Source of the DNA: Spongiibacter thalassae
GTDB lineage: Bacteria; Pseudomonadota; Gammaproteobacteria; Pseudomonadales; Spongiibacteraceae
Direction of reading: 5' to 3'
Length of the DNA: 64,000 nt
Assembly (NCBI RefSeq): GCF_012272835.1
Contig: NZ_JAAWWK010000004.1
Coordinates: forward strand, 124,001 to 188,000
The notes under the pieces were generated by a model that saw nothing but the letters and a program-made list of their open reading frames with translations, made no database searches and had not been told where the DNA came from. The translations under genes and the position numbers were made by a program. Below are positions 1 through 64,000 of this stretch, one piece after another. Within the stretch, counting starts at the first letter, position 1; each line of letters starts with the position of its first letter.

Positions 1-33
1 ACCCGCACCAGCAATGGCGATGGACTGCGTCAT
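1..33 (-). CDS. Start of a probable FAD-dependent oxidoreductase (possibly ThiO), cut by window edge
   Basis: Only the first 11 codons are inside the window, reading MTQSIAIAGAG. This is a beta strand running into a GxG dinucleotide-binding turn, as at the N-terminus of many FAD/NAD enzymes. It lies 160 bp downstream of thiC on the same strand, behind a thiamin riboswitch. A glycine oxidase (ThiO) would therefore fit, since it makes the imine for the thiazole branch. The identification rests on context and eleven residues. No strong ribosome binding site is visible ahead of the ATG. Confidence 0.4.
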   Translation of the reverse strand, partial: MTQSIAIAGAG

Positions 34-59
34 GGCAGGAACCGCTGGAGGCTATGCGG

Positions 60-192
60 GAGACGGGAGACGCCGGACGGGAGACCCCTGACGGGAGACG
101 CTGGACGCAAGACGCTGGGGCGCTGCGGGGCACCGGTGTTGGAATTCCAACACCCAGCGCCTCGCGTCTGGCCTCTTGCGTTTCGCAAGCGA
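60..192. repeat. Intergenic GACG-word repeats and large inverted repeat between thiC and next gene
   Basis: Positions 60-120 are dense in imperfect direct copies of GACGGGAGACG and GACGCTGG words. A perfect 20-bp palindrome GGTGTTGGAATTCCAACACC follows at 135-154. It is nested in weaker outer arms: GGCGCTG near 119-125 with CAGCGCC at 155-161, and AGACGC at 110-115 with GCGTCT at 164-169. The structure can form a long bulged hairpin after thiC. The same words occur at 9587-9746, which suggests a dispersed repeat family. Confidence 0.6.
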
Positions 193-2145
<1,953 letters not shown>

Positions 2146-2171
2146 TCAGACAGACGGTATAACGCTGAGGC

Positions 2172-2272
2172 GACCTTGTTCCCTACGCTGGCATTACCCA
2201 GATCAGGTACAACGGGACTCGCTCTGCGATCTCAGCCCATACGCTTCAATGAAGCGGGCACCCCGACAAGAC
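2172..2272 (-). promoter_or_regulatory. TPP riboswitch (THI element) in thiC leader
   Basis: Read on the minus strand this stretch contains the THI-box signatures in order. They are a GGGGTGCCCG stem start, the CTGAGA bulge (2231-2236 complement), ACCTGATC, TGGGTAATGCCAGCG and the closing GTAGGGAA. The element ends about 90 bases before the thiC ATG, leaving room for an expression platform over the ribosome binding site. Binding of thiamin pyrophosphate should repress thiC and any co-transcribed downstream gene. Confidence 0.95.
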
Positions 2273-2358
2273 CCCGCCAGTGTAGGCTCATCGACCTGCA
2301 AGCGCAAGAAGGGCGGGCCGCCGGCGCGATGTCGCCAGCTTCCCCGACACGGCGCGGC

Positions 2359-3540
2359 TTAAAGGCTGACAGTCACCGCAGCCACGACACGCTTGGCGCG
2401 GTCAACCGCCTCCTCTACGGAGCCGCCACGGGCCAGTGCAACCCCCATGCGACGCTGACCGGACACCTCTGGCTTGCCGAATAAACGCAACTGGGTATCC
2501 GGCTCTGCGAGTGCCTTGTCGAGGTTGCCGAAGGCGGTCCGGGTGGACTCACCCTCCACCAGAATTACCGCCGAGGCGGAGGGGCCATGTTGCTGAATAT
2601 TGGGGATCGGCAGACCGAGAATGGCCCGCGCGTGCAGGGCAAACTGGGGCAGATCCTGGGAGATCATCGTCACCATGCCGGTGTCGTGGGGGCGGGGTGA
2701 TACTTCACTGAACCACACCTCATCTCCCTTCACAAACAGCTCGACACCGAATATCCCCCAGCCACCCAGGGCCGCGGTAATCGACTCGGCAACCTCCTTG
2801 GACTTGGCCAATGCCACCGCCGACATCGGCTGAGGCTGCCAGGACTCGCGATAATCCCCGGCCTCCTGCCTGTGGCCAATGGGTTCGCAAAAACTGGTGC
2901 CGTCCCGATGACGAACCGTCAGCAGGGTGATCTCGTAGTCAAAGTCGACAAAGCCCTCAACAATCACTCGCCCCGCACCTGCACGGCCACCTTCCTGGGC
3001 ATAGGTCCAGGCCCGCTCAATGTCCTCGGCGGCGCGTACCACGCTCTGCCCCTTGCCCGATGAGCTCATAATGGGCTTGACCACGCAGGGCATCCCCACC
3101 TCAGTTATCGCCGCGCTGAAATCCGCAAAATTGTCGGCAAAGCGAAAGGGTGATGTGGCAAGCCCGAGGGTTTCAGCCGCCAGACGGCGAATGCCCTCGC
3201 GGTTCATAGTGAGCTGCGCGGCACGGGCGGTGGGCACAACATTAAAGCCCTCGGCCTCAAGCGCCACCAGAGTATCGGTGGCGATGGCCTCGATTTCCGG
3301 CACGATATAGTCGGGCCGCTCCAGCTCGATCACCCGCCGCAGCTCGGCACCATCCAGCATGGAAAAACAGTGGCTGCGATCCGCCACCTGCATCGCCGGC
3401 GCATTGGCGTAGCGATCACAGGCAATCACCTCGACACCCAGGCGCTGCAACTCGATCACCACTTCCTTGCCCAGCTCGCCGGAGCCACACAACAACACCT
3501 TGCAGGCGGTGTTACTGAAGGGAGTACCCAATGAAACCAT
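2359..3540 (-). CDS. purT: Formate-dependent GAR transformylase PurT
   Basis: This ATP-grasp enzyme forms formyl-GAR from GAR, formate and ATP, the folate-independent route for step three of purine synthesis. The 393-residue protein opens with the family signature [13 protein letters not shown]. It has the ATP-grasp core ([16 protein letters not shown]) and the substrate region [16 protein letters not shown]. The ATG at 3540 matches known N-termini (MxxLGT) and sits behind GAGAGAGG; an upstream in-frame start is unlikely. It begins 27 bases after pgpA on the same strand, so it may be the last gene of the nusB-thiL-pgpA transcript. Confidence 0.95.
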
Positions 3541-3567
3541 ATCAACCTCTCTCGGTTTAACCGCCAA

Positions 3568-4041
3568 TCACATCAGCAGAAACAAACCCTGAATTACAAA
3601 AAACGCATAGAACCCGGCGACAACGTCGTCGATCATAATGCCCAGGCCACCGTGCACCCTGCGGTCGAGCACACTGATGGGCCAGGGCTTCCAGATGTCA
3701 AAAAGGCGAAACAGGGCAAAGCCCAGCAGCGGCCAATACCAGTCTGATGGCAGCAAAAACAGCGCGATCCACAGGCCGACAAATTCATCCCACACTATGC
3801 CTCCGTGGTCGTGCACCCCCAGCGCCTTGGCGGTTTCGCCGCACAGGTAGACGCCGAGCGCAAAGGCGGCCACCACCGCCACAATATAGCTGGCGGTTGG
3901 CAGTAGCTGTAACAGATACCAGCACGGCAGCGCCGCAAGCGTGCCAAAGGTGCCCGGCGCTTTGGGCGCCAGACCGCTGCCAAAACCCAGCGACAACAGG
4001 TGCCGGGGGTCGCGCAGCATGGTGGGGGGAATGGTTTTCAT
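3568..4041 (-). CDS. pgpA: Phosphatidylglycerophosphatase A
   Basis: This inner-membrane enzyme dephosphorylates phosphatidylglycerol phosphate to phosphatidylglycerol. The 157-residue product has the family N-terminus FGSGLAPKAPGTFGTLAALP. It also shows the DE/D-rich segment IVWDEFVGLWIAL and several hydrophobic spans consistent with a small integral membrane protein. Its position directly after thiL is the standard gammaproteobacterial arrangement. Confidence 0.95.
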   Translation of the reverse strand: MKTIPPTMLRDPRHLLSLGFGSGLAPKAPGTFGTLAALPCWYLLQLLPTASYIVAVVAAFALGVYLCGETAKALGVHDHGGIVWDEFVGLWIALFLLPSDWYWPLLGFALFRLFDIWKPWPISVLDRRVHGGLGIMIDDVVAGFYAFFVIQGLFLLM

Positions 4042-4070
4042 CGGGTTATCATCTGCCTTAAGGTCTGTGG

Positions 4071-5060
4071 TTAAAAGTGCTGATAGCCTGCCGCCGGGCT
4101 CACTGCCGCGCCATTGCTATCAACGCAGCGAAGCCCGCTATCGGCAACGATCTCTCCCACCTCGGTGATCGCTATCGACAGCGATTGCGCCAGCGCCTCA
4201 ATGCTATTCCGCTGCTCCGGCGCAGCGGTAAAACACAGCTCGTAATCATCGCCCCCGCTGAGGGCGTAACGCCACGCCACCGGCATACCATCAACCCTGG
4301 CAGAGCCCTCGGGATAAAGCTGCCGCAAGGCCGCTGACACCGGCAGCCGATCAACTTCCAGCCGGGCACCGACGCCACTGGCGGTCAATATGTGCCCCAG
4401 ATCTGCGGCAAGGCCATCGGAAATATCCAGCGCGGCGCTGGCAATACCACGCAATGCCATACCGAGGGCCAGCCGCGGCTGGGGCGAATGATAGCGCTCC
4501 AGACAATACTGCTGACTGGCGCTGGCTTGGACAACTGAGAGAAAATCCAGTGCCGCACGAGCATCGCCCACCGTGCCCGAGACAAATATTCGGTCTCCGG
4601 GCTGGGCGCCACTGCGCAGCAGGGCCGTGCCACGGGGCGCGGTACCCATCACCTGCAGGGTGATACACAGCGGCCCGCGGGTGGTATCACCGCCGACCAA
4701 CACCATATCGTAGGCCGCCGCGTCCGCCGCCAGGGCAGCACTGAACTGTTCCAGCCAGGGGGCATTCAGCTCGGGCAAACACAGTGCAAGGGTAAAGGCC
4801 CGAGGCTGGGCGCCACTGGCGGCAAGATCGCTGGCACATACTGCCAGCGCCCTTCGCGCCAGCTGTGCAGGGGGGTAATTCGCAGGAAAGTGCACGCCCT
4901 CAACAAGGGTATCGACCGAGATCAGCAGCTCTTCACCGGCGGGCACCGAGAGCACTGCGCAGTCGTCGCCAATACCGCGCTGCACCACTTCAGTGTGACG
5001 GGACAAAGGTCGGAAGAAGCGCTCGATCATGGCGAACTCCGACAAAGCCGGCGTCGTCAT
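4071..5060 (-). CDS. thiL: Thiamine-monophosphate kinase
   Basis: ThiL phosphorylates thiamin monophosphate to thiamin pyrophosphate with ATP, the last step of cofactor synthesis. The 329-residue protein shows the metal/ATP motifs GIGDDCAVL, VGGDTTRG and DISDGLAADLGHI. The start at 5060 retains the conserved SEFAMIERFF segment, which matches the GEFELIARYF type N-terminus of homologues. A later ATG at 5030 has a better GGAG site but would remove part of that segment, so the first start is preferred. Only two bases separate it from nusB, so the genes are co-transcribed. Confidence 0.95.
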   Translation of the reverse strand: MTTPALSEFAMIERFFRPLSRHTEVVQRGIGDDCAVLSVPAGEELLISVDTLVEGVHFPANYPPAQLARRALAVCASDLAASGAQPRAFTLALCLPELNAPWLEQFSAALAADAAAYDMVLVGGDTTRGPLCITLQVMGTAPRGTALLRSGAQPGDRIFVSGTVGDARAALDFLSVVQASASQQYCLERYHSPQPRLALGMALRGIASAALDISDGLAADLGHILTASGVGARLEVDRLPVSAALRQLYPEGSARVDGMPVAWRYALSGGDDYELCFTAAPEQRNSIEALAQSLSIAITEVGEIVADSGLRCVDSNGAAVSPAAGYQHF

Positions 5061-5062
5061 TG

Positions 5063-5554
5063 TTAAGCAGAGGCGTCCGGTGAAGAGGACTTGCGATTGG
5101 CCTGCATCTCGACCTGGCGGTGTTCCGCCGCAACCCGATCCAGCACCCCGTTGATATAGCGGTAGCCATCGGTGGCGCCGAAGCGCTTGGCCAGGTTGAC
5201 GGTTTCGTTGATTGCAACCTTATAGGGCACATCGATGCGAAACATCAGCTCATAGGCCCCCATGCGCAGCAGGTTCAGCTCAATGGGATCGAGGTCATCC
5301 AGCTTGCGGTCCAGCAGGCTCTCAAAACTGGCGTGCAGCTCGCCGAGCTTGGCGGGCACATTGTGCACCAGGTCGTGGAAAAATTGGCTATCCACATTGC
5401 GCATATCGTAGTCAGTAAGGAACTGGGCTTCGATCTCATTCAGCGACTGCCGCGCCATTTCCCACTGATAGAGGGCCTGCAAGGCGTAGTGCCTGGCTTT
5501 GCGACGGCCTGCGGCCATCTGGTTTTTAACGTGTTGTTCGGAACGCTCAGCCAC
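5063..5554 (-). CDS. nusB: Transcription antitermination factor NusB
   Basis: NusB binds boxA RNA with NusE (S10) in rRNA antitermination complexes. The 163-residue product contains the typical RRKARHYALQALYQWEM N-terminal helix and the C-terminal RFGATDGYRYINGVLD motif. The start codon is GTG at 5554, preceded by GGAG at good spacing. The gene sits between ribH and thiL as in many Gammaproteobacteria. Confidence 0.95.
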   Translation of the reverse strand: MAERSEQHVKNQMAAGRRKARHYALQALYQWEMARQSLNEIEAQFLTDYDMRNVDSQFFHDLVHNVPAKLGELHASFESLLDRKLDDLDPIELNLLRMGAYELMFRIDVPYKVAINETVNLAKRFGATDGYRYINGVLDRVAAEHRQVEMQANRKSSSPDASA

Positions 5555-5622
5555 AGGGGACTCCAGAAATCGTCAAAGAACCGGCACGGGCTTGGGGCCG
5601 TGCCGTAAGGTGTATCGGCAGT

Positions 5623-6084
5623 TTAGATCTGCTTGAGCAGGTTAACCATTTCGATGGCGGACATGGCGGCTTCTTCGCCTTTGTTACCCGCCTTGGTACC
5701 GGCACGCTCAATGGCCTGTTCGATGGAATCGACAGTCAGCACGCCAAAGGACACCGGCAGGGAATACTGCATGGAGACCTGGGCCAGACCCTTGGTGCAC
5801 TCACCGGCAACATATTCAAAATGGGGGGTGCCGCCGCGAATCACCGCACCGAGGGCGATAATGGCATCGTAGTTACCACTGGCCGCGACCTTCTGGCATA
5901 CCAGAGGAATTTCAAAGGCGCCCGGGGCCCGCACTACTGTGATATCGTCATCGCTGACGCCGTGACGACGCAGGGCGTCCAGTGAACCTTCCAGCAGGCT
6001 TTCTACCACGAAGCTGTTCCAGCGGCCCACAACAATGGCGAACTTGCCGGCGACGCCGGTGAATGTACCTTCAATTGTTTTCAT
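5623..6084 (-). CDS. ribH: 6,7-dimethyl-8-ribityllumazine synthase
   Basis: RibH condenses the ribityl-aminopyrimidine with dihydroxybutanone phosphate to lumazine, the penultimate riboflavin step, usually as a 60-mer capsid or a decamer. The 153-residue protein has the family blocks [54 protein letters not shown] and [20 protein letters not shown]. The start at 6084 (MKTIEGTF) follows an AGAGGG site. It belongs to the rib operon. Confidence 0.96.
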
Positions 6085-6124
6085 GTCATACCCTCTTGAA
6101 TTCATGTTTGTCGAGCGCGGGGGC

Positions 6125-7252
6125 TCAGGAGGCGAAATCGTCCGGGCTGACGAACTCAACCACCTCAAGATCGAAACCGGAAATCGCATTGTATTTCACC
6201 GGCGCGCCCATCAAACGCAGCTTTCCGGCACCTACATCGCGCAGGATCTGCGACCCCAGACCAATGTTGAAGTAGGTGTTTTGATATTGTGAACTGTCAC
6301 CCTGCAGGGGGGCCTTCATGCCCCGGGCAATATCCAGCTCGGCCAGAATATCTTCGCCCTTTTCCTGATGGGCCAGCAGCACCAGCACCCCACCGTGATC
6401 GGCAATCGCTTGCAGGCTGCGGTTAACGCTCCAGCCACTGGTTGAACCCGGCGGCTGGCTTTGCAGCAGGTCGCGCACCGTAGAGCCCAGATGCACCCGG
6501 GCCAGAGTTGGCTGGTCGGGGGTGATTTCACCTTTTTGCACGGCAAAATGGATTTCACCGGCTACAGCGTCGCGGTAGGCGTGCAGGGTGAACTCGCCGA
6601 AATCAGTGTTAATCGAGCCGCTGCTCAGTTTTTCAACAGTCTGTTCGTTCAACACCTGATAGTGAATAAGGTCGGCGATGGTACCCATTTTAAGGTCGTG
6701 TTGGGCTGCAAATTTTTCCAGATCTTCACGACGGGCCATACTGCCGTCGTCGTTCATAATCTCGCAGATCACGCCGGTTGCCTCAAAGCCAGCCAGACGG
6801 GCCATATCACAGGCGGCCTCGGTATGCCCCGCGCGGCTCAACACGCCGCCGGGCTCGGCCATCAGCGGAAAGATATGGCCGGGCTGCACAATATCCTTGG
6901 CCGTTGCATTGCGCGCCGCAGCGGTGCGCACGGTGTGGGCGCGGTCGGCGGCGGAAATACCCGTGGACACTCCGGTCGCGGCCTCAATGGACAACGTAAA
7001 TTTGGTGCCAAAACCGGAGGCATTGCGGTCTACCATCAGTGGCAGTGCCAACTGTTCGCAGCGCTCGCGGGTCATCGGCATGCAGATCAGGCCGCGCCCG
7101 TAGGTCGCCATGAAGTTGATATCCTGGGGGCGAACGCACTCTGCCGCCATCACCAGATCACCCTCATTTTCCCGGTCTTCGTCGTCCATCAAAATGACCA
7201 TCTTGCCCAGACGGATATCCTGAATCAGATCTTCTATTTTGCTAAACGCCAT
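6125..7252 (-). CDS. ribB: DHBP synthase with degenerate GTP cyclohydrolase II-like C-terminal domain (RibBX type)
   Basis: The N-terminal half (about residues 1-205) is 3,4-dihydroxy-2-butanone 4-phosphate synthase. It has the metal/substrate motif [10 protein letters not shown] at 23-32 and [18 protein letters not shown]. The C-terminal half resembles RibA in fold-level pattern. However, the region that should hold the zinc cysteines (SECLTGDxFGSxRCDCG in RibA) reads [16 protein letters not shown], with no cysteines. It should therefore lack cyclohydrolase activity, matching the RibBX variant known in Proteobacteria. A separate ribA would be needed and is not in this window. It starts two bases after the ribE stop codon. 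Confidence 0.9.
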
Positions 7253-7253
7253 A

Positions 7254-7913
7254 TTATCTCGCCTTCATAAACCCGTTTTCGGCCAGTGTGGCCAGTGTAA
7301 TGCCGCGGGGGGCAGGCTTCTGCCCCACCTGCAATAAGCGCTCGAGGTAGCGTGCGACCACATCGACTTCCAGATTCACCCGACTGCCTCGAACATAGCC
7401 GGTAATAATCGTTTCCGCCGCGGTATGGGGAACAATATTGAGGTCAAAGGTGGCACCTTCAATGCGGTTCACCGTCAAACTCACTCCATCGACACAGATA
7501 GAGCCCTTATTGGCGATGTAGCGCGCCAGCTCCTCCGGGGCCTGTATTCGCAGTTGTATCGAGCGGGCATCCTTGCTGCACTCCACCACTTCGCCAACCC
7601 CGTCGACATGGCCGCTGACGATATGGCCGTCGAAGCGGCTGGTCGCCGCCATCGCCCGCTCCAGATTCACCCTTTGGCCGATCTTCGCCTGGGCAAAGCT
7701 GCTGTGGCTAAGGGTTTCTCTGGAGACATCGGCCCAGTAGCCATCCCCCGGCAGCTCCACCACAGTCAGGCAGACACCATTGGTGGAAATGCTGTCGCCC
7801 AGCTTGACCTCAGACATCGGCAGGTCGCGACTGCGAATGCGCACTCGCATATCGCCACCACGCATTTCGATGGCCGCAATATCACCCAGTGCTTCAATAA
7901 TTCCGGTAAACAT
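7254..7913 (-). CDS. ribE: Riboflavin synthase alpha subunit
   Basis: This enzyme dismutates two lumazine molecules to riboflavin. The 219-residue protein starts with the invariant MFTGIIEALG and has the internally duplicated lumazine-binding barrels. The second repeat shows GHIVSGHVDGVGEV and KGSICVDGVSLTVN. It is packed between ribD and ribB with no gap, so translation is probably coupled. Confidence 0.96.
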   Translation of the reverse strand: MFTGIIEALGDIAAIEMRGGDMRVRIRSRDLPMSEVKLGDSISTNGVCLTVVELPGDGYWADVSRETLSHSSFAQAKIGQRVNLERAMAATSRFDGHIVSGHVDGVGEVVECSKDARSIQLRIQAPEELARYIANKGSICVDGVSLTVNRIEGATFDLNIVPHTAAETIITGYVRGSRVNLEVDVVARYLERLLQVGQKPAPRGITLATLAENGFMKAR

Positions 7914-9053
7914 CTAGCTCCCCGTATCCGGCTGGCGCAGCGCGCAGTGTATGCGCCAGTCTGCTCCGACCGCACGTATATCCTTGATGACCAGCCCCCG
8001 CTGCTGGGCCATGCTGTCCAGGGGCAAGGTCACCAGCGGGCGGCCATTGCTACCCAACAGCGTCGGCGCCATGTAGACAAACCATTCATCGATCAGCCCC
8101 GCCTGTGCGAAGCTGCCGGTCAATCGCGCACCGGCCTCCAACATGACTTCGTTGCAGCCGCGCTCGGCGAGCAGCATCAGTACCGGCAATACCGGCATAC
8201 GGTCATCGCGATCCGGCTCAAGCCGAATCACTTCGGCACCCGCCTGTTCCAGGCGCTGCCGCTTGCTGTCGTCCCGGCTCAGCGTCGCAACAATGACTGG
8301 ACCACCGCCACTGAACAAACGTCCATCGGGGCTGAGCCGCAACTGGCTGTCCATAATCAACCGCAGGGGTTGCCGGCAGCTGTCTGCGCAATCCAGCTCC
8401 CCCGCCAGCATTTCCGGCCTGACCGTCAGCGCGGCGTCGTCGTGCAATACGGTGTCGACACCACTGATAATGGCACAGCTCTGGGCGCGCAAACGCTGAA
8501 CATCCCGCCGCGCCTCAGGACCGGTGATCCACTGGCTTTCACCCGAGGCCATTGCCGTGCGACCGTCGAGGCTCATTGCCGACTTGGCTCGCAGCCAGGG
8601 CCGCCCGCCGACAATTCGCTGAATAAACCCGCGATTCAGCTCCCGCGCCTGATCCTCAAGCAGCCCACTTTCACAGACAATTCCGGCCTGCCTTAGCATG
8701 GCAATACCCTGCCCTGCCACCAGCGGATTGGGGTCAGTCATCGCCACCACCACCCGCGCCAACCCAGCCTTGATCAGAGCCTCGGCACAGGGCGGCGTGC
8801 GGCCATAATGACTGCACGGCTCCAGTGTGACGTAGGCGGTGGCCCCTCTCGCGGCACCGCCCTCGAGCTTGGCCAGGGCGTTGACCTCGGCGTGACCATC
8901 GCCAGCGCGAATATGCCAGCCCTCGGCCAGCACCTTGTCACCCCGCGCAATCACGCACCCCACTCGGGGGTTGGGGCTGGTCGAATAGCGCCCGCGCTCT
9001 GCCAGGCGCAGGGCCCGCGCCATCATCTCGCGGTCAACCACGTCACTGCTCAT
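7914..9053 (-). CDS. ribD: Bifunctional pyrimidine deaminase/reductase RibD
   Basis: RibD performs the second and third steps of riboflavin synthesis. The N-terminal deaminase domain has the zinc site HAEVNAL and [16 protein letters not shown] (residues about 50-95). The C-terminal reductase domain has [24 protein letters not shown] and the NADPH-binding [12 protein letters not shown] region. The 379-residue length is normal. Its start overlaps the nrdR stop by four bases (ATGA). Confidence 0.95.
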
Positions 9054-9544
9054 GACTTGTCAGATTGAATCTTGTTGGCAACGATTTCCCGAGGCTCCGC
9101 CGACAGGCGATCAATTTCCGCGCGAAACTCCTCAAGATCCTGAAAGCTGCGATAGACACTGGCAAAGCGCACAAAGGCAACGTGATCCAACGCCCGCAGC
9201 GCCTCCATTACCAGCTCGCCAACGTCGCGACTGTGCACCTCGCGTTCACCGGTGGCCTGCAAACGCCGCTTCAATTCACTGATCTGGGTTTCAATCGCCT
9301 CCACACTGACGGGGCGTTTTTCCAATGCCTTGCGAATACCCGAGCGCAGCTTTTCTTCGTCGAAGGGCTCCCGTGAGCCGTCGGTTTTAATCACCTTGGG
9401 CATCAACAACTCAGCGCTTTCGTAAGTGGTAAACCGCTCAGAGCAAGACAAACACTCCCGCCGCCGACGCACCTGCCCACCCTCGGCGACCAGACGTGAG
9501 TCGATGACCTTGGTATCGTCAAAACTGCAAAAAGGGCAGCGCAT
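9050..9544 (-). CDS. nrdR: Transcriptional repressor NrdR
   Basis: NrdR is an ATP/dATP-sensing repressor of ribonucleotide reductase genes. The 164-residue product has the N-terminal zinc ribbon MRCPFCSF with [12 protein letters not shown], followed by the ATP-cone domain ([25 protein letters not shown]). The ATG at 9544 gives the canonical MRCPFC start and is preceded by GAGG. It begins the nrdR-rib-nusB-thiL-pgpA string. Confidence 0.96.
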
Positions 9545-9586
9545 GTGAATGCCTCGGGGCAATAATGGGTGGCAAAAAGTTTAGCA

Positions 9587-9746
9587 TAGACGCTAGACGC
9601 TAGACGCTAGACGCTAGACGCTAGACGCTAGAGAGCGTATGACCTCCGGGCCAGGCATCAAGCGCCTCGCCTGTCTTTCCGTTCCAGCGTTTTGCGTCTA
9701 GCCATTCTTTTGCGTCTCACGTCCGGCGTTTAGCGTCTCGCCATTC
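9587..9746. repeat. Six-copy TAGACGC tandem repeat with inverted-orientation copies downstream
   Basis: Six uninterrupted copies of the 7-mer TAGACGC occupy 9587-9628. Further on, the opposite orientation appears as GCGTCTAGCCATTCTT and GCGTCTCGCCATTCTT, two near-identical 16-mers around 9694 and 9733. The block fills the nrdR/glyA gap. It shares AGCGCCTCGC and GCGTCT words with the block at 60-192. It has no coding potential that I can support. Confidence 0.85.
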
Positions 9747-11009
9747 TTACGCGTACACCGGGAAGCGCTTGCACACTTCCAGCACTTTCGCCTTCACTTC
9801 TTCAATTTTTGCGCTCGCGTCACCGGCTTCCAATGCTTCCAGCACGTCGCACATCCAGTTGGCCAGATCGACGCACTCCGCTTCTTTAAAGCCGCGGGTG
9901 GTCACCGCCGGAGTACCCACGCGCAAGCCGCTGGTAATAAAGGGTGAGCGAGGGTCGTTGGGCACGGCGTTTTTGTTTACGGTGATGTTCGCGGCGCCCA
10001 GTGCGGCGTCGGCATCTTTACCGGTGTAGGGTTTGCCGATCAGGTCCACCAGCATCAGGTGGTTTTCGGTGCCGCCGGAAACGATGTTGATACCGCGCTC
10101 GATAAAGGTCTTTGCCATTGCCTTGGCATTGGCGACAACCTGCTTCTGATAAGTAATGTATTCCGGTGCCATCGCTTCCTTGAAGCTGACCGCTTTGGCC
10201 GCGATCACGTGCATCAGCGGGCCACCCTGGCCACCGGGGAATACCGCAGAGTTCAGCTTTTTCTCAATTTCTTCGTTGGCCTTGGCCAGAATCAGACCGC
10301 CGCGGGGGCCGCGCAGAGTCTTGTGGGTAGTTGTGGTCACCACATCGGCAAAGGGCATGGGGTTGGGATACACACCGGCGGCAACCAGACCCGCCACGTG
10401 GGCCATATCAACCATCAGGTAGGCATTCACCTTGTCGGCGATTTCGCGGAATTTCGCCCAGTCGACAATGCCCGAATAGGCCGAGAAGCCCGCGACGATC
10501 ATTTTGGGCTTGTGCTCCAGCGCCAATGCTTCAACCTGGGCGTAGTCGATCAGGCCGGTTTCATTGTTCAAACCGTACTGCACCGCGTTGTAGGTTTTAC
10601 CGGAGAAGTTGGGCTTGGCACCGTGGGTCAGGTGCCCACCGGCGTCCAGGCTCATACCCAGTACGGTTTCACCGGGCAGCACCAGCGCCTGATAGACTGC
10701 GGCGTTAGCCTGTGAGCCTGAGTGGGGCTGGACGTTGGCGTAATCGGCGCCAAACAGCTTCTTGGCGCGCTCGATGGCCAGGTTTTCCGCCTTATCGACG
10801 TACTCGCAACCACCGTAGTAGCGCTTGCCCGGGTAGCCTTCGGCGTATTTGTTGGTCAGGGCCGTGCCCTGTGCCTGCATCACTGCGGGGCTGGTGTAGT
10901 TTTCCGAGGCAATCAGCTCGATATGCTCTTCCTGACGAACTTCTTCTTCCTGGATTGCTGCCCAGATTTCGTCGTCAAAACCGGCAATTGTCATCTCTTT
11001 GTTAAACAT
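9747..11009 (-). CDS. glyA: Serine hydroxymethyltransferase
   Basis: This PLP enzyme interconverts serine and glycine with transfer of a one-carbon unit to tetrahydrofolate. The 420-residue product has the active-site lysine motif [16 protein letters not shown], the N-terminal [19 protein letters not shown] and the C-terminal [19 protein letters not shown]. The ATG at 11009 follows GGGGGTTCC. The 3' side runs into the TAGACGC repeat block, so it is probably transcribed separately from nrdR. Confidence 0.97.
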
Positions 11010-11051
11010 GGAACCCCCGCAAGGTCGATACAGGCTGAGAAAAGCCGCGCA

Positions 11052-11092
11052 TTGTACAATATCTGCGCGGTCTGGGCACCGTTTTCACGGTT
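11052..11092 (-). promoter_or_regulatory. Candidate glyA promoter with inverted repeat
   Basis: On the minus strand a TACAAT -10 hexamer (11052-11057) lies about 45 bases before the glyA ATG. About 20 bases upstream is a perfect inverted repeat ACCGT-N4-ACGGT (11079-11092), placed where a -35-region operator would be. No good -35 hexamer is visible, which is compatible with an activated or regulated promoter. The repeat loosely resembles a PurR-type site, but not closely enough to name it. Confidence 0.35.
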
Positions 11093-11174
11093 TTGAATTC
11101 ACCCCGACTCACTTTGCCTTTGGCCCGACGCCGTGGCACTCTCCTTTCATCCTTTCGATCGGCGAAACTCGACT

Positions 11175-12926
11175 ATGAATGGCAGAATAAAATCTTCCCT
11201 GCGCGCACTGTCTGTTAGCGCACTGTTGTGCGCCAGCGTTCCGGCCCTGGCCAGTGACCCACTGATCGTTCCAGAGGCCGCCAGCGGCTTCAGTGAGCGC
11301 AAAGCCGCACGCTACGCCAGCGCCATGGCCGTCACCGCCAACCCCCACGCCAGCAACGCCGCTTTGCAAATGCTCCAGCGGGGCGGTTCTGCAGTCGACG
11401 CCGCCATTGCGGCCCAACTGGTGCTTGGCTTGGTGGAACCCCAGTCCTCAGGTATCGGTGGCGGGGCATTTATGTTGCACTGGAGCGCCCGCGACAAGGC
11501 GTTGACCGCCTGGGATGGCCGCGAGACTGCCCCCGCCGGGATCGGCGAGAACCACTTCCTCACCGAAGAGGGCAAGCCGATGAACTTTTTCGATGCCGTG
11601 GTCGGCGGCCACGCCGTCGGGGTACCCGGCGTTATTGCCATGCTTGAGACCAGCCACCGCAAATACGGCAAGCTGGACTGGGCAACATTGTTTAAACCCG
11701 CCATCGCGCTGGCCGAAGAGGGCTTTGCCATTTCCGAGCGGCTCTACGCCCTGCTGAGCCGCATGCCGCGGCTCGCGGTCAACCCCGAGATCCGCCAGTA
11801 TTTTTTTATTGAGGCGGAAGACGGGCTGCAACCCAAACCCGAGGGCACGATACTCACCAACCCCGCCTACGCCAGCACCCTGCGGCGCATCGCCAAAGGG
11901 GGCAGCGAGGAGTTCTATCGCGGCGAACTGGCCAAACAGATCGTTACCGCCGTGGCCAATGACCCCAATCGCAGCGGCGCCCTCAGTCTGGCGGATATGT
12001 CGTCCTACCGGGCACAGCAGCTCACCCCGATCTGCGCACCCTTCATGACCTACTCGGTGTGTGGTGCCCCGCCCCCCTCTTCCGGCGGAACGACAGTACT
12101 GGCCATTCTGGGTATGCTGGACGCCTACACCCGGGAACACGGCACGCGCCTGTGGCAGCACACCTTCATTGAAGCCTCCAAGCTCGCCTTCGCCGACCGC
12201 AACACCTATATCGGCGACCCGGCCTTTGTCGATGTTCCCGTAAAAGGCCTGGTCGATCGCGGTTATCTCGCACAGAAAGCTCGCCAAATCAGCGGCAACC
12301 GAGCCATTCGCGACCCCAACCCCGGCATTCCCCCCGGAGCCGCCGAGCGCCAGCCCAGCCGCTCGCTGGAGCTGCCCTCTACCACCCACCTGAGTATTGT
12401 TGATGCCAGCGGCAACGCGGTCAGCCTGACCAGCAGTATAGAAACCGCCTTTGGCTCACGCATCATGGTCGGCGGCTTTTTATTGAACAACCAGCTCACC
12501 GACTTTTCCTTTGCCCCGCGTGATGAGCGCGGCGTTGCCATTGCCAATCGGGTCGAGGGCGGCAAGCGCCCGCGCTCGTCCATGGCGCCGACCATCGTCA
12601 TGGAGGGTTCGCGCCCTGTCCTCATCACCGGCAGCCCCGGCGGCGCGCGCATTATTGACTATGTCGCTCTTAATATTTATCGGGTTCTCGCGGAGAACAC
12701 CCCCGTCGCCGATGCCATTGCCGATGGCAATATCGTCGCCATGGGCAACACCGTCGAACTGGAAATCAACCGCTTTGACGACGAATTGAAACCTCGCCTG
12801 GAAAAGCGCGGGCACCGCATTGATCTGCGCGACCAGACCAGCGGCCTGCACGCGATCCGCATTCGCCCGGAGGGGCTGGAGGGTGGCGCCGATCCACGGC
12901 GGGAGGGGGCTATTCGAGGCTATTGA
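11175..12926 (+). CDS. ggt: Gamma-glutamyltransferase (periplasmic)
   Basis: GGT hydrolyses or transfers the gamma-glutamyl group of glutathione. The 583-residue precursor begins with a signal peptide (MNGRIKSSLRALSVSALLCASVPALAS). It contains the autoprocessing site LPSTTHLSIVD, where the second threonine becomes the N-terminal nucleophile of the small subunit. The GSPGGARIIDYV oxyanion region and PPSSGGTTVLAILGML support full function. The ATG at 11175 gives the clean signal peptide; a GTG 14 codons upstream would extend it without benefit. It converges on mutM with a three-base gap. Confidence 0.93.
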   Translation: MNGRIKSSLRALSVSALLCASVPALASDPLIVPEAASGFSERKAARYASAMAVTANPHASNAALQMLQRGGSAVDAAIAAQLVLGLVEPQSSGIGGGAFMLHWSARDKALTAWDGRETAPAGIGENHFLTEEGKPMNFFDAVVGGHAVGVPGVIAMLETSHRKYGKLDWATLFKPAIALAEEGFAISERLYALLSRMPRLAVNPEIRQYFFIEAEDGLQPKPEGTILTNPAYASTLRRIAKGGSEEFYRGELAKQIVTAVANDPNRSGALSLADMSSYRAQQLTPICAPFMTYSVCGAPPPSSGGTTVLAILGMLDAYTREHGTRLWQHTFIEASKLAFADRNTYIGDPAFVDVPVKGLVDRGYLAQKARQISGNRAIRDPNPGIPPGAAERQPSRSLELPSTTHLSIVDASGNAVSLTSSIETAFGSRIMVGGFLLNNQLTDFSFAPRDERGVAIANRVEGGKRPRSSMAPTIVMEGSRPVLITGSPGGARIIDYVALNIYRVLAENTPVADAIADGNIVAMGNTVELEINRFDDELKPRLEKRGHRIDLRDQTSGLHAIRIRPEGLEGGADPRREGAIRGY

Positions 12927-12929
12927 GCC

Positions 12930-13745
12930 TCAGCGCTGGCAAGCGGGGCAAAATACCGTGCTGCGCTGGGCCTGGCGAATTTCTTTCAGTACGCCGCGAC
13001 ACTGGGGGCAGGGCAGACCCGCACGGCCATAGACCAGCAGTTCCTGCTTGAAATAGCCGGGCTTGCCGTCACCGCCGACAAAGTCCCGCAGGGTCGTGCC
13101 GCCCTGATCGATGGCCCGCTGCAGCACCAGCTGAACACACTCGACCAGCCGTCGATAGCGGGCCAGGCTGATTTTTCCCGCTGCACGATCGGGCCGAATA
13201 CCGGCCATAAACAGGGCTTCATTGGCGTAGATATTTCCCACCCCAACGACAATGCGGCCATCCATTAATACGGTTTTAATCGCGGCGCTACGCCCCTTCG
13301 CCCGCGCCGCCAGGTAATCTCCGGTAAAATCCTCGGAGAGGGGTTCTGGCCCGAGATGACTGAGCAAGCTGTGGTTGCCGACCTCTCCCTCCAGCCACAA
13401 TACCGCCCCAAAGCGACGGGGATCGCTGTAACGCAACCACTGATCACTATCCAGAGCAAAATCCAGGTGATCGTGTTTTTCTACCGGGGTATTCGGCGCG
13501 ACAAAATAGAGTCGCCCAGACATGCCAAGATGGATCATCAAACTGCCCTGATCAAACTCAACCAGCAGGTATTTGGCCCGCCGCGAAACCCCCAGCACTT
13601 GCTGCCCGCACACCCTCTGGGCGAGATCGACAGGCACCGGCCAGCGCAGGCGGGACTCGCGCACGGTCACCCCGGTAATCACCCGCCCCAGCAAATGGGG
13701 GCTGACCCCTCGGCGCACGGTTTCGACTTCAGGTAATTCGGGCAC
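12930..13745 (-). CDS. mutM: Formamidopyrimidine-DNA glycosylase
   Basis: MutM excises 8-oxoguanine and FapyG from DNA. The 271-residue protein starts PELPEVETVRRG, where the proline after the initiator is the catalytic residue. The helix-two-turn-helix region VGVGNIYANEALF is present, and the zinc finger CPQCRGVLKEIRQAQRSTVFCPACQR lies at the C-terminus. The start must be the GTG at 13745, because the proline has to follow it; a GAGAGA site lies upstream. Confidence 0.96.
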   Translation of the reverse strand: MPELPEVETVRRGVSPHLLGRVITGVTVRESRLRWPVPVDLAQRVCGQQVLGVSRRAKYLLVEFDQGSLMIHLGMSGRLYFVAPNTPVEKHDHLDFALDSDQWLRYSDPRRFGAVLWLEGEVGNHSLLSHLGPEPLSEDFTGDYLAARAKGRSAAIKTVLMDGRIVVGVGNIYANEALFMAGIRPDRAAGKISLARYRRLVECVQLVLQRAIDQGGTTLRDFVGGDGKPGYFKQELLVYGRAGLPCPQCRGVLKEIRQAQRSTVFCPACQR

Positions 13746-14005
13746 GTCGCTGTCTCTCGGCAAGAAAACCCGAATTCTACTGAGTGGAGTGCCATTTGGA
13801 AACGCGTTTAGCGGCGTGATGACACTGCGAAACCGTAGTACTTTCCCCGGCAAAACAAGATGGCGAAATATTCCCGTCCAGCCCTCTATCGCAAGCCTTT
13901 GCACTGGATTATGCTCCGCACCACTTTAACCCCGGCACCGCATTCGGGCTTATAAACTGCTATCCTCTCCAGGGTTCAGGTCCTGAACAAACTCCTACGC
14001 AAACA

Positions 14006-17000
14006 TTGGCAACCATTATTGTGACTACCCGGAACAAGCTTAAAAAGTCGGTGCTGTATTTCGCCCTTGCAATGTCCCTCGCAGGGGTGGCTGTTGTCGC
14101 CATTGAGTATCACACGTCATACTTTCAGTCGCGTTATTTTTCCGCCCTGGCCAAGGACCTTCACTTCGAGTTGCGCGAGGGTGCCGCCGAACATATTCGC
14201 TTTCCCCAGCACGGCCCTTACAACATCCAGAACGGTTATACCCGCCTGCCGGTGTTCACAGAGCGCCTGCAAGGCAAGGGCTACACCATCAGCCGTCAGG
14301 CGGAGTTCTCTCCGGAGCTGCTGGCCTACGCAAACTGGGGAGGCAATCCACCCTACGCAGTGCCCAGCCAAACCGGCCTCACCATCCTCGGCGACGGCGG
14401 CAAAACCCTGTTCGCCGCGCGCGAGCCGGAGTTCGTCTACCGGCACTTCAACGACATTCCACAACTGCTGCTCAAGGCATTGCTGTTTATTGAAAACCGC
14501 GAATTACTGACTGAAAAAAGCCCGACAAAGAATCCGGTAGTGGAATGGGACCGACTGATTCAGGCCGCGATGGGTCGCATCCTCCACCCCGGCGAAGGCG
14601 GCCCCGGCGGCAGCACATTGGCCACACAAATGGAGAAATACCGCTATTCCCCAGGCGGCATGACCACCGACCATCGGGAAAAGCTGCGCCAGATTGTGTC
14701 TGCCAGTGTGCGCTACTACCACTCGGGTGAAACCAGCCGCGACAGCCGCAAGTCCATTGTGCTGTCCTACCTGAACTCAACCCCCCTCTCCGGGCGCGCG
14801 GGGCACGGGGAAATTCACGGCATTGGCGACGGTCTCAAGCAGTGGTACGGCATTGACTTCAAACACGCCAACTATGTGCTCACCGCACCCTCAGAGGTAG
14901 TTGGCATCGACGAAAAGGCGCGGGTCTTCAAGGCTGCACTGAGCCTGCTACTGTCCCAGCGGCGCCCCTCCCACTATCTGCTTGAAGGGCGGAGCGATCT
15001 CGACCAGCTCACTACCAGTTACCTGCGCGTGCTGGCGAACAACGGCATTATTGGCGAAAAGCTGCGCGACGCCGCAATGCGCCAGCCACTGACCTTTGTC
15101 GATCGCGAGCGTTTTCTGCCGCCCCCCGCCTTCGTCTCGCGCAAGGCGGTGAACAATGTGCGCAGCGAACTGATGAACATTCTGGGGGTAAACAGCCTGT
15201 ATACCCTGGACCGTCTCGACCTCACCGCGACCACCACCATTGCCGGAGACACCCAGGCCGAGGTGGGCAATCTGTTGCAGCGCGCGGCGAATCTGGACTA
15301 TGCCAAACAGTCCGGACTGCTCGGCGAGAAGCTGCTGCGTGAAGGTCAGCTCAGCGCCCTTAGCTATAGTGTGGTGCTCTACGAGCGCACTGCAACCGGC
15401 AATGTGCTGCGGGTGCAGACAGACAATCTGGACATGCCCTTTGATATGAACACCGGCTCCAAACTGGACCTGGGCTCAACGGCAAAACTACGCACCCTGA
15501 TCAGCTATCTTGAAATCATCGAGATGGTGTATTTGAAATACCGCGGCATGCCGCCGGCCGATCTCGCCTTCGCCCGCAACGTCGCCGAAGACCCCCTGCG
15601 CCAGTGGACGCTGGAGCGGCTGATCGACAATCCGGGCATCGACCTGAGAAGCCTGCTCGACGCCGCGATGCTGCGCAGCTATTCCGCCAGCCCCGCCGAA
15701 TCCTTTTTCACCGCCGGTGGCCTGCACAAATTCAGCAATTTCGACAAACTCGACAATAGCCGCGTACTGACCGTTGCCGATGCCATGAATCGCTCGGTGA
15801 ATCTGGTATTTATCCGCATGATGCGCGACATCACCCGCTACTACACCATGGAAATCCCCGGTTCACGGGAAGTTTTGCTCGACCGGGGCGATCCCCGCCG
15901 GGGCGACTACCTGAGCCGTTTTGCCGACCTGGAAGGGAAGATTTATCTCAACCAGTTCTACAGCTATTACCGCAACCTCGACCCCCAGCAGATCATCCAG
16001 CGCCTGGCGCAGCGCACCAAGCCCTTTCCCGGACGCCTGACAATGGCCTTTCGCTCGGTAAAGCCCGAGGCAGATCTGGAAGAGCTGGAGCGCTTTATAC
16101 AACTGCGACTCAGTGCCGACGCTCTGGAGGAAGTCGATATCGCCAAGTTGTATCGCCAGTACGACCCCGAACGCTTCAACAGCAACGACCGCGCCTACCT
16201 CGCGCGCATGCATCCACTGGAACTATGGCTGGTCAAGTCGCTGCTCGAGCAAGCGGACATCAGCCACAGCAAAATTGTTGAAGATAGCGCAGCGGTGCGT
16301 CAGGACGCCTACGCCTGGCTGACCCGCTCGCGCAAGGCCCGCGCACAGGACCGCAGCATTCGCATTCTGCTGGAACGGGACGCCTTCGTGGGTATTCACC
16401 GGCAGTGGCAACGGCTGGGCTATCCTTTCAGCAGTCTGGTGCCCTCCTATGCCACCGCGCTGGGTGCCTCCGCAGACCGCCCCACCGCACTGGCTGAGCT
16501 GATGGGTATTATCGTCAACGACGGTGTGCGTGTTCCCCTGCGCCAGATAGACCGAGTCCATTTCGCTCGCAACACACCCTACGAAACAGAGCTGACCATC
16601 AACCCACCTGCCGGGCAACGGGTGTTGTCGGTGGAGCTGGCGCAGACCGTGCGCCAGGCCCTCGCCGGCGTGGTGGAAAACGGCACGGCGCGGCGTCTGA
16701 AAGGGCTCTTTGTCGACGCCCAGGGCAAACCCGTGCAAGTGGGTGGCAAAACCGGCACCGGCGATCACCGTATGAAATCCTACGGCGCCGGAGGCAGGTT
16801 GATAGGCGATACTGCCGTCAACCGCAACGCCCTGTTCACCTTCTATATTGGCGACCGTTTTTTTGGCGTAATTCTCGCCCACGTCGGCGGCAACAAGGCC
16901 GAAGGCTTTGAATTCACCAGCGGCCTTGCCACCCAGTTGCTGAAAATCATCCAGCCGGCGCTGACGCCGCTGCTCGCCACCCCGGCGGCGGCCCCGGCAA

Positions 17001-17020
17001 GCCCCGGCAGCACAAACTGA
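14006..17020 (+). CDS. Divergent class A penicillin-binding protein (transglycosylase/transpeptidase)
   Basis: This 1004-residue protein has an N-terminal membrane anchor (about 15-34) and a glycosyltransferase-51-like domain. That domain shows FIENRE near 161-166, GGSTLATQ near 201-208 and IVLSYLN near 251-257. A complete penicillin-binding domain follows, with SxxK as STAK at 491-494, SxN as SVN at 597-599 and KTGTG near 915. The GT51 part departs from consensus: the usual ED..F..H after the catalytic glutamate is absent, so polymerase activity is uncertain. The transpeptidase triad is intact. Start is TTG at 14006 or GTG at 14021, neither with a clear ribosome site. The protein is longer than PBP1A/1B because of an insertion between SxN and KTG. 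Confidence 0.8.
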   Translation: MATIIVTTRNKLKKSVLYFALAMSLAGVAVVAIEYHTSYFQSRYFSALAKDLHFELREGAAEHIRFPQHGPYNIQNGYTRLPVFTERLQGKGYTISRQAEFSPELLAYANWGGNPPYAVPSQTGLTILGDGGKTLFAAREPEFVYRHFNDIPQLLLKALLFIENRELLTEKSPTKNPVVEWDRLIQAAMGRILHPGEGGPGGSTLATQMEKYRYSPGGMTTDHREKLRQIVSASVRYYHSGETSRDSRKSIVLSYLNSTPLSGRAGHGEIHGIGDGLKQWYGIDFKHANYVLTAPSEVVGIDEKARVFKAALSLLLSQRRPSHYLLEGRSDLDQLTTSYLRVLANNGIIGEKLRDAAMRQPLTFVDRERFLPPPAFVSRKAVNNVRSELMNILGVNSLYTLDRLDLTATTTIAGDTQAEVGNLLQRAANLDYAKQSGLLGEKLLREGQLSALSYSVVLYERTATGNVLRVQTDNLDMPFDMNTGSKLDLGSTAKLRTLISYLEIIEMVYLKYRGMPPADLAFARNVAEDPLRQWTLERLIDNPGIDLRSLLDAAMLRSYSASPAESFFTAGGLHKFSNFDKLDNSRVLTVADAMNRSVNLVFIRMMRDITRYYTMEIPGSREVLLDRGDPRRGDYLSRFADLEGKIYLNQFYSYYRNLDPQQIIQRLAQRTKPFPGRLTMAFRSVKPEADLEELERFIQLRLSADALEEVDIAKLYRQYDPERFNSNDRAYLARMHPLELWLVKSLLEQADISHSKIVEDSAAVRQDAYAWLTRSRKARAQDRSIRILLERDAFVGIHRQWQRLGYPFSSLVPSYATALGASADRPTALAELMGIIVNDGVRVPLRQIDRVHFARNTPYETELTINPPAGQRVLSVELAQTVRQALAGVVENGTARRLKGLFVDAQGKPVQVGGKTGTGDHRMKSYGAGGRLIGDTAVNRNALFTFYIGDRFFGVILAHVGGNKAEGFEFTSGLATQLLKIIQPALTPLLATPAAAPASPGSTN

Positions 17021-17032
17021 CGTCCCCCGCAG

Positions 17033-17056
17033 CCCCCGGCCATTCAGCGCCGGGGG
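17033..17056 (+). terminator. GC-rich hairpin after the penicillin-binding protein gene
   Basis: Arms CCCCCGGC and GCCGGGGG pair across an eight-base loop 13 bases after the stop codon. There is no T-tract, so termination would be weak or factor-assisted. Confidence 0.4.
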
Positions 17057-17125
17057 CACGCCGGACATGACATCTGCCGATGCAGCCGCGACAATAGGCG
17101 TTTTGCTCCTACGCCTGTACACACT

Positions 17126-19117
17126 ATGACTGAAGCCCAAGCCATTTACCTCGGTGTCGATACCGGCGGCACCTTTACTGATTTTGTCGCCGTCAGCGGC
17201 GATCAGGTACGTATCCACAAGTGTCTGTCCACCCCCGACCAGCCAGAGCGCGCCATTCTCGACGGCATCACCGCACTGGGCTTGCAAGGCGCCGTAGACG
17301 ACGGTCGCCTGCACGTGGTTCACGGCACGACGGTCGCCACCAACGCCGCCCTCGAAGGCAAGGGCGTGCGCACTGTGTATATCGGTAATCGCGGCTTCAC
17401 TGACCTGCTCAGCATTGGCCGCCAACACCGCGCCGAACTGTACAACCTGCTGCCACAGCCCAGCACCCCGCCGGTGCCCCCTGAGCTGTGCCTGGCGGCA
17501 GATTGCCGGGTAGACGCCCAGGGTCACGAACTTCGCGCCCTCGATACAGTGGAACTGCAAGCACTGGTTCAACAAGTGAAGCAATGTCAGGCGGACGCCG
17601 TGGCAATAAACCTGCTCTTTTCCTTTCTCAATCCCGATGCCGAAATCGCCATTGCCGAGGCCCTGCCGGACACCCTGTTTGTGTCCCGCTCATCGGAGGT
17701 ACTGCCTGAATACAAAGAATACGAGCGGGGGATGGCGACCTGGCTCAACGCCTGGATCGGCCCTCGAGTGCAGAGTTACCTGAACCGTTTGCAGAAGGCC
17801 CTCGGCGACAGCCCACTGTCGGTAATGCAGTCCTCCGGCGGCACCACCGATGCCGCGACGGCGGGGCGGCGCGCCGTCAATCTTTTGCTGTCCGGCCCGG
17901 CTGGTGGCCTCGCCGCCGCCCGACACCTGGGCCAGCGACTGGGCCAGCCAAAGCTGATGACCTTCGATATGGGCGGCACCTCCAGTGACGTCGCGCTGAT
18001 CGACGGCGATATTGCCCTTACCACCGAGGGCCGCATAGGCCCCTATCCGGTGGCCGTGCCCATGGTGGATATGCATACCATCGGCGCCGGTGGCGGCTCG
18101 ATCGCCTATATCGACGCCGGCGGCCTGCTCCGGGTTGGCCCGGAGTCTGCTGGCGCCAACCCCGGCCCTGCCTGCTACGGACTGGGAGGCACCTCGGCCA
18201 CTGTCACTGATGCCAACGTGGTGCTCGGCCGCCTCCCCGCCGACACCCGTTTGGGCGGCGGCATGCCCATTGTGGCCGATGCCGCCCGCGCTGCCATCGC
18301 CTCCCTCGCCAACGCTATGTCATTGAGTATTGAAGACACCGCCGCAGGGATCATCGCCATCGCCAATGAACACATGGTACGCGCGCTGCGGGTAATCTCC
18401 GTTCAGCGCGGCTTCGACCCCGCCGAGTTTGCCCTGTGCTGCTTTGGCGGCGCCGGCGGCCTGCATGTCTGTGATCTCGCCGAGGCACTGGGTAGCCGAC
18501 AGATCATTCTGCCCCGTCACGGCGGTGTCTTTTCCGCACTGGGCATGTTGCTGGCCCCCCGTGAACGGCAGCTGTCACAGACGGTAAACCAGCCGCTGAC
18601 GCCGGCACTGGCCGCGACATTGCGCGACTTTCAGGCAGCAATGGCAACGACCGGCCGAGAGCAATTGGCCGCCGAGGGGGTTCACGGCGACCAGATCACC
18701 GCCCACACCTCCCTCGACCTGTGTTACCACGGCCAGTCCTATACGCTGAACCTGCCGTGGCAGGAGGATATTCCCGCACTCATCAGCCGCTTCCATGCCC
18801 ACCATGCCGAGCGCTACGGTCACCGCCTGAACTTGCCTGTGCAGTTAATCAATATTCGAGTGGCGCTGCGCGCTCCCGCCACCCTGACGGCCATGCCCGA
18901 TCACCGCGGTCCCGGCAAGAGCGAGCCCAACTATTATTCACTGGCGGGTATCGACACACCCGTGCCCGGCTTCGACCGCGAAACGCTGGCGCCGGGGGAT
19001 TCGCTGACCGGCCCGGCACTGATCCGCGAGCCGGTGGCCAGCTGTTTCGTGCAGACCGGCTGGCGCGCCGAAGTGGATACACAGGGCAACCTCAATCTGC
19101 ATCGACATCGGGATTAG
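17126..19117 (+). CDS. Hydantoinase/oxoprolinase family subunit A (HyuA-like)
   Basis: The 663-residue protein has the HyuA signature GVDTGGTFTDFVAV at its N-terminus, the actin-like ATPase blocks VHGTTVATNAALEGKG and TFDMGGTSSDVALIDG, and GAGGGSIAYIDAGG. Members are ATP-dependent amidohydrolases acting on 5-oxoproline or hydantoins, or acetone carboxylase-type subunits. Most need a HyuB partner, but no hyuB is adjacent or elsewhere in this window. The nearby ggt suggests gamma-glutamyl/5-oxoproline metabolism, which is inference only. Confidence 0.85.
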   Translation: MTEAQAIYLGVDTGGTFTDFVAVSGDQVRIHKCLSTPDQPERAILDGITALGLQGAVDDGRLHVVHGTTVATNAALEGKGVRTVYIGNRGFTDLLSIGRQHRAELYNLLPQPSTPPVPPELCLAADCRVDAQGHELRALDTVELQALVQQVKQCQADAVAINLLFSFLNPDAEIAIAEALPDTLFVSRSSEVLPEYKEYERGMATWLNAWIGPRVQSYLNRLQKALGDSPLSVMQSSGGTTDAATAGRRAVNLLLSGPAGGLAAARHLGQRLGQPKLMTFDMGGTSSDVALIDGDIALTTEGRIGPYPVAVPMVDMHTIGAGGGSIAYIDAGGLLRVGPESAGANPGPACYGLGGTSATVTDANVVLGRLPADTRLGGGMPIVADAARAAIASLANAMSLSIEDTAAGIIAIANEHMVRALRVISVQRGFDPAEFALCCFGGAGGLHVCDLAEALGSRQIILPRHGGVFSALGMLLAPRERQLSQTVNQPLTPALAATLRDFQAAMATTGREQLAAEGVHGDQITAHTSLDLCYHGQSYTLNLPWQEDIPALISRFHAHHAERYGHRLNLPVQLINIRVALRAPATLTAMPDHRGPGKSEPNYYSLAGIDTPVPGFDRETLAPGDSLTGPALIREPVASCFVQTGWRAEVDTQGNLNLHRHRD

Positions 19118-19188
19118 CGCACTAACAATGACATTCACTGCCGGTATCGCTAAAGTGTAGGAACCCGTTCACACACGCGCCGCCCGCC

Positions 19189-21927
19189 ATGCCCGTCGAG
19201 TCTTCCGCACAGTCGCTCTCCGATCTCGCCATAAGTGCGAGCCGGGTCGCCGAGCTGCGCGAGCGCTTCCTGAATTTGAACAAGCAGCGGTTGATGCGCA
19301 GCCGCACATCGCTGCAGGATCACCAGCGTATATTGCTCGACCTGCTGCCCTTGCTGTTTCACGTCAACCACCCGATTTTACCCGGCTACGTCAACGCCAG
19401 CGCTCCCTGCGGTATCGATGGCTACACCCCCGACGATGCCACCCTCACCCGCGTGCATCAACACATTGCCCGCAGTTTCGACTATCCCTGTCAGGAGCCC
19501 CGACAGCCACAGATTCACAGCCTGTTTTTAATGGGCTCCTGCGGCAGCATTGCCCAGTCAGATAGCTCGGACCTCGACGCCTGGCTGTGTCACAGCGCCG
19601 ACCTGAGCGAACCGGAGCTGACCCTGCTGCGCAAAAAAGCCTGGGAGATCACCTGCTGGGCAGAGTCACTGGGGCTGGAATTGCATTTTTTCCTGATGGA
19701 CTGCGAGCAATTTCGCCGCGGCAAGCGGGATCGTCTGGACGCCGACGCGGCGGGCACCAGCCAGCATTTTTTGCTGCTCGACGAGTTCTATCGCTCCGCC
19801 CTGCTGCTCGCCGGGCGCTATCCCATCTGGTGGCTGGTACCGCCGGAGGCCGAGGAGCACTACGAGGAATACACCGCTCAACTACGGACTGAGGGGCTGG
19901 TACGCGACAACGAGTCCATCGACTTTGGCGGTGTCGCCCATATTCCAGCGGGGGAATTTATCGGCGCCGGGGTATGGCAGCTCTACAAGGCGATTTCGTC
20001 ACCCTATAAAGCCGTACTCAAGCTACTGCTTACCGAGGCCTATGCGCGCAACTTCCCCAATGTCGATCCTATTTCCATCGGCTTCAAGCGCGAGGTGCAC
20101 CTCGGCGAAAGCGACATCGACAAGCTCGACCCCTATATTCTGATTTACCGCCGATTGGAGAGCTATCTCAGCGATCGCCAGGAACGCGACCGCCTGGAAC
20201 TGGTACGGCGCGCCTTTTACTTCAAAACCGGGCTACGCCTGTCGCTCAGCACCTCCATGAAACACCAGCAGCGACGGCTGTTACTGGAGCAACTGACCAG
20301 CCAGTGGCACTGGCAGCCTGAGCACCTGCTCAATCTCGACACCCGTCACCGCTGGAAGCTTCGCCGAGTCAGGGATGAACACCGCTTTCTCGTGGCTGAA
20401 CTCACCAACAGCTACCGTTTCCTGCAGGAGTTTGCCGAGCAGAGCCAGCAGAAGGCGCTGATTAACTCCGAGGAGTTGACCCTGCTCGGGCGCAAGCTCT
20501 ACGCCGCCTTTGAGCGCAAGCGCAACAAAATCGAATGGCTCAATCCGGGCATTGCCCCGGACTTGTCTGAACAGCAGTTGTACTTTCACACTCTGGGTTT
20601 TGGCGAACAGCGCCGCTGGGTGGTCAGCGCCAGCGCCCGGCACGATTTCGAAGCCGACGCCATTCTTCAGGAAGACAGTCAGCTCAGCGCCCTGCTGTGC
20701 TGGTGCTTCTGTAACGGACTGGTCAAGGACAACAGCCGCCTGCGGCTCAGCGGTCGCCGCGAGGGCATCAGCGAGGAAGACCTCAATCATATGGCCCAGC
20801 GGCTGCGCAGCCACCTGCCCAGCCACGTTCCGGCAGGCGACCCGCGGCAGCACGAGGCCTTTGCCCAACCCAAGGTGCCGCTATCCACCCTTTTTTTCCT
20901 CAATCTCGGGCAGGATCCACTGAGCCAGCTCAACAGCCACGGTATTACCCAGCACCGCAGCAACTATCCGGTCACCTCGGTGGAAATGGTCTGCATTAAC
21001 AGCTGGGGCGAGGTGATCGCCCAGAGTTTCAATGGCGAAGATACCCTGCTCGACACATTGAATGCCTACCAGCAGCTCACCGTGGCCGCGGGCAAGGCGC
21101 CGCAAAACATCGACGTGATCTGTTTTAACGATCCCAAGGGGCAATTGGTCACCCGCATCGAGGAACTGACCCTCGGCATCAACCGCTGCTTTACCAACAC
21201 ACAGACGCCGCCACGCTATGTCATCAAGCTCAGTAGCGGCTTCCATATTCTGCAAGTGCGGGACGACGAGTTGGATGTGGTGCGGGCAGACAGTTATTCC
21301 AGCCTGGTCGAATGCCTGGAACGGGGCCAGGAGCGTTTCAGCCCGATTGTCCTCGACCCCTATTGCGTGCCGGATTCCGCTCTGGCCAGCATCGTCGAGA
21401 ACAGTCATGGGGAAGACTGCCACCTGTTCTATCACACACGCGATGGCTGGATAGACCTGTTTGTGCGCGATGAACGGGGCTCGCTTAGCTACCGCTCCAG
21501 CCCGTGCAGCAACCCCGACCGCTTTCTGGCCCAGCTACTGCTGTTCCTTCTCCACTGCCGACAGGAACAGGGTAATACCCACCAGTTTCACCTCTACGAA
21601 TTGCGCCAGCATCGCGGCCGCTGGGTCAGCCACCCGCTCAAGCCACCCAAGGTCAGCGGCAGCACGCTGTACATCGAAGCCCACGCGGTTGAGCGGGAAA
21701 ATGGCCAGGCCAGTTTCGACTTCCGCTGGAACCATCAGTGGATACGCCACAGCGACGAGGGGCCAAAACTTATGCAGCGCCTGCAACAACAGCTGCGCGA
21801 ACGCTACCCCCATCACGACTACTTCCGTATTGACCGCATTTCGCTGGGTGAAGGCCAGTACGAACAAAGCGCGGTCTATCTGCGCTACAAGCATTATCTC
21901 GAAACGTTGCTCAACAAGGAGTATTAA
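19189..21927 (+). CDS. cyaA: Class I adenylate cyclase
   Basis: CyaA makes cyclic AMP from ATP for CRP/Vfr signalling. The 912-residue protein has the class I nucleotidyltransferase motif GSCGSIAQSDSSDLDAW at 116-132, with the paired aspartates for metal binding. A long C-terminal regulatory half follows, somewhat longer than the roughly 850 residues of E. coli CyaA. The ATG at 19189 lacks a strong ribosome site, which might keep expression low. Its presence means cAMP-dependent regulation is available to this cell. Confidence 0.93.
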   Translation: MPVESSAQSLSDLAISASRVAELRERFLNLNKQRLMRSRTSLQDHQRILLDLLPLLFHVNHPILPGYVNASAPCGIDGYTPDDATLTRVHQHIARSFDYPCQEPRQPQIHSLFLMGSCGSIAQSDSSDLDAWLCHSADLSEPELTLLRKKAWEITCWAESLGLELHFFLMDCEQFRRGKRDRLDADAAGTSQHFLLLDEFYRSALLLAGRYPIWWLVPPEAEEHYEEYTAQLRTEGLVRDNESIDFGGVAHIPAGEFIGAGVWQLYKAISSPYKAVLKLLLTEAYARNFPNVDPISIGFKREVHLGESDIDKLDPYILIYRRLESYLSDRQERDRLELVRRAFYFKTGLRLSLSTSMKHQQRRLLLEQLTSQWHWQPEHLLNLDTRHRWKLRRVRDEHRFLVAELTNSYRFLQEFAEQSQQKALINSEELTLLGRKLYAAFERKRNKIEWLNPGIAPDLSEQQLYFHTLGFGEQRRWVVSASARHDFEADAILQEDSQLSALLCWCFCNGLVKDNSRLRLSGRREGISEEDLNHMAQRLRSHLPSHVPAGDPRQHEAFAQPKVPLSTLFFLNLGQDPLSQLNSHGITQHRSNYPVTSVEMVCINSWGEVIAQSFNGEDTLLDTLNAYQQLTVAAGKAPQNIDVICFNDPKGQLVTRIEELTLGINRCFTNTQTPPRYVIKLSSGFHILQVRDDELDVVRADSYSSLVECLERGQERFSPIVLDPYCVPDSALASIVENSHGEDCHLFYHTRDGWIDLFVRDERGSLSYRSSPCSNPDRFLAQLLLFLLHCRQEQGNTHQFHLYELRQHRGRWVSHPLKPPKVSGSTLYIEAHAVERENGQASFDFRWNHQWIRHSDEGPKLMQRLQQQLRERYPHHDYFRIDRISLGEGQYEQSAVYLRYKHYLETLLNKEY

Positions 21928-22082
21928 GGCCTGCCGGGGCCTCGACGCCTTTTTGGGTGGATGGCATGATTTCTGCGAGGGGTTCTTCCACCCACGGTGT
22001 TAAAGTACTGCGTCTCACTGTTTTCCATCCCGTGCGACCCTCAAGTTTCTGTTTACCGATAGTCGAAAGGAGTCTCTGCCCC

Positions 22083-23117
22083 ATGCTCTCTGCCATGAGC
22101 CGAATCGCGTTCAGTCTGGCCATCATCACGGCGCTGTCTGCCTGCGATACCCCGGGAGATTCCCCCCAGTCCGCACGCCCACCCGCAGCGGTAAAAACCC
22201 TGCCATTGGCGCCGCGCAAACTTGAAGAGCGCATTCCCGCACTCGGCACCCTGCTCGCACGGGAGTCGGTGCTGATTACCAGCACCGTATCGGAAAAGGT
22301 CGCGGCCCTGCACTTTAACGAGGGCGAACAGGTCAAGCGGGGCGATTTGCTCGCCACTCTTGAGCAGGCGGAAGAACAGGCCCAGCTGCGCTCGGCGCGA
22401 GCTGATCTGGCGGAACAGGAGCGCGAGGTCAAACGCCTTCAGGGCCTGATTGCCTCTCAGGTGACCGCGCGCAATGAATACGACCAGCGGGTGAGCAATC
22501 GCGAGCGCGCCCATGCCCGTATCGCCGAAGTCGAAGCCAAAATCGCCGAACGCACGCTGCGCGCGCCCTTCGATGGCACCACCGGACTGCGCAACCTCAG
22601 CCCCGGCGCGCTGGTGTCGGCGGGCGACAGCATTACCACCCTCGACGATCTCAGTGTGATGCGTATGGACTTGCAGGTCCCCAGCCTGTTGCTCAGCGCC
22701 CTGAGCGTCGGCCAGAAAATTACCGCCTTTAGCGAGGCACTGGATCGGGAGTTCAGCGCCGAGGTCACTGCAATCAATCCCCGTATCGACCCGGTATCAC
22801 GCAGCGTCACCGTGCGCGCCCGCCTCGATAATCCTGAGCGCCTGCTGAAACCCGGCATGCTGATGCGCTTGTCGCTGCTAAAAGAACAGCGCGAAGCCAT
22901 TATTATTCCGGAACAGGCACTGGAGAGCGCCCAGGATTCCCATTACGTGTGGCTGGTCAACGACGAGGGCAAAGCGGAAAAGCGACAGGTCACTCCGGGT
23001 TTTCGCCGCGCCGGTGAGCTGGAAATCGTCAGCGGCCTGAACCCCGGCGAGCAGCTGATTACCGAGGGTTTTCTTATGCTTCGCCCCGGCAGCCCCGTCG
23101 CTATTCAGGAGGGCTAG
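22083..23117 (+). CDS. RND efflux periplasmic adaptor, lipoprotein
   Basis: This is a membrane-fusion protein that bridges an RND pump to an outer-membrane channel. The 344-residue product starts with a lipoprotein signal ending LSAC (Cys21). It has the lipoyl/barrel-sandwich halves split by a coiled-coil hairpin: EEQAQLRSARADLAEQEREVKRLQGL, with TLRAPFDGTTGLRNLSPGALVSAGD after the hairpin. The ATG at 22083 is chosen for its AAAGGAG site ten bases upstream. The pump gene follows after three bases. Confidence 0.92.
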   Translation: MLSAMSRIAFSLAIITALSACDTPGDSPQSARPPAAVKTLPLAPRKLEERIPALGTLLARESVLITSTVSEKVAALHFNEGEQVKRGDLLATLEQAEEQAQLRSARADLAEQEREVKRLQGLIASQVTARNEYDQRVSNRERAHARIAEVEAKIAERTLRAPFDGTTGLRNLSPGALVSAGDSITTLDDLSVMRMDLQVPSLLLSALSVGQKITAFSEALDREFSAEVTAINPRIDPVSRSVTVRARLDNPERLLKPGMLMRLSLLKEQREAIIIPEQALESAQDSHYVWLVNDEGKAEKRQVTPGFRRAGELEIVSGLNPGEQLITEGFLMLRPGSPVAIQEG

Positions 23118-23120
23118 GCC

Positions 23121-26100
23121 ATGTTGTTATCGGATACGGCGGTCAAGCGGCCGGTTTTCGCGCTGGTTATCAGTTTGCTGCTGGTGGCCTTTGGCAGCCT
23201 CGCCTTCGACCGCCTGCCGCTGCGTGAATACCCCGACATTGACCCACCTATTGTCACCGTCAGTACCACCTACCTCGGCGCCTCGGCGGAGGTTGTAGAA
23301 TCCAAGATTACCCAGGTGATAGAGGACCAAATTGCCGGTGTCGAGGGCATTAAAACCGTGTCCTCCAGCAGTCAGGACGGGTTTTCCTCGGTGAGCATCG
23401 AGTTCAAGCTCAGCCGCGACATCGACGCCGCGGCCAACGATATTCGCGATCGCGTGTCGCGGGTGATCAACAGCCTGCCCGACGAGGCCGATGCCCCGCA
23501 GGTGCAAAAGGCCACCTCCGACGAGCAGGTGATTCTCTGGTTCAATCTGACCTCGGAGAAAATGACCAACCTCGAACTGGCCGACTACGCCCAGCGCTAC
23601 CTGGTAGACCGGCTGTCGGTGCTCAACGGCGTCGCCAGGGTTCGGGTCAGTGGCGGCCCCGAATACGCCATGCGAATCTGGCTGGATCAGGAAGCCCTGG
23701 CGGCCCGGCAACTCACTGCCAGCGACATTGTAGACGCTCTGCGCCGGGAAAACGTCGAGCTGCCCGCGGGCACGCTAAAGTCCCAATACCGCGACTTTGT
23801 GGTGAAAATCGAGCGGGAGTATCTGACCCCGAAGGACTTTGCCGAGCTGGTCATCCGTCGCGACAGCAACGGGTATTTACTGCGTCTGGGTGATGTTGCA
23901 CGGGTGGAGCTGGCCGCTGAGGAATACCGCAACATGTTTCGCGGCAACGGTATTCCCCAGGTTGGCCTGGGGATTATCAAGCAGTCGGTGGCCAATACTC
24001 TGGAGGTCGCCGAAGCGGCTAAGCGCGAGGCCGATAAACTGCGCAAGGGGCTGCCCGAGGGCACCGTGTTGCACGATAGTTTCGACAGTTCAGTATTTAT
24101 CGACAGCGCGATCAAGGAGGTCTACAGCACGCTGTTTATCGCCGCGTCGCTGGTGGTGCTGGTGATCTTCCTGTTTCTGGGCGATGTCCGCGCGATGCTC
24201 GTTCCCGCACTCACCGTGCCGGTGTCACTGATCGCCACCTTCACCGTACTGTCGGCACTGGGGTACACCATCAACCTGCTCACTCTGTTGGCATTGGTCC
24301 TGGCCATTGGTCTGGTGGTGGATGACAGCATCGTGGTGCTGGAAAACATCCACCGCCGTCTGGTGAACGGCGAAACGCCGTTAGTGGCGGCCTTTCGCGG
24401 CAGTCGCCAGGTCGGCTTTGCTGTGGTTGCCACAACGCTGGTACTGGTGGCCGTGTTCATCCCCATCACCCTGCTCGACGGCGACCTCGGTCGCCTGTTC
24501 GGCGAGTTTGCCGTGGCAATGGCGGTCGCAGTGGTATTCTCCAGTCTTGTCGCCCTGACCCTGTCGCCGGTGATTTGCGCCAAACTACTGCGGCGGGACG
24601 CCATCCACGGGCGCATGGCAAACTTCGTTGAGGGTCTGCTCCACCGAATGGAACGCCTCTATCGCCGGCAACTCGGCGTGAGTATGCGCCGTCCACTGCT
24701 GTCTGTGCTGGTAGTACTCGCTGCGCTGGGCAGTTCGGTGTTCTTCATGCAAACCGTGCCCAATGAGTTTGCGCCCAAGGAGGATCGCGGGGTCATTTTC
24801 GCGCTGATACGCGGCCCGGAAGGTGCCTCCTTCGAATTTGTTACCGAGAACCTGGTCGAGTTCGAGCGGCGGCTGATGCCCCTGGTGGAAAACGGCGAGA
24901 TCAACCGACTGCTGGTGCGCGCTCCCGGTGGTCGCGGCGGCGCCGATAGTTACAATGAAGCCTTTTCCATCATTGTACTGAACGACTGGGGAACACGGCG
25001 TCCCAGCAACGAAATTGTCGCGGATATTCGTCGCCGAATGGCAGGTTTTACCGCCCTGACGATTTTCCCCATTCAACCCCAGGCCCTCGGCGGCGGTTTT
25101 AACAAACCCGTGGAGTTTGTGATTGGCGGCGGCGACTACCGGCAGCTGACCCAGTGGCGCGACAGCATTCTCAGCGAAGCGCGCAAGAATCCCGGCCTGC
25201 TGGCATTGGACAGCGACTTTCGAGAAACCAAACCGCAAATGGTGGTTAAGGTATTGCGCGACCGCGCCGCCGACCTCGGCGTGAGTATCCGTGAGATCAA
25301 CAGCAGCCTTGAAACCCTGCTTGGCTCGCGCAAGGTAACCACGTTTATGCTGGATGGCGAAGAATACAACGTCATTCTTGAAGGGGAACCCGACCGCCAC
25401 AGCAGCCCGGCAGACCTGCACAATATTTATGTTCGCGCCAACAGCAATGCCCTTATTCCCCTGTCGAATCTGGTCACCATTGACGAGCGCGGCGACGCCG
25501 CTGTGCTTAATCGTTATAACCGCGTCCGCGCTATTACCCTTAACGCCAGCCTTGCCGACGGTTACCCCCTTGGTGAAGCCCTTCAATATCTGGAGGAGCT
25601 GACCCGCCGAGTCGCCCCGGAGGCCTCCATAGACTACAAAGGGGAGTCACTGGATTATGTCAATGCCGGAGCCTCGGTGTACTTTACCTTTGCCCTGTCC
25701 TTACTCGTGGTCTATCTGGTGCTGGCCGCCCAATTCGAAAGTTTCGTACACCCCATGGTGATTCTGCTGACCGTTCCCCTGGCTGTGGCGGGCGCGCTGG
25801 CGGGGCTTTACCTGACCGGACAAAGCCTGAATATCTACAGCCAGGTGGCGCTCATTATGCTGGTCGGACTGGCGGCCAAAAACGGCATTTTGCTGGTGGA
25901 GTTCACCAACCAACTCCGGGATCAGGGCGTAGCCTTTGAAGACGCGATTCTGCGCGCGGCGGAGCTGCGCCTGCGCCCGATTATTATGACGGCAATCACC
26001 ACCATTATGGGCGCCCTGCCCCTGCTGCTATCCTTTGGCGCGGGCAGCGAATCACGCTTTGTTATCGGAGTGGTGATTGTGTTTGGAGTGAGCTCGGCCA

Positions 26101-26231
26101 CCCTGTTCACCCTGTTCGTGGTGCCGATGGCCTACCAGAAGCTGGCCCGTCATACCGGCTCACCGATGGATGTCAGCCATCAGTTGGCAAAGGAACTCGC
26201 GCAAATTGAAGACAAGGAGCGCACCGAATAA
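23121..26231 (+). CDS. RND multidrug efflux transporter (AcrB/MexB family, HAE1)
   Basis: This proton-driven inner-membrane pump is 1036 residues, the normal length, with twelve predicted membrane spans in two halves. The proton-relay residues are visible: Asp401-Asp402 in TM4 (GLVVDDSIVVLENIHRR) and Lys920 in TM10 (LVGLAAKNGILLVEF). The adaptor is encoded just upstream. No outer-membrane TolC-type gene is present here, so the pump presumably uses a channel encoded elsewhere. The substrate cannot be inferred from sequence. Confidence 0.94.
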   Translation: MLLSDTAVKRPVFALVISLLLVAFGSLAFDRLPLREYPDIDPPIVTVSTTYLGASAEVVESKITQVIEDQIAGVEGIKTVSSSSQDGFSSVSIEFKLSRDIDAAANDIRDRVSRVINSLPDEADAPQVQKATSDEQVILWFNLTSEKMTNLELADYAQRYLVDRLSVLNGVARVRVSGGPEYAMRIWLDQEALAARQLTASDIVDALRRENVELPAGTLKSQYRDFVVKIEREYLTPKDFAELVIRRDSNGYLLRLGDVARVELAAEEYRNMFRGNGIPQVGLGIIKQSVANTLEVAEAAKREADKLRKGLPEGTVLHDSFDSSVFIDSAIKEVYSTLFIAASLVVLVIFLFLGDVRAMLVPALTVPVSLIATFTVLSALGYTINLLTLLALVLAIGLVVDDSIVVLENIHRRLVNGETPLVAAFRGSRQVGFAVVATTLVLVAVFIPITLLDGDLGRLFGEFAVAMAVAVVFSSLVALTLSPVICAKLLRRDAIHGRMANFVEGLLHRMERLYRRQLGVSMRRPLLSVLVVLAALGSSVFFMQTVPNEFAPKEDRGVIFALIRGPEGASFEFVTENLVEFERRLMPLVENGEINRLLVRAPGGRGGADSYNEAFSIIVLNDWGTRRPSNEIVADIRRRMAGFTALTIFPIQPQALGGGFNKPVEFVIGGGDYRQLTQWRDSILSEARKNPGLLALDSDFRETKPQMVVKVLRDRAADLGVSIREINSSLETLLGSRKVTTFMLDGEEYNVILEGEPDRHSSPADLHNIYVRANSNALIPLSNLVTIDERGDAAVLNRYNRVRAITLNASLADGYPLGEALQYLEELTRRVAPEASIDYKGESLDYVNAGASVYFTFALSLLVVYLVLAAQFESFVHPMVILLTVPLAVAGALAGLYLTGQSLNIYSQVALIMLVGLAAKNGILLVEFTNQLRDQGVAFEDAILRAAELRLRPIIMTAITTIMGALPLLLSFGAGSESRFVIGVVIVFGVSSATLFTLFVVPMAYQKLARHTGSPMDVSHQLAKELAQIEDKERTE

Positions 26232-26261
26232 GCCCTGAACTTTTGCGCTTGATATATTCCG

Positions 26262-27089
26262 TTATTGGCTATCGTTCAGCCGCCAGTCGTAGTCGGTAAA
26301 ACTCACCGAAAGCTGCTTTTCGCGGATGGCGTTCCGGGCCGACGGCTCGTCAGCCAGTTGCTGACTGAAGCCCGCCAGAAAGCCCTTCAGGGAGTGATGA
26401 CCGCGATAGCCGCGGGTGAAGTCGTCTTCGTACCAGTCGAAGATTTTCGACACCTCCAGCCGCTGGCGCTGAGGGTTGTAGCGATTGCGGGAGCGGTCGG
26501 ACATAAATCGCTGCGCCTGGTCATCAAGTTGGCGATCGAGGGCCTCCGCAGTATAGGCCTCCTCCCTCAGTGAGGGGCATCCCACCGAGGCACAGTTCAC
26601 CGCAAAATGAATACGCGGGTCGTCGAACACCCCCGGCTCCCGCAAACGCTGATGCTCTATATCATCAAGGCTCAACTTGTCGCCCAACAGCGGAATAAAA
26701 CGTAGCTTCCATGGGCTCGAAAACCAGCCACCGATATCCTTGATAGACGTGATGCCGGGGTAGTGATCCAGCACAAGGCGAAGGGTAAAGGCATTATAGG
26801 CATTGATGAGAAAGGCCATTTTTTCCCGGCGGTCGAAGGCCGCATATTGCGCCGGCGACACCGCAGACAATACCGTCAGATAACGATCCAGCCGAGCACT
26901 GTCCTCCTTCAACGCCCGGTAGTTCACCCGGCTGCTGTGCCCACCCACCGAAGGTTGTACATGGTCGGCCAGCAACTGGCTGAAACCGTCGTGCTGCACC
27001 TGGGCAACGGCGGGAGCAGCCACCGCTATAATCAGCGCGATCAGCAGCTGCCCTCCTCGCTTGCATCGAACTGTTTGCGTCGCTGCCAT
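26262..27089 (-). CDS. Secreted DUF547 protein
   Basis: The 275-residue product has a signal peptide (MAATQTVRCKRGGQLLIALIIAVAAPAVAQ). The DUF547 core follows, including AFLINAYNAFTLRLVLDHYPGITSIKDIGG, LDDIEHQRLR, DPRIHFAVNCASVGCPSLREEAY and the C-terminal FDWYEDDF. The conserved cysteine and histidines resemble a papain-like arrangement, but the enzymatic role of DUF547 is not established. The ATG at 27089 is set by a GAGG site nine bases before it. It lies downstream of two secreted low-complexity genes on the same strand, separated by a terminator. Confidence 0.85.
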   Translation of the reverse strand: MAATQTVRCKRGGQLLIALIIAVAAPAVAQVQHDGFSQLLADHVQPSVGGHSSRVNYRALKEDSARLDRYLTVLSAVSPAQYAAFDRREKMAFLINAYNAFTLRLVLDHYPGITSIKDIGGWFSSPWKLRFIPLLGDKLSLDDIEHQRLREPGVFDDPRIHFAVNCASVGCPSLREEAYTAEALDRQLDDQAQRFMSDRSRNRYNPQRQRLEVSKIFDWYEDDFTRGYRGHHSLKGFLAGFSQQLADEPSARNAIREKQLSVSFTDYDWRLNDSQ

Positions 27090-27139
27090 AGCGGCTACCT
27101 CGATGATGGGAAACCACCAGTGTACTGCAGCCTTACGGC

Positions 27140-27178
27140 AAAAACGAAAAAGCCCGAACCGTTTCCGGTCCGGGCTTT
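27140..27178 (-). terminator. Intrinsic terminator after the first LP-rich secreted protein gene
   Basis: On the minus strand a stem AAGCCCGGACCG pairs across GAAA with CGGTTCGGGCTT (one mismatch) and is followed by TTTTCGTTTT. It ends the transcript of the gene at 27206-27610. Confidence 0.85.
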
Positions 27179-27205
27179 GCAAGCCACTCTCACCCACTGC
27201 CGGTT

Positions 27206-27610
27206 TCAGGGAAAGACCAGCGACAATACTGGATCGAGCACCTCGTCAACCGGAGCATAGGGGGTGACAAAGGGCAGTGCGGAATAAACCACGCTCTTGG
27301 GCAGCGCTCTGGGGTTATTCACATGAATCATCGCCAGGCCGACCACATTGAACACGTAGTTTTCGAGACCACCGAGATCCGGCACCGCCAGCTCTGGCAG
27401 TTCTCCCGCCCCTGGCAACTCCTCCAAGCCTGGAAGGGGCAGTTCACCGGGCGCGCCCGGCAACTCCCCCAGGCCCGGCAGCGCCGGCAATTCGCCGCCA
27501 AGGCCGCCGACGATGCCCTCAAGATCCAGCGGAAGTGCTGGCAACTGGGCCGCCGCGGGGTAGGCCACCACTGCCGCTGTCAGCACTGCTGCATTAAGAA
27601 TTTTTTTCAT
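27206..27610 (-). CDS. Secreted Leu/Pro/Gly-rich protein LP1, unknown function
   Basis: I do not recognise this family. The 134-residue precursor has a signal peptide ending AAA, then a mature start QLPALPLDLEGIVGG. A low-complexity stretch (about residues 40-90) built from LPxLPGLGELPGAP-type words follows, and then a more ordinary C-terminal part (ENYVFNVVGLAMIHVNN...). There are no cysteines. The ATG at 27610 has an AGGAG site. The mature N-terminus aligns without gaps with that of the neighbouring LP2 protein, and both genes share an upstream element, so they look like a diverged tandem duplication. Export to periplasm or beyond is the only role the sequence supports. Confidence 0.75.
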   Translation of the reverse strand: MKKILNAAVLTAAVVAYPAAAQLPALPLDLEGIVGGLGGELPALPGLGELPGAPGELPLPGLEELPGAGELPELAVPDLGGLENYVFNVVGLAMIHVNNPRALPKSVVYSALPFVTPYAPVDEVLDPVLSLVFP

Positions 27611-27862
27611 GGCTGTCACTCCTGTGATATCAGACTCAGACCCGGGAATCCCGACAGGGATTGGCGGGCAACAGCGCTTGGGCCTCGGCACTGACGCCAA
27701 CCACCAATGTGGTTTAAACCGCCCTGCGCCAAGGGTGCGAAACGCCGTTGTTCTGCTTTTTTACATCGTTATCTATGGCATTCAAGGCACTTACAGCACG
27801 ATTTCATCGCTTTGCATCGTTAACGCTAATGCGACCCAAAAACAGCTGCAAGAAAGAAAGGA

Positions 27863-27909
27863 ATTTTGTCCACAAGCTGTGACAGACAGCGCCAAAAGGT
27901 GAGTAATAG
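27863..27909 (-). promoter_or_regulatory. Conserved upstream element, copy A (LP1)
   Basis: This 47-base block matches the block at 28766-28812 at 37 of 47 positions without gaps. Shared words are ATTTTGTC, GCTGTGACA, AAAAG and TGAGT-ATAG. It stands about 250 bases upstream of LP1. It could hold a promoter and operator (the minus strand has CTGTCA/TTGTCA followed by AT-rich sequence), but no convincing -10 is visible. Confidence 0.55.
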
Positions 27910-27925
27910 TGGCTTACCCGCCCGT

Positions 27926-27962
27926 GAAAGACGACTCCGAACAGTGTTCGGAGCCGTCTTTC
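27926..27962 (-). terminator. Long hairpin after LP2
   Basis: Arms GAAAGACGACTCCGAAC and its complement (17 pairs, one mismatch) enclose AGT, four bases after the LP2 stop codon. The T-run is only TTT at the stem base, so it is a strong hairpin but an imperfect intrinsic terminator. Confidence 0.7.
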
Positions 27963-27965
27963 AAC

Positions 27966-28382
27966 TTACAAACTTCCAACAATTCCCAGTACCGTTCCCG
28001 GCCCCACAGGCAAAGCCCCCAGGTTCGGCAACGGCAGACTCCATACCGAGGGCAATTGTTCGAACGGCACCATGCCTACAATCTGCAAAACGGTGCCGAC
28101 GCCCACGGGTAGAGTACCGAGGCCGGGGAGCGGCAAGGTTTCAACGCTAACCGGCAGCTGCTCAAAGGGCACCATGCCGACTACGCTCAGCACCGTGCCC
28201 ACCCCCACCGGGAGAGTGCCAAGATCCGGCAGGGGTAGCGACCCCACCGAGGGCAGCGCGCCAATCACGCTGCCGCCGGTTATCGCTCCCACATCGACGG
28301 GCAGCGCCGGAATCTGGGCATAGCTGGAACAGGAAAACCCAAGAGCCGCCGCCAGGACAGCTGGTTTGATGCAATTTTTCAC
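27966..28382 (-). CDS. Secreted tandem-repeat protein LP2, unknown function
   Basis: The 138-residue precursor has a signal peptide (MKNCIKPAVLAAALGFSCSSYA). The mature start is QIPALPVDVGAITGG, matching LP1. From residue 48 it consists of three tandem repeats: 48-81, 82-114 and a shorter 115-138. Each begins [ST]LPLPxLGTLP, then VGVGTVL and VGMVPFEQLP. The repeats are also clear in the DNA, so the expansion is recent or under conversion. I know no family for it. Regular Leu/Val/Gly spacing suggests a repetitive beta-type or surface-assembly structure, which is inference. The ATG at 28382 has a GGAG site. Confidence 0.78.
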   Translation of the reverse strand: MKNCIKPAVLAAALGFSCSSYAQIPALPVDVGAITGGSVIGALPSVGSLPLPDLGTLPVGVGTVLSVVGMVPFEQLPVSVETLPLPGLGTLPVGVGTVLQIVGMVPFEQLPSVWSLPLPNLGALPVGPGTVLGIVGSL

Positions 28383-28870
28383 GATTTACACTCCTTTGGA
28401 ATCGGGTAGTGCCACCGACCATCGGCGGCTCACCGACAGGTGATCCGCGACGACAGAAAAAGTGAGTCGCGCCTTTGAGGGGTGCGACCACCGGCGACAG
28501 AGGAAGAACCGCGCCGACTTCAGCGCTTGTCAGGGTGTGTAGTGAATCCGCCGATACGCCAGCAATCGCACCGGAAGACTCCCCCACGGCACTCCGAATC
28601 CATCAGAAAGCGCCAAGCGTCAAAGTATGGAGGCACGTAGCACGGGTGTTTTCTCGCTCCCTGGGTAGAAGTCTCTGGACGACACCGCATGCGCAACAAC
28701 TCACAAAACGAGTGCTGCGACATTTACGCTAAGGGGACGCTAAACGTGCATCAAGGGAGAAAATTATTTTGTCGGCAGGCTGTGACAAACTCGGCGAAAA
28801 GATGAGTCATAGCGACAAAAAATGAGAATTAGTGAGTCCCACCCCGGACAGACGGAACCCACGGCAGGCG
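28383..28870. other. Long intergenic region upstream of LP2
   Basis: No gene is supported in these 488 bases; short reading frames here have no ribosome site or family resemblance. It contains the LP2 leader (about 380 bases) and the conserved element at 28766-28812. Confidence 0.55.
28766..28812 (-). promoter_or_regulatory. Conserved upstream element, copy B (LP2)
   Basis: This is the second copy of the 47-base block also found at 27863-27909. On the minus strand it reads CTATGACTCATCTTTTCGCC, then GAGTTTGTCACAG, then GACAAAAT. A TTGTCA hexamer followed after 16 bases by TAATTT gives a weak promoter candidate. Conservation between two otherwise diverged intergenic regions implies function. 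Confidence 0.5.
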
Positions 28871-29953
28871 CTACAGGCGGGCGCGCTCCAGCTCTGCTTC
28901 CGTCGCCGACTCGGCGAGGCGAAGCAGGCGTACCTCTTTGAACAGGTGGTGGGCGGCACTGTGCTCGGTGAGCGCGTCAGCCGCCAGCAAAATGGCCGCT
29001 GCAGTCCATGTGGGACGCTCGTTGGGCCATAACAGGTCTTCAGCAAACTGGTAGCCGGTCCAGTATTCACCATTGCTTTCCCGCCACTGGTGCAACCAAC
29101 TGTAAACCACCACTGCACGGGCATGGTCCCCCGCCGCAAGCAATGCCATGGTCAGCTCACAGGATTCTGCCACCGTGACCCAGGGCTGATCGGCCACACA
29201 GCGGCAGCCCATGCCCTCCTCGACAAACTCATTCCAGCGGCGCTGCAAATGGGCGCTGGCCTGAGCCCGCGGCAGCGCGCCGGTGAGCACCGGGTAGAAC
29301 CAGTCCATGGAATAGCGCGCCTTGCTCTCCCAGGTGCGATCAAAGCGCTCGGGTTTGTTGCGCAGGGCCTGCCCCAGCGCCTCGCGGGCGCTGCGCCATT
29401 TGGGCCGGGGATCATCCAGGCTGACCGAAATATTCCAGGCACACTCCAGGCTTTTATAAATGGAAGAACAGCCGGTGACCAGCGCATCGCACAGCGGCTC
29501 GCCGTCGGCATTTACCGCCCAATTGATCTCGCCGTGGCTGCTTTGCTGGGCCAGGACAAATTCCATCGCCGATTGTACGCAGGGCCACATCGCCCGCAGA
29601 AATTGGCAATTTTTGCTAATCAGGTAGTGATGCCACACACCGGTGGCGATATAGGCGACAAAATTGGTCTCCCGACGCTCACAGTTGTCGACGTCGCCGT
29701 TGCGGTAGGCTGCCCACCAGCTACCGTCTGGCAGCTGAATATCCCGCAGCCAGTAATAGGCGAGCTCCGCCGCGCGGAATTCGCCGCCAATGCTCAGTCC
29801 CATCGCCGATTCGACATGATCCCAGGGGTCTGCATGGCCGCCGTCAAACCAGGGAATGCTGCCATCGGCCTGCTGTGCGCGCAGCAAAAAATCTACGGTA
29901 GGGCGAAAAAATTCTTCCGGGTACAGTCCCTTGCTTAGAAAAAGTCCACTCAT
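28871..29953 (-). CDS. Alpha/alpha-toroid (terpene cyclase/prenyltransferase-fold) protein, role unknown
   Basis: The 360-residue protein shows repeated QW-like motifs of squalene-cyclase folds: AQQADGSIPW, IQLPDGSWW, QQSSHGEINW and RESNGEYWTGY. It also has DPWDHVESAMGLSIGG and WVTVAESCELTMALLAAG. The protonating DxDD of class II cyclases is absent, and no CaaX-type zinc set is evident, so neither activity can be assumed. A glycan-processing (alpha/alpha) barrel is an alternative. The ATG at 29953 overlaps the stop of the methyltransferase gene (ATGA), so the two are translationally coupled. Confidence 0.7.
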   Translation of the reverse strand: MSGLFLSKGLYPEEFFRPTVDFLLRAQQADGSIPWFDGGHADPWDHVESAMGLSIGGEFRAAELAYYWLRDIQLPDGSWWAAYRNGDVDNCERRETNFVAYIATGVWHHYLISKNCQFLRAMWPCVQSAMEFVLAQQSSHGEINWAVNADGEPLCDALVTGCSSIYKSLECAWNISVSLDDPRPKWRSAREALGQALRNKPERFDRTWESKARYSMDWFYPVLTGALPRAQASAHLQRRWNEFVEEGMGCRCVADQPWVTVAESCELTMALLAAGDHARAVVVYSWLHQWRESNGEYWTGYQFAEDLLWPNERPTWTAAAILLAADALTEHSAAHHLFKEVRLLRLAESATEAELERARL

Positions 29954-30672
29954 GACGACGATCCCTTCTGAAAGTACATTACCACCGACTTGCCCATCAC
30001 CGGGTTCAGCGAACGCTCCAGTGCGCGGGTCACGAAGGGCTGGTCCATAAGGTCCCACACCAGAAACCGGTGGTAGGTTTTCACCAGTGGATTATCGTCC
30101 TTCTCCCAAAACGCGCATTTCAGCCACCAATAGGGCACATGCAAGGCGTGGGCCCAATGGCGGCGATAAAAGCGAAAGCCCAGCGATTGTATTTGGCGGC
30201 GCAGCGTCGAGGCTTTGAATATACGCAAGTGCCCACCCTCGACCTGGTGGTAGGCATCGCTCAGGGCCCAGCAGATTTTTTCCGGCCAGGCCCGCGGTAC
30301 AGAGGCGCAGAACAGTCCGCCCGGCTTGAGAATTCGCTCGATTTCAACCAATACCGCCTGGTAGTCGGGAATATGCTCCAGCACCTCCGAACAAATGATT
30401 TTGTCGAAGCTGTTATCGGCAAAGGGCAGCTTCATGCCGTCGGCATTGACCAGGGCCAGTGACTTGTCGGTACGCTCGCCATCGACAAAGTCTGTTGCCC
30501 GCTGCTGGGCAGTTTTCAGGTCATTGAGGCATAAATCGACACCAATGGCGGTAATCTCGCCCTCGACATAGGCGGAGATAACGTGACGGCCCTCACCGCA
30601 GCCGAGGTCCAGCAGGCGATCGCCGGGTTGTAATTCAAAGTGCCGGAAATCAACAGTTTTCAAGTGCGTCAC
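29950..30672 (-). CDS. Class I SAM-dependent methyltransferase
   Basis: The 240-residue protein has the SAM-binding motif I LLDLGCGEGRHV, the acidic GVDLCLNDL after strand 2, and FDKIICSEVLEHIPDY (motif with EVLEH), as in the Methyltransf_11 type. The substrate is unknown. It overlaps the upstream glycosyltransferase by 23 bases and the downstream toroid gene by four. This makes a tightly coupled three-gene operon that probably modifies one glycan or glycolipid. Confidence 0.88.
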   Translation of the reverse strand: MTHLKTVDFRHFELQPGDRLLDLGCGEGRHVISAYVEGEITAIGVDLCLNDLKTAQQRATDFVDGERTDKSLALVNADGMKLPFADNSFDKIICSEVLEHIPDYQAVLVEIERILKPGGLFCASVPRAWPEKICWALSDAYHQVEGGHLRIFKASTLRRQIQSLGFRFYRRHWAHALHVPYWWLKCAFWEKDDNPLVKTYHRFLVWDLMDQPFVTRALERSLNPVMGKSVVMYFQKGSSS

Positions 30673-32032
30673 CTGTGCTATGGGGGGGATGAATTACTGT
30701 TTGGTAGTAGTCCAGCATTTGCGCTGCGCTGCGATGCCAGCAGAACAACGACTCAATGCGGCGCCGACCCGCTTGCTCCAGTTGGCATCGCAGATCGCCG
30801 TCACTCAACAAACGATCAATCGCCGCGCCAAGCGCCTGACTGTCGCGCACCGGCACCTGCAATGCCGCATCGCCAACCACCTCTGGCAGGGCACCGCCAG
30901 TGGTGGACACCAGCGCGGTGCCACAGGACATCGCCTCGCCGGCGGGCAGGCCAAAGCCTTCGTAGACCGAGGGCACGACAGCGACTTCGGCTTCATTGTA
31001 GTAACGCACCAGCTCTTCAGTGCTGATACCGGAAACCGTGCGGATATATCCACGCAGTCCCAATTTATCAATCAACTGGTCGGCCTCGCCGCCCGCGTGG
31101 GGCTTGCCGACCAGCAGCAACTCCAGATCCGGGTACTTCGGCAGCAGTTCTGCCAGGGCTTCAAACAAATAGCGCACACCTTTCAGCGGCTGGTCCGCCG
31201 ACACCGTCGCCATGAGGCGGCGAGGGATTTTGCTCACCTCAGGCAGTGGTCGGAACTCCTCGGTATCAATACCACAGTGCACCAGATGAATGGCCGCAGG
31301 CTGGAGGTCAAAGGCCGCGGCAATATCCTCCCGCGACCGCTCGGAGACCGTCACCACATGGTGCAGCTCCCCCGCCACTCTCTTTTGCATTTTCAAAAAA
31401 TAGTGCCAGCGCTTGATAAACAGCCGTTCGCGCCAGTTTTTCGCCGCCTTCAGGGCAATGCGCAGGTCGCTGGTTACGGGGTGGTGAATCGTCGTTACCA
31501 GCGGAAAACCAAGACGCTGCAGTTCCAGCATGCCGTAACTCAGGCTCTGGTTGTCGTGAATAATGTCGTAGTGGCGTCCAAAGCGCTTCAGGTACTTCAC
31601 CACCCGGCGACCAAAGCAATAGGGCTCAGCAAAGCCCCCGCTCAGCTTGCTGGTCCACTCGATAATATTGGTGAGCGAGCTCAGGTGATGAAAGCGCAAA
31701 GACCCCAGACCGGTTTCAAACAGGTTCAAACCCGGCATGGGGATCAGGCGTACCCGCGGATCAAGATGGGGATAGGGCTGACCGGATATCACATCCACCC
31801 GGTGCCCGGCATCAACCAGAGCCTTGCTCAGATATTTAAGGTAAATGCCCTGACCGCCGCCAAAGGGCGCACTGCGATAGCCTAACAAGCAGATATGCAG
31901 TGCCCGCTGCGGAGCCGTCTCTCCAGTGGGCGGATTCAGCGGTACCACCGTTGCCGAGGTCGGTGCTGCAGGGCGTACTGCCCGGGTTGAACTGTCCGCT
32001 GTTCGCGGAGCACCTGTCGGGTCTTGTGCCAT
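30650..32032 (-). CDS. Glycosyltransferase family 4
   Basis: This is a GT-B fold retaining glycosyltransferase. After a roughly 40-residue Thr/Pro/Ala-rich N-terminus come GGGQGIYLKYLSKALVDAGHRVDVISG (acceptor domain) and the donor-site block VAVVPSVYEGFGLPAGEAMSCGTALV with the EX7E motif. The start is ambiguous: ATG at 32032 is taken here, while GTG at 32044 is possible and neither has a good ribosome site. It is the first gene of the coupled glycosyltransferase-methyltransferase-toroid operon. Confidence 0.88.
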   Translation of the reverse strand: MAQDPTGAPRTADSSTRAVRPAAPTSATVVPLNPPTGETAPQRALHICLLGYRSAPFGGGQGIYLKYLSKALVDAGHRVDVISGQPYPHLDPRVRLIPMPGLNLFETGLGSLRFHHLSSLTNIIEWTSKLSGGFAEPYCFGRRVVKYLKRFGRHYDIIHDNQSLSYGMLELQRLGFPLVTTIHHPVTSDLRIALKAAKNWRERLFIKRWHYFLKMQKRVAGELHHVVTVSERSREDIAAAFDLQPAAIHLVHCGIDTEEFRPLPEVSKIPRRLMATVSADQPLKGVRYLFEALAELLPKYPDLELLLVGKPHAGGEADQLIDKLGLRGYIRTVSGISTEELVRYYNEAEVAVVPSVYEGFGLPAGEAMSCGTALVSTTGGALPEVVGDAALQVPVRDSQALGAAIDRLLSDGDLRCQLEQAGRRRIESLFCWHRSAAQMLDYYQTVIHPPHSTGDALENC

Positions 32033-32303
32033 ATCGGGGTTCACTTTGTTGTTGGTATATCGGATCAGCCCAATACCGCGTCACCATATCGAGCGCCTGA
32101 CGCGCTATAACAGTGCCTGCGCCGGGCCGCCGCAGCGGTCGTGGAGACTGGCGATTCTGCGCCCTCCCGACCATAAGTAAATGGATTCTAACCATCGACA
32201 TGCGATAAATCTACCGACATACCCCCGCTGTCAGGAGCACGGGGATTACCACTTTGTCATGTTACAATCGAGCTTTGCTGCACTTTCAGAGGATCACCTG
32301 GCA

Positions 32304-32720
32304 ATGGCCCATTTTTCAGTCCTTCGACTGAGCACCCGAACCCGCTTCCGGCTGGCACTGCTGTGTCTGTCGGCCTGTTTTATCGCCGCCTGCAGCGGCC
32401 CACAGAGCCGCCGTCAGGAGTTCGGTCGCTTTACCCAACTGGAGCGCGATGGCGGTTTGCGACTGTTTGAATACGAATTTCGACGGCCACAGCAGCAGGT
32501 CCGGCCCATCACCCATACCACCGACCCTGAAAGACTCGCCCGCGAGCGGGAAATGCTCAAGCCCGAAAACCAGTTACACCACGCCAAGCTACTGTTAAAA
32601 CGCGACTCGCGGGTGAAGGAGTACTGCCCCAACGGCTATATCATTCTGGATGAGTACGTGGTGCTGGATGAAATCAAAATTCGCGGCGAATGCCGCTATC
32701 AGGAGAGCACGTCCCGCTGA
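32304..32720 (+). CDS. Small lipoprotein, unknown function
   Basis: The 138-residue precursor has a signal sequence with lipobox-like LSAC (Cys25) and IAAC (Cys30); the second is the better lipidation site. The mature part is charged and includes FGRFTQLERDGGLRLFEYEFRR and a C-terminal segment YCPNGYIILDEYVVLDEIKIRGECRY with two cysteines. I do not recognise the family. The ATG at 32304 is preceded by AGAGGA. It stands alone, divergent from the glycosyltransferase operon. Confidence 0.7.
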   Translation: MAHFSVLRLSTRTRFRLALLCLSACFIAACSGPQSRRQEFGRFTQLERDGGLRLFEYEFRRPQQQVRPITHTTDPERLAREREMLKPENQLHHAKLLLKRDSRVKEYCPNGYIILDEYVVLDEIKIRGECRYQESTSR

Positions 32721-32728
32721 CGCAGGTG

Positions 32729-32760
32729 AAAAAAAGGGGCTCCAAAGGAGCCCCAAAAAT
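32729..32760 (-). terminator. GGGGCTCC hairpin flanked by A/T runs
   Basis: GGGGCTCC-AAA-GGAGCCCC (32736-32754) has seven A on the left and five A then T on the right. It is therefore a canonical terminator only for minus-strand transcripts, such as read-through from the TonB receptor, although it lies just after the plus-strand lipoprotein gene. Confidence 0.65.
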
Positions 32761-33184
32761 CCGGTGCCATCATAACAGTCCACTGCCGCCCATATCGGCA
32801 ATTTCCCCTATGGTGATGCCACCCGTCCCAAATCATCCGTCACAGCGCCGCACTGGGCAGCCTTGACAGCAACAGTAAAAATCCTTGGTGCACTAACGTC
32901 TATCCGTAGTTCTCACAGCCCACGCGCCATCCACTGGCGCGCAAACTCGGCTGAAAGCAGGCATGAAAGGTACATAAAACTTTGCTGGGGTAGAGAAACG
33001 ACTGAATTTTCATAGCCTTACCAAGCATTTTCTGCCAGCAGGACCGAATGGACCCGGCCCTTCATTATTATAATTGACTGCGGTCCAGAATCGGCGACAC
33101 AGCCGACATTCTCAGCCTAAGTGACCCGATTGTTACACGGTGCAGACCCCGCGGCAAGACCGCGGAGCGCGAGTAGCGTGTTTT
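32761..33184. other. Gene-free region between lipoprotein and TonB receptor
   Basis: I find no supported gene. There are small hairpins, e.g. GCGCCA-N5-TGGCGC near 32930, and CCGCGG-N5-CCGCGG just after the receptor stop. A small RNA cannot be excluded but nothing specific indicates one. Confidence 0.4.
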
Positions 33185-35797
33185 TTACCAGCGATAGCTC
33201 GCCTGAAGCGCCAAAGTGCGAGGTGGGTTGATTAAACCATGATGCGTTGTCGCACCGGTGATGGTTTTGGCCGTAGGTGCATCGACACCGTAGGCAACGA
33301 CCAGCTCGTCGCTGAGGTTTTTACCCAGCAGGGCCACTTCCCACACGCCGTCGATGGACGACAGCGCAATTCGACCGTTGTACTGCACATAGGCATCCTG
33401 TTTGATGCGATCATCCAGGTTGGGTGAGGGATGGTAGGCGCCGGTGAAGATCGCATCGAGGTTAGCCCTCAGCATAAACTCATCACCCAGCGGACTCTCA
33501 TAGGCCAACAGCACATTTCCCGAATAATCCGCCACGTACTGATTGGTCTTCCCGCTGAAATCACAGTTGATGCCATTGGGGTTATCGGGCGCCTGATCCT
33601 GAATACAGGTGCCCAGCGGGTGATCCTGGAATTCAAAGTCGAGGAAGGCCAGGCCACCGGCGAGCATCAGATTTTCCGTCAGGGCCATACGACCATCGAA
33701 TTCAATACCCTGGGAAATCGCGCTGGCAGCGTTGCCGACGTTAAAGCCGAGGGTGCCATCAAACACGCTGACCTGCAGGTTATCGAACTCGGTGCGGAAC
33801 AGGGCGACGTTTAACTCCGCCGCGCCGTCGAGCAGGGTGGTTTTCAGCCCCAGCTCCATGCTCAGAGCCTCTTCCTCGTCATATTCGAAGCTGCCGATCA
33901 GTACCTGTTGGTTGGTGCCGCCGGGGGCATTGGGATTGAGTGGCGTGGGCTCAGCACTGGGCGAGGAGTTTGAGCGAGCATCAAAGCCGCCGGACTTGAA
34001 GCCCTGGCTGGCAGAAAAATAGCTCATCATCACATCATTGACGTCCCACTGAACGTTGATGAGCGGTGCGAACTGCACTTCGGTGCGCTTGCCCTTGAGG
34101 TTGTGCCGTTCCGCCGCAAAGCTCACCGCAGCGGCGGTATCCACTTCACCCAGAGGCTGGATGCTGCCGTCATCAAAGCCGAATTCCAGCTGGCGCGCCC
34201 CCGCCTTGTTCTCCCAGGTCAACCGGCCACCAAAGGTCATACGGAAGGCATCGGCCATATTCCAGGTCGTTTGCAGGAACGCCGAGACTATTTTCGACTC
34301 ACTGGTAAAGTCACGGGGAGTGCGGATACCCCGCAGTGCGTTACCCGCATCGCCAAAGCCCAGGGCCTCAAAGCCGGTGCTGCCATCGGCACCGGGGTCG
34401 CGATCACCGCGGGCACCCCCTTCCAACAAGTCGGCGGCGTTCACCAGTTGTGGAACGATGTCCGAGGGCAGGTACAGGGAGTCAAAGAAATCCAGTTTAC
34501 TGTATTGGAAGTACATGCCACCGATGAAATCAAAGGTCTCTGCACCTGGGGAGATCCAGCGAATCTCCTGGCTCAGCTGGCGGTATTGCTCGGCAAACTC
34601 CACCTGAAACAGAGGCGCACCGGTAAAGTCGCAATCGCAATCCTCATCGTATTCATAGCCCATTACCCCGGTGATGGAGGTGAATTGATGCCCCTCGCGA
34701 TACCAGTCCAGATTCAGGGTCAGGTTGTAGGTGTCGTTGTTGCTGTAATCGCCGTTGGAGTGGCGCTTGTAGTCGGCGGTATTGTTTAACACCCCGGAGT
34801 CGGAGTCGATATCAATCACCGAGCCATTGCCCTGAATTTGCAGCACGTTCAGCACCGCTGCGGGCAACAGACCAATGGCCGCGCCCCCGGCCCCGGCATC
34901 GGGAAACACCGTGCGATCCATGATTTCGCCATAGGTTCGACCAGAGAACAGAAAGACATCGGAGTTGGACGGATAGTTGGTAATAATTTCCGAGTTCCGC
35001 CCAACCACATCGAAGCTGCCCATTTCCGCCTTCAACGAGGCACTGACCTCGTCGTTGACATCCCAGGCCAGCTTGAAGCGCAGGGTCAGCTCATCCCGCT
35101 GGGTTTCATCCCGGTCCAACACCAGGTTTTCCATAAAGCCATCCAGCTCGCGCTTGCGCACCGCAAAGCGAAAATCAAAGCGCTCGTTCAGCGGCCCGCT
35201 GAGCATCAGGTCGACGATGCGCTCGTTCTGTACCGGCTCGTAGGTGACCTGGCTGCTACCCTCGAAATACTCGGTAGGATCAGCGGTTTTGATATTGATG
35301 GCGCCGGCAATACTGTTTTTACCCAGCAGAATATTCTGCGGGCCGCGCAATACCTCTACCCGCGCCAGGTCGAGGAAAGGCGCCCGCGCAAGCTGGGCGC
35401 GGCCGTAATAGATGCCATCGACATACATCCCCACTGACTGCTCAAAGCCCTGGTTTTCCCCCGAGCCGATGCCGCGAATATAAATATCGGTGCCGATACC
35501 CGACTCGGACATGGTGAAATTGGGCACATAGGCCTGCAAATCTTCAATTTTGGCCAGTCCGGCCTCCATCATTTTGTCACCGCTGATTGCACTGACCGAC
35601 ACCGGCACATCCTGCAGACTTTGCTCGCGCAGCTGGGCCGTGACCACTACCTCCTCAAGCATAGGTGCGGCTTGAACAGCAGCAGGAGCCACCATGAACA
35701 GCGGCAGCAACATCCCGGCAAGCCCTCGGGGGAGTATGGGGGTGCCAACAGGCGCTTCGGGTGTATGAGTAACAGATTCAACGTTGATGAATTTCAC
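33185..35797 (-). CDS. TonB-dependent outer-membrane receptor
   Basis: This is a ligand-gated beta-barrel energised by TonB. The 870-residue protein has a signal peptide-like N-terminus (about 1-45), the TonB box LEEVVVTAQ and a plug domain (VPVSVSAISGDKM ... VEVLRGPQNILLGKNSIAGAINIKT). A long barrel ends with the terminal aromatic W of ASYRW. The start is GTG at 35797, preceded by AAGAGG; longer readings lack support. The plug resembles receptors for non-siderophore substrates in marine and sphingomonad bacteria. Its place next to fadE hints at hydrophobic nutrients, an inference. Confidence 0.92.
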   Translation of the reverse strand: MKFINVESVTHTPEAPVGTPILPRGLAGMLLPLFMVAPAAVQAAPMLEEVVVTAQLREQSLQDVPVSVSAISGDKMMEAGLAKIEDLQAYVPNFTMSESGIGTDIYIRGIGSGENQGFEQSVGMYVDGIYYGRAQLARAPFLDLARVEVLRGPQNILLGKNSIAGAINIKTADPTEYFEGSSQVTYEPVQNERIVDLMLSGPLNERFDFRFAVRKRELDGFMENLVLDRDETQRDELTLRFKLAWDVNDEVSASLKAEMGSFDVVGRNSEIITNYPSNSDVFLFSGRTYGEIMDRTVFPDAGAGGAAIGLLPAAVLNVLQIQGNGSVIDIDSDSGVLNNTADYKRHSNGDYSNNDTYNLTLNLDWYREGHQFTSITGVMGYEYDEDCDCDFTGAPLFQVEFAEQYRQLSQEIRWISPGAETFDFIGGMYFQYSKLDFFDSLYLPSDIVPQLVNAADLLEGGARGDRDPGADGSTGFEALGFGDAGNALRGIRTPRDFTSESKIVSAFLQTTWNMADAFRMTFGGRLTWENKAGARQLEFGFDDGSIQPLGEVDTAAAVSFAAERHNLKGKRTEVQFAPLINVQWDVNDVMMSYFSASQGFKSGGFDARSNSSPSAEPTPLNPNAPGGTNQQVLIGSFEYDEEEALSMELGLKTTLLDGAAELNVALFRTEFDNLQVSVFDGTLGFNVGNAASAISQGIEFDGRMALTENLMLAGGLAFLDFEFQDHPLGTCIQDQAPDNPNGINCDFSGKTNQYVADYSGNVLLAYESPLGDEFMLRANLDAIFTGAYHPSPNLDDRIKQDAYVQYNGRIALSSIDGVWEVALLGKNLSDELVVAYGVDAPTAKTITGATTHHGLINPPRTLALQASYRW

Positions 35798-35995
35798 TGA
35801 GACCTCTTGGTATGCCGGTTCAAATGTTATTTTTGGGCGACCCGCTAAAGGGGCCTGTTTTTTTATGTGCAGTGATGTTGCCCGCACATCACGGGCAGAT
35901 TGGGAAGTGTCTGGCAAAAGGAAGGTCGGTGCATTGGCTGCACCGACGGCGTAGTAGAGACGTTTGAGTCAAATCAATGCAGCCAGCCCTCGACC

Positions 35996-38431
35996 TCAGG
36001 GCCGGTTCGGGCGCACATCCAGGCTTTCGAGATTGCGATCAAAGGCGTCAGTGAGCAAACAGTCGTAGCGCATGGCATCGTAGCGTGCGAGCTGCTCCGC
36101 CTGCTCCGCAGTGACAATCCCCGACTTCACCGCAGCGTCGAGCTTTTCAGCAACGCTGCTCCCCGGCAAGCTGTCCTCGGCGCGCAAATACTGTTCGTAG
36201 AAGGGCTCCACCTCCTGCAACAGGGCAAAGGTGGCGTGAACCCGGCCCATGGCGTCGTCCGGCTCGGTATTCAGAGACACCCGCTCCGCCAGCATTCGGC
36301 GCACCGGTTGATCCTTGAGCATGGCATCGCCGAGACGCCGGCGCTGCTCATCGGTCACTGGCGCTGTCGGCAGCCCCAGAGGGAAGAACACTACCCGCAG
36401 CAAACAACCCAGCCAGCGCTGGGGGAAGTTGCGGTACAGGCCATCAAGGGCCTGCAGGGCAGCACCGTGCGCTCGCTGAAGGGCATATTCCGCGTGTTCG
36501 TCATTGTCCCGGGAGTGAGGCTGCTCGCTGTGAAATTTTATCAGCGCAGAGGCAATCACCAATTGGCTGTGCACATCCCCCAAGCGGGCAGACAACATTT
36601 CCCGACGCTTGAGGTCGCCACCAAGAGTCGCCAGAGCAATATCCGCAGTGGCGGCAAATACGGCGGCCAGCCGGTCAAAACGGCGATACCACCGCCGCAT
36701 GATCGGCGGGGCAAAGTCGTATTTGCTCAACCAGCCCAGCCCCAAACCTTGAAGAATCCCGCAGCTGATCACCGACAGGGTGTGACCGATATGGGCGGTA
36801 AATAGCTGGTCGAAGTGGGCCACCCCCGCCGGACTATCGTCATCCAGAGCTGCCAGCTCATCGGCCAGATAGGGGTGGCAGCGCATCGCGCCCTGACCAA
36901 AAATAATCATCGACCGAGTGAGAATATTTGCCCCCTCCACGGTGATACCAATGGGCACCACCTGATAGGTCAACGCCATAAAATTGCGCGGCCCCAGTTG
37001 TATGCCGCGACCACCGAGAATGTCCATACTCAGGTTGACCACCTGACGCATCATTTCCGTGGCGTGGTATTTGGCCATTGCGGTCAGCACCGAGGGCGCA
37101 CCGTCGTCCAGGGCCCGGGTTACAAAGGCCCGGTAGGCCTCAAGGGTATAGGCACTGGCGGCAATTTCGGCGCTGGCTTCCTGCACCCCTTCAAACTTGC
37201 CTACCGGTATCCCGAACTGACGGCGAATCCGTGCAAAGGCCCCCACCAGCAGATAGGCGCTCTCGCCCGCCGCCGTCGACAAGGCCGGCAGGGAAATTCC
37301 CCGTCCTGCACCGAGGCATTCCACCAGCATCTGCCAACCGCGTCCGATGTAGTCCTGGCCGCCAATCAGCAGATCCATCGGGATAAATACATCGCGCCCG
37401 GTGATGGGGCCGTTCATAAATGCCGCGCCGGGGTTGTGGCGACGACCAATCTCCATGCCCTCCAGCCCAGCGGGCACCAGCGCGCAGCAAATCCCCAGAT
37501 CCTGTTGATCGCCCAGCAGACCGTCGGGGTCGCGCAATTTGAAGGCCAACCCCACGACCGTGGCAATGGGGGCCAGGGTGATCCAGCGCTTGGACAGGTT
37601 CAGGCGAATCCCCAGCACCTCCTCACCGTCGTAGGTACCGCGACAGACCACGCCGTTGTCGGGAATCGCCCCGGCGTCGCTCCCCGCCTCGGGACTGGTC
37701 AGGCCGAAGCAGGGAATCTCCTCGCCCCGCGCAAGGCGCGGCAGCCAGTAGCATTTTTGCGCGTCGGTGCCGTATTTGGCCAACAGCTCTCCCGGGCCGA
37801 GCGAATTCGGCACCATGACACTCACCGCCGCGACACTGGAACGGCTGGCAATCTTGCTCAGCACCCGGCTCTGGGCATAGGGGCTGAAATGCAGACCGCC
37901 GTATTCCTCGGGAATAATCAGGCCGAGAAAGCCCTTGTCCTTGATAAATTGCCAGGCGTCCTCGGGCAGGTCTTTAAGCTCGTGGTGAATCTGCCACTCG
38001 TCCAGCATGGCGCAAAGCGCTTCGGTCTCGCCATCGAGAAAAGCCCGTTCCCGCTGGCTCAGTCGATGCAACTTCATGCCGGCAAATTTCCGCCAATCCG
38101 GCTTACCGGAGAACAGGTCCTTTTCCCACCAGGTGGTGCCCGCCTCAAGTGCTTCTTTTTCCGTGGCGCTCATGGGGGGCATCATTTTTTTCAGCGCCCC
38201 CTGTGCTGGCTGGCTGATCAAGCGAATACGCAGGGAATCAATCAGCAATACCGCCAATACCGCAAACAGCAGCAACAGTAATAACGGATGCAGCAGCACC
38301 GGCGTTAGCACTATGCCCAGCAACAAATAGGCCACCGTAAAGCCAGCAGCCCCCGCCCGCCGCGACAAGCCCGCGGCGAAAATCCCCAATAACACAGCCA
38401 CCAATAAAAGTAGTGATAATACCGTCGTCAT
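35996..38431 (-). CDS. fadE: Acyl-CoA dehydrogenase FadE type (membrane-anchored)
   Basis: FadE catalyses the first oxidation of fatty acyl-CoA beta-oxidation using FAD. The 811-residue protein matches the E. coli FadE size. It has two to three N-terminal hydrophobic segments (1-70), then the dehydrogenase core with FGLTSPEAGSDAG and RWITLAPIATVVGLAF, and ILGGRGIQLGPRNF. A FadE-specific C-terminal domain of about 270 residues follows. The ATG at 38431 has GAGGGAG upstream. It is sandwiched between two TonB receptors on the same strand. Confidence 0.92.
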   Translation of the reverse strand: MTTVLSLLLLVAVLLGIFAAGLSRRAGAAGFTVAYLLLGIVLTPVLLHPLLLLLLFAVLAVLLIDSLRIRLISQPAQGALKKMMPPMSATEKEALEAGTTWWEKDLFSGKPDWRKFAGMKLHRLSQRERAFLDGETEALCAMLDEWQIHHELKDLPEDAWQFIKDKGFLGLIIPEEYGGLHFSPYAQSRVLSKIASRSSVAAVSVMVPNSLGPGELLAKYGTDAQKCYWLPRLARGEEIPCFGLTSPEAGSDAGAIPDNGVVCRGTYDGEEVLGIRLNLSKRWITLAPIATVVGLAFKLRDPDGLLGDQQDLGICCALVPAGLEGMEIGRRHNPGAAFMNGPITGRDVFIPMDLLIGGQDYIGRGWQMLVECLGAGRGISLPALSTAAGESAYLLVGAFARIRRQFGIPVGKFEGVQEASAEIAASAYTLEAYRAFVTRALDDGAPSVLTAMAKYHATEMMRQVVNLSMDILGGRGIQLGPRNFMALTYQVVPIGITVEGANILTRSMIIFGQGAMRCHPYLADELAALDDDSPAGVAHFDQLFTAHIGHTLSVISCGILQGLGLGWLSKYDFAPPIMRRWYRRFDRLAAVFAATADIALATLGGDLKRREMLSARLGDVHSQLVIASALIKFHSEQPHSRDNDEHAEYALQRAHGAALQALDGLYRNFPQRWLGCLLRVVFFPLGLPTAPVTDEQRRRLGDAMLKDQPVRRMLAERVSLNTEPDDAMGRVHATFALLQEVEPFYEQYLRAEDSLPGSSVAEKLDAAVKSGIVTAEQAEQLARYDAMRYDCLLTDAFDRNLESLDVRPNRP

Positions 38432-38596
38432 AGCTCGCTCCCTCGCTGAGGACACACGCCGTGACCGGGCACATACCCAAGCGTGTGTCGATTGAGTGTA
38501 GGCCCAGTGTTGGGACAGCGCCATCGCCGGTTTATTACAATGCGGGAATTAACGTGCTGTTTTAATCAGGGCGGATGCCCCCCGCCCTGATGGCAC

Positions 38597-41071
38597 TCAG
38601 TTTCGGTAGCTAAGCGTCGCACCCCACACCACCGGCATGGCGGTATAGCGGCCGATGGTGTCCAGCTGGTTGGTGACATTATTGTAGTAGTACTCGTCGG
38701 TGATATTGCGGCCCCACAGCTGCAGCTGCCAGGGTTGCGTGTAGGAGGAGAAACCCAGGCGCGCGTTAAACACTGTGTAATCGTCGATAAAGAAACGGTC
38801 ATCCTCCTCCAGAGAGGCGTTGGTTTCACTGCGATAACTGACATCAGCCCCCAGCGACACCTCGTAGTGATCGAACACGTTCAGGCGATATTCCGCTATC
38901 AGGGTGTACTCCCAGTCGGGGCTGTAGTTGAAGGGTTTACCGGCAAAGTCAAACTCGTCGCCATTGCTGTCACCACTGACGAACTCCTCGACTTCGGTGT
39001 CCAGATAGCTGGCCTGCAGGGCGATAAACAAGCCCTCTGCCGGGGTGATTTTCAGATCCAGCTCCGCGCCACTGACCCGCGATCGCGGCGCATTGCGCAA
39101 CACCGGCAAGGCACCGAATACGGGGTCGCGGAAATTGGTGACCAGCTGCTTGTCCCGATAGCGGTAGTCAAACACGGAGCTGTTCAACTGCACCATGTCC
39201 ATAAGGCGCAGCTTGCTGCCTAACTCCACAGCGTCGAGACGCTCCTGGGTCGCCGGCTCATACTGCACCGAGTCGGAAATATTAATCACCGGGAAGCTGC
39301 CCGATTTATAGCCGCGGCTCAGGGCAAGGTATACCAGCTTATCCGCAGCAAACTCCCAATCCAGGGCGACGCGCCCGGAAACATTGTCCTCTCCCAGCAC
39401 GCCGTAAAAACGCTGGGGCCGACGGCTTTCGTTGTCGAGGGTAAAACACCCGCCGGATTCCGCCGAGCCGGGGGCAAACCCGGCAGCAGGTGCTTGTAAC
39501 GCACTGATGCCACTGAACGCATTATTCAGGCCGGTGCCCTCGTTGCGGGCCCCCGGCGCATCCTGATCCGCCCCCGGTTCATCTTCAACATCGACATCCT
39601 GAGAGCAGCCGTTAAAGTCACGCACCTCATCGGTGTATCGCAGCCCGCCGCTCAGTTTCCAATCACGGCCAAAACGCCACTCACCGTGGGCAAATACCGC
39701 TGCGACCTCGGCGACCTGATTGCCGCCAAAACCGGAGCGATTGTCCAGCCCGGCTTCACCATCACCGTCCGGGGAATCCACCGGGAATACAATGCTCACT
39801 GTGTCGTGGTGCAGGCGCTGAAACTCCTGGACGTCGTCTTCGCTGTAGTTAAAACCAAACTGCCAGAACAGGCTATCGCTGGGCTCGCCGCTGAACCGCA
39901 GCTCGATATTGTAGAACTCGCTGGTGGCGAACACATTGCGCTCGGTGTTCACCGTATCGACCCCGGACTGGGGAATAAAGCTGCCGTCAGACTCAAATTT
40001 TCCCGACGACACCAACAGGGCCATTTCCACAGACTCGGTCAGTGTTTGGTCAAAACGCAGCCCGCCGGAGTAGAAGCTGTCATTCAGTAAAAAGCGCATA
40101 CCGTTGTTCGGCCAGTCAGCGGCGCGACTATCGTCGGTATTCGCATCATTCACCGGGTAATTCGCCACATCGGGATGCAGTCCCGCCTCGCCGGTGGTCG
40201 CATTCTGCGACTCAATGGCAATCACCTGCAGTGCCTGCGGCTCTGAACGGTCCCGCCAGCCATTCAGGTGCATGCTAAGACGCCAGCTTTCTGCGCCGGC
40301 CCAGTCCAGCAGCAGCCGGGCACTGGCCTTGTCTACCTGCCCCAGAGTGTCGTAACCGAATTGCTCGTACTGGCCGCCGATATTTCGGCCGGTGTCACCG
40401 TTGTAGGCGTCACTGTCGGGGTGTCGGGTACGACTGCGTTGCCAGCCATCCCCTGACTGTATATGACGTACCGCCAACCGAGCCTTAAGCCCCTCGCTCA
40501 GCGGACCACTGACAAAGGCTTCACTGGTCCAGGTTTCAAAACGGCTATAGCTTACTTCGCCGCCGTACTCGAGCTCATCGCTCGGACGATTGGCGATATA
40601 GTTCACCGCACCCCCGGTGGTATTGCGCCCGTAGAGAGTGCCTTGGGGGCCCTTAAGCACTTCGACCCGCGCAAGGTCGAGGCTCGCACCCTTACTCATC
40701 ACCGGAAAGGGCAAATTAAATTCGTCGAGGTAAACCCCGACCGTCGCGCTGGCGGTCTGGCTGTTTTCGTTAAAGCCGACACCGCGCAGGGTATATATCG
40801 GCACATTGAAGCCACCATCGGCATAGAAGAACCCCGGTAACAATCGGCCCAGATCGCGGGTATCTGTCACCCCCAGGGCACTAAGATCTTCCCCGGTGTA
40901 GGTGGCAATCGCCAGGGGCACGCTGTTCGCGCCCTCTTCCTTTTTCTGGGCGGTCACCAGTATTTCTTCGATATTGAGGCCCCGGTTGCCCGGCGCTGCT
41001 GCCGCCGAAAAGGCAGTAGTCGCCGCCAAAACACCAGTCAGAAGGAGGTTTACAGGTCGATTGAGATACAA
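38597..41071 (-). CDS. TonB-dependent outer-membrane receptor
   Basis: The 824-residue protein has a signal peptide ending SAAAA, the TonB box IEEILVTAQKKEEG and a plug with VEVLKGPQGTLYGRNTTGGAVNYIANRPS. The barrel ends ATLSYRN. The start codon is TTG at 41071, behind AAGAGG; no ATG fits better. It is only distantly similar to the receptor at 33185-35797, so the two probably take up different but perhaps related compounds. Confidence 0.92.
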   Translation of the reverse strand: MYLNRPVNLLLTGVLAATTAFSAAAAPGNRGLNIEEILVTAQKKEEGANSVPLAIATYTGEDLSALGVTDTRDLGRLLPGFFYADGGFNVPIYTLRGVGFNENSQTASATVGVYLDEFNLPFPVMSKGASLDLARVEVLKGPQGTLYGRNTTGGAVNYIANRPSDELEYGGEVSYSRFETWTSEAFVSGPLSEGLKARLAVRHIQSGDGWQRSRTRHPDSDAYNGDTGRNIGGQYEQFGYDTLGQVDKASARLLLDWAGAESWRLSMHLNGWRDRSEPQALQVIAIESQNATTGEAGLHPDVANYPVNDANTDDSRAADWPNNGMRFLLNDSFYSGGLRFDQTLTESVEMALLVSSGKFESDGSFIPQSGVDTVNTERNVFATSEFYNIELRFSGEPSDSLFWQFGFNYSEDDVQEFQRLHHDTVSIVFPVDSPDGDGEAGLDNRSGFGGNQVAEVAAVFAHGEWRFGRDWKLSGGLRYTDEVRDFNGCSQDVDVEDEPGADQDAPGARNEGTGLNNAFSGISALQAPAAGFAPGSAESGGCFTLDNESRRPQRFYGVLGEDNVSGRVALDWEFAADKLVYLALSRGYKSGSFPVINISDSVQYEPATQERLDAVELGSKLRLMDMVQLNSSVFDYRYRDKQLVTNFRDPVFGALPVLRNAPRSRVSGAELDLKITPAEGLFIALQASYLDTEVEEFVSGDSNGDEFDFAGKPFNYSPDWEYTLIAEYRLNVFDHYEVSLGADVSYRSETNASLEEDDRFFIDDYTVFNARLGFSSYTQPWQLQLWGRNITDEYYYNNVTNQLDTIGRYTAMPVVWGATLSYRN

Positions 41072-41183
41072 GGTAAAAGCCTCTTTAGCGGCGGCAGACG
41101 CGCCACCCGGTAAAAAGGCCGGAATGCTAGCAAATGCACTGATTCAGTTCAGCGAGACTTAAGATTAGTTGGTTATAAGCTTA

Positions 41184-41726
41184 TTACTTTTTGCTCAAGC
41201 TCTGCCGCCACGCCTGCAGAAAGGCCTCCCGTTGCGCCTCGCTCACCGCCGCCTCGCCAAGCCACACACTGAGAATCAGTGCCGCAGCTTCCGGCTGGGC
41301 AATACGCCCCAGCAATTGAGTATTGTGCACCAGGCTCAAGCCTTCGCCCTGCTGCCAACTGAGCTGGTAGTGGTCACCTTTGCTTACCGGCAAATACCAG
41401 TTGGCGAACTCCTCGATCTCTGCCCAGTGGGGCGCCAGGCGTTCCGGCGAAATATTATCCCGCAGTGCATCCAGCGTCATGTCCCGAAAACGCTCCGCTG
41501 ACACTCCCACGTGGTAGCGAATAATAATGCGCTTGTCGTAGCCGCTGTCGAGTATGTCTCCGCTGTCGGGCAATGGCTGCTCGGGGTTCACCTGCAACTC
41601 GGTGTGAACCAGCGTTTTCCACAGCAGCTTGAACTCGTCACTGCCCACTGTACGCCATTCGGCGGAGGCCGCCGTACTCAGCATGAGCAAGCACATCCAC
41701 CACAGGTATTTTGCTCGCTTAGACAT
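41184..41726 (-). CDS. Secreted chalcone isomerase-like protein
   Basis: The 180-residue precursor has a signal peptide (MSKRAKYLWWMCLLMLSTAASA). The domain resembles the chalcone-isomerase fold, with LLWKTLVHTELQ, KRIIIRYHVGVSAERFRDMTLDALRDN and a C-terminal LILSVWLGEAAVSEAQREAFL. Bacterial members are not flavonoid enzymes and more likely bind fatty acids. The ATG at 41726 follows ACGAGG and lies within the end of the MFS gene. It is part of a cluster with CFA-type methyltransferase, DUF1365 and FAD oxidoreductase genes. Confidence 0.78.
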   Translation of the reverse strand: MSKRAKYLWWMCLLMLSTAASAEWRTVGSDEFKLLWKTLVHTELQVNPEQPLPDSGDILDSGYDKRIIIRYHVGVSAERFRDMTLDALRDNISPERLAPHWAEIEEFANWYLPVSKGDHYQLSWQQGEGLSLVHNTQLLGRIAQPEAAALILSVWLGEAAVSEAQREAFLQAWRQSLSKK

Positions 41727-42948
41727 CACCACCATCCTCGTGTCCCAGATAAGCCATTTGCGGCCGCCCCAGTAATGCAAACACCAGCAATTTGAGCACC
41801 ACCGGCGCCACAATATACGCGGCACAGATCGCCCATTCCGGCGGGGGTGTGCCAACGCCGGTCTGTTGCGTGCCCAACCATAGGTAGGCAACCCCCACCG
41901 CCAGCCCCATCGCGGCCTTGTTTAGCATGCTCCACAGGGCAAACAGGCGCGCCGCCACTGCGGTATTTGGCTGCTCTGCCATTAAACGCTGAGCCAGAGT
42001 CGTTTGCATGGTTGAGGGAATGGCCTGATCTGCCCCGAGCATCATGCCGGTGCCAATACTGATGGCGATAAACCAGTAGCCATCGCCGTCGCCAAGACCC
42101 AGCCCCAGGCTGAACAGCACCGCCGACAGCAACAGACCCAGCCGCCAGCTCCACAATCTGCCGCAACGCCGCGCCACCGCATACCAGATTGGCATGGCCA
42201 GAAAGCCGGCAGCGAAATAACTGAGCAGGGCCAGCGGAATCAGCGCCTCTGCGCCGAGTACTTCACGCATGAACAGCACCAGCACCGTGCCGGGTATGGC
42301 GTTGGCAAGCATATTGATAAACCACGGCCCGGCGAGGTGGCGCACCCGTGGATCGGCCAGCAGCTGGCGATAACTGCTGGTCAACGCCGAGCGTCCTTTC
42401 GGCGCACTGGGCAAGCCCAGTAAACTCAGCAGTAGAAATCCGAGCATACCCGCCAGCGTGACACGCAGGGTGTTCGCGTCAAAGATGCCTGGGGCCAGCA
42501 TGGCGATGAGCGTACCAAACAGCAGCATGCCCTCGCGGCTACTGTTGTAGGCCAGCCGCTCGTCGCGGTTTTTGCTCAGCAGCACCGGCAAGGCCAACCA
42601 GGGAATGGTGATGAAAGACCACGCCAGCATCAGCACCACCAATGCCAGCACCAGAAGTCCACTGTGCCAGGGATGAGGTGCGCCAATAAGCACCGCCGCC
42701 GAAGCGACCAGTAGCAGCCAGCCCAGGAGGGGCAGACGGTGCCCGAAACCTCGGTCAGCAATACTGCCCACCGGCAGGTCGGTGGCAATATCCCCCAGCC
42801 GGGCGGCAAAGAAGATAGCGCCTATCGCGCCATAGCCATAGCCGCCCTCTTCCGCCAACCACAGCGGCACGTAGATATAGAAGGGCAGCCCGAGTATCGC
42901 CAGGGACAAGCCGGGCAGGGCATAACGCAATTGTTGTACGGCGGCCAT
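41719..42948 (-). CDS. Major facilitator superfamily transporter
   Basis: The 409-residue membrane protein has about twelve hydrophobic segments and an MFS loop motif in LGDIATDLPVGSIADRGFGHRLPLLG. Transporters of this type recur in the DUF1365/CFA-methyltransferase clusters; the substrate is unknown, perhaps a lipid. The ATG at 42948 has CGGAG six bases ahead. It is divergent from the FAD oxidoreductase gene, sharing a 201-base regulatory region. Confidence 0.85.
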   Translation of the reverse strand: MAAVQQLRYALPGLSLAILGLPFYIYVPLWLAEEGGYGYGAIGAIFFAARLGDIATDLPVGSIADRGFGHRLPLLGWLLLVASAAVLIGAPHPWHSGLLVLALVVLMLAWSFITIPWLALPVLLSKNRDERLAYNSSREGMLLFGTLIAMLAPGIFDANTLRVTLAGMLGFLLLSLLGLPSAPKGRSALTSSYRQLLADPRVRHLAGPWFINMLANAIPGTVLVLFMREVLGAEALIPLALLSYFAAGFLAMPIWYAVARRCGRLWSWRLGLLLSAVLFSLGLGLGDGDGYWFIAISIGTGMMLGADQAIPSTMQTTLAQRLMAEQPNTAVAARLFALWSMLNKAAMGLAVGVAYLWLGTQQTGVGTPPPEWAICAAYIVAPVVLKLLVFALLGRPQMAYLGHEDGGDV

Positions 42949-43099
42949 AAGTCTCCGGTCAGAGTGCAGCGCAGAGCTGCTTGATTATTGGTCTGTACGC
43001 AGTTCCGCCGTCAACCGATTGAGCCACACCGCATAAAATCATGCGCCAGGTCTCACCGACAATTTATCGACCCCGACCGCATCTGCATTGTGATCTCAA

Positions 43100-43121
43100 T
43101 TATGTAAAACTACGTACATAA
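43100..43121. promoter_or_regulatory. Perfect inverted repeat TTATGTA-N8-TACATAA in divergent promoter region
   Basis: Seven-base arms are perfectly symmetrical, 28 bases upstream of the FAD oxidoreductase ATG. A TTGTGA hexamer (43088-43093) with a TACGTA at 17-base spacing (43111-43116) gives a candidate sigma70 promoter with the repeat across its spacer, a MerR-like layout. TGATCT at 43091 also recalls the -35 of ChrR-controlled sigmaE promoters. Which regulator acts cannot be decided from the sequence. Confidence 0.6.
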
Positions 43122-43149
43122 CCAATAAATCAGACATAGACATAACCGT

Positions 43150-44493
43150 ATGCAGCATAAGCAAAAGATCGCCATTGTCGGCACCGGCATATCAGGCCTG
43201 AGCAGTGCCTGGCTGTTGAACCAACACCACGATATCACCGTTTTTGAGAAAGACAGCCGTCTCGGCGGCCACAGCAATACCGTTGATATCAGCACGACGG
43301 CAGGCACCATCGCCGTCGATACCGGCTTTATCGTATTCAACGAGGTGTGCTACCCCAATCTGGTTGCCCTGTTCAAACACCTTGGCGTGCCCTACCAGGG
43401 GACCGAAATGTCCTTCGGGGTGTCCATTGACGACGGCCGCCTTGAGTACAGCGGTTCTGACTCCATCGCCACCCTGTTTGCCCAAAAGCGTAATATGCTC
43501 CGACCCCGCTTCTGGAAAATGCTGATCGACCTGTTGCGCTTTTATCGCAGCAGCGAACACTGGCTGGACACCCTGCCGGAAACCATGACGCTGGGTGAAC
43601 TCCTGCGCCAGGAGAAATTCGGCCCCGGCTTCTGTGACGACCACCTGCTGCCCATGGGTGCGGCGATCTGGTCAACACCGGTGGATCAAATGCTGGAATA
43701 CCCCGCCAAGGCCTTTCTGCGCTTCTGCGACAATCACGCCCTGCTCAAGGTTAAAGAGCGTCCCCGGTGGCAAACCGTGATCGGCGGCTCCCAGGAGTAT
43801 GTGAAACGGATCAGCGCCGACTTCACTGACCGGGTCAAATTGAACTGCGGCGTAGCCATGGTGACACGCCATGCCGACAGTGTTGAAGTTCGCGACGAAC
43901 AGGGCGAAACCCATTATTTCGACCATATCGTTTTTGCTTGCCACGCTGACCAGACCCTGGCCATGCTCAGCGACGCCAGCAACGAAGAGCAACGTTTGTT
44001 GGGCGCATTCCGCTACGAACACAACGAGGCAGTACTGCACCGGGACGAGGCGCTGATGCCTAAAAGGGGCGAGGTGTGGTCGAGCTGGAATTACCTGGCC
44101 AACAGCGACGCCCATAGTCGGCGCGTGTCGGTGAGTTACTGGATGAATCTATTACAACACCTGCCCTGTGCCGAGCCGGTGGTGCTGAGTCTCAACCCAC
44201 TGCGTCCGCCCCGATCCCAGGCTATTTACGGCCAATTCAGCTACCAGCATCCGGTGTTCAATGAACCGGCACTGGCGGCACAAAAGGAGTTGTGGTCCCT
44301 CCAGGGCCAGCAACGCAGCTGGTTCTGCGGTAGCTACTTTGGTTACGGATTCCATGAAGATGGAATACAGTCCGGCCTCGCGGTGGCCGAGCAGTTGGGT
44401 GAGCGCCCCCGCCCCTGGTCATTGAGCAATGCCAGCGACCGCATCTGCGTCGGTGCGCCGCCAACGCCCTCCCGAGCCAGTGCCGCGGCATGA
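43150..44493 (+). CDS. FAD-dependent amine oxidase-type oxidoreductase
   Basis: The 447-residue protein has an N-terminal Rossmann motif IAIVGTGISGLSSAWLLNQHHDITVFEKDSRLGGHSNTVDI and a C-terminal FAD motif GSYFGYGFHEDGIQSGLAVAEQL, typical of the amine oxidase/desaturase superfamily. In comparable clusters this protein accompanies DUF1365 and a CFA-like methyltransferase. In Rhodobacter sphaeroides, similar genes belong to the singlet-oxygen response and to furan fatty acid synthesis. A phospholipid acyl-chain desaturation role is thus plausible, by analogy only. It overlaps the DUF1365 gene by four bases. Confidence 0.85.
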   Translation: MQHKQKIAIVGTGISGLSSAWLLNQHHDITVFEKDSRLGGHSNTVDISTTAGTIAVDTGFIVFNEVCYPNLVALFKHLGVPYQGTEMSFGVSIDDGRLEYSGSDSIATLFAQKRNMLRPRFWKMLIDLLRFYRSSEHWLDTLPETMTLGELLRQEKFGPGFCDDHLLPMGAAIWSTPVDQMLEYPAKAFLRFCDNHALLKVKERPRWQTVIGGSQEYVKRISADFTDRVKLNCGVAMVTRHADSVEVRDEQGETHYFDHIVFACHADQTLAMLSDASNEEQRLLGAFRYEHNEAVLHRDEALMPKRGEVWSSWNYLANSDAHSRRVSVSYWMNLLQHLPCAEPVVLSLNPLRPPRSQAIYGQFSYQHPVFNEPALAAQKELWSLQGQQRSWFCGSYFGYGFHEDGIQSGLAVAEQLGERPRPWSLSNASDRICVGAPPTPSRASAAA

Positions 44494-45266
44494 GCCACAG
44501 TGCGATCTACCGCGGCGAAGTGATGCATCATCGCTTTCGCCCGAAGCGGCATCGCTTTATTTACAAGGTAGACAGCTTTTTATTCAATCTCGACACCCTG
44601 CAAGAGGAAGGCAGCCAGTTGCGCTGGTTTTCCGTCGATCGGTTTAATCTGTTCAGCTTTTACCACCGCGACTTCGGCAACAGCGACGGCACCACTGGCC
44701 GCCAGTATATTGAAGGCGTGCTGACCGAGCAGGGCTGCGACCAACATCCGGCGCGCATTGAGTTACTGTGCTATCCGCGTATTCTCGGCTACACCTTTAA
44801 TCCGCTGAGCGTCTATTATTGTTACAGCAGCAGCGACGACCTGTTTGCGGTGCTGTATGAGGTCAGTAACACCTTTGGTCAACGCCACAGCTATTTTCTG
44901 CCGGTCAAGACCGAACAGCAGCAAGCCGACTATCTCCGCCAGGCCTGCAACAAGGGTTTTTACGTGTCGCCTTTTATTCCAATGGAGGCGCGCTATCACT
45001 TTCGCCTGCGGCGACCCGGCGAACAGTTGTTACTGGCGATACGCGAAACCGAAAACCAGCGAGCCCTGCTCCACGCAGTATTTCGCGGCGAGCGTCAGTC
45101 ACTGAGCGATCGCAGCCTGCTGGGCAGCTTTTGTCGCCTGCCGATGATGACCCTGCGCATTGTGCTGGCGATCCACTGGCAGGCTGCTAAGTTATTTATC
45201 AAAGGACTGCGAATTTTGCCCAGACCCGATGAACCGGAACGGCGAATTTCCCGTACTGATCAGTAA
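44490..45266 (+). CDS. DUF1365 protein
   Basis: The 258-residue protein shows the DUF1365 pattern: GEVMHHRFRPKRHRFIYKVDSFLFNLDTL, then ELLCYPRILGYTFNPLSVYYCYS, VLYEVSNTFGQRHSYFLP and KGFYVSPFIPMEARYHFRL. The function is not established. It is almost always coupled to the FAD oxidoreductase and CFA-like methyltransferase, as here (ATGA overlap upstream, 29 bases to the next gene). Confidence 0.88.
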   Translation: MSHSAIYRGEVMHHRFRPKRHRFIYKVDSFLFNLDTLQEEGSQLRWFSVDRFNLFSFYHRDFGNSDGTTGRQYIEGVLTEQGCDQHPARIELLCYPRILGYTFNPLSVYYCYSSSDDLFAVLYEVSNTFGQRHSYFLPVKTEQQQADYLRQACNKGFYVSPFIPMEARYHFRLRRPGEQLLLAIRETENQRALLHAVFRGERQSLSDRSLLGSFCRLPMMTLRIVLAIHWQAAKLFIKGLRILPRPDEPERRISRTDQ

Positions 45267-45295
45267 ATTACGTTACTTGCCGTACAGGGTTCACT

Positions 45296-46534
45296 ATGAA
45301 ATCAGCCTCACTACCCCTCGACCGCACCGCCCCCTCCGGCTGGTGGGCGAAACGCCAGCAATTGTTGATGGAAAAAGTTCTCGCCCCCCTCGCCCGCGCC
45401 CAGCGGGGGGTGCTCAGTGTCACCCTGCCCAATGGCAGTACCATGACACTTGGGCAACACCCCTGCGAATACCTCAACCCCGCCATCACCCTGAATAACT
45501 GGAACTGCATTAAAAAGGCCTTTACCGGCGGCGCCATCGGCTGGGGTGAAGCCTTTATGGATGGCGACTGGGAGTGCGCAGATATTGCCGTGCTCGTCGA
45601 GTGGATTGCCCGCAATGAGGGCGACTTTGGCGACATGCTGGCCAGTGGCCGCTGGCAACGACTGCTGCAACGCTGGCAGCACCGACGCAACGCCAACAGC
45701 AAGCGCGGCAGCCGCCGCAATATCGCCTACCACTACGACCTCGGCAACGACTTCTACCGCCAGTGGCTGGATTCCAGCATGACCTATTCGGCGGCCATCT
45801 TTCGCAGCGGCGAAGACAGCCTTGAGCAGGCGCAACACAACAAATACCAGCGGATTATTGACGAGCTGGCGATTGGCGACGGAGACCGGGTGCTGGAAGT
45901 CGGCTGTGGCTGGGGCGGATTTGCCGAACAGTTATGCCGACAAGTAGACGCTCGCCTGCACGGTGTCACCCTTTCGCGGGAACAGCTGGACTACGCCAGA
46001 CAACGCATCGCCAGAGCAGGGCTTGAGGAACACGCGGAATTCCATTTGACCGACTACCGCGACATCGAAGGTCACTACGATTTTATTGTGTCCATCGAGA
46101 TGCTGGAGGCCGTGGGAGAAGACTACTGGCCGAGCTACTTCTCAACGCTGATGAAGCGCTTGCGCCCCGGTGGCAAGGCCGCCATTCAGGTAATCACCAT
46201 CGACGAATCCCGGTTTGAGGGCTACCGCCGCGAACCCGACTTTATTCAAACCTATATTTTCCCGGGCGGCATGTTGCCCAGCCCAACCGCCTTCCGCGAA
46301 CAGGCTGGCAACGCGGGCTTTACAATAGACAGCGAATTCAACTTTGGCCTGGACTACGCCCGCACCCTGGCGGCGTGGGCTGACGCCTTCAATAAACAGT
46401 GGCAGGACATTGTGCCACTGGGCTTCGACACGCGCTTTCAGCGAATGTGGCAGTATTATCTGGGCTACTGCGAAGGGGGCTTTCGCGCCGAGTCCATCGA
46501 CGTCTATCAGTTTGTACTGAGCAAGCCCGCATAA
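45296..46534 (+). CDS. Cyclopropane-fatty-acid synthase family methyltransferase
   Basis: The 412-residue protein contains the N-terminal lipid-binding part (GGAIGWGEAFMDGDWECADIAVLVEWIARNE) and the characteristic HYDLGNDFYRQWLDSSMTYSAAIF. SAM motif I is VLEVGCGWGGFAEQLC, followed by VSIEMLEAVGEDYW and IFPGGMLPSPTAF. It methylates unsaturated acyl chains of membrane phospholipids. In this cluster it may act on a conjugated diene (furan fatty acid route) rather than make a cyclopropane, which is inference from gene context. Confidence 0.88.
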   Translation: MKSASLPLDRTAPSGWWAKRQQLLMEKVLAPLARAQRGVLSVTLPNGSTMTLGQHPCEYLNPAITLNNWNCIKKAFTGGAIGWGEAFMDGDWECADIAVLVEWIARNEGDFGDMLASGRWQRLLQRWQHRRNANSKRGSRRNIAYHYDLGNDFYRQWLDSSMTYSAAIFRSGEDSLEQAQHNKYQRIIDELAIGDGDRVLEVGCGWGGFAEQLCRQVDARLHGVTLSREQLDYARQRIARAGLEEHAEFHLTDYRDIEGHYDFIVSIEMLEAVGEDYWPSYFSTLMKRLRPGGKAAIQVITIDESRFEGYRREPDFIQTYIFPGGMLPSPTAFREQAGNAGFTIDSEFNFGLDYARTLAAWADAFNKQWQDIVPLGFDTRFQRMWQYYLGYCEGGFRAESIDVYQFVLSKPA

Positions 46535-46538
46535 TCCC

Positions 46539-46564
46539 GGGGTCTGTCCCCGGGGACAGACCCC
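46539..46564. repeat. 26-bp perfect palindrome built on GGGGTCTGTCCCC
   Basis: GGGGTCTGTCCCC is followed directly by its own complement, filling the gap between the convergent methyltransferase and KAS III genes. Another GGGGTCTGTCCCC lies at 60832-60844, also between convergent genes. It may serve as a bidirectional terminator or be a REP-like dispersed element. Confidence 0.75.
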
Positions 46565-46577
46565 CTGTCCTGCTGGC

Positions 46578-47672
46578 TTATTTGGCTGCCTTCGCCGCGG
46601 CGGCAGCCTGACAGCCCTTGATCCACGGCTCCATGATTTGCAGGGCCGTCAGGTCGCTGGCGGGCAATTCCTTGTCGCTGGTGGCAATCGGCGTCACCCG
46701 ATCACCCCACTTGATAAGTGCTGCCCCCCAGGTCAGACCGGCGCCAAAGGCCGCCGTCAACAGTGTGTCACCCGGTTTGATCCGCCCCTCATCCAACGCC
46801 TCGCACAAGGCAATCGGCACTGTCGCGGCGGACGTATTGCCATACTTCTCAATATTGACCACCACCTTTTCCGGCGGCATTCTCAGCCGCTTGGCCAAAG
46901 TGTCAATAATGCGGAGGTTGGCCTGATGGGGTACCATCAAGTCGATGTCCTCGCCCTGAAGGCCGGTTTTTTCCAGCACTTCAGTAATCGCTTGGCCCAT
47001 CCCGCGAACAGCCCGCTTGAAGATTTCCTGCCCTTCAAAGTTGACGTCAAAATAACCGTCAATGCCGCCGAAGCGCTCCCGCGCCGTACCCGCATCGCGG
47101 GCGGTAAGAATGTCACGGGCATCGCCGTCGCAGCCAAGCTTTTCCGCCAGCAGACCGCACTCTTGCTCGCTGGCCTCAAGAATCACCGCCCCGGCACCAT
47201 CGCCAAACAGCACGGATACGTCGCGAATGCTGTAATCAAGAAAGTAGGGAATGCGGTCAGCGCCAATCACCAGCACTTTTTTCATGGCACCGGAGCGAAT
47301 CATCGCTGTACCCACACTCAGGCCATAGACAAAACCGGTACAAGCGGCATTCAGGTCGAACACCGCCGCATTTACCGCGCCGATGCTGTCCTGCACGGCG
47401 GAACCGGCGTTGGGAATCAGGGTGTCCGGGCAGGCGGTGCCCAGAATCACCAGATCGAGCTCAGCGGCATCCATTCCGGCTGCGGCCAGTGCGCGCTCAG
47501 CGGCAAGGCTCGCCAATGCGGCAGTACCCACATGGGAGATTCGCCGTTCCTTGATCCCCGTACGGGTGGAAATCCATTCATCTGAGGTATCCAGGAAGGT
47601 CGCCAGGTCCTCATTGGTCAGTATTGCGGGGGGAACGCATTTCCCCCAGCCAGTGATATTCGCGTACAACAT
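46578..47672 (-). CDS. 3-oxoacyl-ACP synthase III family protein
   Basis: This is a KAS III condensing enzyme with catalytic Cys111 (LNAACTGFVYG), His in VPHQANLRI and Asn in YGNTSAA; the SDEWISTRTGIKERR motif is also present. At 364 residues it has about 40 more C-terminal residues than typical FabH (from KWGDRVTPIATSD, ending in Ala/Lys). It lies outside the usual plsX-fabH-fabD cluster and is divergent from a TetR regulator, so a specialised or degradation-linked starter unit is possible. The ATG at 47672 follows AGAAGGGG. Confidence 0.88.
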   Translation of the reverse strand: MLYANITGWGKCVPPAILTNEDLATFLDTSDEWISTRTGIKERRISHVGTAALASLAAERALAAAGMDAAELDLVILGTACPDTLIPNAGSAVQDSIGAVNAAVFDLNAACTGFVYGLSVGTAMIRSGAMKKVLVIGADRIPYFLDYSIRDVSVLFGDGAGAVILEASEQECGLLAEKLGCDGDARDILTARDAGTARERFGGIDGYFDVNFEGQEIFKRAVRGMGQAITEVLEKTGLQGEDIDLMVPHQANLRIIDTLAKRLRMPPEKVVVNIEKYGNTSAATVPIALCEALDEGRIKPGDTLLTAAFGAGLTWGAALIKWGDRVTPIATSDKELPASDLTALQIMEPWIKGCQAAAAAKAAK

Positions 47673-47946
47673 GCGTTCGACCCCTTCTTTTAATATAAGC
47701 GGCATTATGCCCAGCCAAGTATGCAGTGTCACCATTCCCACGCACCCCGATGCTGGTATTACTTGGGGAAATGAGAGTCGCGGTTTTAATTACGTTTTCG
47801 CCAATTTTAAGCACTAATTCACAGATTATACGTACAATCCCTTAGTCAATTTGGCTGTTTTTCAGTCAATTGCAACGGCACAGCATGCTAGCATAGTGAC
47901 ACTTGACTGAGTTGTTAGAGCCGTGTCGGCAAGGTGAGTACGAACT
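47673..47946. promoter_or_regulatory. Divergent KAS III/TetR control region
   Basis: The region contains the palindrome ATGCTAGCAT (47885-47894), two direct AGTCAATT copies about 24 bases apart and one inverted TTGACT. These are candidate operators for the TetR protein encoded immediately to the right. The exact site cannot be assigned by eye. Confidence 0.4.
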
Positions 47947-48525
47947 ATGAAAACGAATAAGCGCTGGGGACATGGAGCCCGTGTAGACGATCTGGGCAAA
48001 GGCAAAAAAATGCTGCTGGAAGCCGCCGTAAGTTGCTTTTCTTCAAAAGGCGTAAAGGCCACCACCATCGAGGACATTGCCAACGTCGCCAACGTGACTC
48101 GCCGCACCGTTTACCGCTACTTTAACGGCAAACCCGAGATCGTTGCTGCCCTGGTGAGCATAGACCGGGAAACCATGTTTCAGCAAATGGAAAGCGTTGC
48201 CGCCGAATACCGCGACGACTTCCCGCGCTTGCTCGAGGAATGCATCTGGTTTGCCGCCAACTACCGCTCAGAGTGCGAGCAGCAACTCAAGCAGGCCGAT
48301 AGCCGCCGCACCCAGGAGCTGCTGCCACAGCAGGACAACCCTGAGTCCGAGCAGCTCTGGCGGGGCGTGCTGGAAGGCCCTCTGGCCAGCCACAATCAGC
48401 GGCACAACAGCGCACTGAAAATCGAAGACATTGTTCCCCTGGCGGGCCGCCTGTCACTGATTTATCGGCAGCACCCGGTCAGCAAGGACGAGTTCCACGC
48501 CAGTATGCGCGCGATGCGCTTCTGA
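47947..48525 (+). CDS. TetR family transcriptional regulator
   Basis: The 192-residue protein has an N-terminal helix-turn-helix (residues about 22-65): MLLEAAVSCFSSKGVKATTIEDIANVANVTRRTVYRYFNGKPEIVAAL. The C-terminal ligand domain is unlike families I know. Regulators of this class often sense acyl-CoA. The genes around it (KAS III on one side, acyl-CoA dehydrogenases on the other) fit that, as inference. Confidence 0.9.
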   Translation: MKTNKRWGHGARVDDLGKGKKMLLEAAVSCFSSKGVKATTIEDIANVANVTRRTVYRYFNGKPEIVAALVSIDRETMFQQMESVAAEYRDDFPRLLEECIWFAANYRSECEQQLKQADSRRTQELLPQQDNPESEQLWRGVLEGPLASHNQRHNSALKIEDIVPLAGRLSLIYRQHPVSKDEFHASMRAMRF

Positions 48526-48555
48526 ATCACCGCCGTTCATCTTCAAACTCCCCTT

Positions 48556-48584
48556 CAGCCGCGCCCTTGCGCGGCTGGCCTTTT
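48556..48584 (+). terminator. Intrinsic terminator after the tetR gene
   Basis: CAGCCGCGC-CCTT-GCGCGGCTG followed by GCCTTTT, 31 bases after the stop codon. Confidence 0.8.
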
Positions 48585-48681
48585 CCGCCATAAAGCTGGT
48601 CTCATATGCCATTGAGACTGCCCCCGCCGCCCACTACCCTGCCTGAAGACCGCAATACTGCCCGTCACAGGATCAGGCCCA

Positions 48682-49788
48682 ATGAATTTCGATTTTTCAG
48701 AAGAGCAGCGCACCATACAGGAACAGGCGCGAACCATGCTCGCGAAGGAGTGCCCCGCAACGCGGGTACGCGAGCAACTTAACGACGATGCCACTGGCGA
48801 CATTGCCCTGTGGAAAAAAATGGTCGAGCTGGGCTGGCCGGCCATCGCCATTGCCGAGGAGCACGGCGGCCTTGGCTTGAGCTACCTCGAACTCTGTGTG
48901 ATTGCCGAAGAGCTTGGCCGCTCACTCGCTCCCGTGCCTTTTATCGCTTCGGTCTACCTGGGCACCGAACTGATCAAGCTGGCTGCGTCTGCCGACCAGC
49001 AGGCCGAGTGGCTGCCGGATCTGGCCACCGGCGAAACCGTGGCGACCGTGGCGCTCGAGCACTATCCGCTCAACCACCGCACTCAGGAGCTCAGTCTGAT
49101 CGCCCGAGGCGACCGCCTTAATGGCACGGTCAATGCGGTACTGCACGGCACCCTTGCAAACACTCTGATAGCCCTTGTTCAGGATGAGCGCCAGCAGCCC
49201 GCGCTCTTCCACGTCGACCTGAACCAGGCCGGTGTCGAGCGTAAGCCGCAAAAATCCCTCGACCCCAGTCTGCCTCTCGCGCAACTGTGCTTGCAAGACG
49301 TTTACGGCACTCGGCTACAGGGCGAACCTCCCCTCGATCAGTCACTGTCTACGTTATTAGATCGAGTTGCCGTCTTACTCGGTTTTGAACAGGTCGGCGG
49401 CTGTGAGGCCGCCATCGACATGGCCAAGGCCTATACCGCAGGGCGCTATGCCTTTGGACGCCAGGTCGCCTCCTTCCAGGCCATCAAACACAAGGTGGCG
49501 GATATGTTTGTCGCCAAGGAGCTGGCCAAATCCAATGCCTATTACGGCGCGTGGGCAATGACCGCCGGCGAACAGGAGCTGCCGCTGGCCGCGGCCACTG
49601 CTCGGGTGAGTGCCATCGATGCCTACTATCTATGCAGCAAGGAAAACATTCAGGCCCACGGCGGAATGGGTTTTACCTGGGAGTTTGACTGCCACCTTTA
49701 CTACCGCCGAGCACAACTGTTATCGACACTGATCGGCGGCAACCCGCGCTGGAAGCAACGCCTGGCCGACAGCCTGCTAATGGCCTGA
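48682..49788 (+). CDS. Acyl-CoA dehydrogenase (small, 368 aa)
   Basis: The protein has the ACAD fold: MNFDFSEEQRTIQEQAR helix, WPAIAIAEEHGGLGLSYLELCVIAEELGR, YAFGRQVASFQAIKHKVADM (FAD pyrophosphate contact) and ENIQAHGGMGFTWEFDCHLYYRRAQ. The middle beta domain is short and lacks the usual E/SP/AGSD motif. It is followed after 12 bases by a second dehydrogenase. Adjacent unequal ACADs often form hetero-oligomers for bulky substrates such as steroid or isoprenoid acyl-CoAs. The substrate here is unknown. Confidence 0.88.
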   Translation: MNFDFSEEQRTIQEQARTMLAKECPATRVREQLNDDATGDIALWKKMVELGWPAIAIAEEHGGLGLSYLELCVIAEELGRSLAPVPFIASVYLGTELIKLAASADQQAEWLPDLATGETVATVALEHYPLNHRTQELSLIARGDRLNGTVNAVLHGTLANTLIALVQDERQQPALFHVDLNQAGVERKPQKSLDPSLPLAQLCLQDVYGTRLQGEPPLDQSLSTLLDRVAVLLGFEQVGGCEAAIDMAKAYTAGRYAFGRQVASFQAIKHKVADMFVAKELAKSNAYYGAWAMTAGEQELPLAAATARVSAIDAYYLCSKENIQAHGGMGFTWEFDCHLYYRRAQLLSTLIGGNPRWKQRLADSLLMA

Positions 49789-49800
49789 GAGGAGTACATC

Positions 49801-51027
49801 ATGGATTTTAAAGACAGCCCCGAACAGGCGGAATTTCGTCGCACCGTGCGGCAATGGCTACAACAAAACGCTCGCCCCAAAAACGATGGTGCCCAGCGCA
49901 AATCCCAGGGCGAGCTCTACGAAGAGGCCAAACTGTGGTATCAAAAAGTGGCCGATGCGGGCTTTGCCTGCCTGGATTGGCCCAAGGAATACGGCGGCGC
50001 CGGACTGAGCCAGCTCCACAAGGTCATCTGGTCACAGGAAGTCAGCGCCTTTGCTGAGCCCGACGGCTACTTCGTGATTGGCATCGGCAACTGCGGCCCG
50101 GCCATTATGCACTTTGCCAGCGAAGAGCAGAAACGCGACCTGTTGCCCCGTATGGCCAGCGCCGAAGATGTGTGGTGTCAGATGTTCTCTGAGCCCAGCG
50201 CCGGTTCAGATGTCGCCGGCCTGCGCACCAGCGCGGTAAAGCGGGGGGACAAATGGATCATCAACGGCCAGAAAATCTGGACTTCCGGTGCCCAGCACTC
50301 CGATTACGGCGTTGTACTGTGCCGCACCGATACCGAAGTGTCGAAGTACCGCGGCCTGACCATGTTCTTTATCGACATGCACCAGCCCGGAGTTGAAGTG
50401 CGGCCAATCAAGCAGATGGACGGCGATGCCCATTTCAATGAGGTGTTCTTCAACGACGCAGAAATTCCAGACCATCAGCGCCTGGGAGAGGTCGGCGGCG
50501 GCTGGGGGGCAGCCCTGCTGGTGTTAATGAACGAACGTCTGGCGATTTCCGGCGTGCAGCCCGACGGCTTCCCGGAGTTTTTACAGCTGGTCAAAACCCT
50601 GCGCCTCGACGGCGAGCCGATCAGCAGTGACCCCTTGGTCAAAGCCTTTCTCGCCGAATGCTACTACCGCCACGCCGGGGTCAAGGCCGCCAGCAACCGA
50701 ATGCTCACCGCCGTCGCCAAGGGGGGTATGCCCGGCGCCGAAGCCGCACTGGGCAAGCTGGTGGGCGCGGCGATGAATCAGGATATTGCCAACTTTGCAC
50801 TGCAATTGATGGACGGCGCCGGCGCGGTTATGGAACCCGAGCTAGCCAGGCAGCAGGCCCACTTCCAGAAAACCGTGCTGTTTTCCCCGGGTATCCGTCT
50901 TGCCGGCGGCACCGACGAGGTGATGCGCAACATCATTGCCGAGCAGGTGCTGGGTATGCCTCAGGAACCCCGCGCCGACAAAGGCATGGCTTTCAAAGAC
51001 ATCCCCTCCGGCAACCAGCACCCATAA
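49801..51027 (+). CDS. Acyl-CoA dehydrogenase (408 aa)
   Basis: This is a full ACAD with MFSEPSAGSDVAGLRTSA, KWIINGQKIWTSGAQHSDYGVVLCRTD, a FAD-binding C-terminal domain and LAGGTDEVMRNIIAEQVLGMP. The ATG follows GAGAGGAG. It is co-transcribed with the shorter dehydrogenase upstream. The two may form one enzyme, with this subunit providing the complete beta domain motif that the partner lacks. Confidence 0.9.
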   Translation: MDFKDSPEQAEFRRTVRQWLQQNARPKNDGAQRKSQGELYEEAKLWYQKVADAGFACLDWPKEYGGAGLSQLHKVIWSQEVSAFAEPDGYFVIGIGNCGPAIMHFASEEQKRDLLPRMASAEDVWCQMFSEPSAGSDVAGLRTSAVKRGDKWIINGQKIWTSGAQHSDYGVVLCRTDTEVSKYRGLTMFFIDMHQPGVEVRPIKQMDGDAHFNEVFFNDAEIPDHQRLGEVGGGWGAALLVLMNERLAISGVQPDGFPEFLQLVKTLRLDGEPISSDPLVKAFLAECYYRHAGVKAASNRMLTAVAKGGMPGAEAALGKLVGAAMNQDIANFALQLMDGAGAVMEPELARQQAHFQKTVLFSPGIRLAGGTDEVMRNIIAEQVLGMPQEPRADKGMAFKDIPSGNQHP

Positions 51028-51084
51028 CAGACGCGCACATACGGGAAAACCCCTATAGGCTGCCCCCGCTCCCGGCGATATAAA

Positions 51085-51100
51085 TGTGATACGTATCACA
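51085..51100. promoter_or_regulatory. Perfect CRP-type palindrome TGTGATACGTATCACA
   Basis: TGTGA-N6-TCACA with a fully symmetrical centre, flanked by AAA and AAAA, is the ideal CRP/Vfr half-site arrangement. It ends 20 bases before the ATG of the small gene at 51121. So close to the start it would more likely repress, or the transcript starts inside the gene. A TetR-type operator is the main alternative. Confidence 0.65.
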
Positions 51101-51120
51101 AAAATCGCCAGGATTGGCCT

Positions 51121-51300
51121 ATGTCTGAGTCTACGAACAGCATTTTCGGCGTTAGACGCGCAGACGCTCACCACCTCATTGAGCATGGAAACAAGCGCAA
51201 GGAATGGTGGCTGAACGTGGGTTATGCGGAAGAAATTGAGCTTCGCGACCTGGACCGCTATCTTCGCGTGCGCCGACATTCGACCGCCCTGCACAAATAA
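51121..51300 (+). CDS. Small conserved-motif protein, EWWLNV paralogue 1
   Basis: This 59-residue protein is unrecognised. It carries the block KRKEWWLNVGYAEEIELRD at 25-43 and is basic at its C-terminus. The gene at 51480 encodes another 59-residue protein that aligns without gaps from IF (residues 8-9 here) through NV.YAE.IE..D. Two independent copies with conserved spacing argue strongly for a real gene. The ribosome site AGGA is weak. A CRP-type palindrome lies directly upstream. Confidence 0.75.
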   Translation: MSESTNSIFGVRRADAHHLIEHGNKRKEWWLNVGYAEEIELRDLDRYLRVRRHSTALHK

Positions 51301-51395
51301 CACAAGGGCCTGCTAACACTCATTACAACGCCGCTGATAAGGCAACAACACACAACTTTTGGCGGTAGTTCACATTTTCCAGCCGCATCCGCTGT

Positions 51396-51415
51396 AATAG
51401 GGGGATTTCCCTATT
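51396..51415. promoter_or_regulatory. Inverted repeat upstream of the second small gene
   Basis: AATAGGGGGATTTCCCTATT has 7-base arms around a 6-base centre, 64 bases before the ATG at 51480. A related CCCTATAGG word lies near 51052, upstream of the first small gene. The position suits an operator or activator site; the factor is unknown. Confidence 0.4.
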
Positions 51416-51479
51416 CTGACGCAACGTCGGACTCATTACTGTTGGTACCAGTCCTGACAGTTAAAGAGGAAATCAGCCA

Positions 51480-51659
51480 ATGTTGGAAACATCTGCAAAC
51501 AAGCCATCTATTTTTAACCACACTCGCCGCACCTCTCGGCCTATCGACCAATACCGTTCGAATCGCACCGAGTGGTGGTTAAATGTAAACTACGCGGAAC
51601 TTATCGAAATGAAAGACGCTGTGGCCATCCAAAACCTGCGCGCACACGCCAACGGCTGA
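51480..51659 (+). CDS. Small conserved-motif protein, EWWLNV paralogue 2
   Basis: This 59-residue protein contains NRTEWWLNVNYAELIEMKD at 28-46, the same motif as the gene at 51121 with the same distance back to an IF pair (residues 11-12). The N-terminal half is rich in Arg, Ser and Asn. There is no signal peptide or membrane segment, so it is probably cytoplasmic. The ATG follows AAAGAGGA, a good site. The gene lies 41 bases before yrfG and could share its transcript. Function unknown. Confidence 0.78.
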   Translation: MLETSANKPSIFNHTRRTSRPIDQYRSNRTEWWLNVNYAELIEMKDAVAIQNLRAHANG

Positions 51660-51700
51660 GGCCCGCCGTCGCGTGCCGCACCGCGATACGCAAAGGACCT

Positions 51701-52375
51701 ATGATTAACTGGAGCACCATCGACACCGTACTGTTAGATATGGACGGCACCCTTCTGGACCTCCATTTTGACAATTTCTTCTGGACCAGCCACCTGCCAA
51801 AGCGCTTCACCGACATTCACGGCGGCGAATTGGCGCACGTCAAAGGCCGGTTGATTGACCGGATTATGTCCGAGCGCGGTTCCCTCAACTGGTACTGCAT
51901 GGACTACTGGTCGCAGCAGCTGGACGTCAACATCACCGCGCTCAGCGTGGAAGTCGCCGACAAAATACGCATGCTCCCCACTACCGCGCGCTTTCTCGAC
52001 GCACTGAAGGCCAGTGGACGAGACATCTGGCTTGTCACCAACTCCCATCAGGATGGTCTGCGCATCAAGCTCGAAAAAACCGGGCTGAATACATGGATGC
52101 ACCGCATTATCAGCTCTCACGAACTCTCGCTGCCCAAGGAAGACCGCGGCTTCTGGCCCGCCCTGCACCGGCACTGGCCGTTTGACCCGGCAAAAAGCCT
52201 GCTGATTGACGACACCGCCACGGTACTGGACGCCGCTGCCGACTTCGGCGTCGGCCAGTTGCTAACAATCACTCGGCCCGACAGCCAATCGCCGCCGCGG
52301 CCCAATCTCAGCTATCCCGCACTTAACAGCTTCGACGATATCATGCCCATCCCCCAGCGGACGCCACGGCAATGA
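51701..52375 (+). CDS. yrfG: HAD-family GMP/IMP nucleotidase YrfG
   Basis: This haloacid dehalogenase-type phosphatase hydrolyses purine mononucleotides. The 224-residue protein has HAD motif I DMDGTLLD (catalytic Asp near 14), LVTNSHQDG (motif II) and SLLIDDTATVLDAA (motif IV). The LDLHFDNFFWTSHLPKRF cap entry is specific to YrfG. The ATG at 51701 follows AAAGGA. It overlaps hslR by four bases, as in the E. coli yrfG-hslR-hslO order. Confidence 0.92.
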   Translation: MINWSTIDTVLLDMDGTLLDLHFDNFFWTSHLPKRFTDIHGGELAHVKGRLIDRIMSERGSLNWYCMDYWSQQLDVNITALSVEVADKIRMLPTTARFLDALKASGRDIWLVTNSHQDGLRIKLEKTGLNTWMHRIISSHELSLPKEDRGFWPALHRHWPFDPAKSLLIDDTATVLDAAADFGVGQLLTITRPDSQSPPRPNLSYPALNSFDDIMPIPQRTPRQ

Positions 52376-52779
52376 CTACGCAAAACACACCGCGCCCACG
52401 AATACGCCTGGATAAATGGCTGTGGGCCGCCCGTTTTTATAAAACACGCAGTCTGGCAAAACAGGCCATCGAGGGCGGCAAAGTGCAGTACAATGGCGCC
52501 CGCTGCAAGGTTAGCAAGGAAGTGGAAACCGGTGCCACGCTCACCCTGCGCACCGGCTGGGACGAGCGAGAGATCGAAATTCTCGCCCTCTCCGATCAGC
52601 GACGTGGCGCACCTGAGGCCGCCATGCTGTACCGGGAAACCCCCGACAGTATCGCCCAGCGGGAAAAACGCGCCGCAGAACGCAAGGCCCTCGGCCCCAA
52701 CGCCGGCATATTCGGCGGCGAGCGCCCCACCAAAAAGCAGCGCCGACAGATCCACCAGTTCCGCGAGAAACAGGACTAA
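52372..52779 (+). CDS. hslR: Heat shock protein 15 (S4-domain RNA-binding)
   Basis: Hsp15 binds stalled 50S subunits carrying peptidyl-tRNA. The 135-residue protein has the S4 domain RIRLDKWLWAARFYKTRSLAKQAIEGGKVQYNGARCK and a basic C-terminal tail (RPTKKQRRQIHQFREKQD). It starts within the yrfG stop (ATGA) and is followed after eight bases by hslO. Confidence 0.95.
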   Translation: MTTQNTPRPRIRLDKWLWAARFYKTRSLAKQAIEGGKVQYNGARCKVSKEVETGATLTLRTGWDEREIEILALSDQRRGAPEAAMLYRETPDSIAQREKRAAERKALGPNAGIFGGERPTKKQRRQIHQFREKQD

Positions 52780-52787
52780 ACCCGATT

Positions 52788-53639
52788 ATGAGTGATGAGC
52801 TACGCCGTTTTATCTTTGAGGGCAGCAATGTTCGCGGCGAACACCTGCGCCTGGTCTCCAGCTACCGGGACATTCTCGACCACCACCACTACCCGCCTGC
52901 GGTTGCCAATCTGCTGGGCGAGTTTTTGCTGGCGGCGGCGCTGCTGAGCGTCACCATCAAATTCCGCGGTACGCTGATCCTCCAGGTGCGGGGCGATGGC
53001 GAGATTCCGCTGATAATGGCCGAGGCCAACTCCGAGCTGCAAATTCGCGGCATCGCCCGCGGCGCGGGCCAGGCAATGTCTGAAGACTTTAAAACACTGT
53101 TAGGCAAAGGCCAGCTGGCCATTACCATCGACCCGGAAAACGGCCACCGTTACCAGGGCATCGTCACCCTCGACGGCGACAGCCTGGCCCAGTGCATCGA
53201 GAATTACTTTGCCCAGAGCGAACAGCTGGCCACCCGCCTGTGGCTACACGCCGACGGCACCCACGCTGCAGGCCTGCTGTTACAGGAGCTGCCGGAGCAG
53301 GCTTCGTACAGCGACGACTGGCAGCACATCAGCACCCTGACCGATACTGTGCGCCGGGACGAACTACTCGGCCTGCCCGCGGATGAGCTGCTTTACCGGC
53401 TTTACCACCAGGAAGAGGTAAGAGTATTCGACCCGGCAGTGGTCACCTTTCACTGCAGTTGCAGCCCCCAGCGCATGGAAGCGGCGCTGATTTCACTGGG
53501 CCGCGCCGAGCTGGAAAGCATCCTGGCCGAACAGGGTCAAATCGACAGCAACTGTGAATATTGCCATCGCGAATATCACTACTCCGCCGATCAAATTCAG
53601 CAACTTCTTGGCGACGGCGACCACGCCACCCGCCATTGA
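52788..53639 (+). CDS. hslO: Redox-regulated chaperone Hsp33
   Basis: Hsp33 becomes an active holdase when oxidised. The 283-residue protein has the C-terminal zinc switch with CSC at 223-225 and CEYC at 256-259, matching CXC-X27-32-CXXC. The N-terminal core contains FEGSNVRGEHLRL. It follows hslR in one operon and fits the peroxide-stress genes elsewhere in the window. Confidence 0.96.
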   Translation: MSDELRRFIFEGSNVRGEHLRLVSSYRDILDHHHYPPAVANLLGEFLLAAALLSVTIKFRGTLILQVRGDGEIPLIMAEANSELQIRGIARGAGQAMSEDFKTLLGKGQLAITIDPENGHRYQGIVTLDGDSLAQCIENYFAQSEQLATRLWLHADGTHAAGLLLQELPEQASYSDDWQHISTLTDTVRRDELLGLPADELLYRLYHQEEVRVFDPAVVTFHCSCSPQRMEAALISLGRAELESILAEQGQIDSNCEYCHREYHYSADQIQQLLGDGDHATRH

Positions 53640-53836
53640 GTGAAAAAAAACCACAATCATTCGCAATCAGCTCGGATCGGGGTTAGCGCCGCCACGGGTT
53701 TTTTGTAATAATAGCCGGCTTTCGGCACCCCCGCTTGCGCTGGAGTGCCCCAATTTCAGACCTCCCGCGGGGGTTCCGGGTACAAGCCTGGGGCTCCAAA
53801 TACTGTCCGAACGGACAAGGTGACAGGAACCCGAGA

Positions 53837-55387
53837 ATGAGCGCAGAAACCACGATTTACAATGATTTAACCCCCGCCCAGTTTATCGAGCAGGCACTGG
53901 CCCGCGGCGAAGGCCAGCTCGCCGACAACGGCGCTCTGGTTGTCACCACCGGCAAGCGCACTGGCCGCTCTCCCGGCGACCGTTTTATTGTGCAAGAGCC
54001 ATCAACCGCCGACTCAATCGAGTGGGGCAGCGTAAACCGCCCCTTCGACGCCGCCAAATTTGACGCGCTGTGGGCTCGGGTAGAAGACTACCTGGCCGAT
54101 CATGACTCCTTTGTTTCTCACCTTCATGTCGGTGCCCACGAAGATCACTACATCCCTGTTGTCGTTAACACCCAAACCGCATGGCAGGGTCTGTTCGGCC
54201 GCAATATGTTTGTGCGCCCGGCGAAGTACAACCCCAAGGCCAAGGAAGAGTGGACCATTCTCAACTGCGCCGGTTTCGTATGTGACCCCGAGCGCGATGG
54301 CACCAACTCCGACGGCATTGTGGTAATCAACTTTGCCCAGCGCAAGGTACTCCTGGCCGGGATGCGCTACGCGGGTGAAATGAAAAAAGCCATGTTCTCC
54401 GTGCAGAACTTCCTGCTGCCAGAGAAAGACGTGATGCCAATGCACTGCTCGGCCAACGTCGATGAAAGCGGCAACACTACTCTGTTCTTCGGCCTGTCCG
54501 GCACCGGTAAAACCACCCTCTCAGCTGACCCCAGCTGCTACCTGATCGGCGACGACGAGCACGGCTGGGCGAAGGGCTCCGTATTCAACATCGAAGGCGG
54601 CTGCTACGCAAAAACCATCAACCTCAGCCAGAAAAACGAACCTATTATCTGGGACGCGATTCGCTTTGGTGCGATTGTTGAAAACGTGGTTATCGACCAG
54701 GCCACTCGCACTGCCGACTACGACGACACCACGCTGACCGAGAACGGTCGCTGCTGCTACCCCCTTGAAAACGTTGAAAAGCGCGTCATCGAAAACGCAG
54801 CGGGCGAGCCCAAAACCGTTATCTTCCTGACCTGCGATGTTTCCGGTGTACTGCCACCTGTGTCCATCCTGTCCAAGGAAGCGGCGGCCTTCCATTTCCT
54901 CAGCGGCTATACCGCTCGGGTCGGCTCTACGGAACTGGGCGCGGAAGCGGGTATTCACCCGACTTTCTCCACCTGTTTCGGCGCACCCTTTATGCCCCGT
55001 CCCGCTGGCGAGTACGCCGAACTGCTGATGAAGCGTATCGAAGACTTCGACTCACAGGTTTACCTCATCAACACCGGCTGGACTGGTGGCTCAGGCGCTG
55101 CCGGCGGCACCGGCTCACGCTTCCCCATTCCGGTAACCCGCGCCGTCGTTGCAGCAGCCCAGAGCGGTGCACTGGTCGGTGCTGAAACCGAGCAGCTGGA
55201 CATTCTCAACCTGACCATTCCCAAGGCCATCCCCGGCGTTGATGAAAAATACATCAACCCGCGCAAAGCCTGGGGCGATGAAGCCGCCTACGACCAGGAA
55301 GCCGCCAAGCTGGCTCGCCTGTTCCAGGAAAACATCAAAAAGTTTGATGTAGCCGAAGGCATTATTGCGGCAGGCCCCAAAGGCTGA
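53837..55387 (+). CDS. pckA: ATP-dependent phosphoenolpyruvate carboxykinase
   Basis: PckA converts oxaloacetate to PEP in gluconeogenesis. The 516-residue protein has the kinase-1a P-loop [15 protein letters not shown] (near 218-232), the metal/substrate motif [24 protein letters not shown] and [13 protein letters not shown]. The ATG at 53837 follows AGGA. The roughly 200-base upstream region carries its own promoter, since hslO ends at 53639. Growth on fatty acids, suggested by the many acyl-CoA dehydrogenases, would require this enzyme. Confidence 0.97.
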
Positions 55388-55705
55388 TCGCAACCGTACC
55401 GACAGCGCTTCGATAAACCGAGGCGCCCACCCTGAGAAACCCGCCCTTCGGCGGGTTTTTTGTGCCCGCCCTCCCGCCAAACCGGTAATTTTACGCTTTC
55501 ACTACCACCACACCCTTCGCGGCGGGGTTTTAGTATGCCATTTCTAATTTTTATCACTAATCTGAACCCAACTTGAAAAAGCCGCTCGGCAAGTTCACGA
55601 CACGGGGCAACTCCTGCCACCAGGACCCCGACTCTGAACACCGTAGTACCGAGCGACACAAGCAATCACGGGTCGCAACCCCACACTACTATGAGAGGCA
55701 CTATC
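55388..55705. other. Gene-free region between pckA and first phasin
   Basis: It holds the pckA terminator (55438-55461) and, farther on, the presumed phasin promoter. I see no supported gene or obvious -35/-10 pair. Confidence 0.5.
55438..55461 (+). terminator. Intrinsic terminator of pckA
   Basis: AACCCGCC-CTTC-GGCGGGTT followed by TTTT, 50 bases after the stop codon. Confidence 0.92.
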
Positions 55706-56167
55706 ATGAGCGAAGAAAAAGGCAACATCATCGAGAAAGCAAGCACCGTCGCCAAAGACGTACTGATGGCTAATCTCGGTCTGGCTGGCAAAGCCTTTGA
55801 ACAAGGCCAGGAACTGCTGAAGGACACCGAAACCAAGTTCAAGGCAACTGAAGCCAAATACAAAGACCTGTATGCCAAGCGCAACGAAATTTTTGAAGGC
55901 CTGGTAAGCCGTGGCGAGAAAGTACAGAGCGACGCCATTGCCAAGTTCGAAGCCCGTAAAGAAGAAGTTGTTTCCAAGATCAAGGAAAGCAAAGAAGAAG
56001 TTACTGCCAAGCTTGAGTCTGTAAAAAGCGAAAAGGTAGAAGCTCGCATTAAAGAACTGCGCGGCAGCCTGGAAAGCAACTTCGAAAAGATCAAGAGCAA
56101 GGTTTCTCGCAAAGCCGAGGAAGCTAAAGATGCAGCGGAAGATCTGTCAGAAGCGGTTGCATCGTAA
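55706..56167 (+). CDS. Phasin-like coiled-coil protein
   Basis: The 153-residue, highly charged, almost entirely helical protein begins with a phasin-like segment (TVAKDVLMANLGLAGKAFEQGQELL). It continues as a long Lys/Glu heptad region (KFEARKEEVVSKIKESKEEVTAKLESVKSEKVEARIKELRG). It may coat polyhydroxyalkanoate granules or act as a structural granule/membrane coiled coil. Its codon use is less GC-rich than its neighbours, as often seen in highly expressed genes. The ATG at 55706 has AGAGG eight bases upstream. Confidence 0.72.
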   Translation: MSEEKGNIIEKASTVAKDVLMANLGLAGKAFEQGQELLKDTETKFKATEAKYKDLYAKRNEIFEGLVSRGEKVQSDAIAKFEARKEEVVSKIKESKEEVTAKLESVKSEKVEARIKELRGSLESNFEKIKSKVSRKAEEAKDAAEDLSEAVAS

Positions 56168-56229
56168 GCAAGCATTTCGGCGGTCGATTTGACCGCCACC
56201 ACCCAAGGTCTTAATCACACCTATGCTTT

Positions 56230-56262
56230 GCACGATGCACTTTCGGGTCATCGTGCTTTTTT
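56230..56262 (+). terminator. Intrinsic terminator of the first phasin gene
   Basis: GCACGATG and CATCGTGC arms with an 11-base loop, followed by TTTTTT. Confidence 0.88.
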
Positions 56263-56327
56263 ATGTATCTTTTTCAGGTTTGTTGCGACACAACGTTCAG
56301 TAACAAGCCGGTATCATGGAGCACAGT

Positions 56328-56792
56328 ATGAGCAACGACAAGAAAAGCCTGAAAGACGTTTCTTCACAAGCAGGCGAACTGGCTAAAAGCATTTGGTTGG
56401 CAGGCCTGGGCGCCTACGGCCGCGCCTATGACGACGCTCAGGAAGTGGTCGAAAAGGCGAGCAAGGAATCTCCCCGCCTGTTCAAGGAGCTGGTTGAGAA
56501 GGGTAACAAGCTGGAAGCCCAGGCCCGTGAAAAACTGGGTGATGTCTCCACCATTGGCAAAACCGCGTCCATCGAAGAGCGCATCAGCAAAATGCGTGCG
56601 AGCCTCGGCTTCGGCCATACTGCCAGTGCCGACGATATCGAGCGCCTTGAAAAGAAGCTCGACGCGCTGAGCAAGAAAGTTGATGCCCTGACCAAGTCTT
56701 CGGCGTCCGCACCGGCCACCGCTGCACCCAAAGCCAAAGCACCGCGCAAAGCGGCTGCTAAAAAGGCACCTGCCAAAAAAGCGGCTGAGTAA
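56328..56792 (+). CDS. Phasin family protein (PhaF/PhaI-like)
   Basis: The 154-residue protein has the phasin domain: ELAKSIWLAGLGAYGRAYDDAQEVVEKASKESPRLFKELVEKG. A leucine-heptad segment (DDIERLEKKLDALSKKVDALTK) follows, and then an Ala/Lys/Pro tail (KAKAPRKAAAKKAPAKKAAE) like the DNA-binding end of PhaF. It may tether PHA granules to the nucleoid. The ATG at 56328 follows GGAG; one four codons earlier overlaps that site. No PHA synthase is present in this window. Confidence 0.82.
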   Translation: MSNDKKSLKDVSSQAGELAKSIWLAGLGAYGRAYDDAQEVVEKASKESPRLFKELVEKGNKLEAQAREKLGDVSTIGKTASIEERISKMRASLGFGHTASADDIERLEKKLDALSKKVDALTKSSASAPATAAPKAKAPRKAAAKKAPAKKAAE

Positions 56793-56799
56793 TTAATTT

Positions 56800-56856
56800 C
56801 AGCGCACGGCAACGTGCGCTGTGCCACAAGCCAATGGCCATCGCCACTGGCTTGTG
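56800..56856 (+). terminator. Two consecutive hairpins after the second phasin gene
   Basis: CAGCGCAC-N6-GTGCGCTG (56800-56821) is followed by CACAAGCCA-A-TGGC with its complement (56825-56856, one mismatch) and then TTCCTTTG. The second may terminate. Confidence 0.6.
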
Positions 56857-56958
56857 TTCCTTTGCCTCGAAAAATCCCTCCCTTCGGCCTCCCAATTGCA
56901 GCAATTTACGTCTAGGATCAGTCATATCTCAAAAGCAGCTATATGAAGGACTGACACC

Positions 56959-57117
56959 ATGGACTTGATCCGCATTATCTTCGCCATTCTCCTGCCTCCC
57001 CTCGGCGTATTCCTTCAGGTCGGTATCGGCAAGCATTTCTGGATTAATATCATTCTTACGCTGTTCGGTTACCTGCCCGGCATCATCCACGCTGTCTATA
57101 TCATCGCCAAAAAATGA
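56959..57117 (+). CDS. Pmp3/YqaE family small membrane protein (UPF0057)
   Basis: This 52-residue proteolipid has two membrane helices. The family signature ILLPPLGVFLQVGIGKHFWINIILTLFGYLPGIIHAVYII matches Pmp3/YqaE closely (quoted in part: LLPPLGVFLQVG and LFGYLPGIIHA). Members are linked to membrane potential and salt or cold stress. AAGGA lies ahead of the ATG. The stop overlaps the start of the DUF4112 gene (ATGA), so both are translated from one message. Confidence 0.93.
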   Translation: MDLIRIIFAILLPPLGVFLQVGIGKHFWINIILTLFGYLPGIIHAVYIIAKK

Positions 57118-57479
57118 ATCAGGACGAGGTAAACCTGCGGCTAAGGCGCAGCCGCCAGCTCGCAACACTGCTGGATAGCGCCTGGGTCATTCCCGGCACA
57201 CAGTGGCGTATAGGCCTCGACTCCATTATCGGTCTACTGCCGGTTGGAGGGGATCTTGTCAGCGCAATACTGGGCCTGGGTATAGTCTGGCAAGCCCACC
57301 AGCTCAAAGCGCCCCGTCGTTTGATCCTGCAAATGCTGGCCAATATCGGGCTCGACTTTCTACTTGGTGCGATCCCCATCATTGGTGATATTGCTGACAT
57401 TGCCTACCGCAAGAATCTGCGCAACGCCAATTGGCTGGAAAAATGGGTCGCGTCGCGGCCCACCGACAATCAATCCTGA
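57114..57479 (+). CDS. DUF4112 membrane protein
   Basis: The 121-residue protein has the DUF4112 pattern: LATLLDSAWVIPGTQWRIGLDSIIGLLPVGGDLVSAILGLGIVW and NIGLDFLLGAIPIIGDIADIAYRKNLRNANWLEKW. It has two hydrophobic segments each ending in a PxxGD turn. Function unknown. Translational coupling to a Pmp3 peptide suggests a joint membrane role. Confidence 0.88.
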   Translation: MNQDEVNLRLRRSRQLATLLDSAWVIPGTQWRIGLDSIIGLLPVGGDLVSAILGLGIVWQAHQLKAPRRLILQMLANIGLDFLLGAIPIIGDIADIAYRKNLRNANWLEKWVASRPTDNQS

Positions 57480-57486
57480 AATGGAC

Positions 57487-57512
57487 AAAGCCCCTCGCCG
57501 AGGGGCTTTTTT
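57487..57512 (+). terminator. Intrinsic terminator of the Pmp3-DUF4112 operon
   Basis: AAAGCCCCTC-GCC-GAGGGGCTTT followed by TTT, six bases after the stop codon. It may also slow minus-strand transcription out of ahpF. Confidence 0.9.
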
Positions 57513-57529
57513 CATCGATGCAGAAGGGT

Positions 57530-59116
57530 TCAGGCGGCTTTGCTATCGCTGCGACCTTCTTCGACCGAGCTGCGAATCAGGTAGTCGAAGGCCCCCAATG
57601 CGGCAGTGGCACCGGCTCCCATTGCAATCACGATTTGCTTATAGGGGCTCGTGGTGGCATCCCCCGCCGCAAAAACTCCCGGCAATGAGGTCGCGCCACG
57701 CTCGTCAACGATGATCTCCCCGCGACCACTCAAGTCGATCTTGCCCTTGAGGAAATCTGTGTTTGGCACCAGGCCGATCTGCACAAAGATTCCCGCCAAT
57801 TCCACATGGCGACTGTCGCCACTCACCCTGTCGCTATAACTCAGGCCGGTGACCTTTTCCCCGTTGCCGAGGACCTCCGTCGTCTGGGCATTGACAATGA
57901 TCTCGATATTTCCCATGGACCTGGCTTTACGTTGCAAGACCTCGTCGGCTCGCAGGCGGCTGTCAAACTCCAGTACCGTGACATGCTTGACGATGCCCGC
58001 CAGGTCGATGGCCGCCTCGATGCCGGAGTTTCCCCCACCAATCACCGCCACTGACTTGCCCTTGAATAGCGGGCCGTCGCAGTGAGGGCAGTAGGCAACA
58101 CCACGACCGCGGTATTCCTGCTCTCCCGGCACGTTCATTTCCCGCCAGCGGGCACCGGTCGCCAACATCACACTGCGGCTAAGCAGTGTCGCACCGCCCT
58201 CGACGTCAATTTCAATGGTACCGTCGTCGCTGACCCGCAGGTCCGCCGCGCGGTGTCCGCTCATAATGTCGACGTCGTAGCTCTGTACATGGGCCTCCAG
58301 GTTGGCCGCAAGTTTGGGGCCTTCGGTTTCTTTAACCGAGATAAAGTTTTCGATGCCCACAGTGTCCAGTAATTGGCCACCGAATCTCTCGGCCAGCACC
58401 CCGGTGCGTATGCCCTTGCGGGCCGCGTATATCGCGGCAGCCGAGGCCGCCGGGCCGCCTCCTACCACGAGCATATCGAACACCGGCTTTTCCTTGAGCC
58501 GATCCAGGCTCCGCGCCGCTGCGCCGACATCCACTTTCTTCAATATGTCGGCAAGACTGATCCGCCCCTGGGCAAAGCTCTTGCCGTTGAGAAACACCGA
58601 CGGCACGGCCATCACTTTCCGATCATCCACCTCGTCCTGAAACAGGGCGCCGTCGACCATCTCGTGAGTGATTCGCGGATTGATCACCGCCATCATATTC
58701 AAGGCCTGAACCACGTCGGGGCAGTTCTGGCAGCTCAGGGAAATATAGGTCTCGAAGTGATGGTCACCTTCGAGTTCCCTTACCTGTTCGATCAGCGCCG
58801 GATCAATTTTCATTGGATGACCACCACTGTGCAGGATTGCCAACACCAGCGAGGTAAACTCGTGGCCGAGGGGCAGGCCGGCAAAGCGCAGTTCGGTATC
58901 GACCTCGGTCGAGCGAACACCCATCGCCGGGCGCCGTACCGGGCTGTCGCGGTCTTCGCGAACCTGTATCTGGCTGGATAGCCCCTTGATATCTTCAACC
59001 AAAGCGGCAATTTTATCGGAGGCGTCACCATCACTGAGATAGGCGACAAGTTCCACCGGCGTTTTCAGGTTTTTCAGGTAGCTCGCAAGCTGCTGTTTCA
59101 GTGTGTTGTCTAACAT
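57530..59116 (-). CDS. ahpF: Alkyl hydroperoxide reductase subunit F
   Basis: AhpF passes electrons from NAD(P)H to AhpC. The 528-residue protein has the N-terminal double-thioredoxin domain with a redox centre CQNC, then a thioredoxin-reductase-like part with FAD motif [19 protein letters not shown], redox CPHC and NAD motif [17 protein letters not shown]. The ATG at 59116 has GGGAG upstream. It lies 60 bases after ahpC. Confidence 0.96.
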
Positions 59117-59176
59117 GGTGACTCCCACAATGGTGTCGAATTCTTGAACATCCGGGCCTTGCGGCCCGGGCCGGGA

Positions 59177-59746
59177 TCAGATTTTGCCAACCAGATCCAA
59201 TGACGGAGACAGGGTGTCGTCGCCGGGCTGCCACGCGGCGGGGCACACTTCGCCGTCGTGCTCTGCCACGTACTGGGCCGCCTGAATCTTGCGCACCAGT
59301 TCCTTCGCCGAACGGCCAATGCCCAGGTCGTGCAATTCCGCAACCTTGATCTCACCCTCGGGGTTAATCACAAAGGTGCCCCGCAGCGCCAGGCCGTCGT
59401 CTTCGATCATCACCCCGAAGTTGCGTGAGATTTTGCCGGTCGGATCGCCGATCATCGGGAATTGAATCTTGCCGATGGTGTCCGAACTATCGTGCCAGGC
59501 CTTGTGGGTGAAATGGGTGTCGGTGGATACCGAGTAAACCTCTACGCCCATCTCTTGAAGTTGTGCGTAGTGATCGGCCATATCACCTAACTCGGTGGGA
59601 CAGACAAAGGTGAAATCGGCGGGATAGAACATGACCACAGACCACTTACCCAGCAGGTCGGCGTCGCTGACATCGACAAAGTCTCCGTTGTGGAACGCCG
59701 TTGCCTTGAAGGGAAGTATTTTCGTGTTAATGATGGTCGGAAACAT
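59177..59746 (-). CDS. ahpC: Alkyl hydroperoxide reductase subunit C (2-Cys peroxiredoxin)
   Basis: AhpC reduces peroxides. The 189-residue protein has the peroxidatic Cys49 in FTFVCPTE and the resolving cysteine near 168 in EVCPAAW. A good AGGAG site precedes the ATG. It is divergent from oxyR, the expected peroxide regulator. Confidence 0.97.
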   Translation of the reverse strand: MFPTIINTKILPFKATAFHNGDFVDVSDADLLGKWSVVMFYPADFTFVCPTELGDMADHYAQLQEMGVEVYSVSTDTHFTHKAWHDSSDTIGKIQFPMIGDPTGKISRNFGVMIEDDGLALRGTFVINPEGEIKVAELHDLGIGRSAKELVRKIQAAQYVAEHDGEVCPAAWQPGDDTLSPSLDLVGKI

Positions 59747-59910
59747 AGTGTTACTCCTGATGCCTGTACTGAGTGAAAGAATCTCTTCTGTTCGAAGACA
59801 GGAACATCTTAGGAAACCACCTGGCAGCGGTCTAATCGATCATTTTTATAATGTTAATTGTCATAACCTATGATAGTTTCTAAGCCCTTAGGACAGAGGA
59901 CGATATCTGC
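59747..59910. promoter_or_regulatory. ahpC-oxyR divergent control region with candidate OxyR site
   Basis: An A/T-rich stretch 59841-59885 contains AACCTATGATAGTT (59866-59879) with CTAT and ATAG elements of the OxyR motif. The spacing does not match the full four-element consensus, so the site is only a candidate. The gene arrangement itself predicts OxyR control here. Confidence 0.4.
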
Positions 59911-60828
59911 ATGGTAAAAATCCGCGACCTGCAATACCTGGACGCCGTCGCCCGCCACCAGCATTTTGGGCGAGCCGCTGAGTCCTGCTTTGTCAGCCAA
60001 CCCACCCTCAGCGGCCAGATTATGAAGCTGGAGGAACAGCTCGGGCTGATGCTGATCGAGCGCCACCGCAAGCGGGTAATGCTGACCCCCGCTGGCGAGG
60101 CCCTTATCGCTCGCGCACGGGCCGTGCTGCGCGCCGCCGACGACTTTGAGGAAACCGCCAAGGCCCTCTCCGACCCACTGTCCGGCAGTCTGCACCTTGG
60201 CTTGATCCCCACCGTGGCGCCCTACTTGCTGCCTCACATTATGGGCGGCCTCAGTAGTGACCTGCCGAATATCGACTTCTATCTGCACGAAAACCAAACC
60301 CAGGTGCTATTGCAGCAACTGGATGAAGGCCAGCTCGACGTGGTGATTCTGTCCTGGTTAGACAGCATCGAGCACGTTGAGCGGTACAGTCTGTTCAAGG
60401 AGGCGCTGGTGCTCACTGTCCCCCTGCGCCAACCCCTGGCCAAGAAACGCGAGGCCACCCTCGCCGACCTCGACGGTCAGCTGGTACTCACATTGGAAGA
60501 CGGCCATTGCCTACGGGACGAGACTCTGGATTATTGCTTCAGCGCCGGTGCGCGGGAGGATGACCGCTTTCAGGCCACCAGCCTGGAGACCCTGCGCTAC
60601 ATGGTCGCCAGTGGTCTCGGCATTACCCTGATGCCTGAACTCGCGGTGCGCAGCAGTGATATCGACCAGGGGCTGAGCTATATCCCCTTCCGCGAGCCGC
60701 CCCCCACTCGGGAAATCTGCCTGCTGGTAAGACCAAACTACTCCCGCATGGAGTGTGTCCGTGCCATGGTGGCGTCCATTCGCCAGTCGATGGCAAAACC
60801 GCTGGCGGCGTCGCGGCTGGCACCCTGA
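59911..60828 (+). CDS. oxyR: Hydrogen peroxide-inducible regulator OxyR
   Basis: This LysR-type activator senses peroxide by a disulfide. The 305-residue protein has the N-terminal helix-turn-helix (RDLQYLDAVARHQHFGRAAESCFVSQPTLSGQI). The redox cysteines are Cys200 and Cys209 in GHCLRDETLDYC, matching Cys199/Cys208 of E. coli. AGAGGA precedes the ATG. It should control ahpCF next door. Confidence 0.96.
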   Translation: MVKIRDLQYLDAVARHQHFGRAAESCFVSQPTLSGQIMKLEEQLGLMLIERHRKRVMLTPAGEALIARARAVLRAADDFEETAKALSDPLSGSLHLGLIPTVAPYLLPHIMGGLSSDLPNIDFYLHENQTQVLLQQLDEGQLDVVILSWLDSIEHVERYSLFKEALVLTVPLRQPLAKKREATLADLDGQLVLTLEDGHCLRDETLDYCFSAGAREDDRFQATSLETLRYMVASGLGITLMPELAVRSSDIDQGLSYIPFREPPPTREICLLVRPNYSRMECVRAMVASIRQSMAKPLAASRLAP

Positions 60829-60831
60829 ACC

Positions 60832-60844
60832 GGGGTCTGTCCCC
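60832..60844. repeat. GGGGTCTGTCCCC element between convergent oxyR and lrgB-like genes
   Basis: This is the same 13-mer that forms the half-unit of the palindrome at 46539-46564. It lies in the 19-base gap between two stop codons. Confidence 0.65.
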
Positions 60845-60847
60845 TGT

Positions 60848-61543
60848 TCAGAGCAACCAGCGTGCAGCGAGGGGCACGACCAGCGCGGTAAAGGCCCCGG
60901 TCAGACACAACGCGAGGCTGGCAAAGGCCCCCGCCACCGGGCTGCGCTCAAAGGCGCGGGAGGTACCTATCGCGTGGGCGGCCAGCCCCAGGCAAAACCC
61001 CCACAGGCGGTCGTCTTCAATCTTCAGCCTGCGGAATAACCACGAGATGGTCGAGATACCGGCCATGCCGGTCAAAATCACCGACGCCACCGCGATCGAG
61101 GTCACACCGCCGATATCATCGGTGACGATGATGGCAATAGGCGTAGTGATCGATTTGGTGGTCAATGACAGCAGCGTTGATGCGCTCGCGCCACACCACC
61201 AGGCCAGAATCAGGGCTGACAGGCAGGCAAAGCTCGCACCGCACACCACAGTAATCATCAACGGTCCCGCCAGTGCGCGCAGCAGGTGTAATTGGCGATA
61301 AAGGGGCACCGCCAGCGCCACGGTAACCGGCCCCAGCAGGAAGTTCAGCCAGTCAATGTCCCGATAATAGTCCGCGTAATTTTTGTCCAACAGCACCAAC
61401 GCCAGGGCGATACACACCGCACCGCCAATGGTCGGGTGCAGCAAGGCCACACGACCACTACTCAGATACAGCCATTGCGCCAGTTGAAAGGCGGCAAGTG
61501 TCAGGCACAGGGCAAATAACGGGCTGTCGAGCAATGCCGTCAC
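60848..61543 (-). CDS. LrgB/CidB family membrane protein
   Basis: The 231-residue protein has about seven hydrophobic segments and the LrgB core: LLGPVTVALAVPLYRQ, LTTKSITTPIAIIVTDDIGG and LCLGLAAHAIGTSRAFE-type sequence (here FCLGLAAHAIGTSRAFE). LrgB/CidB proteins work with CidA/LrgA holin-like proteins in murein hydrolase control, or in plants and some bacteria in glycolate/pyruvate export. The start is GTG, overlapping the lrgA-like stop by four bases. Confidence 0.88.
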   Translation of the reverse strand: MTALLDSPLFALCLTLAAFQLAQWLYLSSGRVALLHPTIGGAVCIALALVLLDKNYADYYRDIDWLNFLLGPVTVALAVPLYRQLHLLRALAGPLMITVVCGASFACLSALILAWWCGASASTLLSLTTKSITTPIAIIVTDDIGGVTSIAVASVILTGMAGISTISWLFRRLKIEDDRLWGFCLGLAAHAIGTSRAFERSPVAGAFASLALCLTGAFTALVVPLAARWLL

Positions 61544-61896
61544 GGTGTACGACCCGCCAGATATTTCAACAGTAGGCCGCTAACAATCAGCGTGAGCCAG
61601 GTGCCCAAGGTCACCGCAACAATAAACGCCCACCACTGGTCGGCGAATCCGTCACCGAGGAAAAACACTCCCGCCGCAGGGGCCATCAGCAGCAGCGGCA
61701 GCAAATCAATCAGTCGCTGACTGCCCTGGGCCAGCCCCTCCGGCACCGCCTTATCCAGATAAGCGCCCCGAACGCAAAGAATGGCGAACAGCAAAAACAT
61801 GCCCACCACCTGGCCGGGCAGGGGTAAATTCAACCCCCGCTGCAACGCCTCGCCCGCCAGCTGGCAAGCAAATAATGTGAGAAACCCCGCCAGCAT
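61540..61896 (-). CDS. CidA/LrgA family holin-like protein
   Basis: The 118-residue membrane protein has four hydrophobic segments with the family pattern LNLPLPGQVVGMFLLFAILC and LPLLLMAPAAGVFFL. The ATG at 61896 touches the dsbB stop (TGATG), so the three genes dsbB, lrgA-like and lrgB-like are translationally linked. Its substrate or holin role is not known here. Confidence 0.88.
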   Translation of the reverse strand: MLAGFLTLFACQLAGEALQRGLNLPLPGQVVGMFLLFAILCVRGAYLDKAVPEGLAQGSQRLIDLLPLLLMAPAAGVFFLGDGFADQWWAFIVAVTLGTWLTLIVSGLLLKYLAGRTP

Positions 61897-62396
61897 CAGC
61901 GGCGCGGTGTGGCAAAAATGGTGGCCACTGCCGCCAGGCCGAGGCCGATAAAGGCGATCATTGCCCAGTTCGGCATACTCAAACCGAACAGTGTCCACAC
62001 CACCTCTGCACAGTTGCCATCGCCCATCATCAGCGTGCTAAACGCTTCGCCAAAGGGCAGGTTTTCAAACATATACTCCAGGCTGGGACCACAGGCGGGC
62101 ACCTGATCTGGCGGCAGGCCCTGCAACCACACCTGACGCCCCGCGACTGCAGCGCCACCCGCACAACACAGCAGCATCAACCCGGCTGAGAGGTAGCGGC
62201 CCACTCCGTGGGGATGAAAAATCAGCGACATCAGCGCCACTAACCCAGTGAGCACAAAAAAGGCACGCTGGGTGATACACAGGGGGCAGGGGTGCAAACC
62301 ATCGACATACTGGGCATACAGCGCATAGGCGAGCAGACCGATACAGCAGGCGAGAATAAAGGTGTAAATCACACGAACCGGAATGGGTAGTAACAT
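61896..62396 (-). CDS. dsbB: Disulfide bond formation protein B
   Basis: DsbB reoxidises DsbA and passes electrons to quinone. The 166-residue protein has four membrane helices, the first redox pair CPLC at 37-40 (HPCPLCITQRAFF) and the second pair Cys102 and Cys129 in the second periplasmic loop. The ATG at 62396 is chosen because upstream residues do not resemble the family. It precedes lrgA-like without a gap. Confidence 0.94.
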   Translation of the reverse strand: MLLPIPVRVIYTFILACCIGLLAYALYAQYVDGLHPCPLCITQRAFFVLTGLVALMSLIFHPHGVGRYLSAGLMLLCCAGGAAVAGRQVWLQGLPPDQVPACGPSLEYMFENLPFGEAFSTLMMGDGNCAEVVWTLFGLSMPNWAMIAFIGLGLAAVATIFATPRR

Positions 62397-62474
62397 GGTC
62401 TGGGCCTGTAGAAAATTTTCTGCATACGTTAGGGGATTGCCGCGCCGCAAACAAGCGCTGCGACGCGGGGTGGT

Positions 62475-63089
62475 TTAATGGGCAAATTCCTGTGGCAACT
62501 GCTCCAGTAACCGGGGGTAGAGTTGATCGAAACAACGGGCGATCGCCGGACGTTGGGCGTCGAGTACCGCGGCGCAATCCCGCAGGGGGTTTTGCCGCTT
62601 CAGCCGCCGGGAGATACGCGCCAGCATCTGCGCCGCCATCGTCCAGTCGCGCAGTATACACAGCACATTGTGCTCGGTGAGAAACGCCAGTTGGCGCTGG
62701 GCCGCCACCGGAAAATGCTCGCGCTTAGCCCCCAGCACCCGGTAGCATTCCCCGGCAAACTGCGCCGCGGTAGGCGCGTTATCCAGGGCATGGTCTGACC
62801 AGCGATCCAGTAAAAAATGGTCAAAGCACACGTCCAGTGCAATACCGCCATAGCGTCGAAACTCACTGGGGAAGCCCGCCAGACACTCGCTGACCAGAGG
62901 ATGGCCGTCAGTCAGCGCATCTATACGCCGATGCAAACGTATGCCCACCTCCCACTCTGCGGGCCAATCGCCCCGCAGCGGCCCCTTGATATAGTCCCCC
63001 AGCAGCGCGCCGACCAACAGCGCCTCATCATCGTAACCACCCTGACGGGCAACCACCGCCGCCAGATGAAAATGAGCCAGGTAATTCAC
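62475..63089 (-). CDS. acpH: ACP phosphodiesterase AcpH
   Basis: AcpH removes the phosphopantetheine arm from acyl carrier protein. The 204-residue protein has the HD-like pattern MNYLAHFHLA, ALLGDYIKG, GIRLHRRIDALTDGHP and DVCFDHFLLDRW. The start is GTG, overlapping the gshA stop by four bases, so it is expressed with gshA. Confidence 0.93.
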   Translation of the reverse strand: MNYLAHFHLAAVVARQGGYDDEALLVGALLGDYIKGPLRGDWPAEWEVGIRLHRRIDALTDGHPLVSECLAGFPSEFRRYGGIALDVCFDHFLLDRWSDHALDNAPTAAQFAGECYRVLGAKREHFPVAAQRQLAFLTEHNVLCILRDWTMAAQMLARISRRLKRQNPLRDCAAVLDAQRPAIARCFDQLYPRLLEQLPQEFAH

Positions 63090-64000
63090 AGCTCGCTGTA
63101 TTGCCGATAGAAGCGCGCCAGATAGTCGTCGAAGCTCTCCTCCTGCTGGCTTTCTGCGGCGGCCTGAGCCGCTTTGGATTCCTGCTTCAAGGCGACATAG
63201 TGGGCGTGTTGTGCGGGAGACAAAACCCGCTCCCGGAACGCCGCATCGTGCTGCTGTGACTGGCGCAGGGCAAAGTGGAAAAAGCTACCGTCGGTCTCTG
63301 CAATCTGCTCAAGAATCTGCGCCGAGGGTGTCAGTGCCGAATTGCGCAGCTTGGCCCGCTGGGCGGCACAGCTTTCCATATAATCGCCGCCACCGTGGGC
63401 CTCGTCGAGCAGGGCGGCAAGCTGTTCAACCCCGTCGAGAATGTCCTCCCCCCACTCCACCAGATTCCGGGACTGCCCCAGATGACGCAGGGTAAGTCCC
63501 GGCTCCCGGCCACGATTCACCACATCAAGCAGGTTTTCGGTGATGTCGGCATTGGCATCGTCGTCGCAGAAGGGACTTTCCACACAAAGGCAGTACAGTA
63601 GAAACGCATCGATAAACCGAATCTGCTGGGCGCTGATGCCCACCGGCAGCAAGGGGTTTACATCCAGACAGCGCACTTCGATATATTCCACGCCACCCCG
63701 GCGCAGGGCGCCCAGCGGAATCTCACCGCTGGCGGTGACTCGCTTGGGGCGTATCGGGCTGTAAAACTCGTTTTCAATTTGCAGCAAACCGGTGCTGAGC
63801 TGCTCATCGGCGGGGAAGTCCTCGTAATCACTGTGGGACGTGGTGATGGCCCGGCACAGGGTATCCACATAGTAGTCGAGGTGGTTGTAGCAAATGTGAA
63901 GGTTTTTCTGGGCGTTGCTCTGGTAGCCCAAATCCCCCATGCGCAGCGAGGTGGCGTGGCGGGCGTACAGCGTATAGTCACCCAGCGCTTCCAAACTGTG
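63086..64000 (-). CDS. gshA: Glutamate-cysteine ligase (3' part; start lies beyond window)
   Basis: GshA makes gamma-glutamylcysteine, the first step of glutathione synthesis. The 304 visible residues match the proteobacterial type 1 enzyme. They include LRMGDLGYQSNAQK, LQIENEFYSPIRPKR and VEYIEVRCLDVNPLLPVGISAQQIRFIDAFLLYCL. The reading frame remains open to the window end. The C-terminus ends DDYLARFYRQYSEL. It heads an apparent gshA-acpH-dsbB-lrgAB run, and ggt in the same window degrades its product. Confidence 0.95.
   Translation of the reverse strand, partial: HSLEALGDYTLYARHATSLRMGDLGYQSNAQKNLHICYNHLDYYVDTLCRAITTSHSDYEDFPADEQLSTGLLQIENEFYSPIRPKRVTASGEIPLGALRRGGVEYIEVRCLDVNPLLPVGISAQQIRFIDAFLLYCLCVESPFCDDDANADITENLLDVVNRGREPGLTLRHLGQSRNLVEWGEDILDGVEQLAALLDEAHGGGDYMESCAAQRAKLRNSALTPSAQILEQIAETDGSFFHFALRQSQQHDAAFRERVLSPAQHAHYVALKQESKAAQAAAESQQEESFDDYLARFYRQYSEL

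Follow-up and report, generated by a model that had tools for sequence, protein, structure and literature searches.

Two tandem secreted proteins of Spongiibacter thalassae as probable offshoots of an undescribed, genus-restricted and largely receptor-linked family of exported proteins

Two adjacent genes in the Spongiibacter thalassae genome encode small, Leu-Pro-rich secreted proteins, here called A and B, and the locus raises the question of which protein family, if any, they belong to and what such proteins might do. The stretch of DNA analysed, referred to as the window, comprises 64,000 nucleotides of contig NZ_JAAWWK010000004.1 and is numbered from its first letter. The first-pass annotation, made from the letters alone, described two related tandem open reading frames on the minus strand, each beginning with a signal peptide; both frames hold at the coordinates given in Table 1, and the signal peptides, assigned by eye, are retained as well. 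In B, the signal peptide is followed by QIPALPVDVGAITGG and then by degenerate repeats, of which two units are complete and a third is partial. In A, it is followed by QLPALPLDLEGIVGG, an LPxLPG stretch and a tail of about 50 aa, so that the annotated layout of an LP-rich stretch plus tail stands, the tail being non-repetitive. The motif AGGAGTG precedes the start codon of each gene and is taken as a ribosome-binding site. An alternative A of 164 aa, read in the same frame from a TTG start in the open reading frame listing, was judged unlikely. The inverted repeat that follows the B stop codon is a putative terminator that was absent from the output of the terminator scan, and an Rfam search of positions 26000-33200 returned no match.

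Table 1. Features of the A/B locus and its surroundings (window coordinates; the slot is the interval between the three-gene set and the RND gene)
Feature	Position	Strand	Remarks
Protein B	27966..28382	-	138 aa, GTG start; read before A
Protein A	27206..27610	-	134 aa, ATG start
97-nt upstream element, copy 1	28716..28812	-	334 nt before B start codon
97-nt upstream element, copy 2	27813..27909	-	203 nt before A start codon
Inverted repeat	27925..27963	-	arms of 19 nt, 95% complementary; directly 3' of B stop codon
Terminator-like hairpin	27149..27178	-	13 pairs and T-rich tail; 3' of A stop codon
Three-gene set	28871..32044	-	upstream edge of slot; GT4 glycosyltransferase/methyltransferase/395-aa protein
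GT4 glycosyltransferase	30650-32044	-	operon
Methyltransferase	29950-30672	-	operon
395-aa protein	28871-30058	-	no Pfam family
RND efflux pump gene	23121..26231	+	convergent, downstream slot edge; named by eye, no Pfam call
DUF547 protein	26262..27089	-	within slot here
TonB-dependent receptor	33185..35917	-	nearest seen, about 4.8 kb from B, not adjacent

Codon usage by itself does not decide the coding status of the two frames. Synonymous-codon scores are weak (0.055 for A and 0.036 for B, with 0.15-0.18 in four large genes of the window that also belonged to the training set), and A lies scarcely above one antisense frame (0.043). That both are chance frames without a protein product, as these scores might suggest, is nevertheless barely credible in view of a 97% identical relative of A on other contigs, the ribosome-binding sites at both start codons and the pattern of change within B. 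The repeats of B, which had been called exact, are not: the two full units are alike at 26/29 residues and 59/87 nt, and their 28 differences are distributed as 5, 2 and 21 over codon positions 1, 2 and 3. Since 21 of these 28 differences fall at third positions, the B frame is under selection. When the partial unit is included, pairwise comparison over 23 aa gives 16-20 identical residues and 41-47 identical bases out of 69, and the combination of degenerate nucleotides with similar residues marks these as old repeats that selection has kept similar. Tandem Repeats Finder reported two arrays in the window, neither within the A/B region; these are an exact TAGACGC array of 6.6 copies at 9587-9632 and an array of a 14-nt unit at 62-115 (3.9 copies, 82% matches). 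Both A and B are real genes.

The relationship between the two proteins is concentrated at their beginnings. As had been noticed in the initial reading, their mature starts match without gaps, with 9 of 15 residues alike and a BLOSUM62 score of 51, a value attained by none of 200,000 pairs of random 15-mers with matching composition. Over the whole mature parts, the local alignment score is 86, with a maximum of 77 in 1,000 shuffles. In addition, a 97-nt direct repeat lies upstream of the two genes, its copies being identical at 69/97 positions; no such element was found upstream of other family members in 55 upstream records, which include those of A and B and three from fragment or cut frames. 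A segmental tandem duplication may thus have given rise to A and B, in which case the upstream element, the signal region and the first 15 mature residues would have been kept while the remainder diverged.

Sequence searches place neither protein in a described family, as the first-pass annotation had anticipated. A has no Pfam match at E values up to 10, B matches only DUF6114 at a sub-threshold E value of 1.9, and neither matches NCBIfam at E values up to 0.1. Among 5.8 billion proteins searched with phmmer (E up to 1e-3), A finds a single relative, the 97% identical one, and B finds only itself. A matches one genome out of 57 and B one of the 18 genus genomes, in both cases its own, and a tblastn search of a plasmid collection with A gave no match. 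The prospect raised earlier, that the pair would recur next to this operon in many genomes, was not realized at the sequence level, as the A and B sequences are without a match in 17 congeners. Within the genome itself, in a seven-protein set, A and B are similar to one of two larger secreted proteins (the C9 pair, described below) at E values of 5e-6 and 2e-6, and this local similarity falls in the low-complexity part. In whole-genome searches, the corresponding values are weak, being 0.009 at best for A against the C9 paralogues and 0.17 for B.

In the genome, A and B adjoin a glycosyltransferase operon, as annotated, and its 395-aa gene is found in 18/18 genus genomes and its other two genes in 17/17 congener loci. 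The 395-aa gene is a widespread conserved gene of a GT4/methyltransferase operon; its relatives occur on 556 genome stretches and, among the best 80 of 556 loci, in many other genera, and the protein has only a weak, partial NCBIfam match to an oligosaccharide amylase. The 395-aa and RND genes lie at most 3 kb apart in 12 of the 18 genus genomes, with the RND gene about 5 kb away in G012 and none seen in five loci. Half of these 12 slots (own genome, G003, G011, G014, G016, and G017) hold one or more secreted genes, and the other half (G001, G002, G005, G008, G010, and G015) hold none, with 31-290 nt between the ends of the tblastn matches. The DUF547 gene of the slot is unmatched in 17/17 congener slot loci. 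Slot proteins are LP/GG-rich in G011, G014, G016 and G017, and in these same four genomes their signal peptide and Q-P mature start resemble those of A and B; the G003 slot protein is not LP-rich and lacks such a start. On the far side of the operon, positions 33185-55387 encode two TonB-dependent receptors, three acyl-CoA dehydrogenases, one beta-ketoacyl synthase III, and a series of genes for amine-oxidoreductase-type, DUF1365 and cyclopropane-synthase-type proteins.

In G003, G016 and G017, the slot protein has a C-terminal domain, some 65 residues long, which recurs in the C9 pair, two tandem LP-rich secreted proteins of approximately 390-410 aa encoded on contig C9 of the S. thalassae genome (L059:7755-10615), in which the domain is placed inside the chain. 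This pair, a second tandem pair of such proteins in the genome, adjoins a gene of the P450 cluster. A first domain model recovered 17 of the 18 genus genomes (Zhongshania/Spongiibacter) and, outside the genus, one of 275 genomes (G158), where the match is weak and interrupted by a stop. A model of 42 rows again recovered 17/18 in the genus, with 0/3 in the sister genus of the same family, 0/373 other genomes in an order sample and 0/397 others in a phylum sample that may overlap the order sample; within the genus, the domain was absent from G009. When the 42 domain segments were compared with Pfam and NCBIfam, single segments matched two families (best E 0.07) and ten families (best E 0.017), respectively, which we take as chance, and the domain profile matched no PDB chain. 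Of 53 domain frames, 50 were counted as members; those dropped are fragments in L090 and L119 and an L102 frame that is cut by the locus end and may be a real member. The two fragments (L090:5685-5807 in G016 and L119:6375-6536 in G017) each follow an intact member directly and resemble decaying duplicates. Members combine a signal peptide with the C-terminal domain, often with a Leu-Pro/Gly-Gly stretch of low complexity as well; many are repeat-rich, and mature length is very variable, from 96 to 490 residues in the 50 members. In all six member pairs compared, more differences fall at third codon positions than at either of the other two. The literature searched contained no paper on the domain family and none linking TonB-dependent receptors to Zhongshania. 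The domain defines a new, undescribed, genus-restricted and largely receptor-linked family of exported proteins.

The members are set apart by an unusual composition. Their mature parts have a median Lys plus Arg content of 0.9%, compared with 9.4% for 207 proteins of 100-400 aa encoded nearby, none of which falls below 1.3%. Trypsin would find few cleavage sites in the members, which may help to explain why such proteins go unnoticed in proteomics. Hydropathy is +0.76 in members (range 0.12-1.15) and -0.10 in the neighbouring proteins, and Cys is absent from the mature part in 50/50 members. A and B fit this composition, with 2 Lys/Arg in 113 mature residues and a hydropathy of 0.51 for A, 0 Lys/Arg in 116 residues and a hydropathy of 1.05 for B, and no Cys in either; the domain-less slot proteins of G011 and G014 fit it as well. 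A signal peptide with an [AS]Q pattern within residues 18-42 is shared by A, B and 47/50 domain-family members, a count of Q-starting proteins that is partly circular because the same pattern was used to locate the mature start. By a crude cut, only 13/50 members have the Q[LVI]P mature start of A and B.

Do A and B, then, belong to this family? On the iterated domain model they score 0.3 bits and -1.8 bits, respectively, leaving the domain undetected in both; the tail of A compared with the domain is equalled or bettered by 30 of 1,000 shuffles, which is a hint only. Since the defining domain was tested for and not detected, A and B are not filed as members of the domain family. Together with the absence of sequence matches in congeners, this leaves room for the view that they are unrelated to the family, that is, lineage-restricted low-complexity secreted proteins of convergent composition that occupy the slot by chance. 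Low-complexity sequence can converge, which counts against membership, and the similarity to the C9 paralogue, which argues for kinship, lies in just such a part and is weak genome-wide. We nonetheless consider an unrelated origin unlikely. The slot and strand of A and B are those of domain-bearing members in G003, G016 and G017, the signal and Q-P start recur in most of the occupied slots, and the rare composition is the same. In the domain-model search, neither the G011 nor the G014 slot protein reaches the domain, yet the IPVVGGLLGGDLLGG repeat of the G011 protein recurs in a paralogue encoded elsewhere in that genome that does bear the domain, so that a single genome contains this repeat type both in a protein with the domain and in one lacking it. 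A and B probably belong to the domain family as domain-less, fast-changing offshoots, a membership that would rest on slot, strand, signal and mature start, and composition.

A role for the family is suggested by its neighbours, defined for the 50 members as the three nearest open reading frames to either side with a length of 100 aa or more. They include a gene of the receptor cluster in 38 members and none in 12; the single representative of this cluster that was tested has the barrel and plug domains of TonB receptors. In 28 cases the receptor gene directly precedes the member in the same orientation; it is divergent in 5, downstream in 4 and three genes upstream in 1. Receptor-linked members occur in Zhongshania aliphaticivorans, Z. 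marina and Z. antarctica; the one domain gene found in Spongiibacter marinus (L112) lacks a receptor neighbour. With 36-85 plug-domain matches per genus genome (85 in the present one), receptors make up perhaps one or two genes per hundred, gene number being assumed. The count partly reflects shared descent, as the 28 immediate cases fall into only 8 of the 18 clusters that remain when members are collapsed at 50% identity; an adjacent receptor in any orientation occurs in 13 of the 18. Distances between receptors and between domains are correlated (r 0.76, 0/2,000 permutations, 36 of the 38 pairs), and when collapsed to 12 receptor clusters the correlation is r 0.27, reached in 63/5,000 permutations. 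Two sequences, GACTTTGG and TACTACAA, seemed strongly enriched in 52 upstream records but were rejected as a shared motif, being part of the coding region of the receptor gene that precedes the member. One receptor that fronts a member (L128:3194-5542) was searched for in 27 genomes chosen from 39 (G018-G056) and found in one, G018 of the sister genus (37% identity, E <= 1e-80), where no gene of the domain-family type lies behind its relative; this receptor is itself nearly confined to the genus. Among the slot members with the domain (L053, L054, and L055) and the C9 pair, no receptor is nearby, and A and B likewise have none adjacent; support for a receptor role is therefore weakest at the very position of A and B.

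Other recurrent neighbours, in each case with one representative tested per cluster, include P450, acyl-CoA dehydrogenase, enoyl-CoA hydratase, AMP-binding ligase, fatty-acid desaturase and aldehyde dehydrogenase clusters (3-7 loci each). SnoaL-like and TetR genes also recur, again with one representative of each tested. The gene set suggests catabolism of hydrophobic compounds, and steroid-degrading isolates are known in the Spongiibacteraceae from the part of one report drawn on here (PMC5790920). Exported, hydrophobic, acidic, Cys-free proteins, many of them encoded beside receptors and catabolic genes, in turn suggest a carrier or local solubiliser. A precedent for the involvement of such a receptor in steroid uptake is EdcT (PMC7793797). 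In the joint reading that we tentatively favour, without giving it even odds, A and B are diverged duplicates in a family slot, and the family serves as exported accessories for hydrophobic substrates at TonB-dependent receptors. A and B would be local, rapidly changing occupants of a slot that holds family members in congeners. The family proteins would be exported by Sec; in the periplasm or on the outer surface, their hydrophobic chain might bind or partition a sparingly soluble nutrient resembling an alkane, a sterol or a fatty acid; the cargo would be presented to the neighbouring TonB-dependent receptor, and the C-terminal domain would probably dock on the receptor or the membrane. A and B, with neither a detectable domain nor an adjacent receptor, could be free or surface-coating versions. 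In a more specific form that we regard as on the whole rather unlikely, the proteins would be private carriers of Zhongshania/Spongiibacter, with one carrier-receptor pair per substrate (steroids, alkanes, and fatty acids), and A and B would have lost the docking domain to become a shared or surface-bound reservoir.

Two further explanations bear on the family as a whole. The proteins might instead be structural surface or matrix components that self-assemble into a coat, an adhesive or a hydrophobic layer, accompanied by a polysaccharide that the glycosyltransferase operon would make. Hydrophobic, Cys-free mature parts of such variable length, many of them rich in repeats, would suit that role, and the slot does adjoin the GT4/methyltransferase operon. 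The operon is kept in 17/17 congener loci with the slot gene present or not and therefore does not need it, and the 395-aa gene extends well beyond the genus. As the domain-bearing members are moreover mostly found beside receptors, A and B seem only weakly tied to the glycosyltransferase operon, and a structural role seems rather unlikely. Alternatively, the family could consist of regulators of receptors or of envelope stress, small surface proteins that tune receptor abundance or gating in the manner of YjbI. The receptor linkage and the co-divergence of receptor and domain are compatible with this, and a precedent exists in YjbI of Caulobacter, a secreted repeat protein described, in the portion of the report used here, as acting through TonB-dependent receptors (PMC12864828). 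YjbI, however, is a pentapeptide-repeat protein and thus of another type, and genes of the TetR and LuxR/MalT types neighbour only some of the loci; we consider regulation very unlikely.

The accessory-protein reading, if it holds, would bear on a step that is in our judgement poorly understood, namely the passage of barely soluble compounds across the outer membrane of gammaproteobacteria. The first link between a TonB-dependent receptor and the uptake of steroids dates from 2020, by the authors' account in the part of their report cited here (PMC7793797). A family with a new domain, an unusual composition and many genes behind receptors offers tractable pairs for testing exported uptake helpers. 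The locus also illustrates that an orphan-looking pair can be placed by slot and composition where sequence search fails.

Several known systems invite comparison. Receptors of this kind have secreted or surface-exposed partners, such as the haemophores (HmuY and the Slam-dependent haemophore of Acinetobacter) and SusD-like proteins. The family shares with them the combination of a small exported protein and a neighbouring TonB-dependent receptor, and partner and receptor co-diverge here. It differs from them in that the 42 domain segments have no significant Pfam or NCBIfam match and their profile none in the PDB, in its hydrophobic, nearly Lys/Arg- and Cys-free composition, and, for A and B, in the lack of an adjacent receptor. 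Chaplins, hydrophobins and elastin- or silk-like coat proteins are likewise small, exported, hydrophobic and of low complexity, and possibly self-assembling; A, B and the domain match no such Pfam family. As far as the cited portion of the report describes it, YjbI is a pentapeptide-repeat beta-helix with conserved cysteine pairs, unlike the Cys-free mature members of the present family (PMC12864828). EdcT of Novosphingobium, a TonB-dependent receptor linked to estrogen uptake, differs in that no small secreted partner is mentioned for it in the part of that report drawn on here, but resembles the present loci in that a receptor is encoded with P450 and acyl-CoA dehydrogenase genes and the substrate is hydrophobic (PMC7793797).
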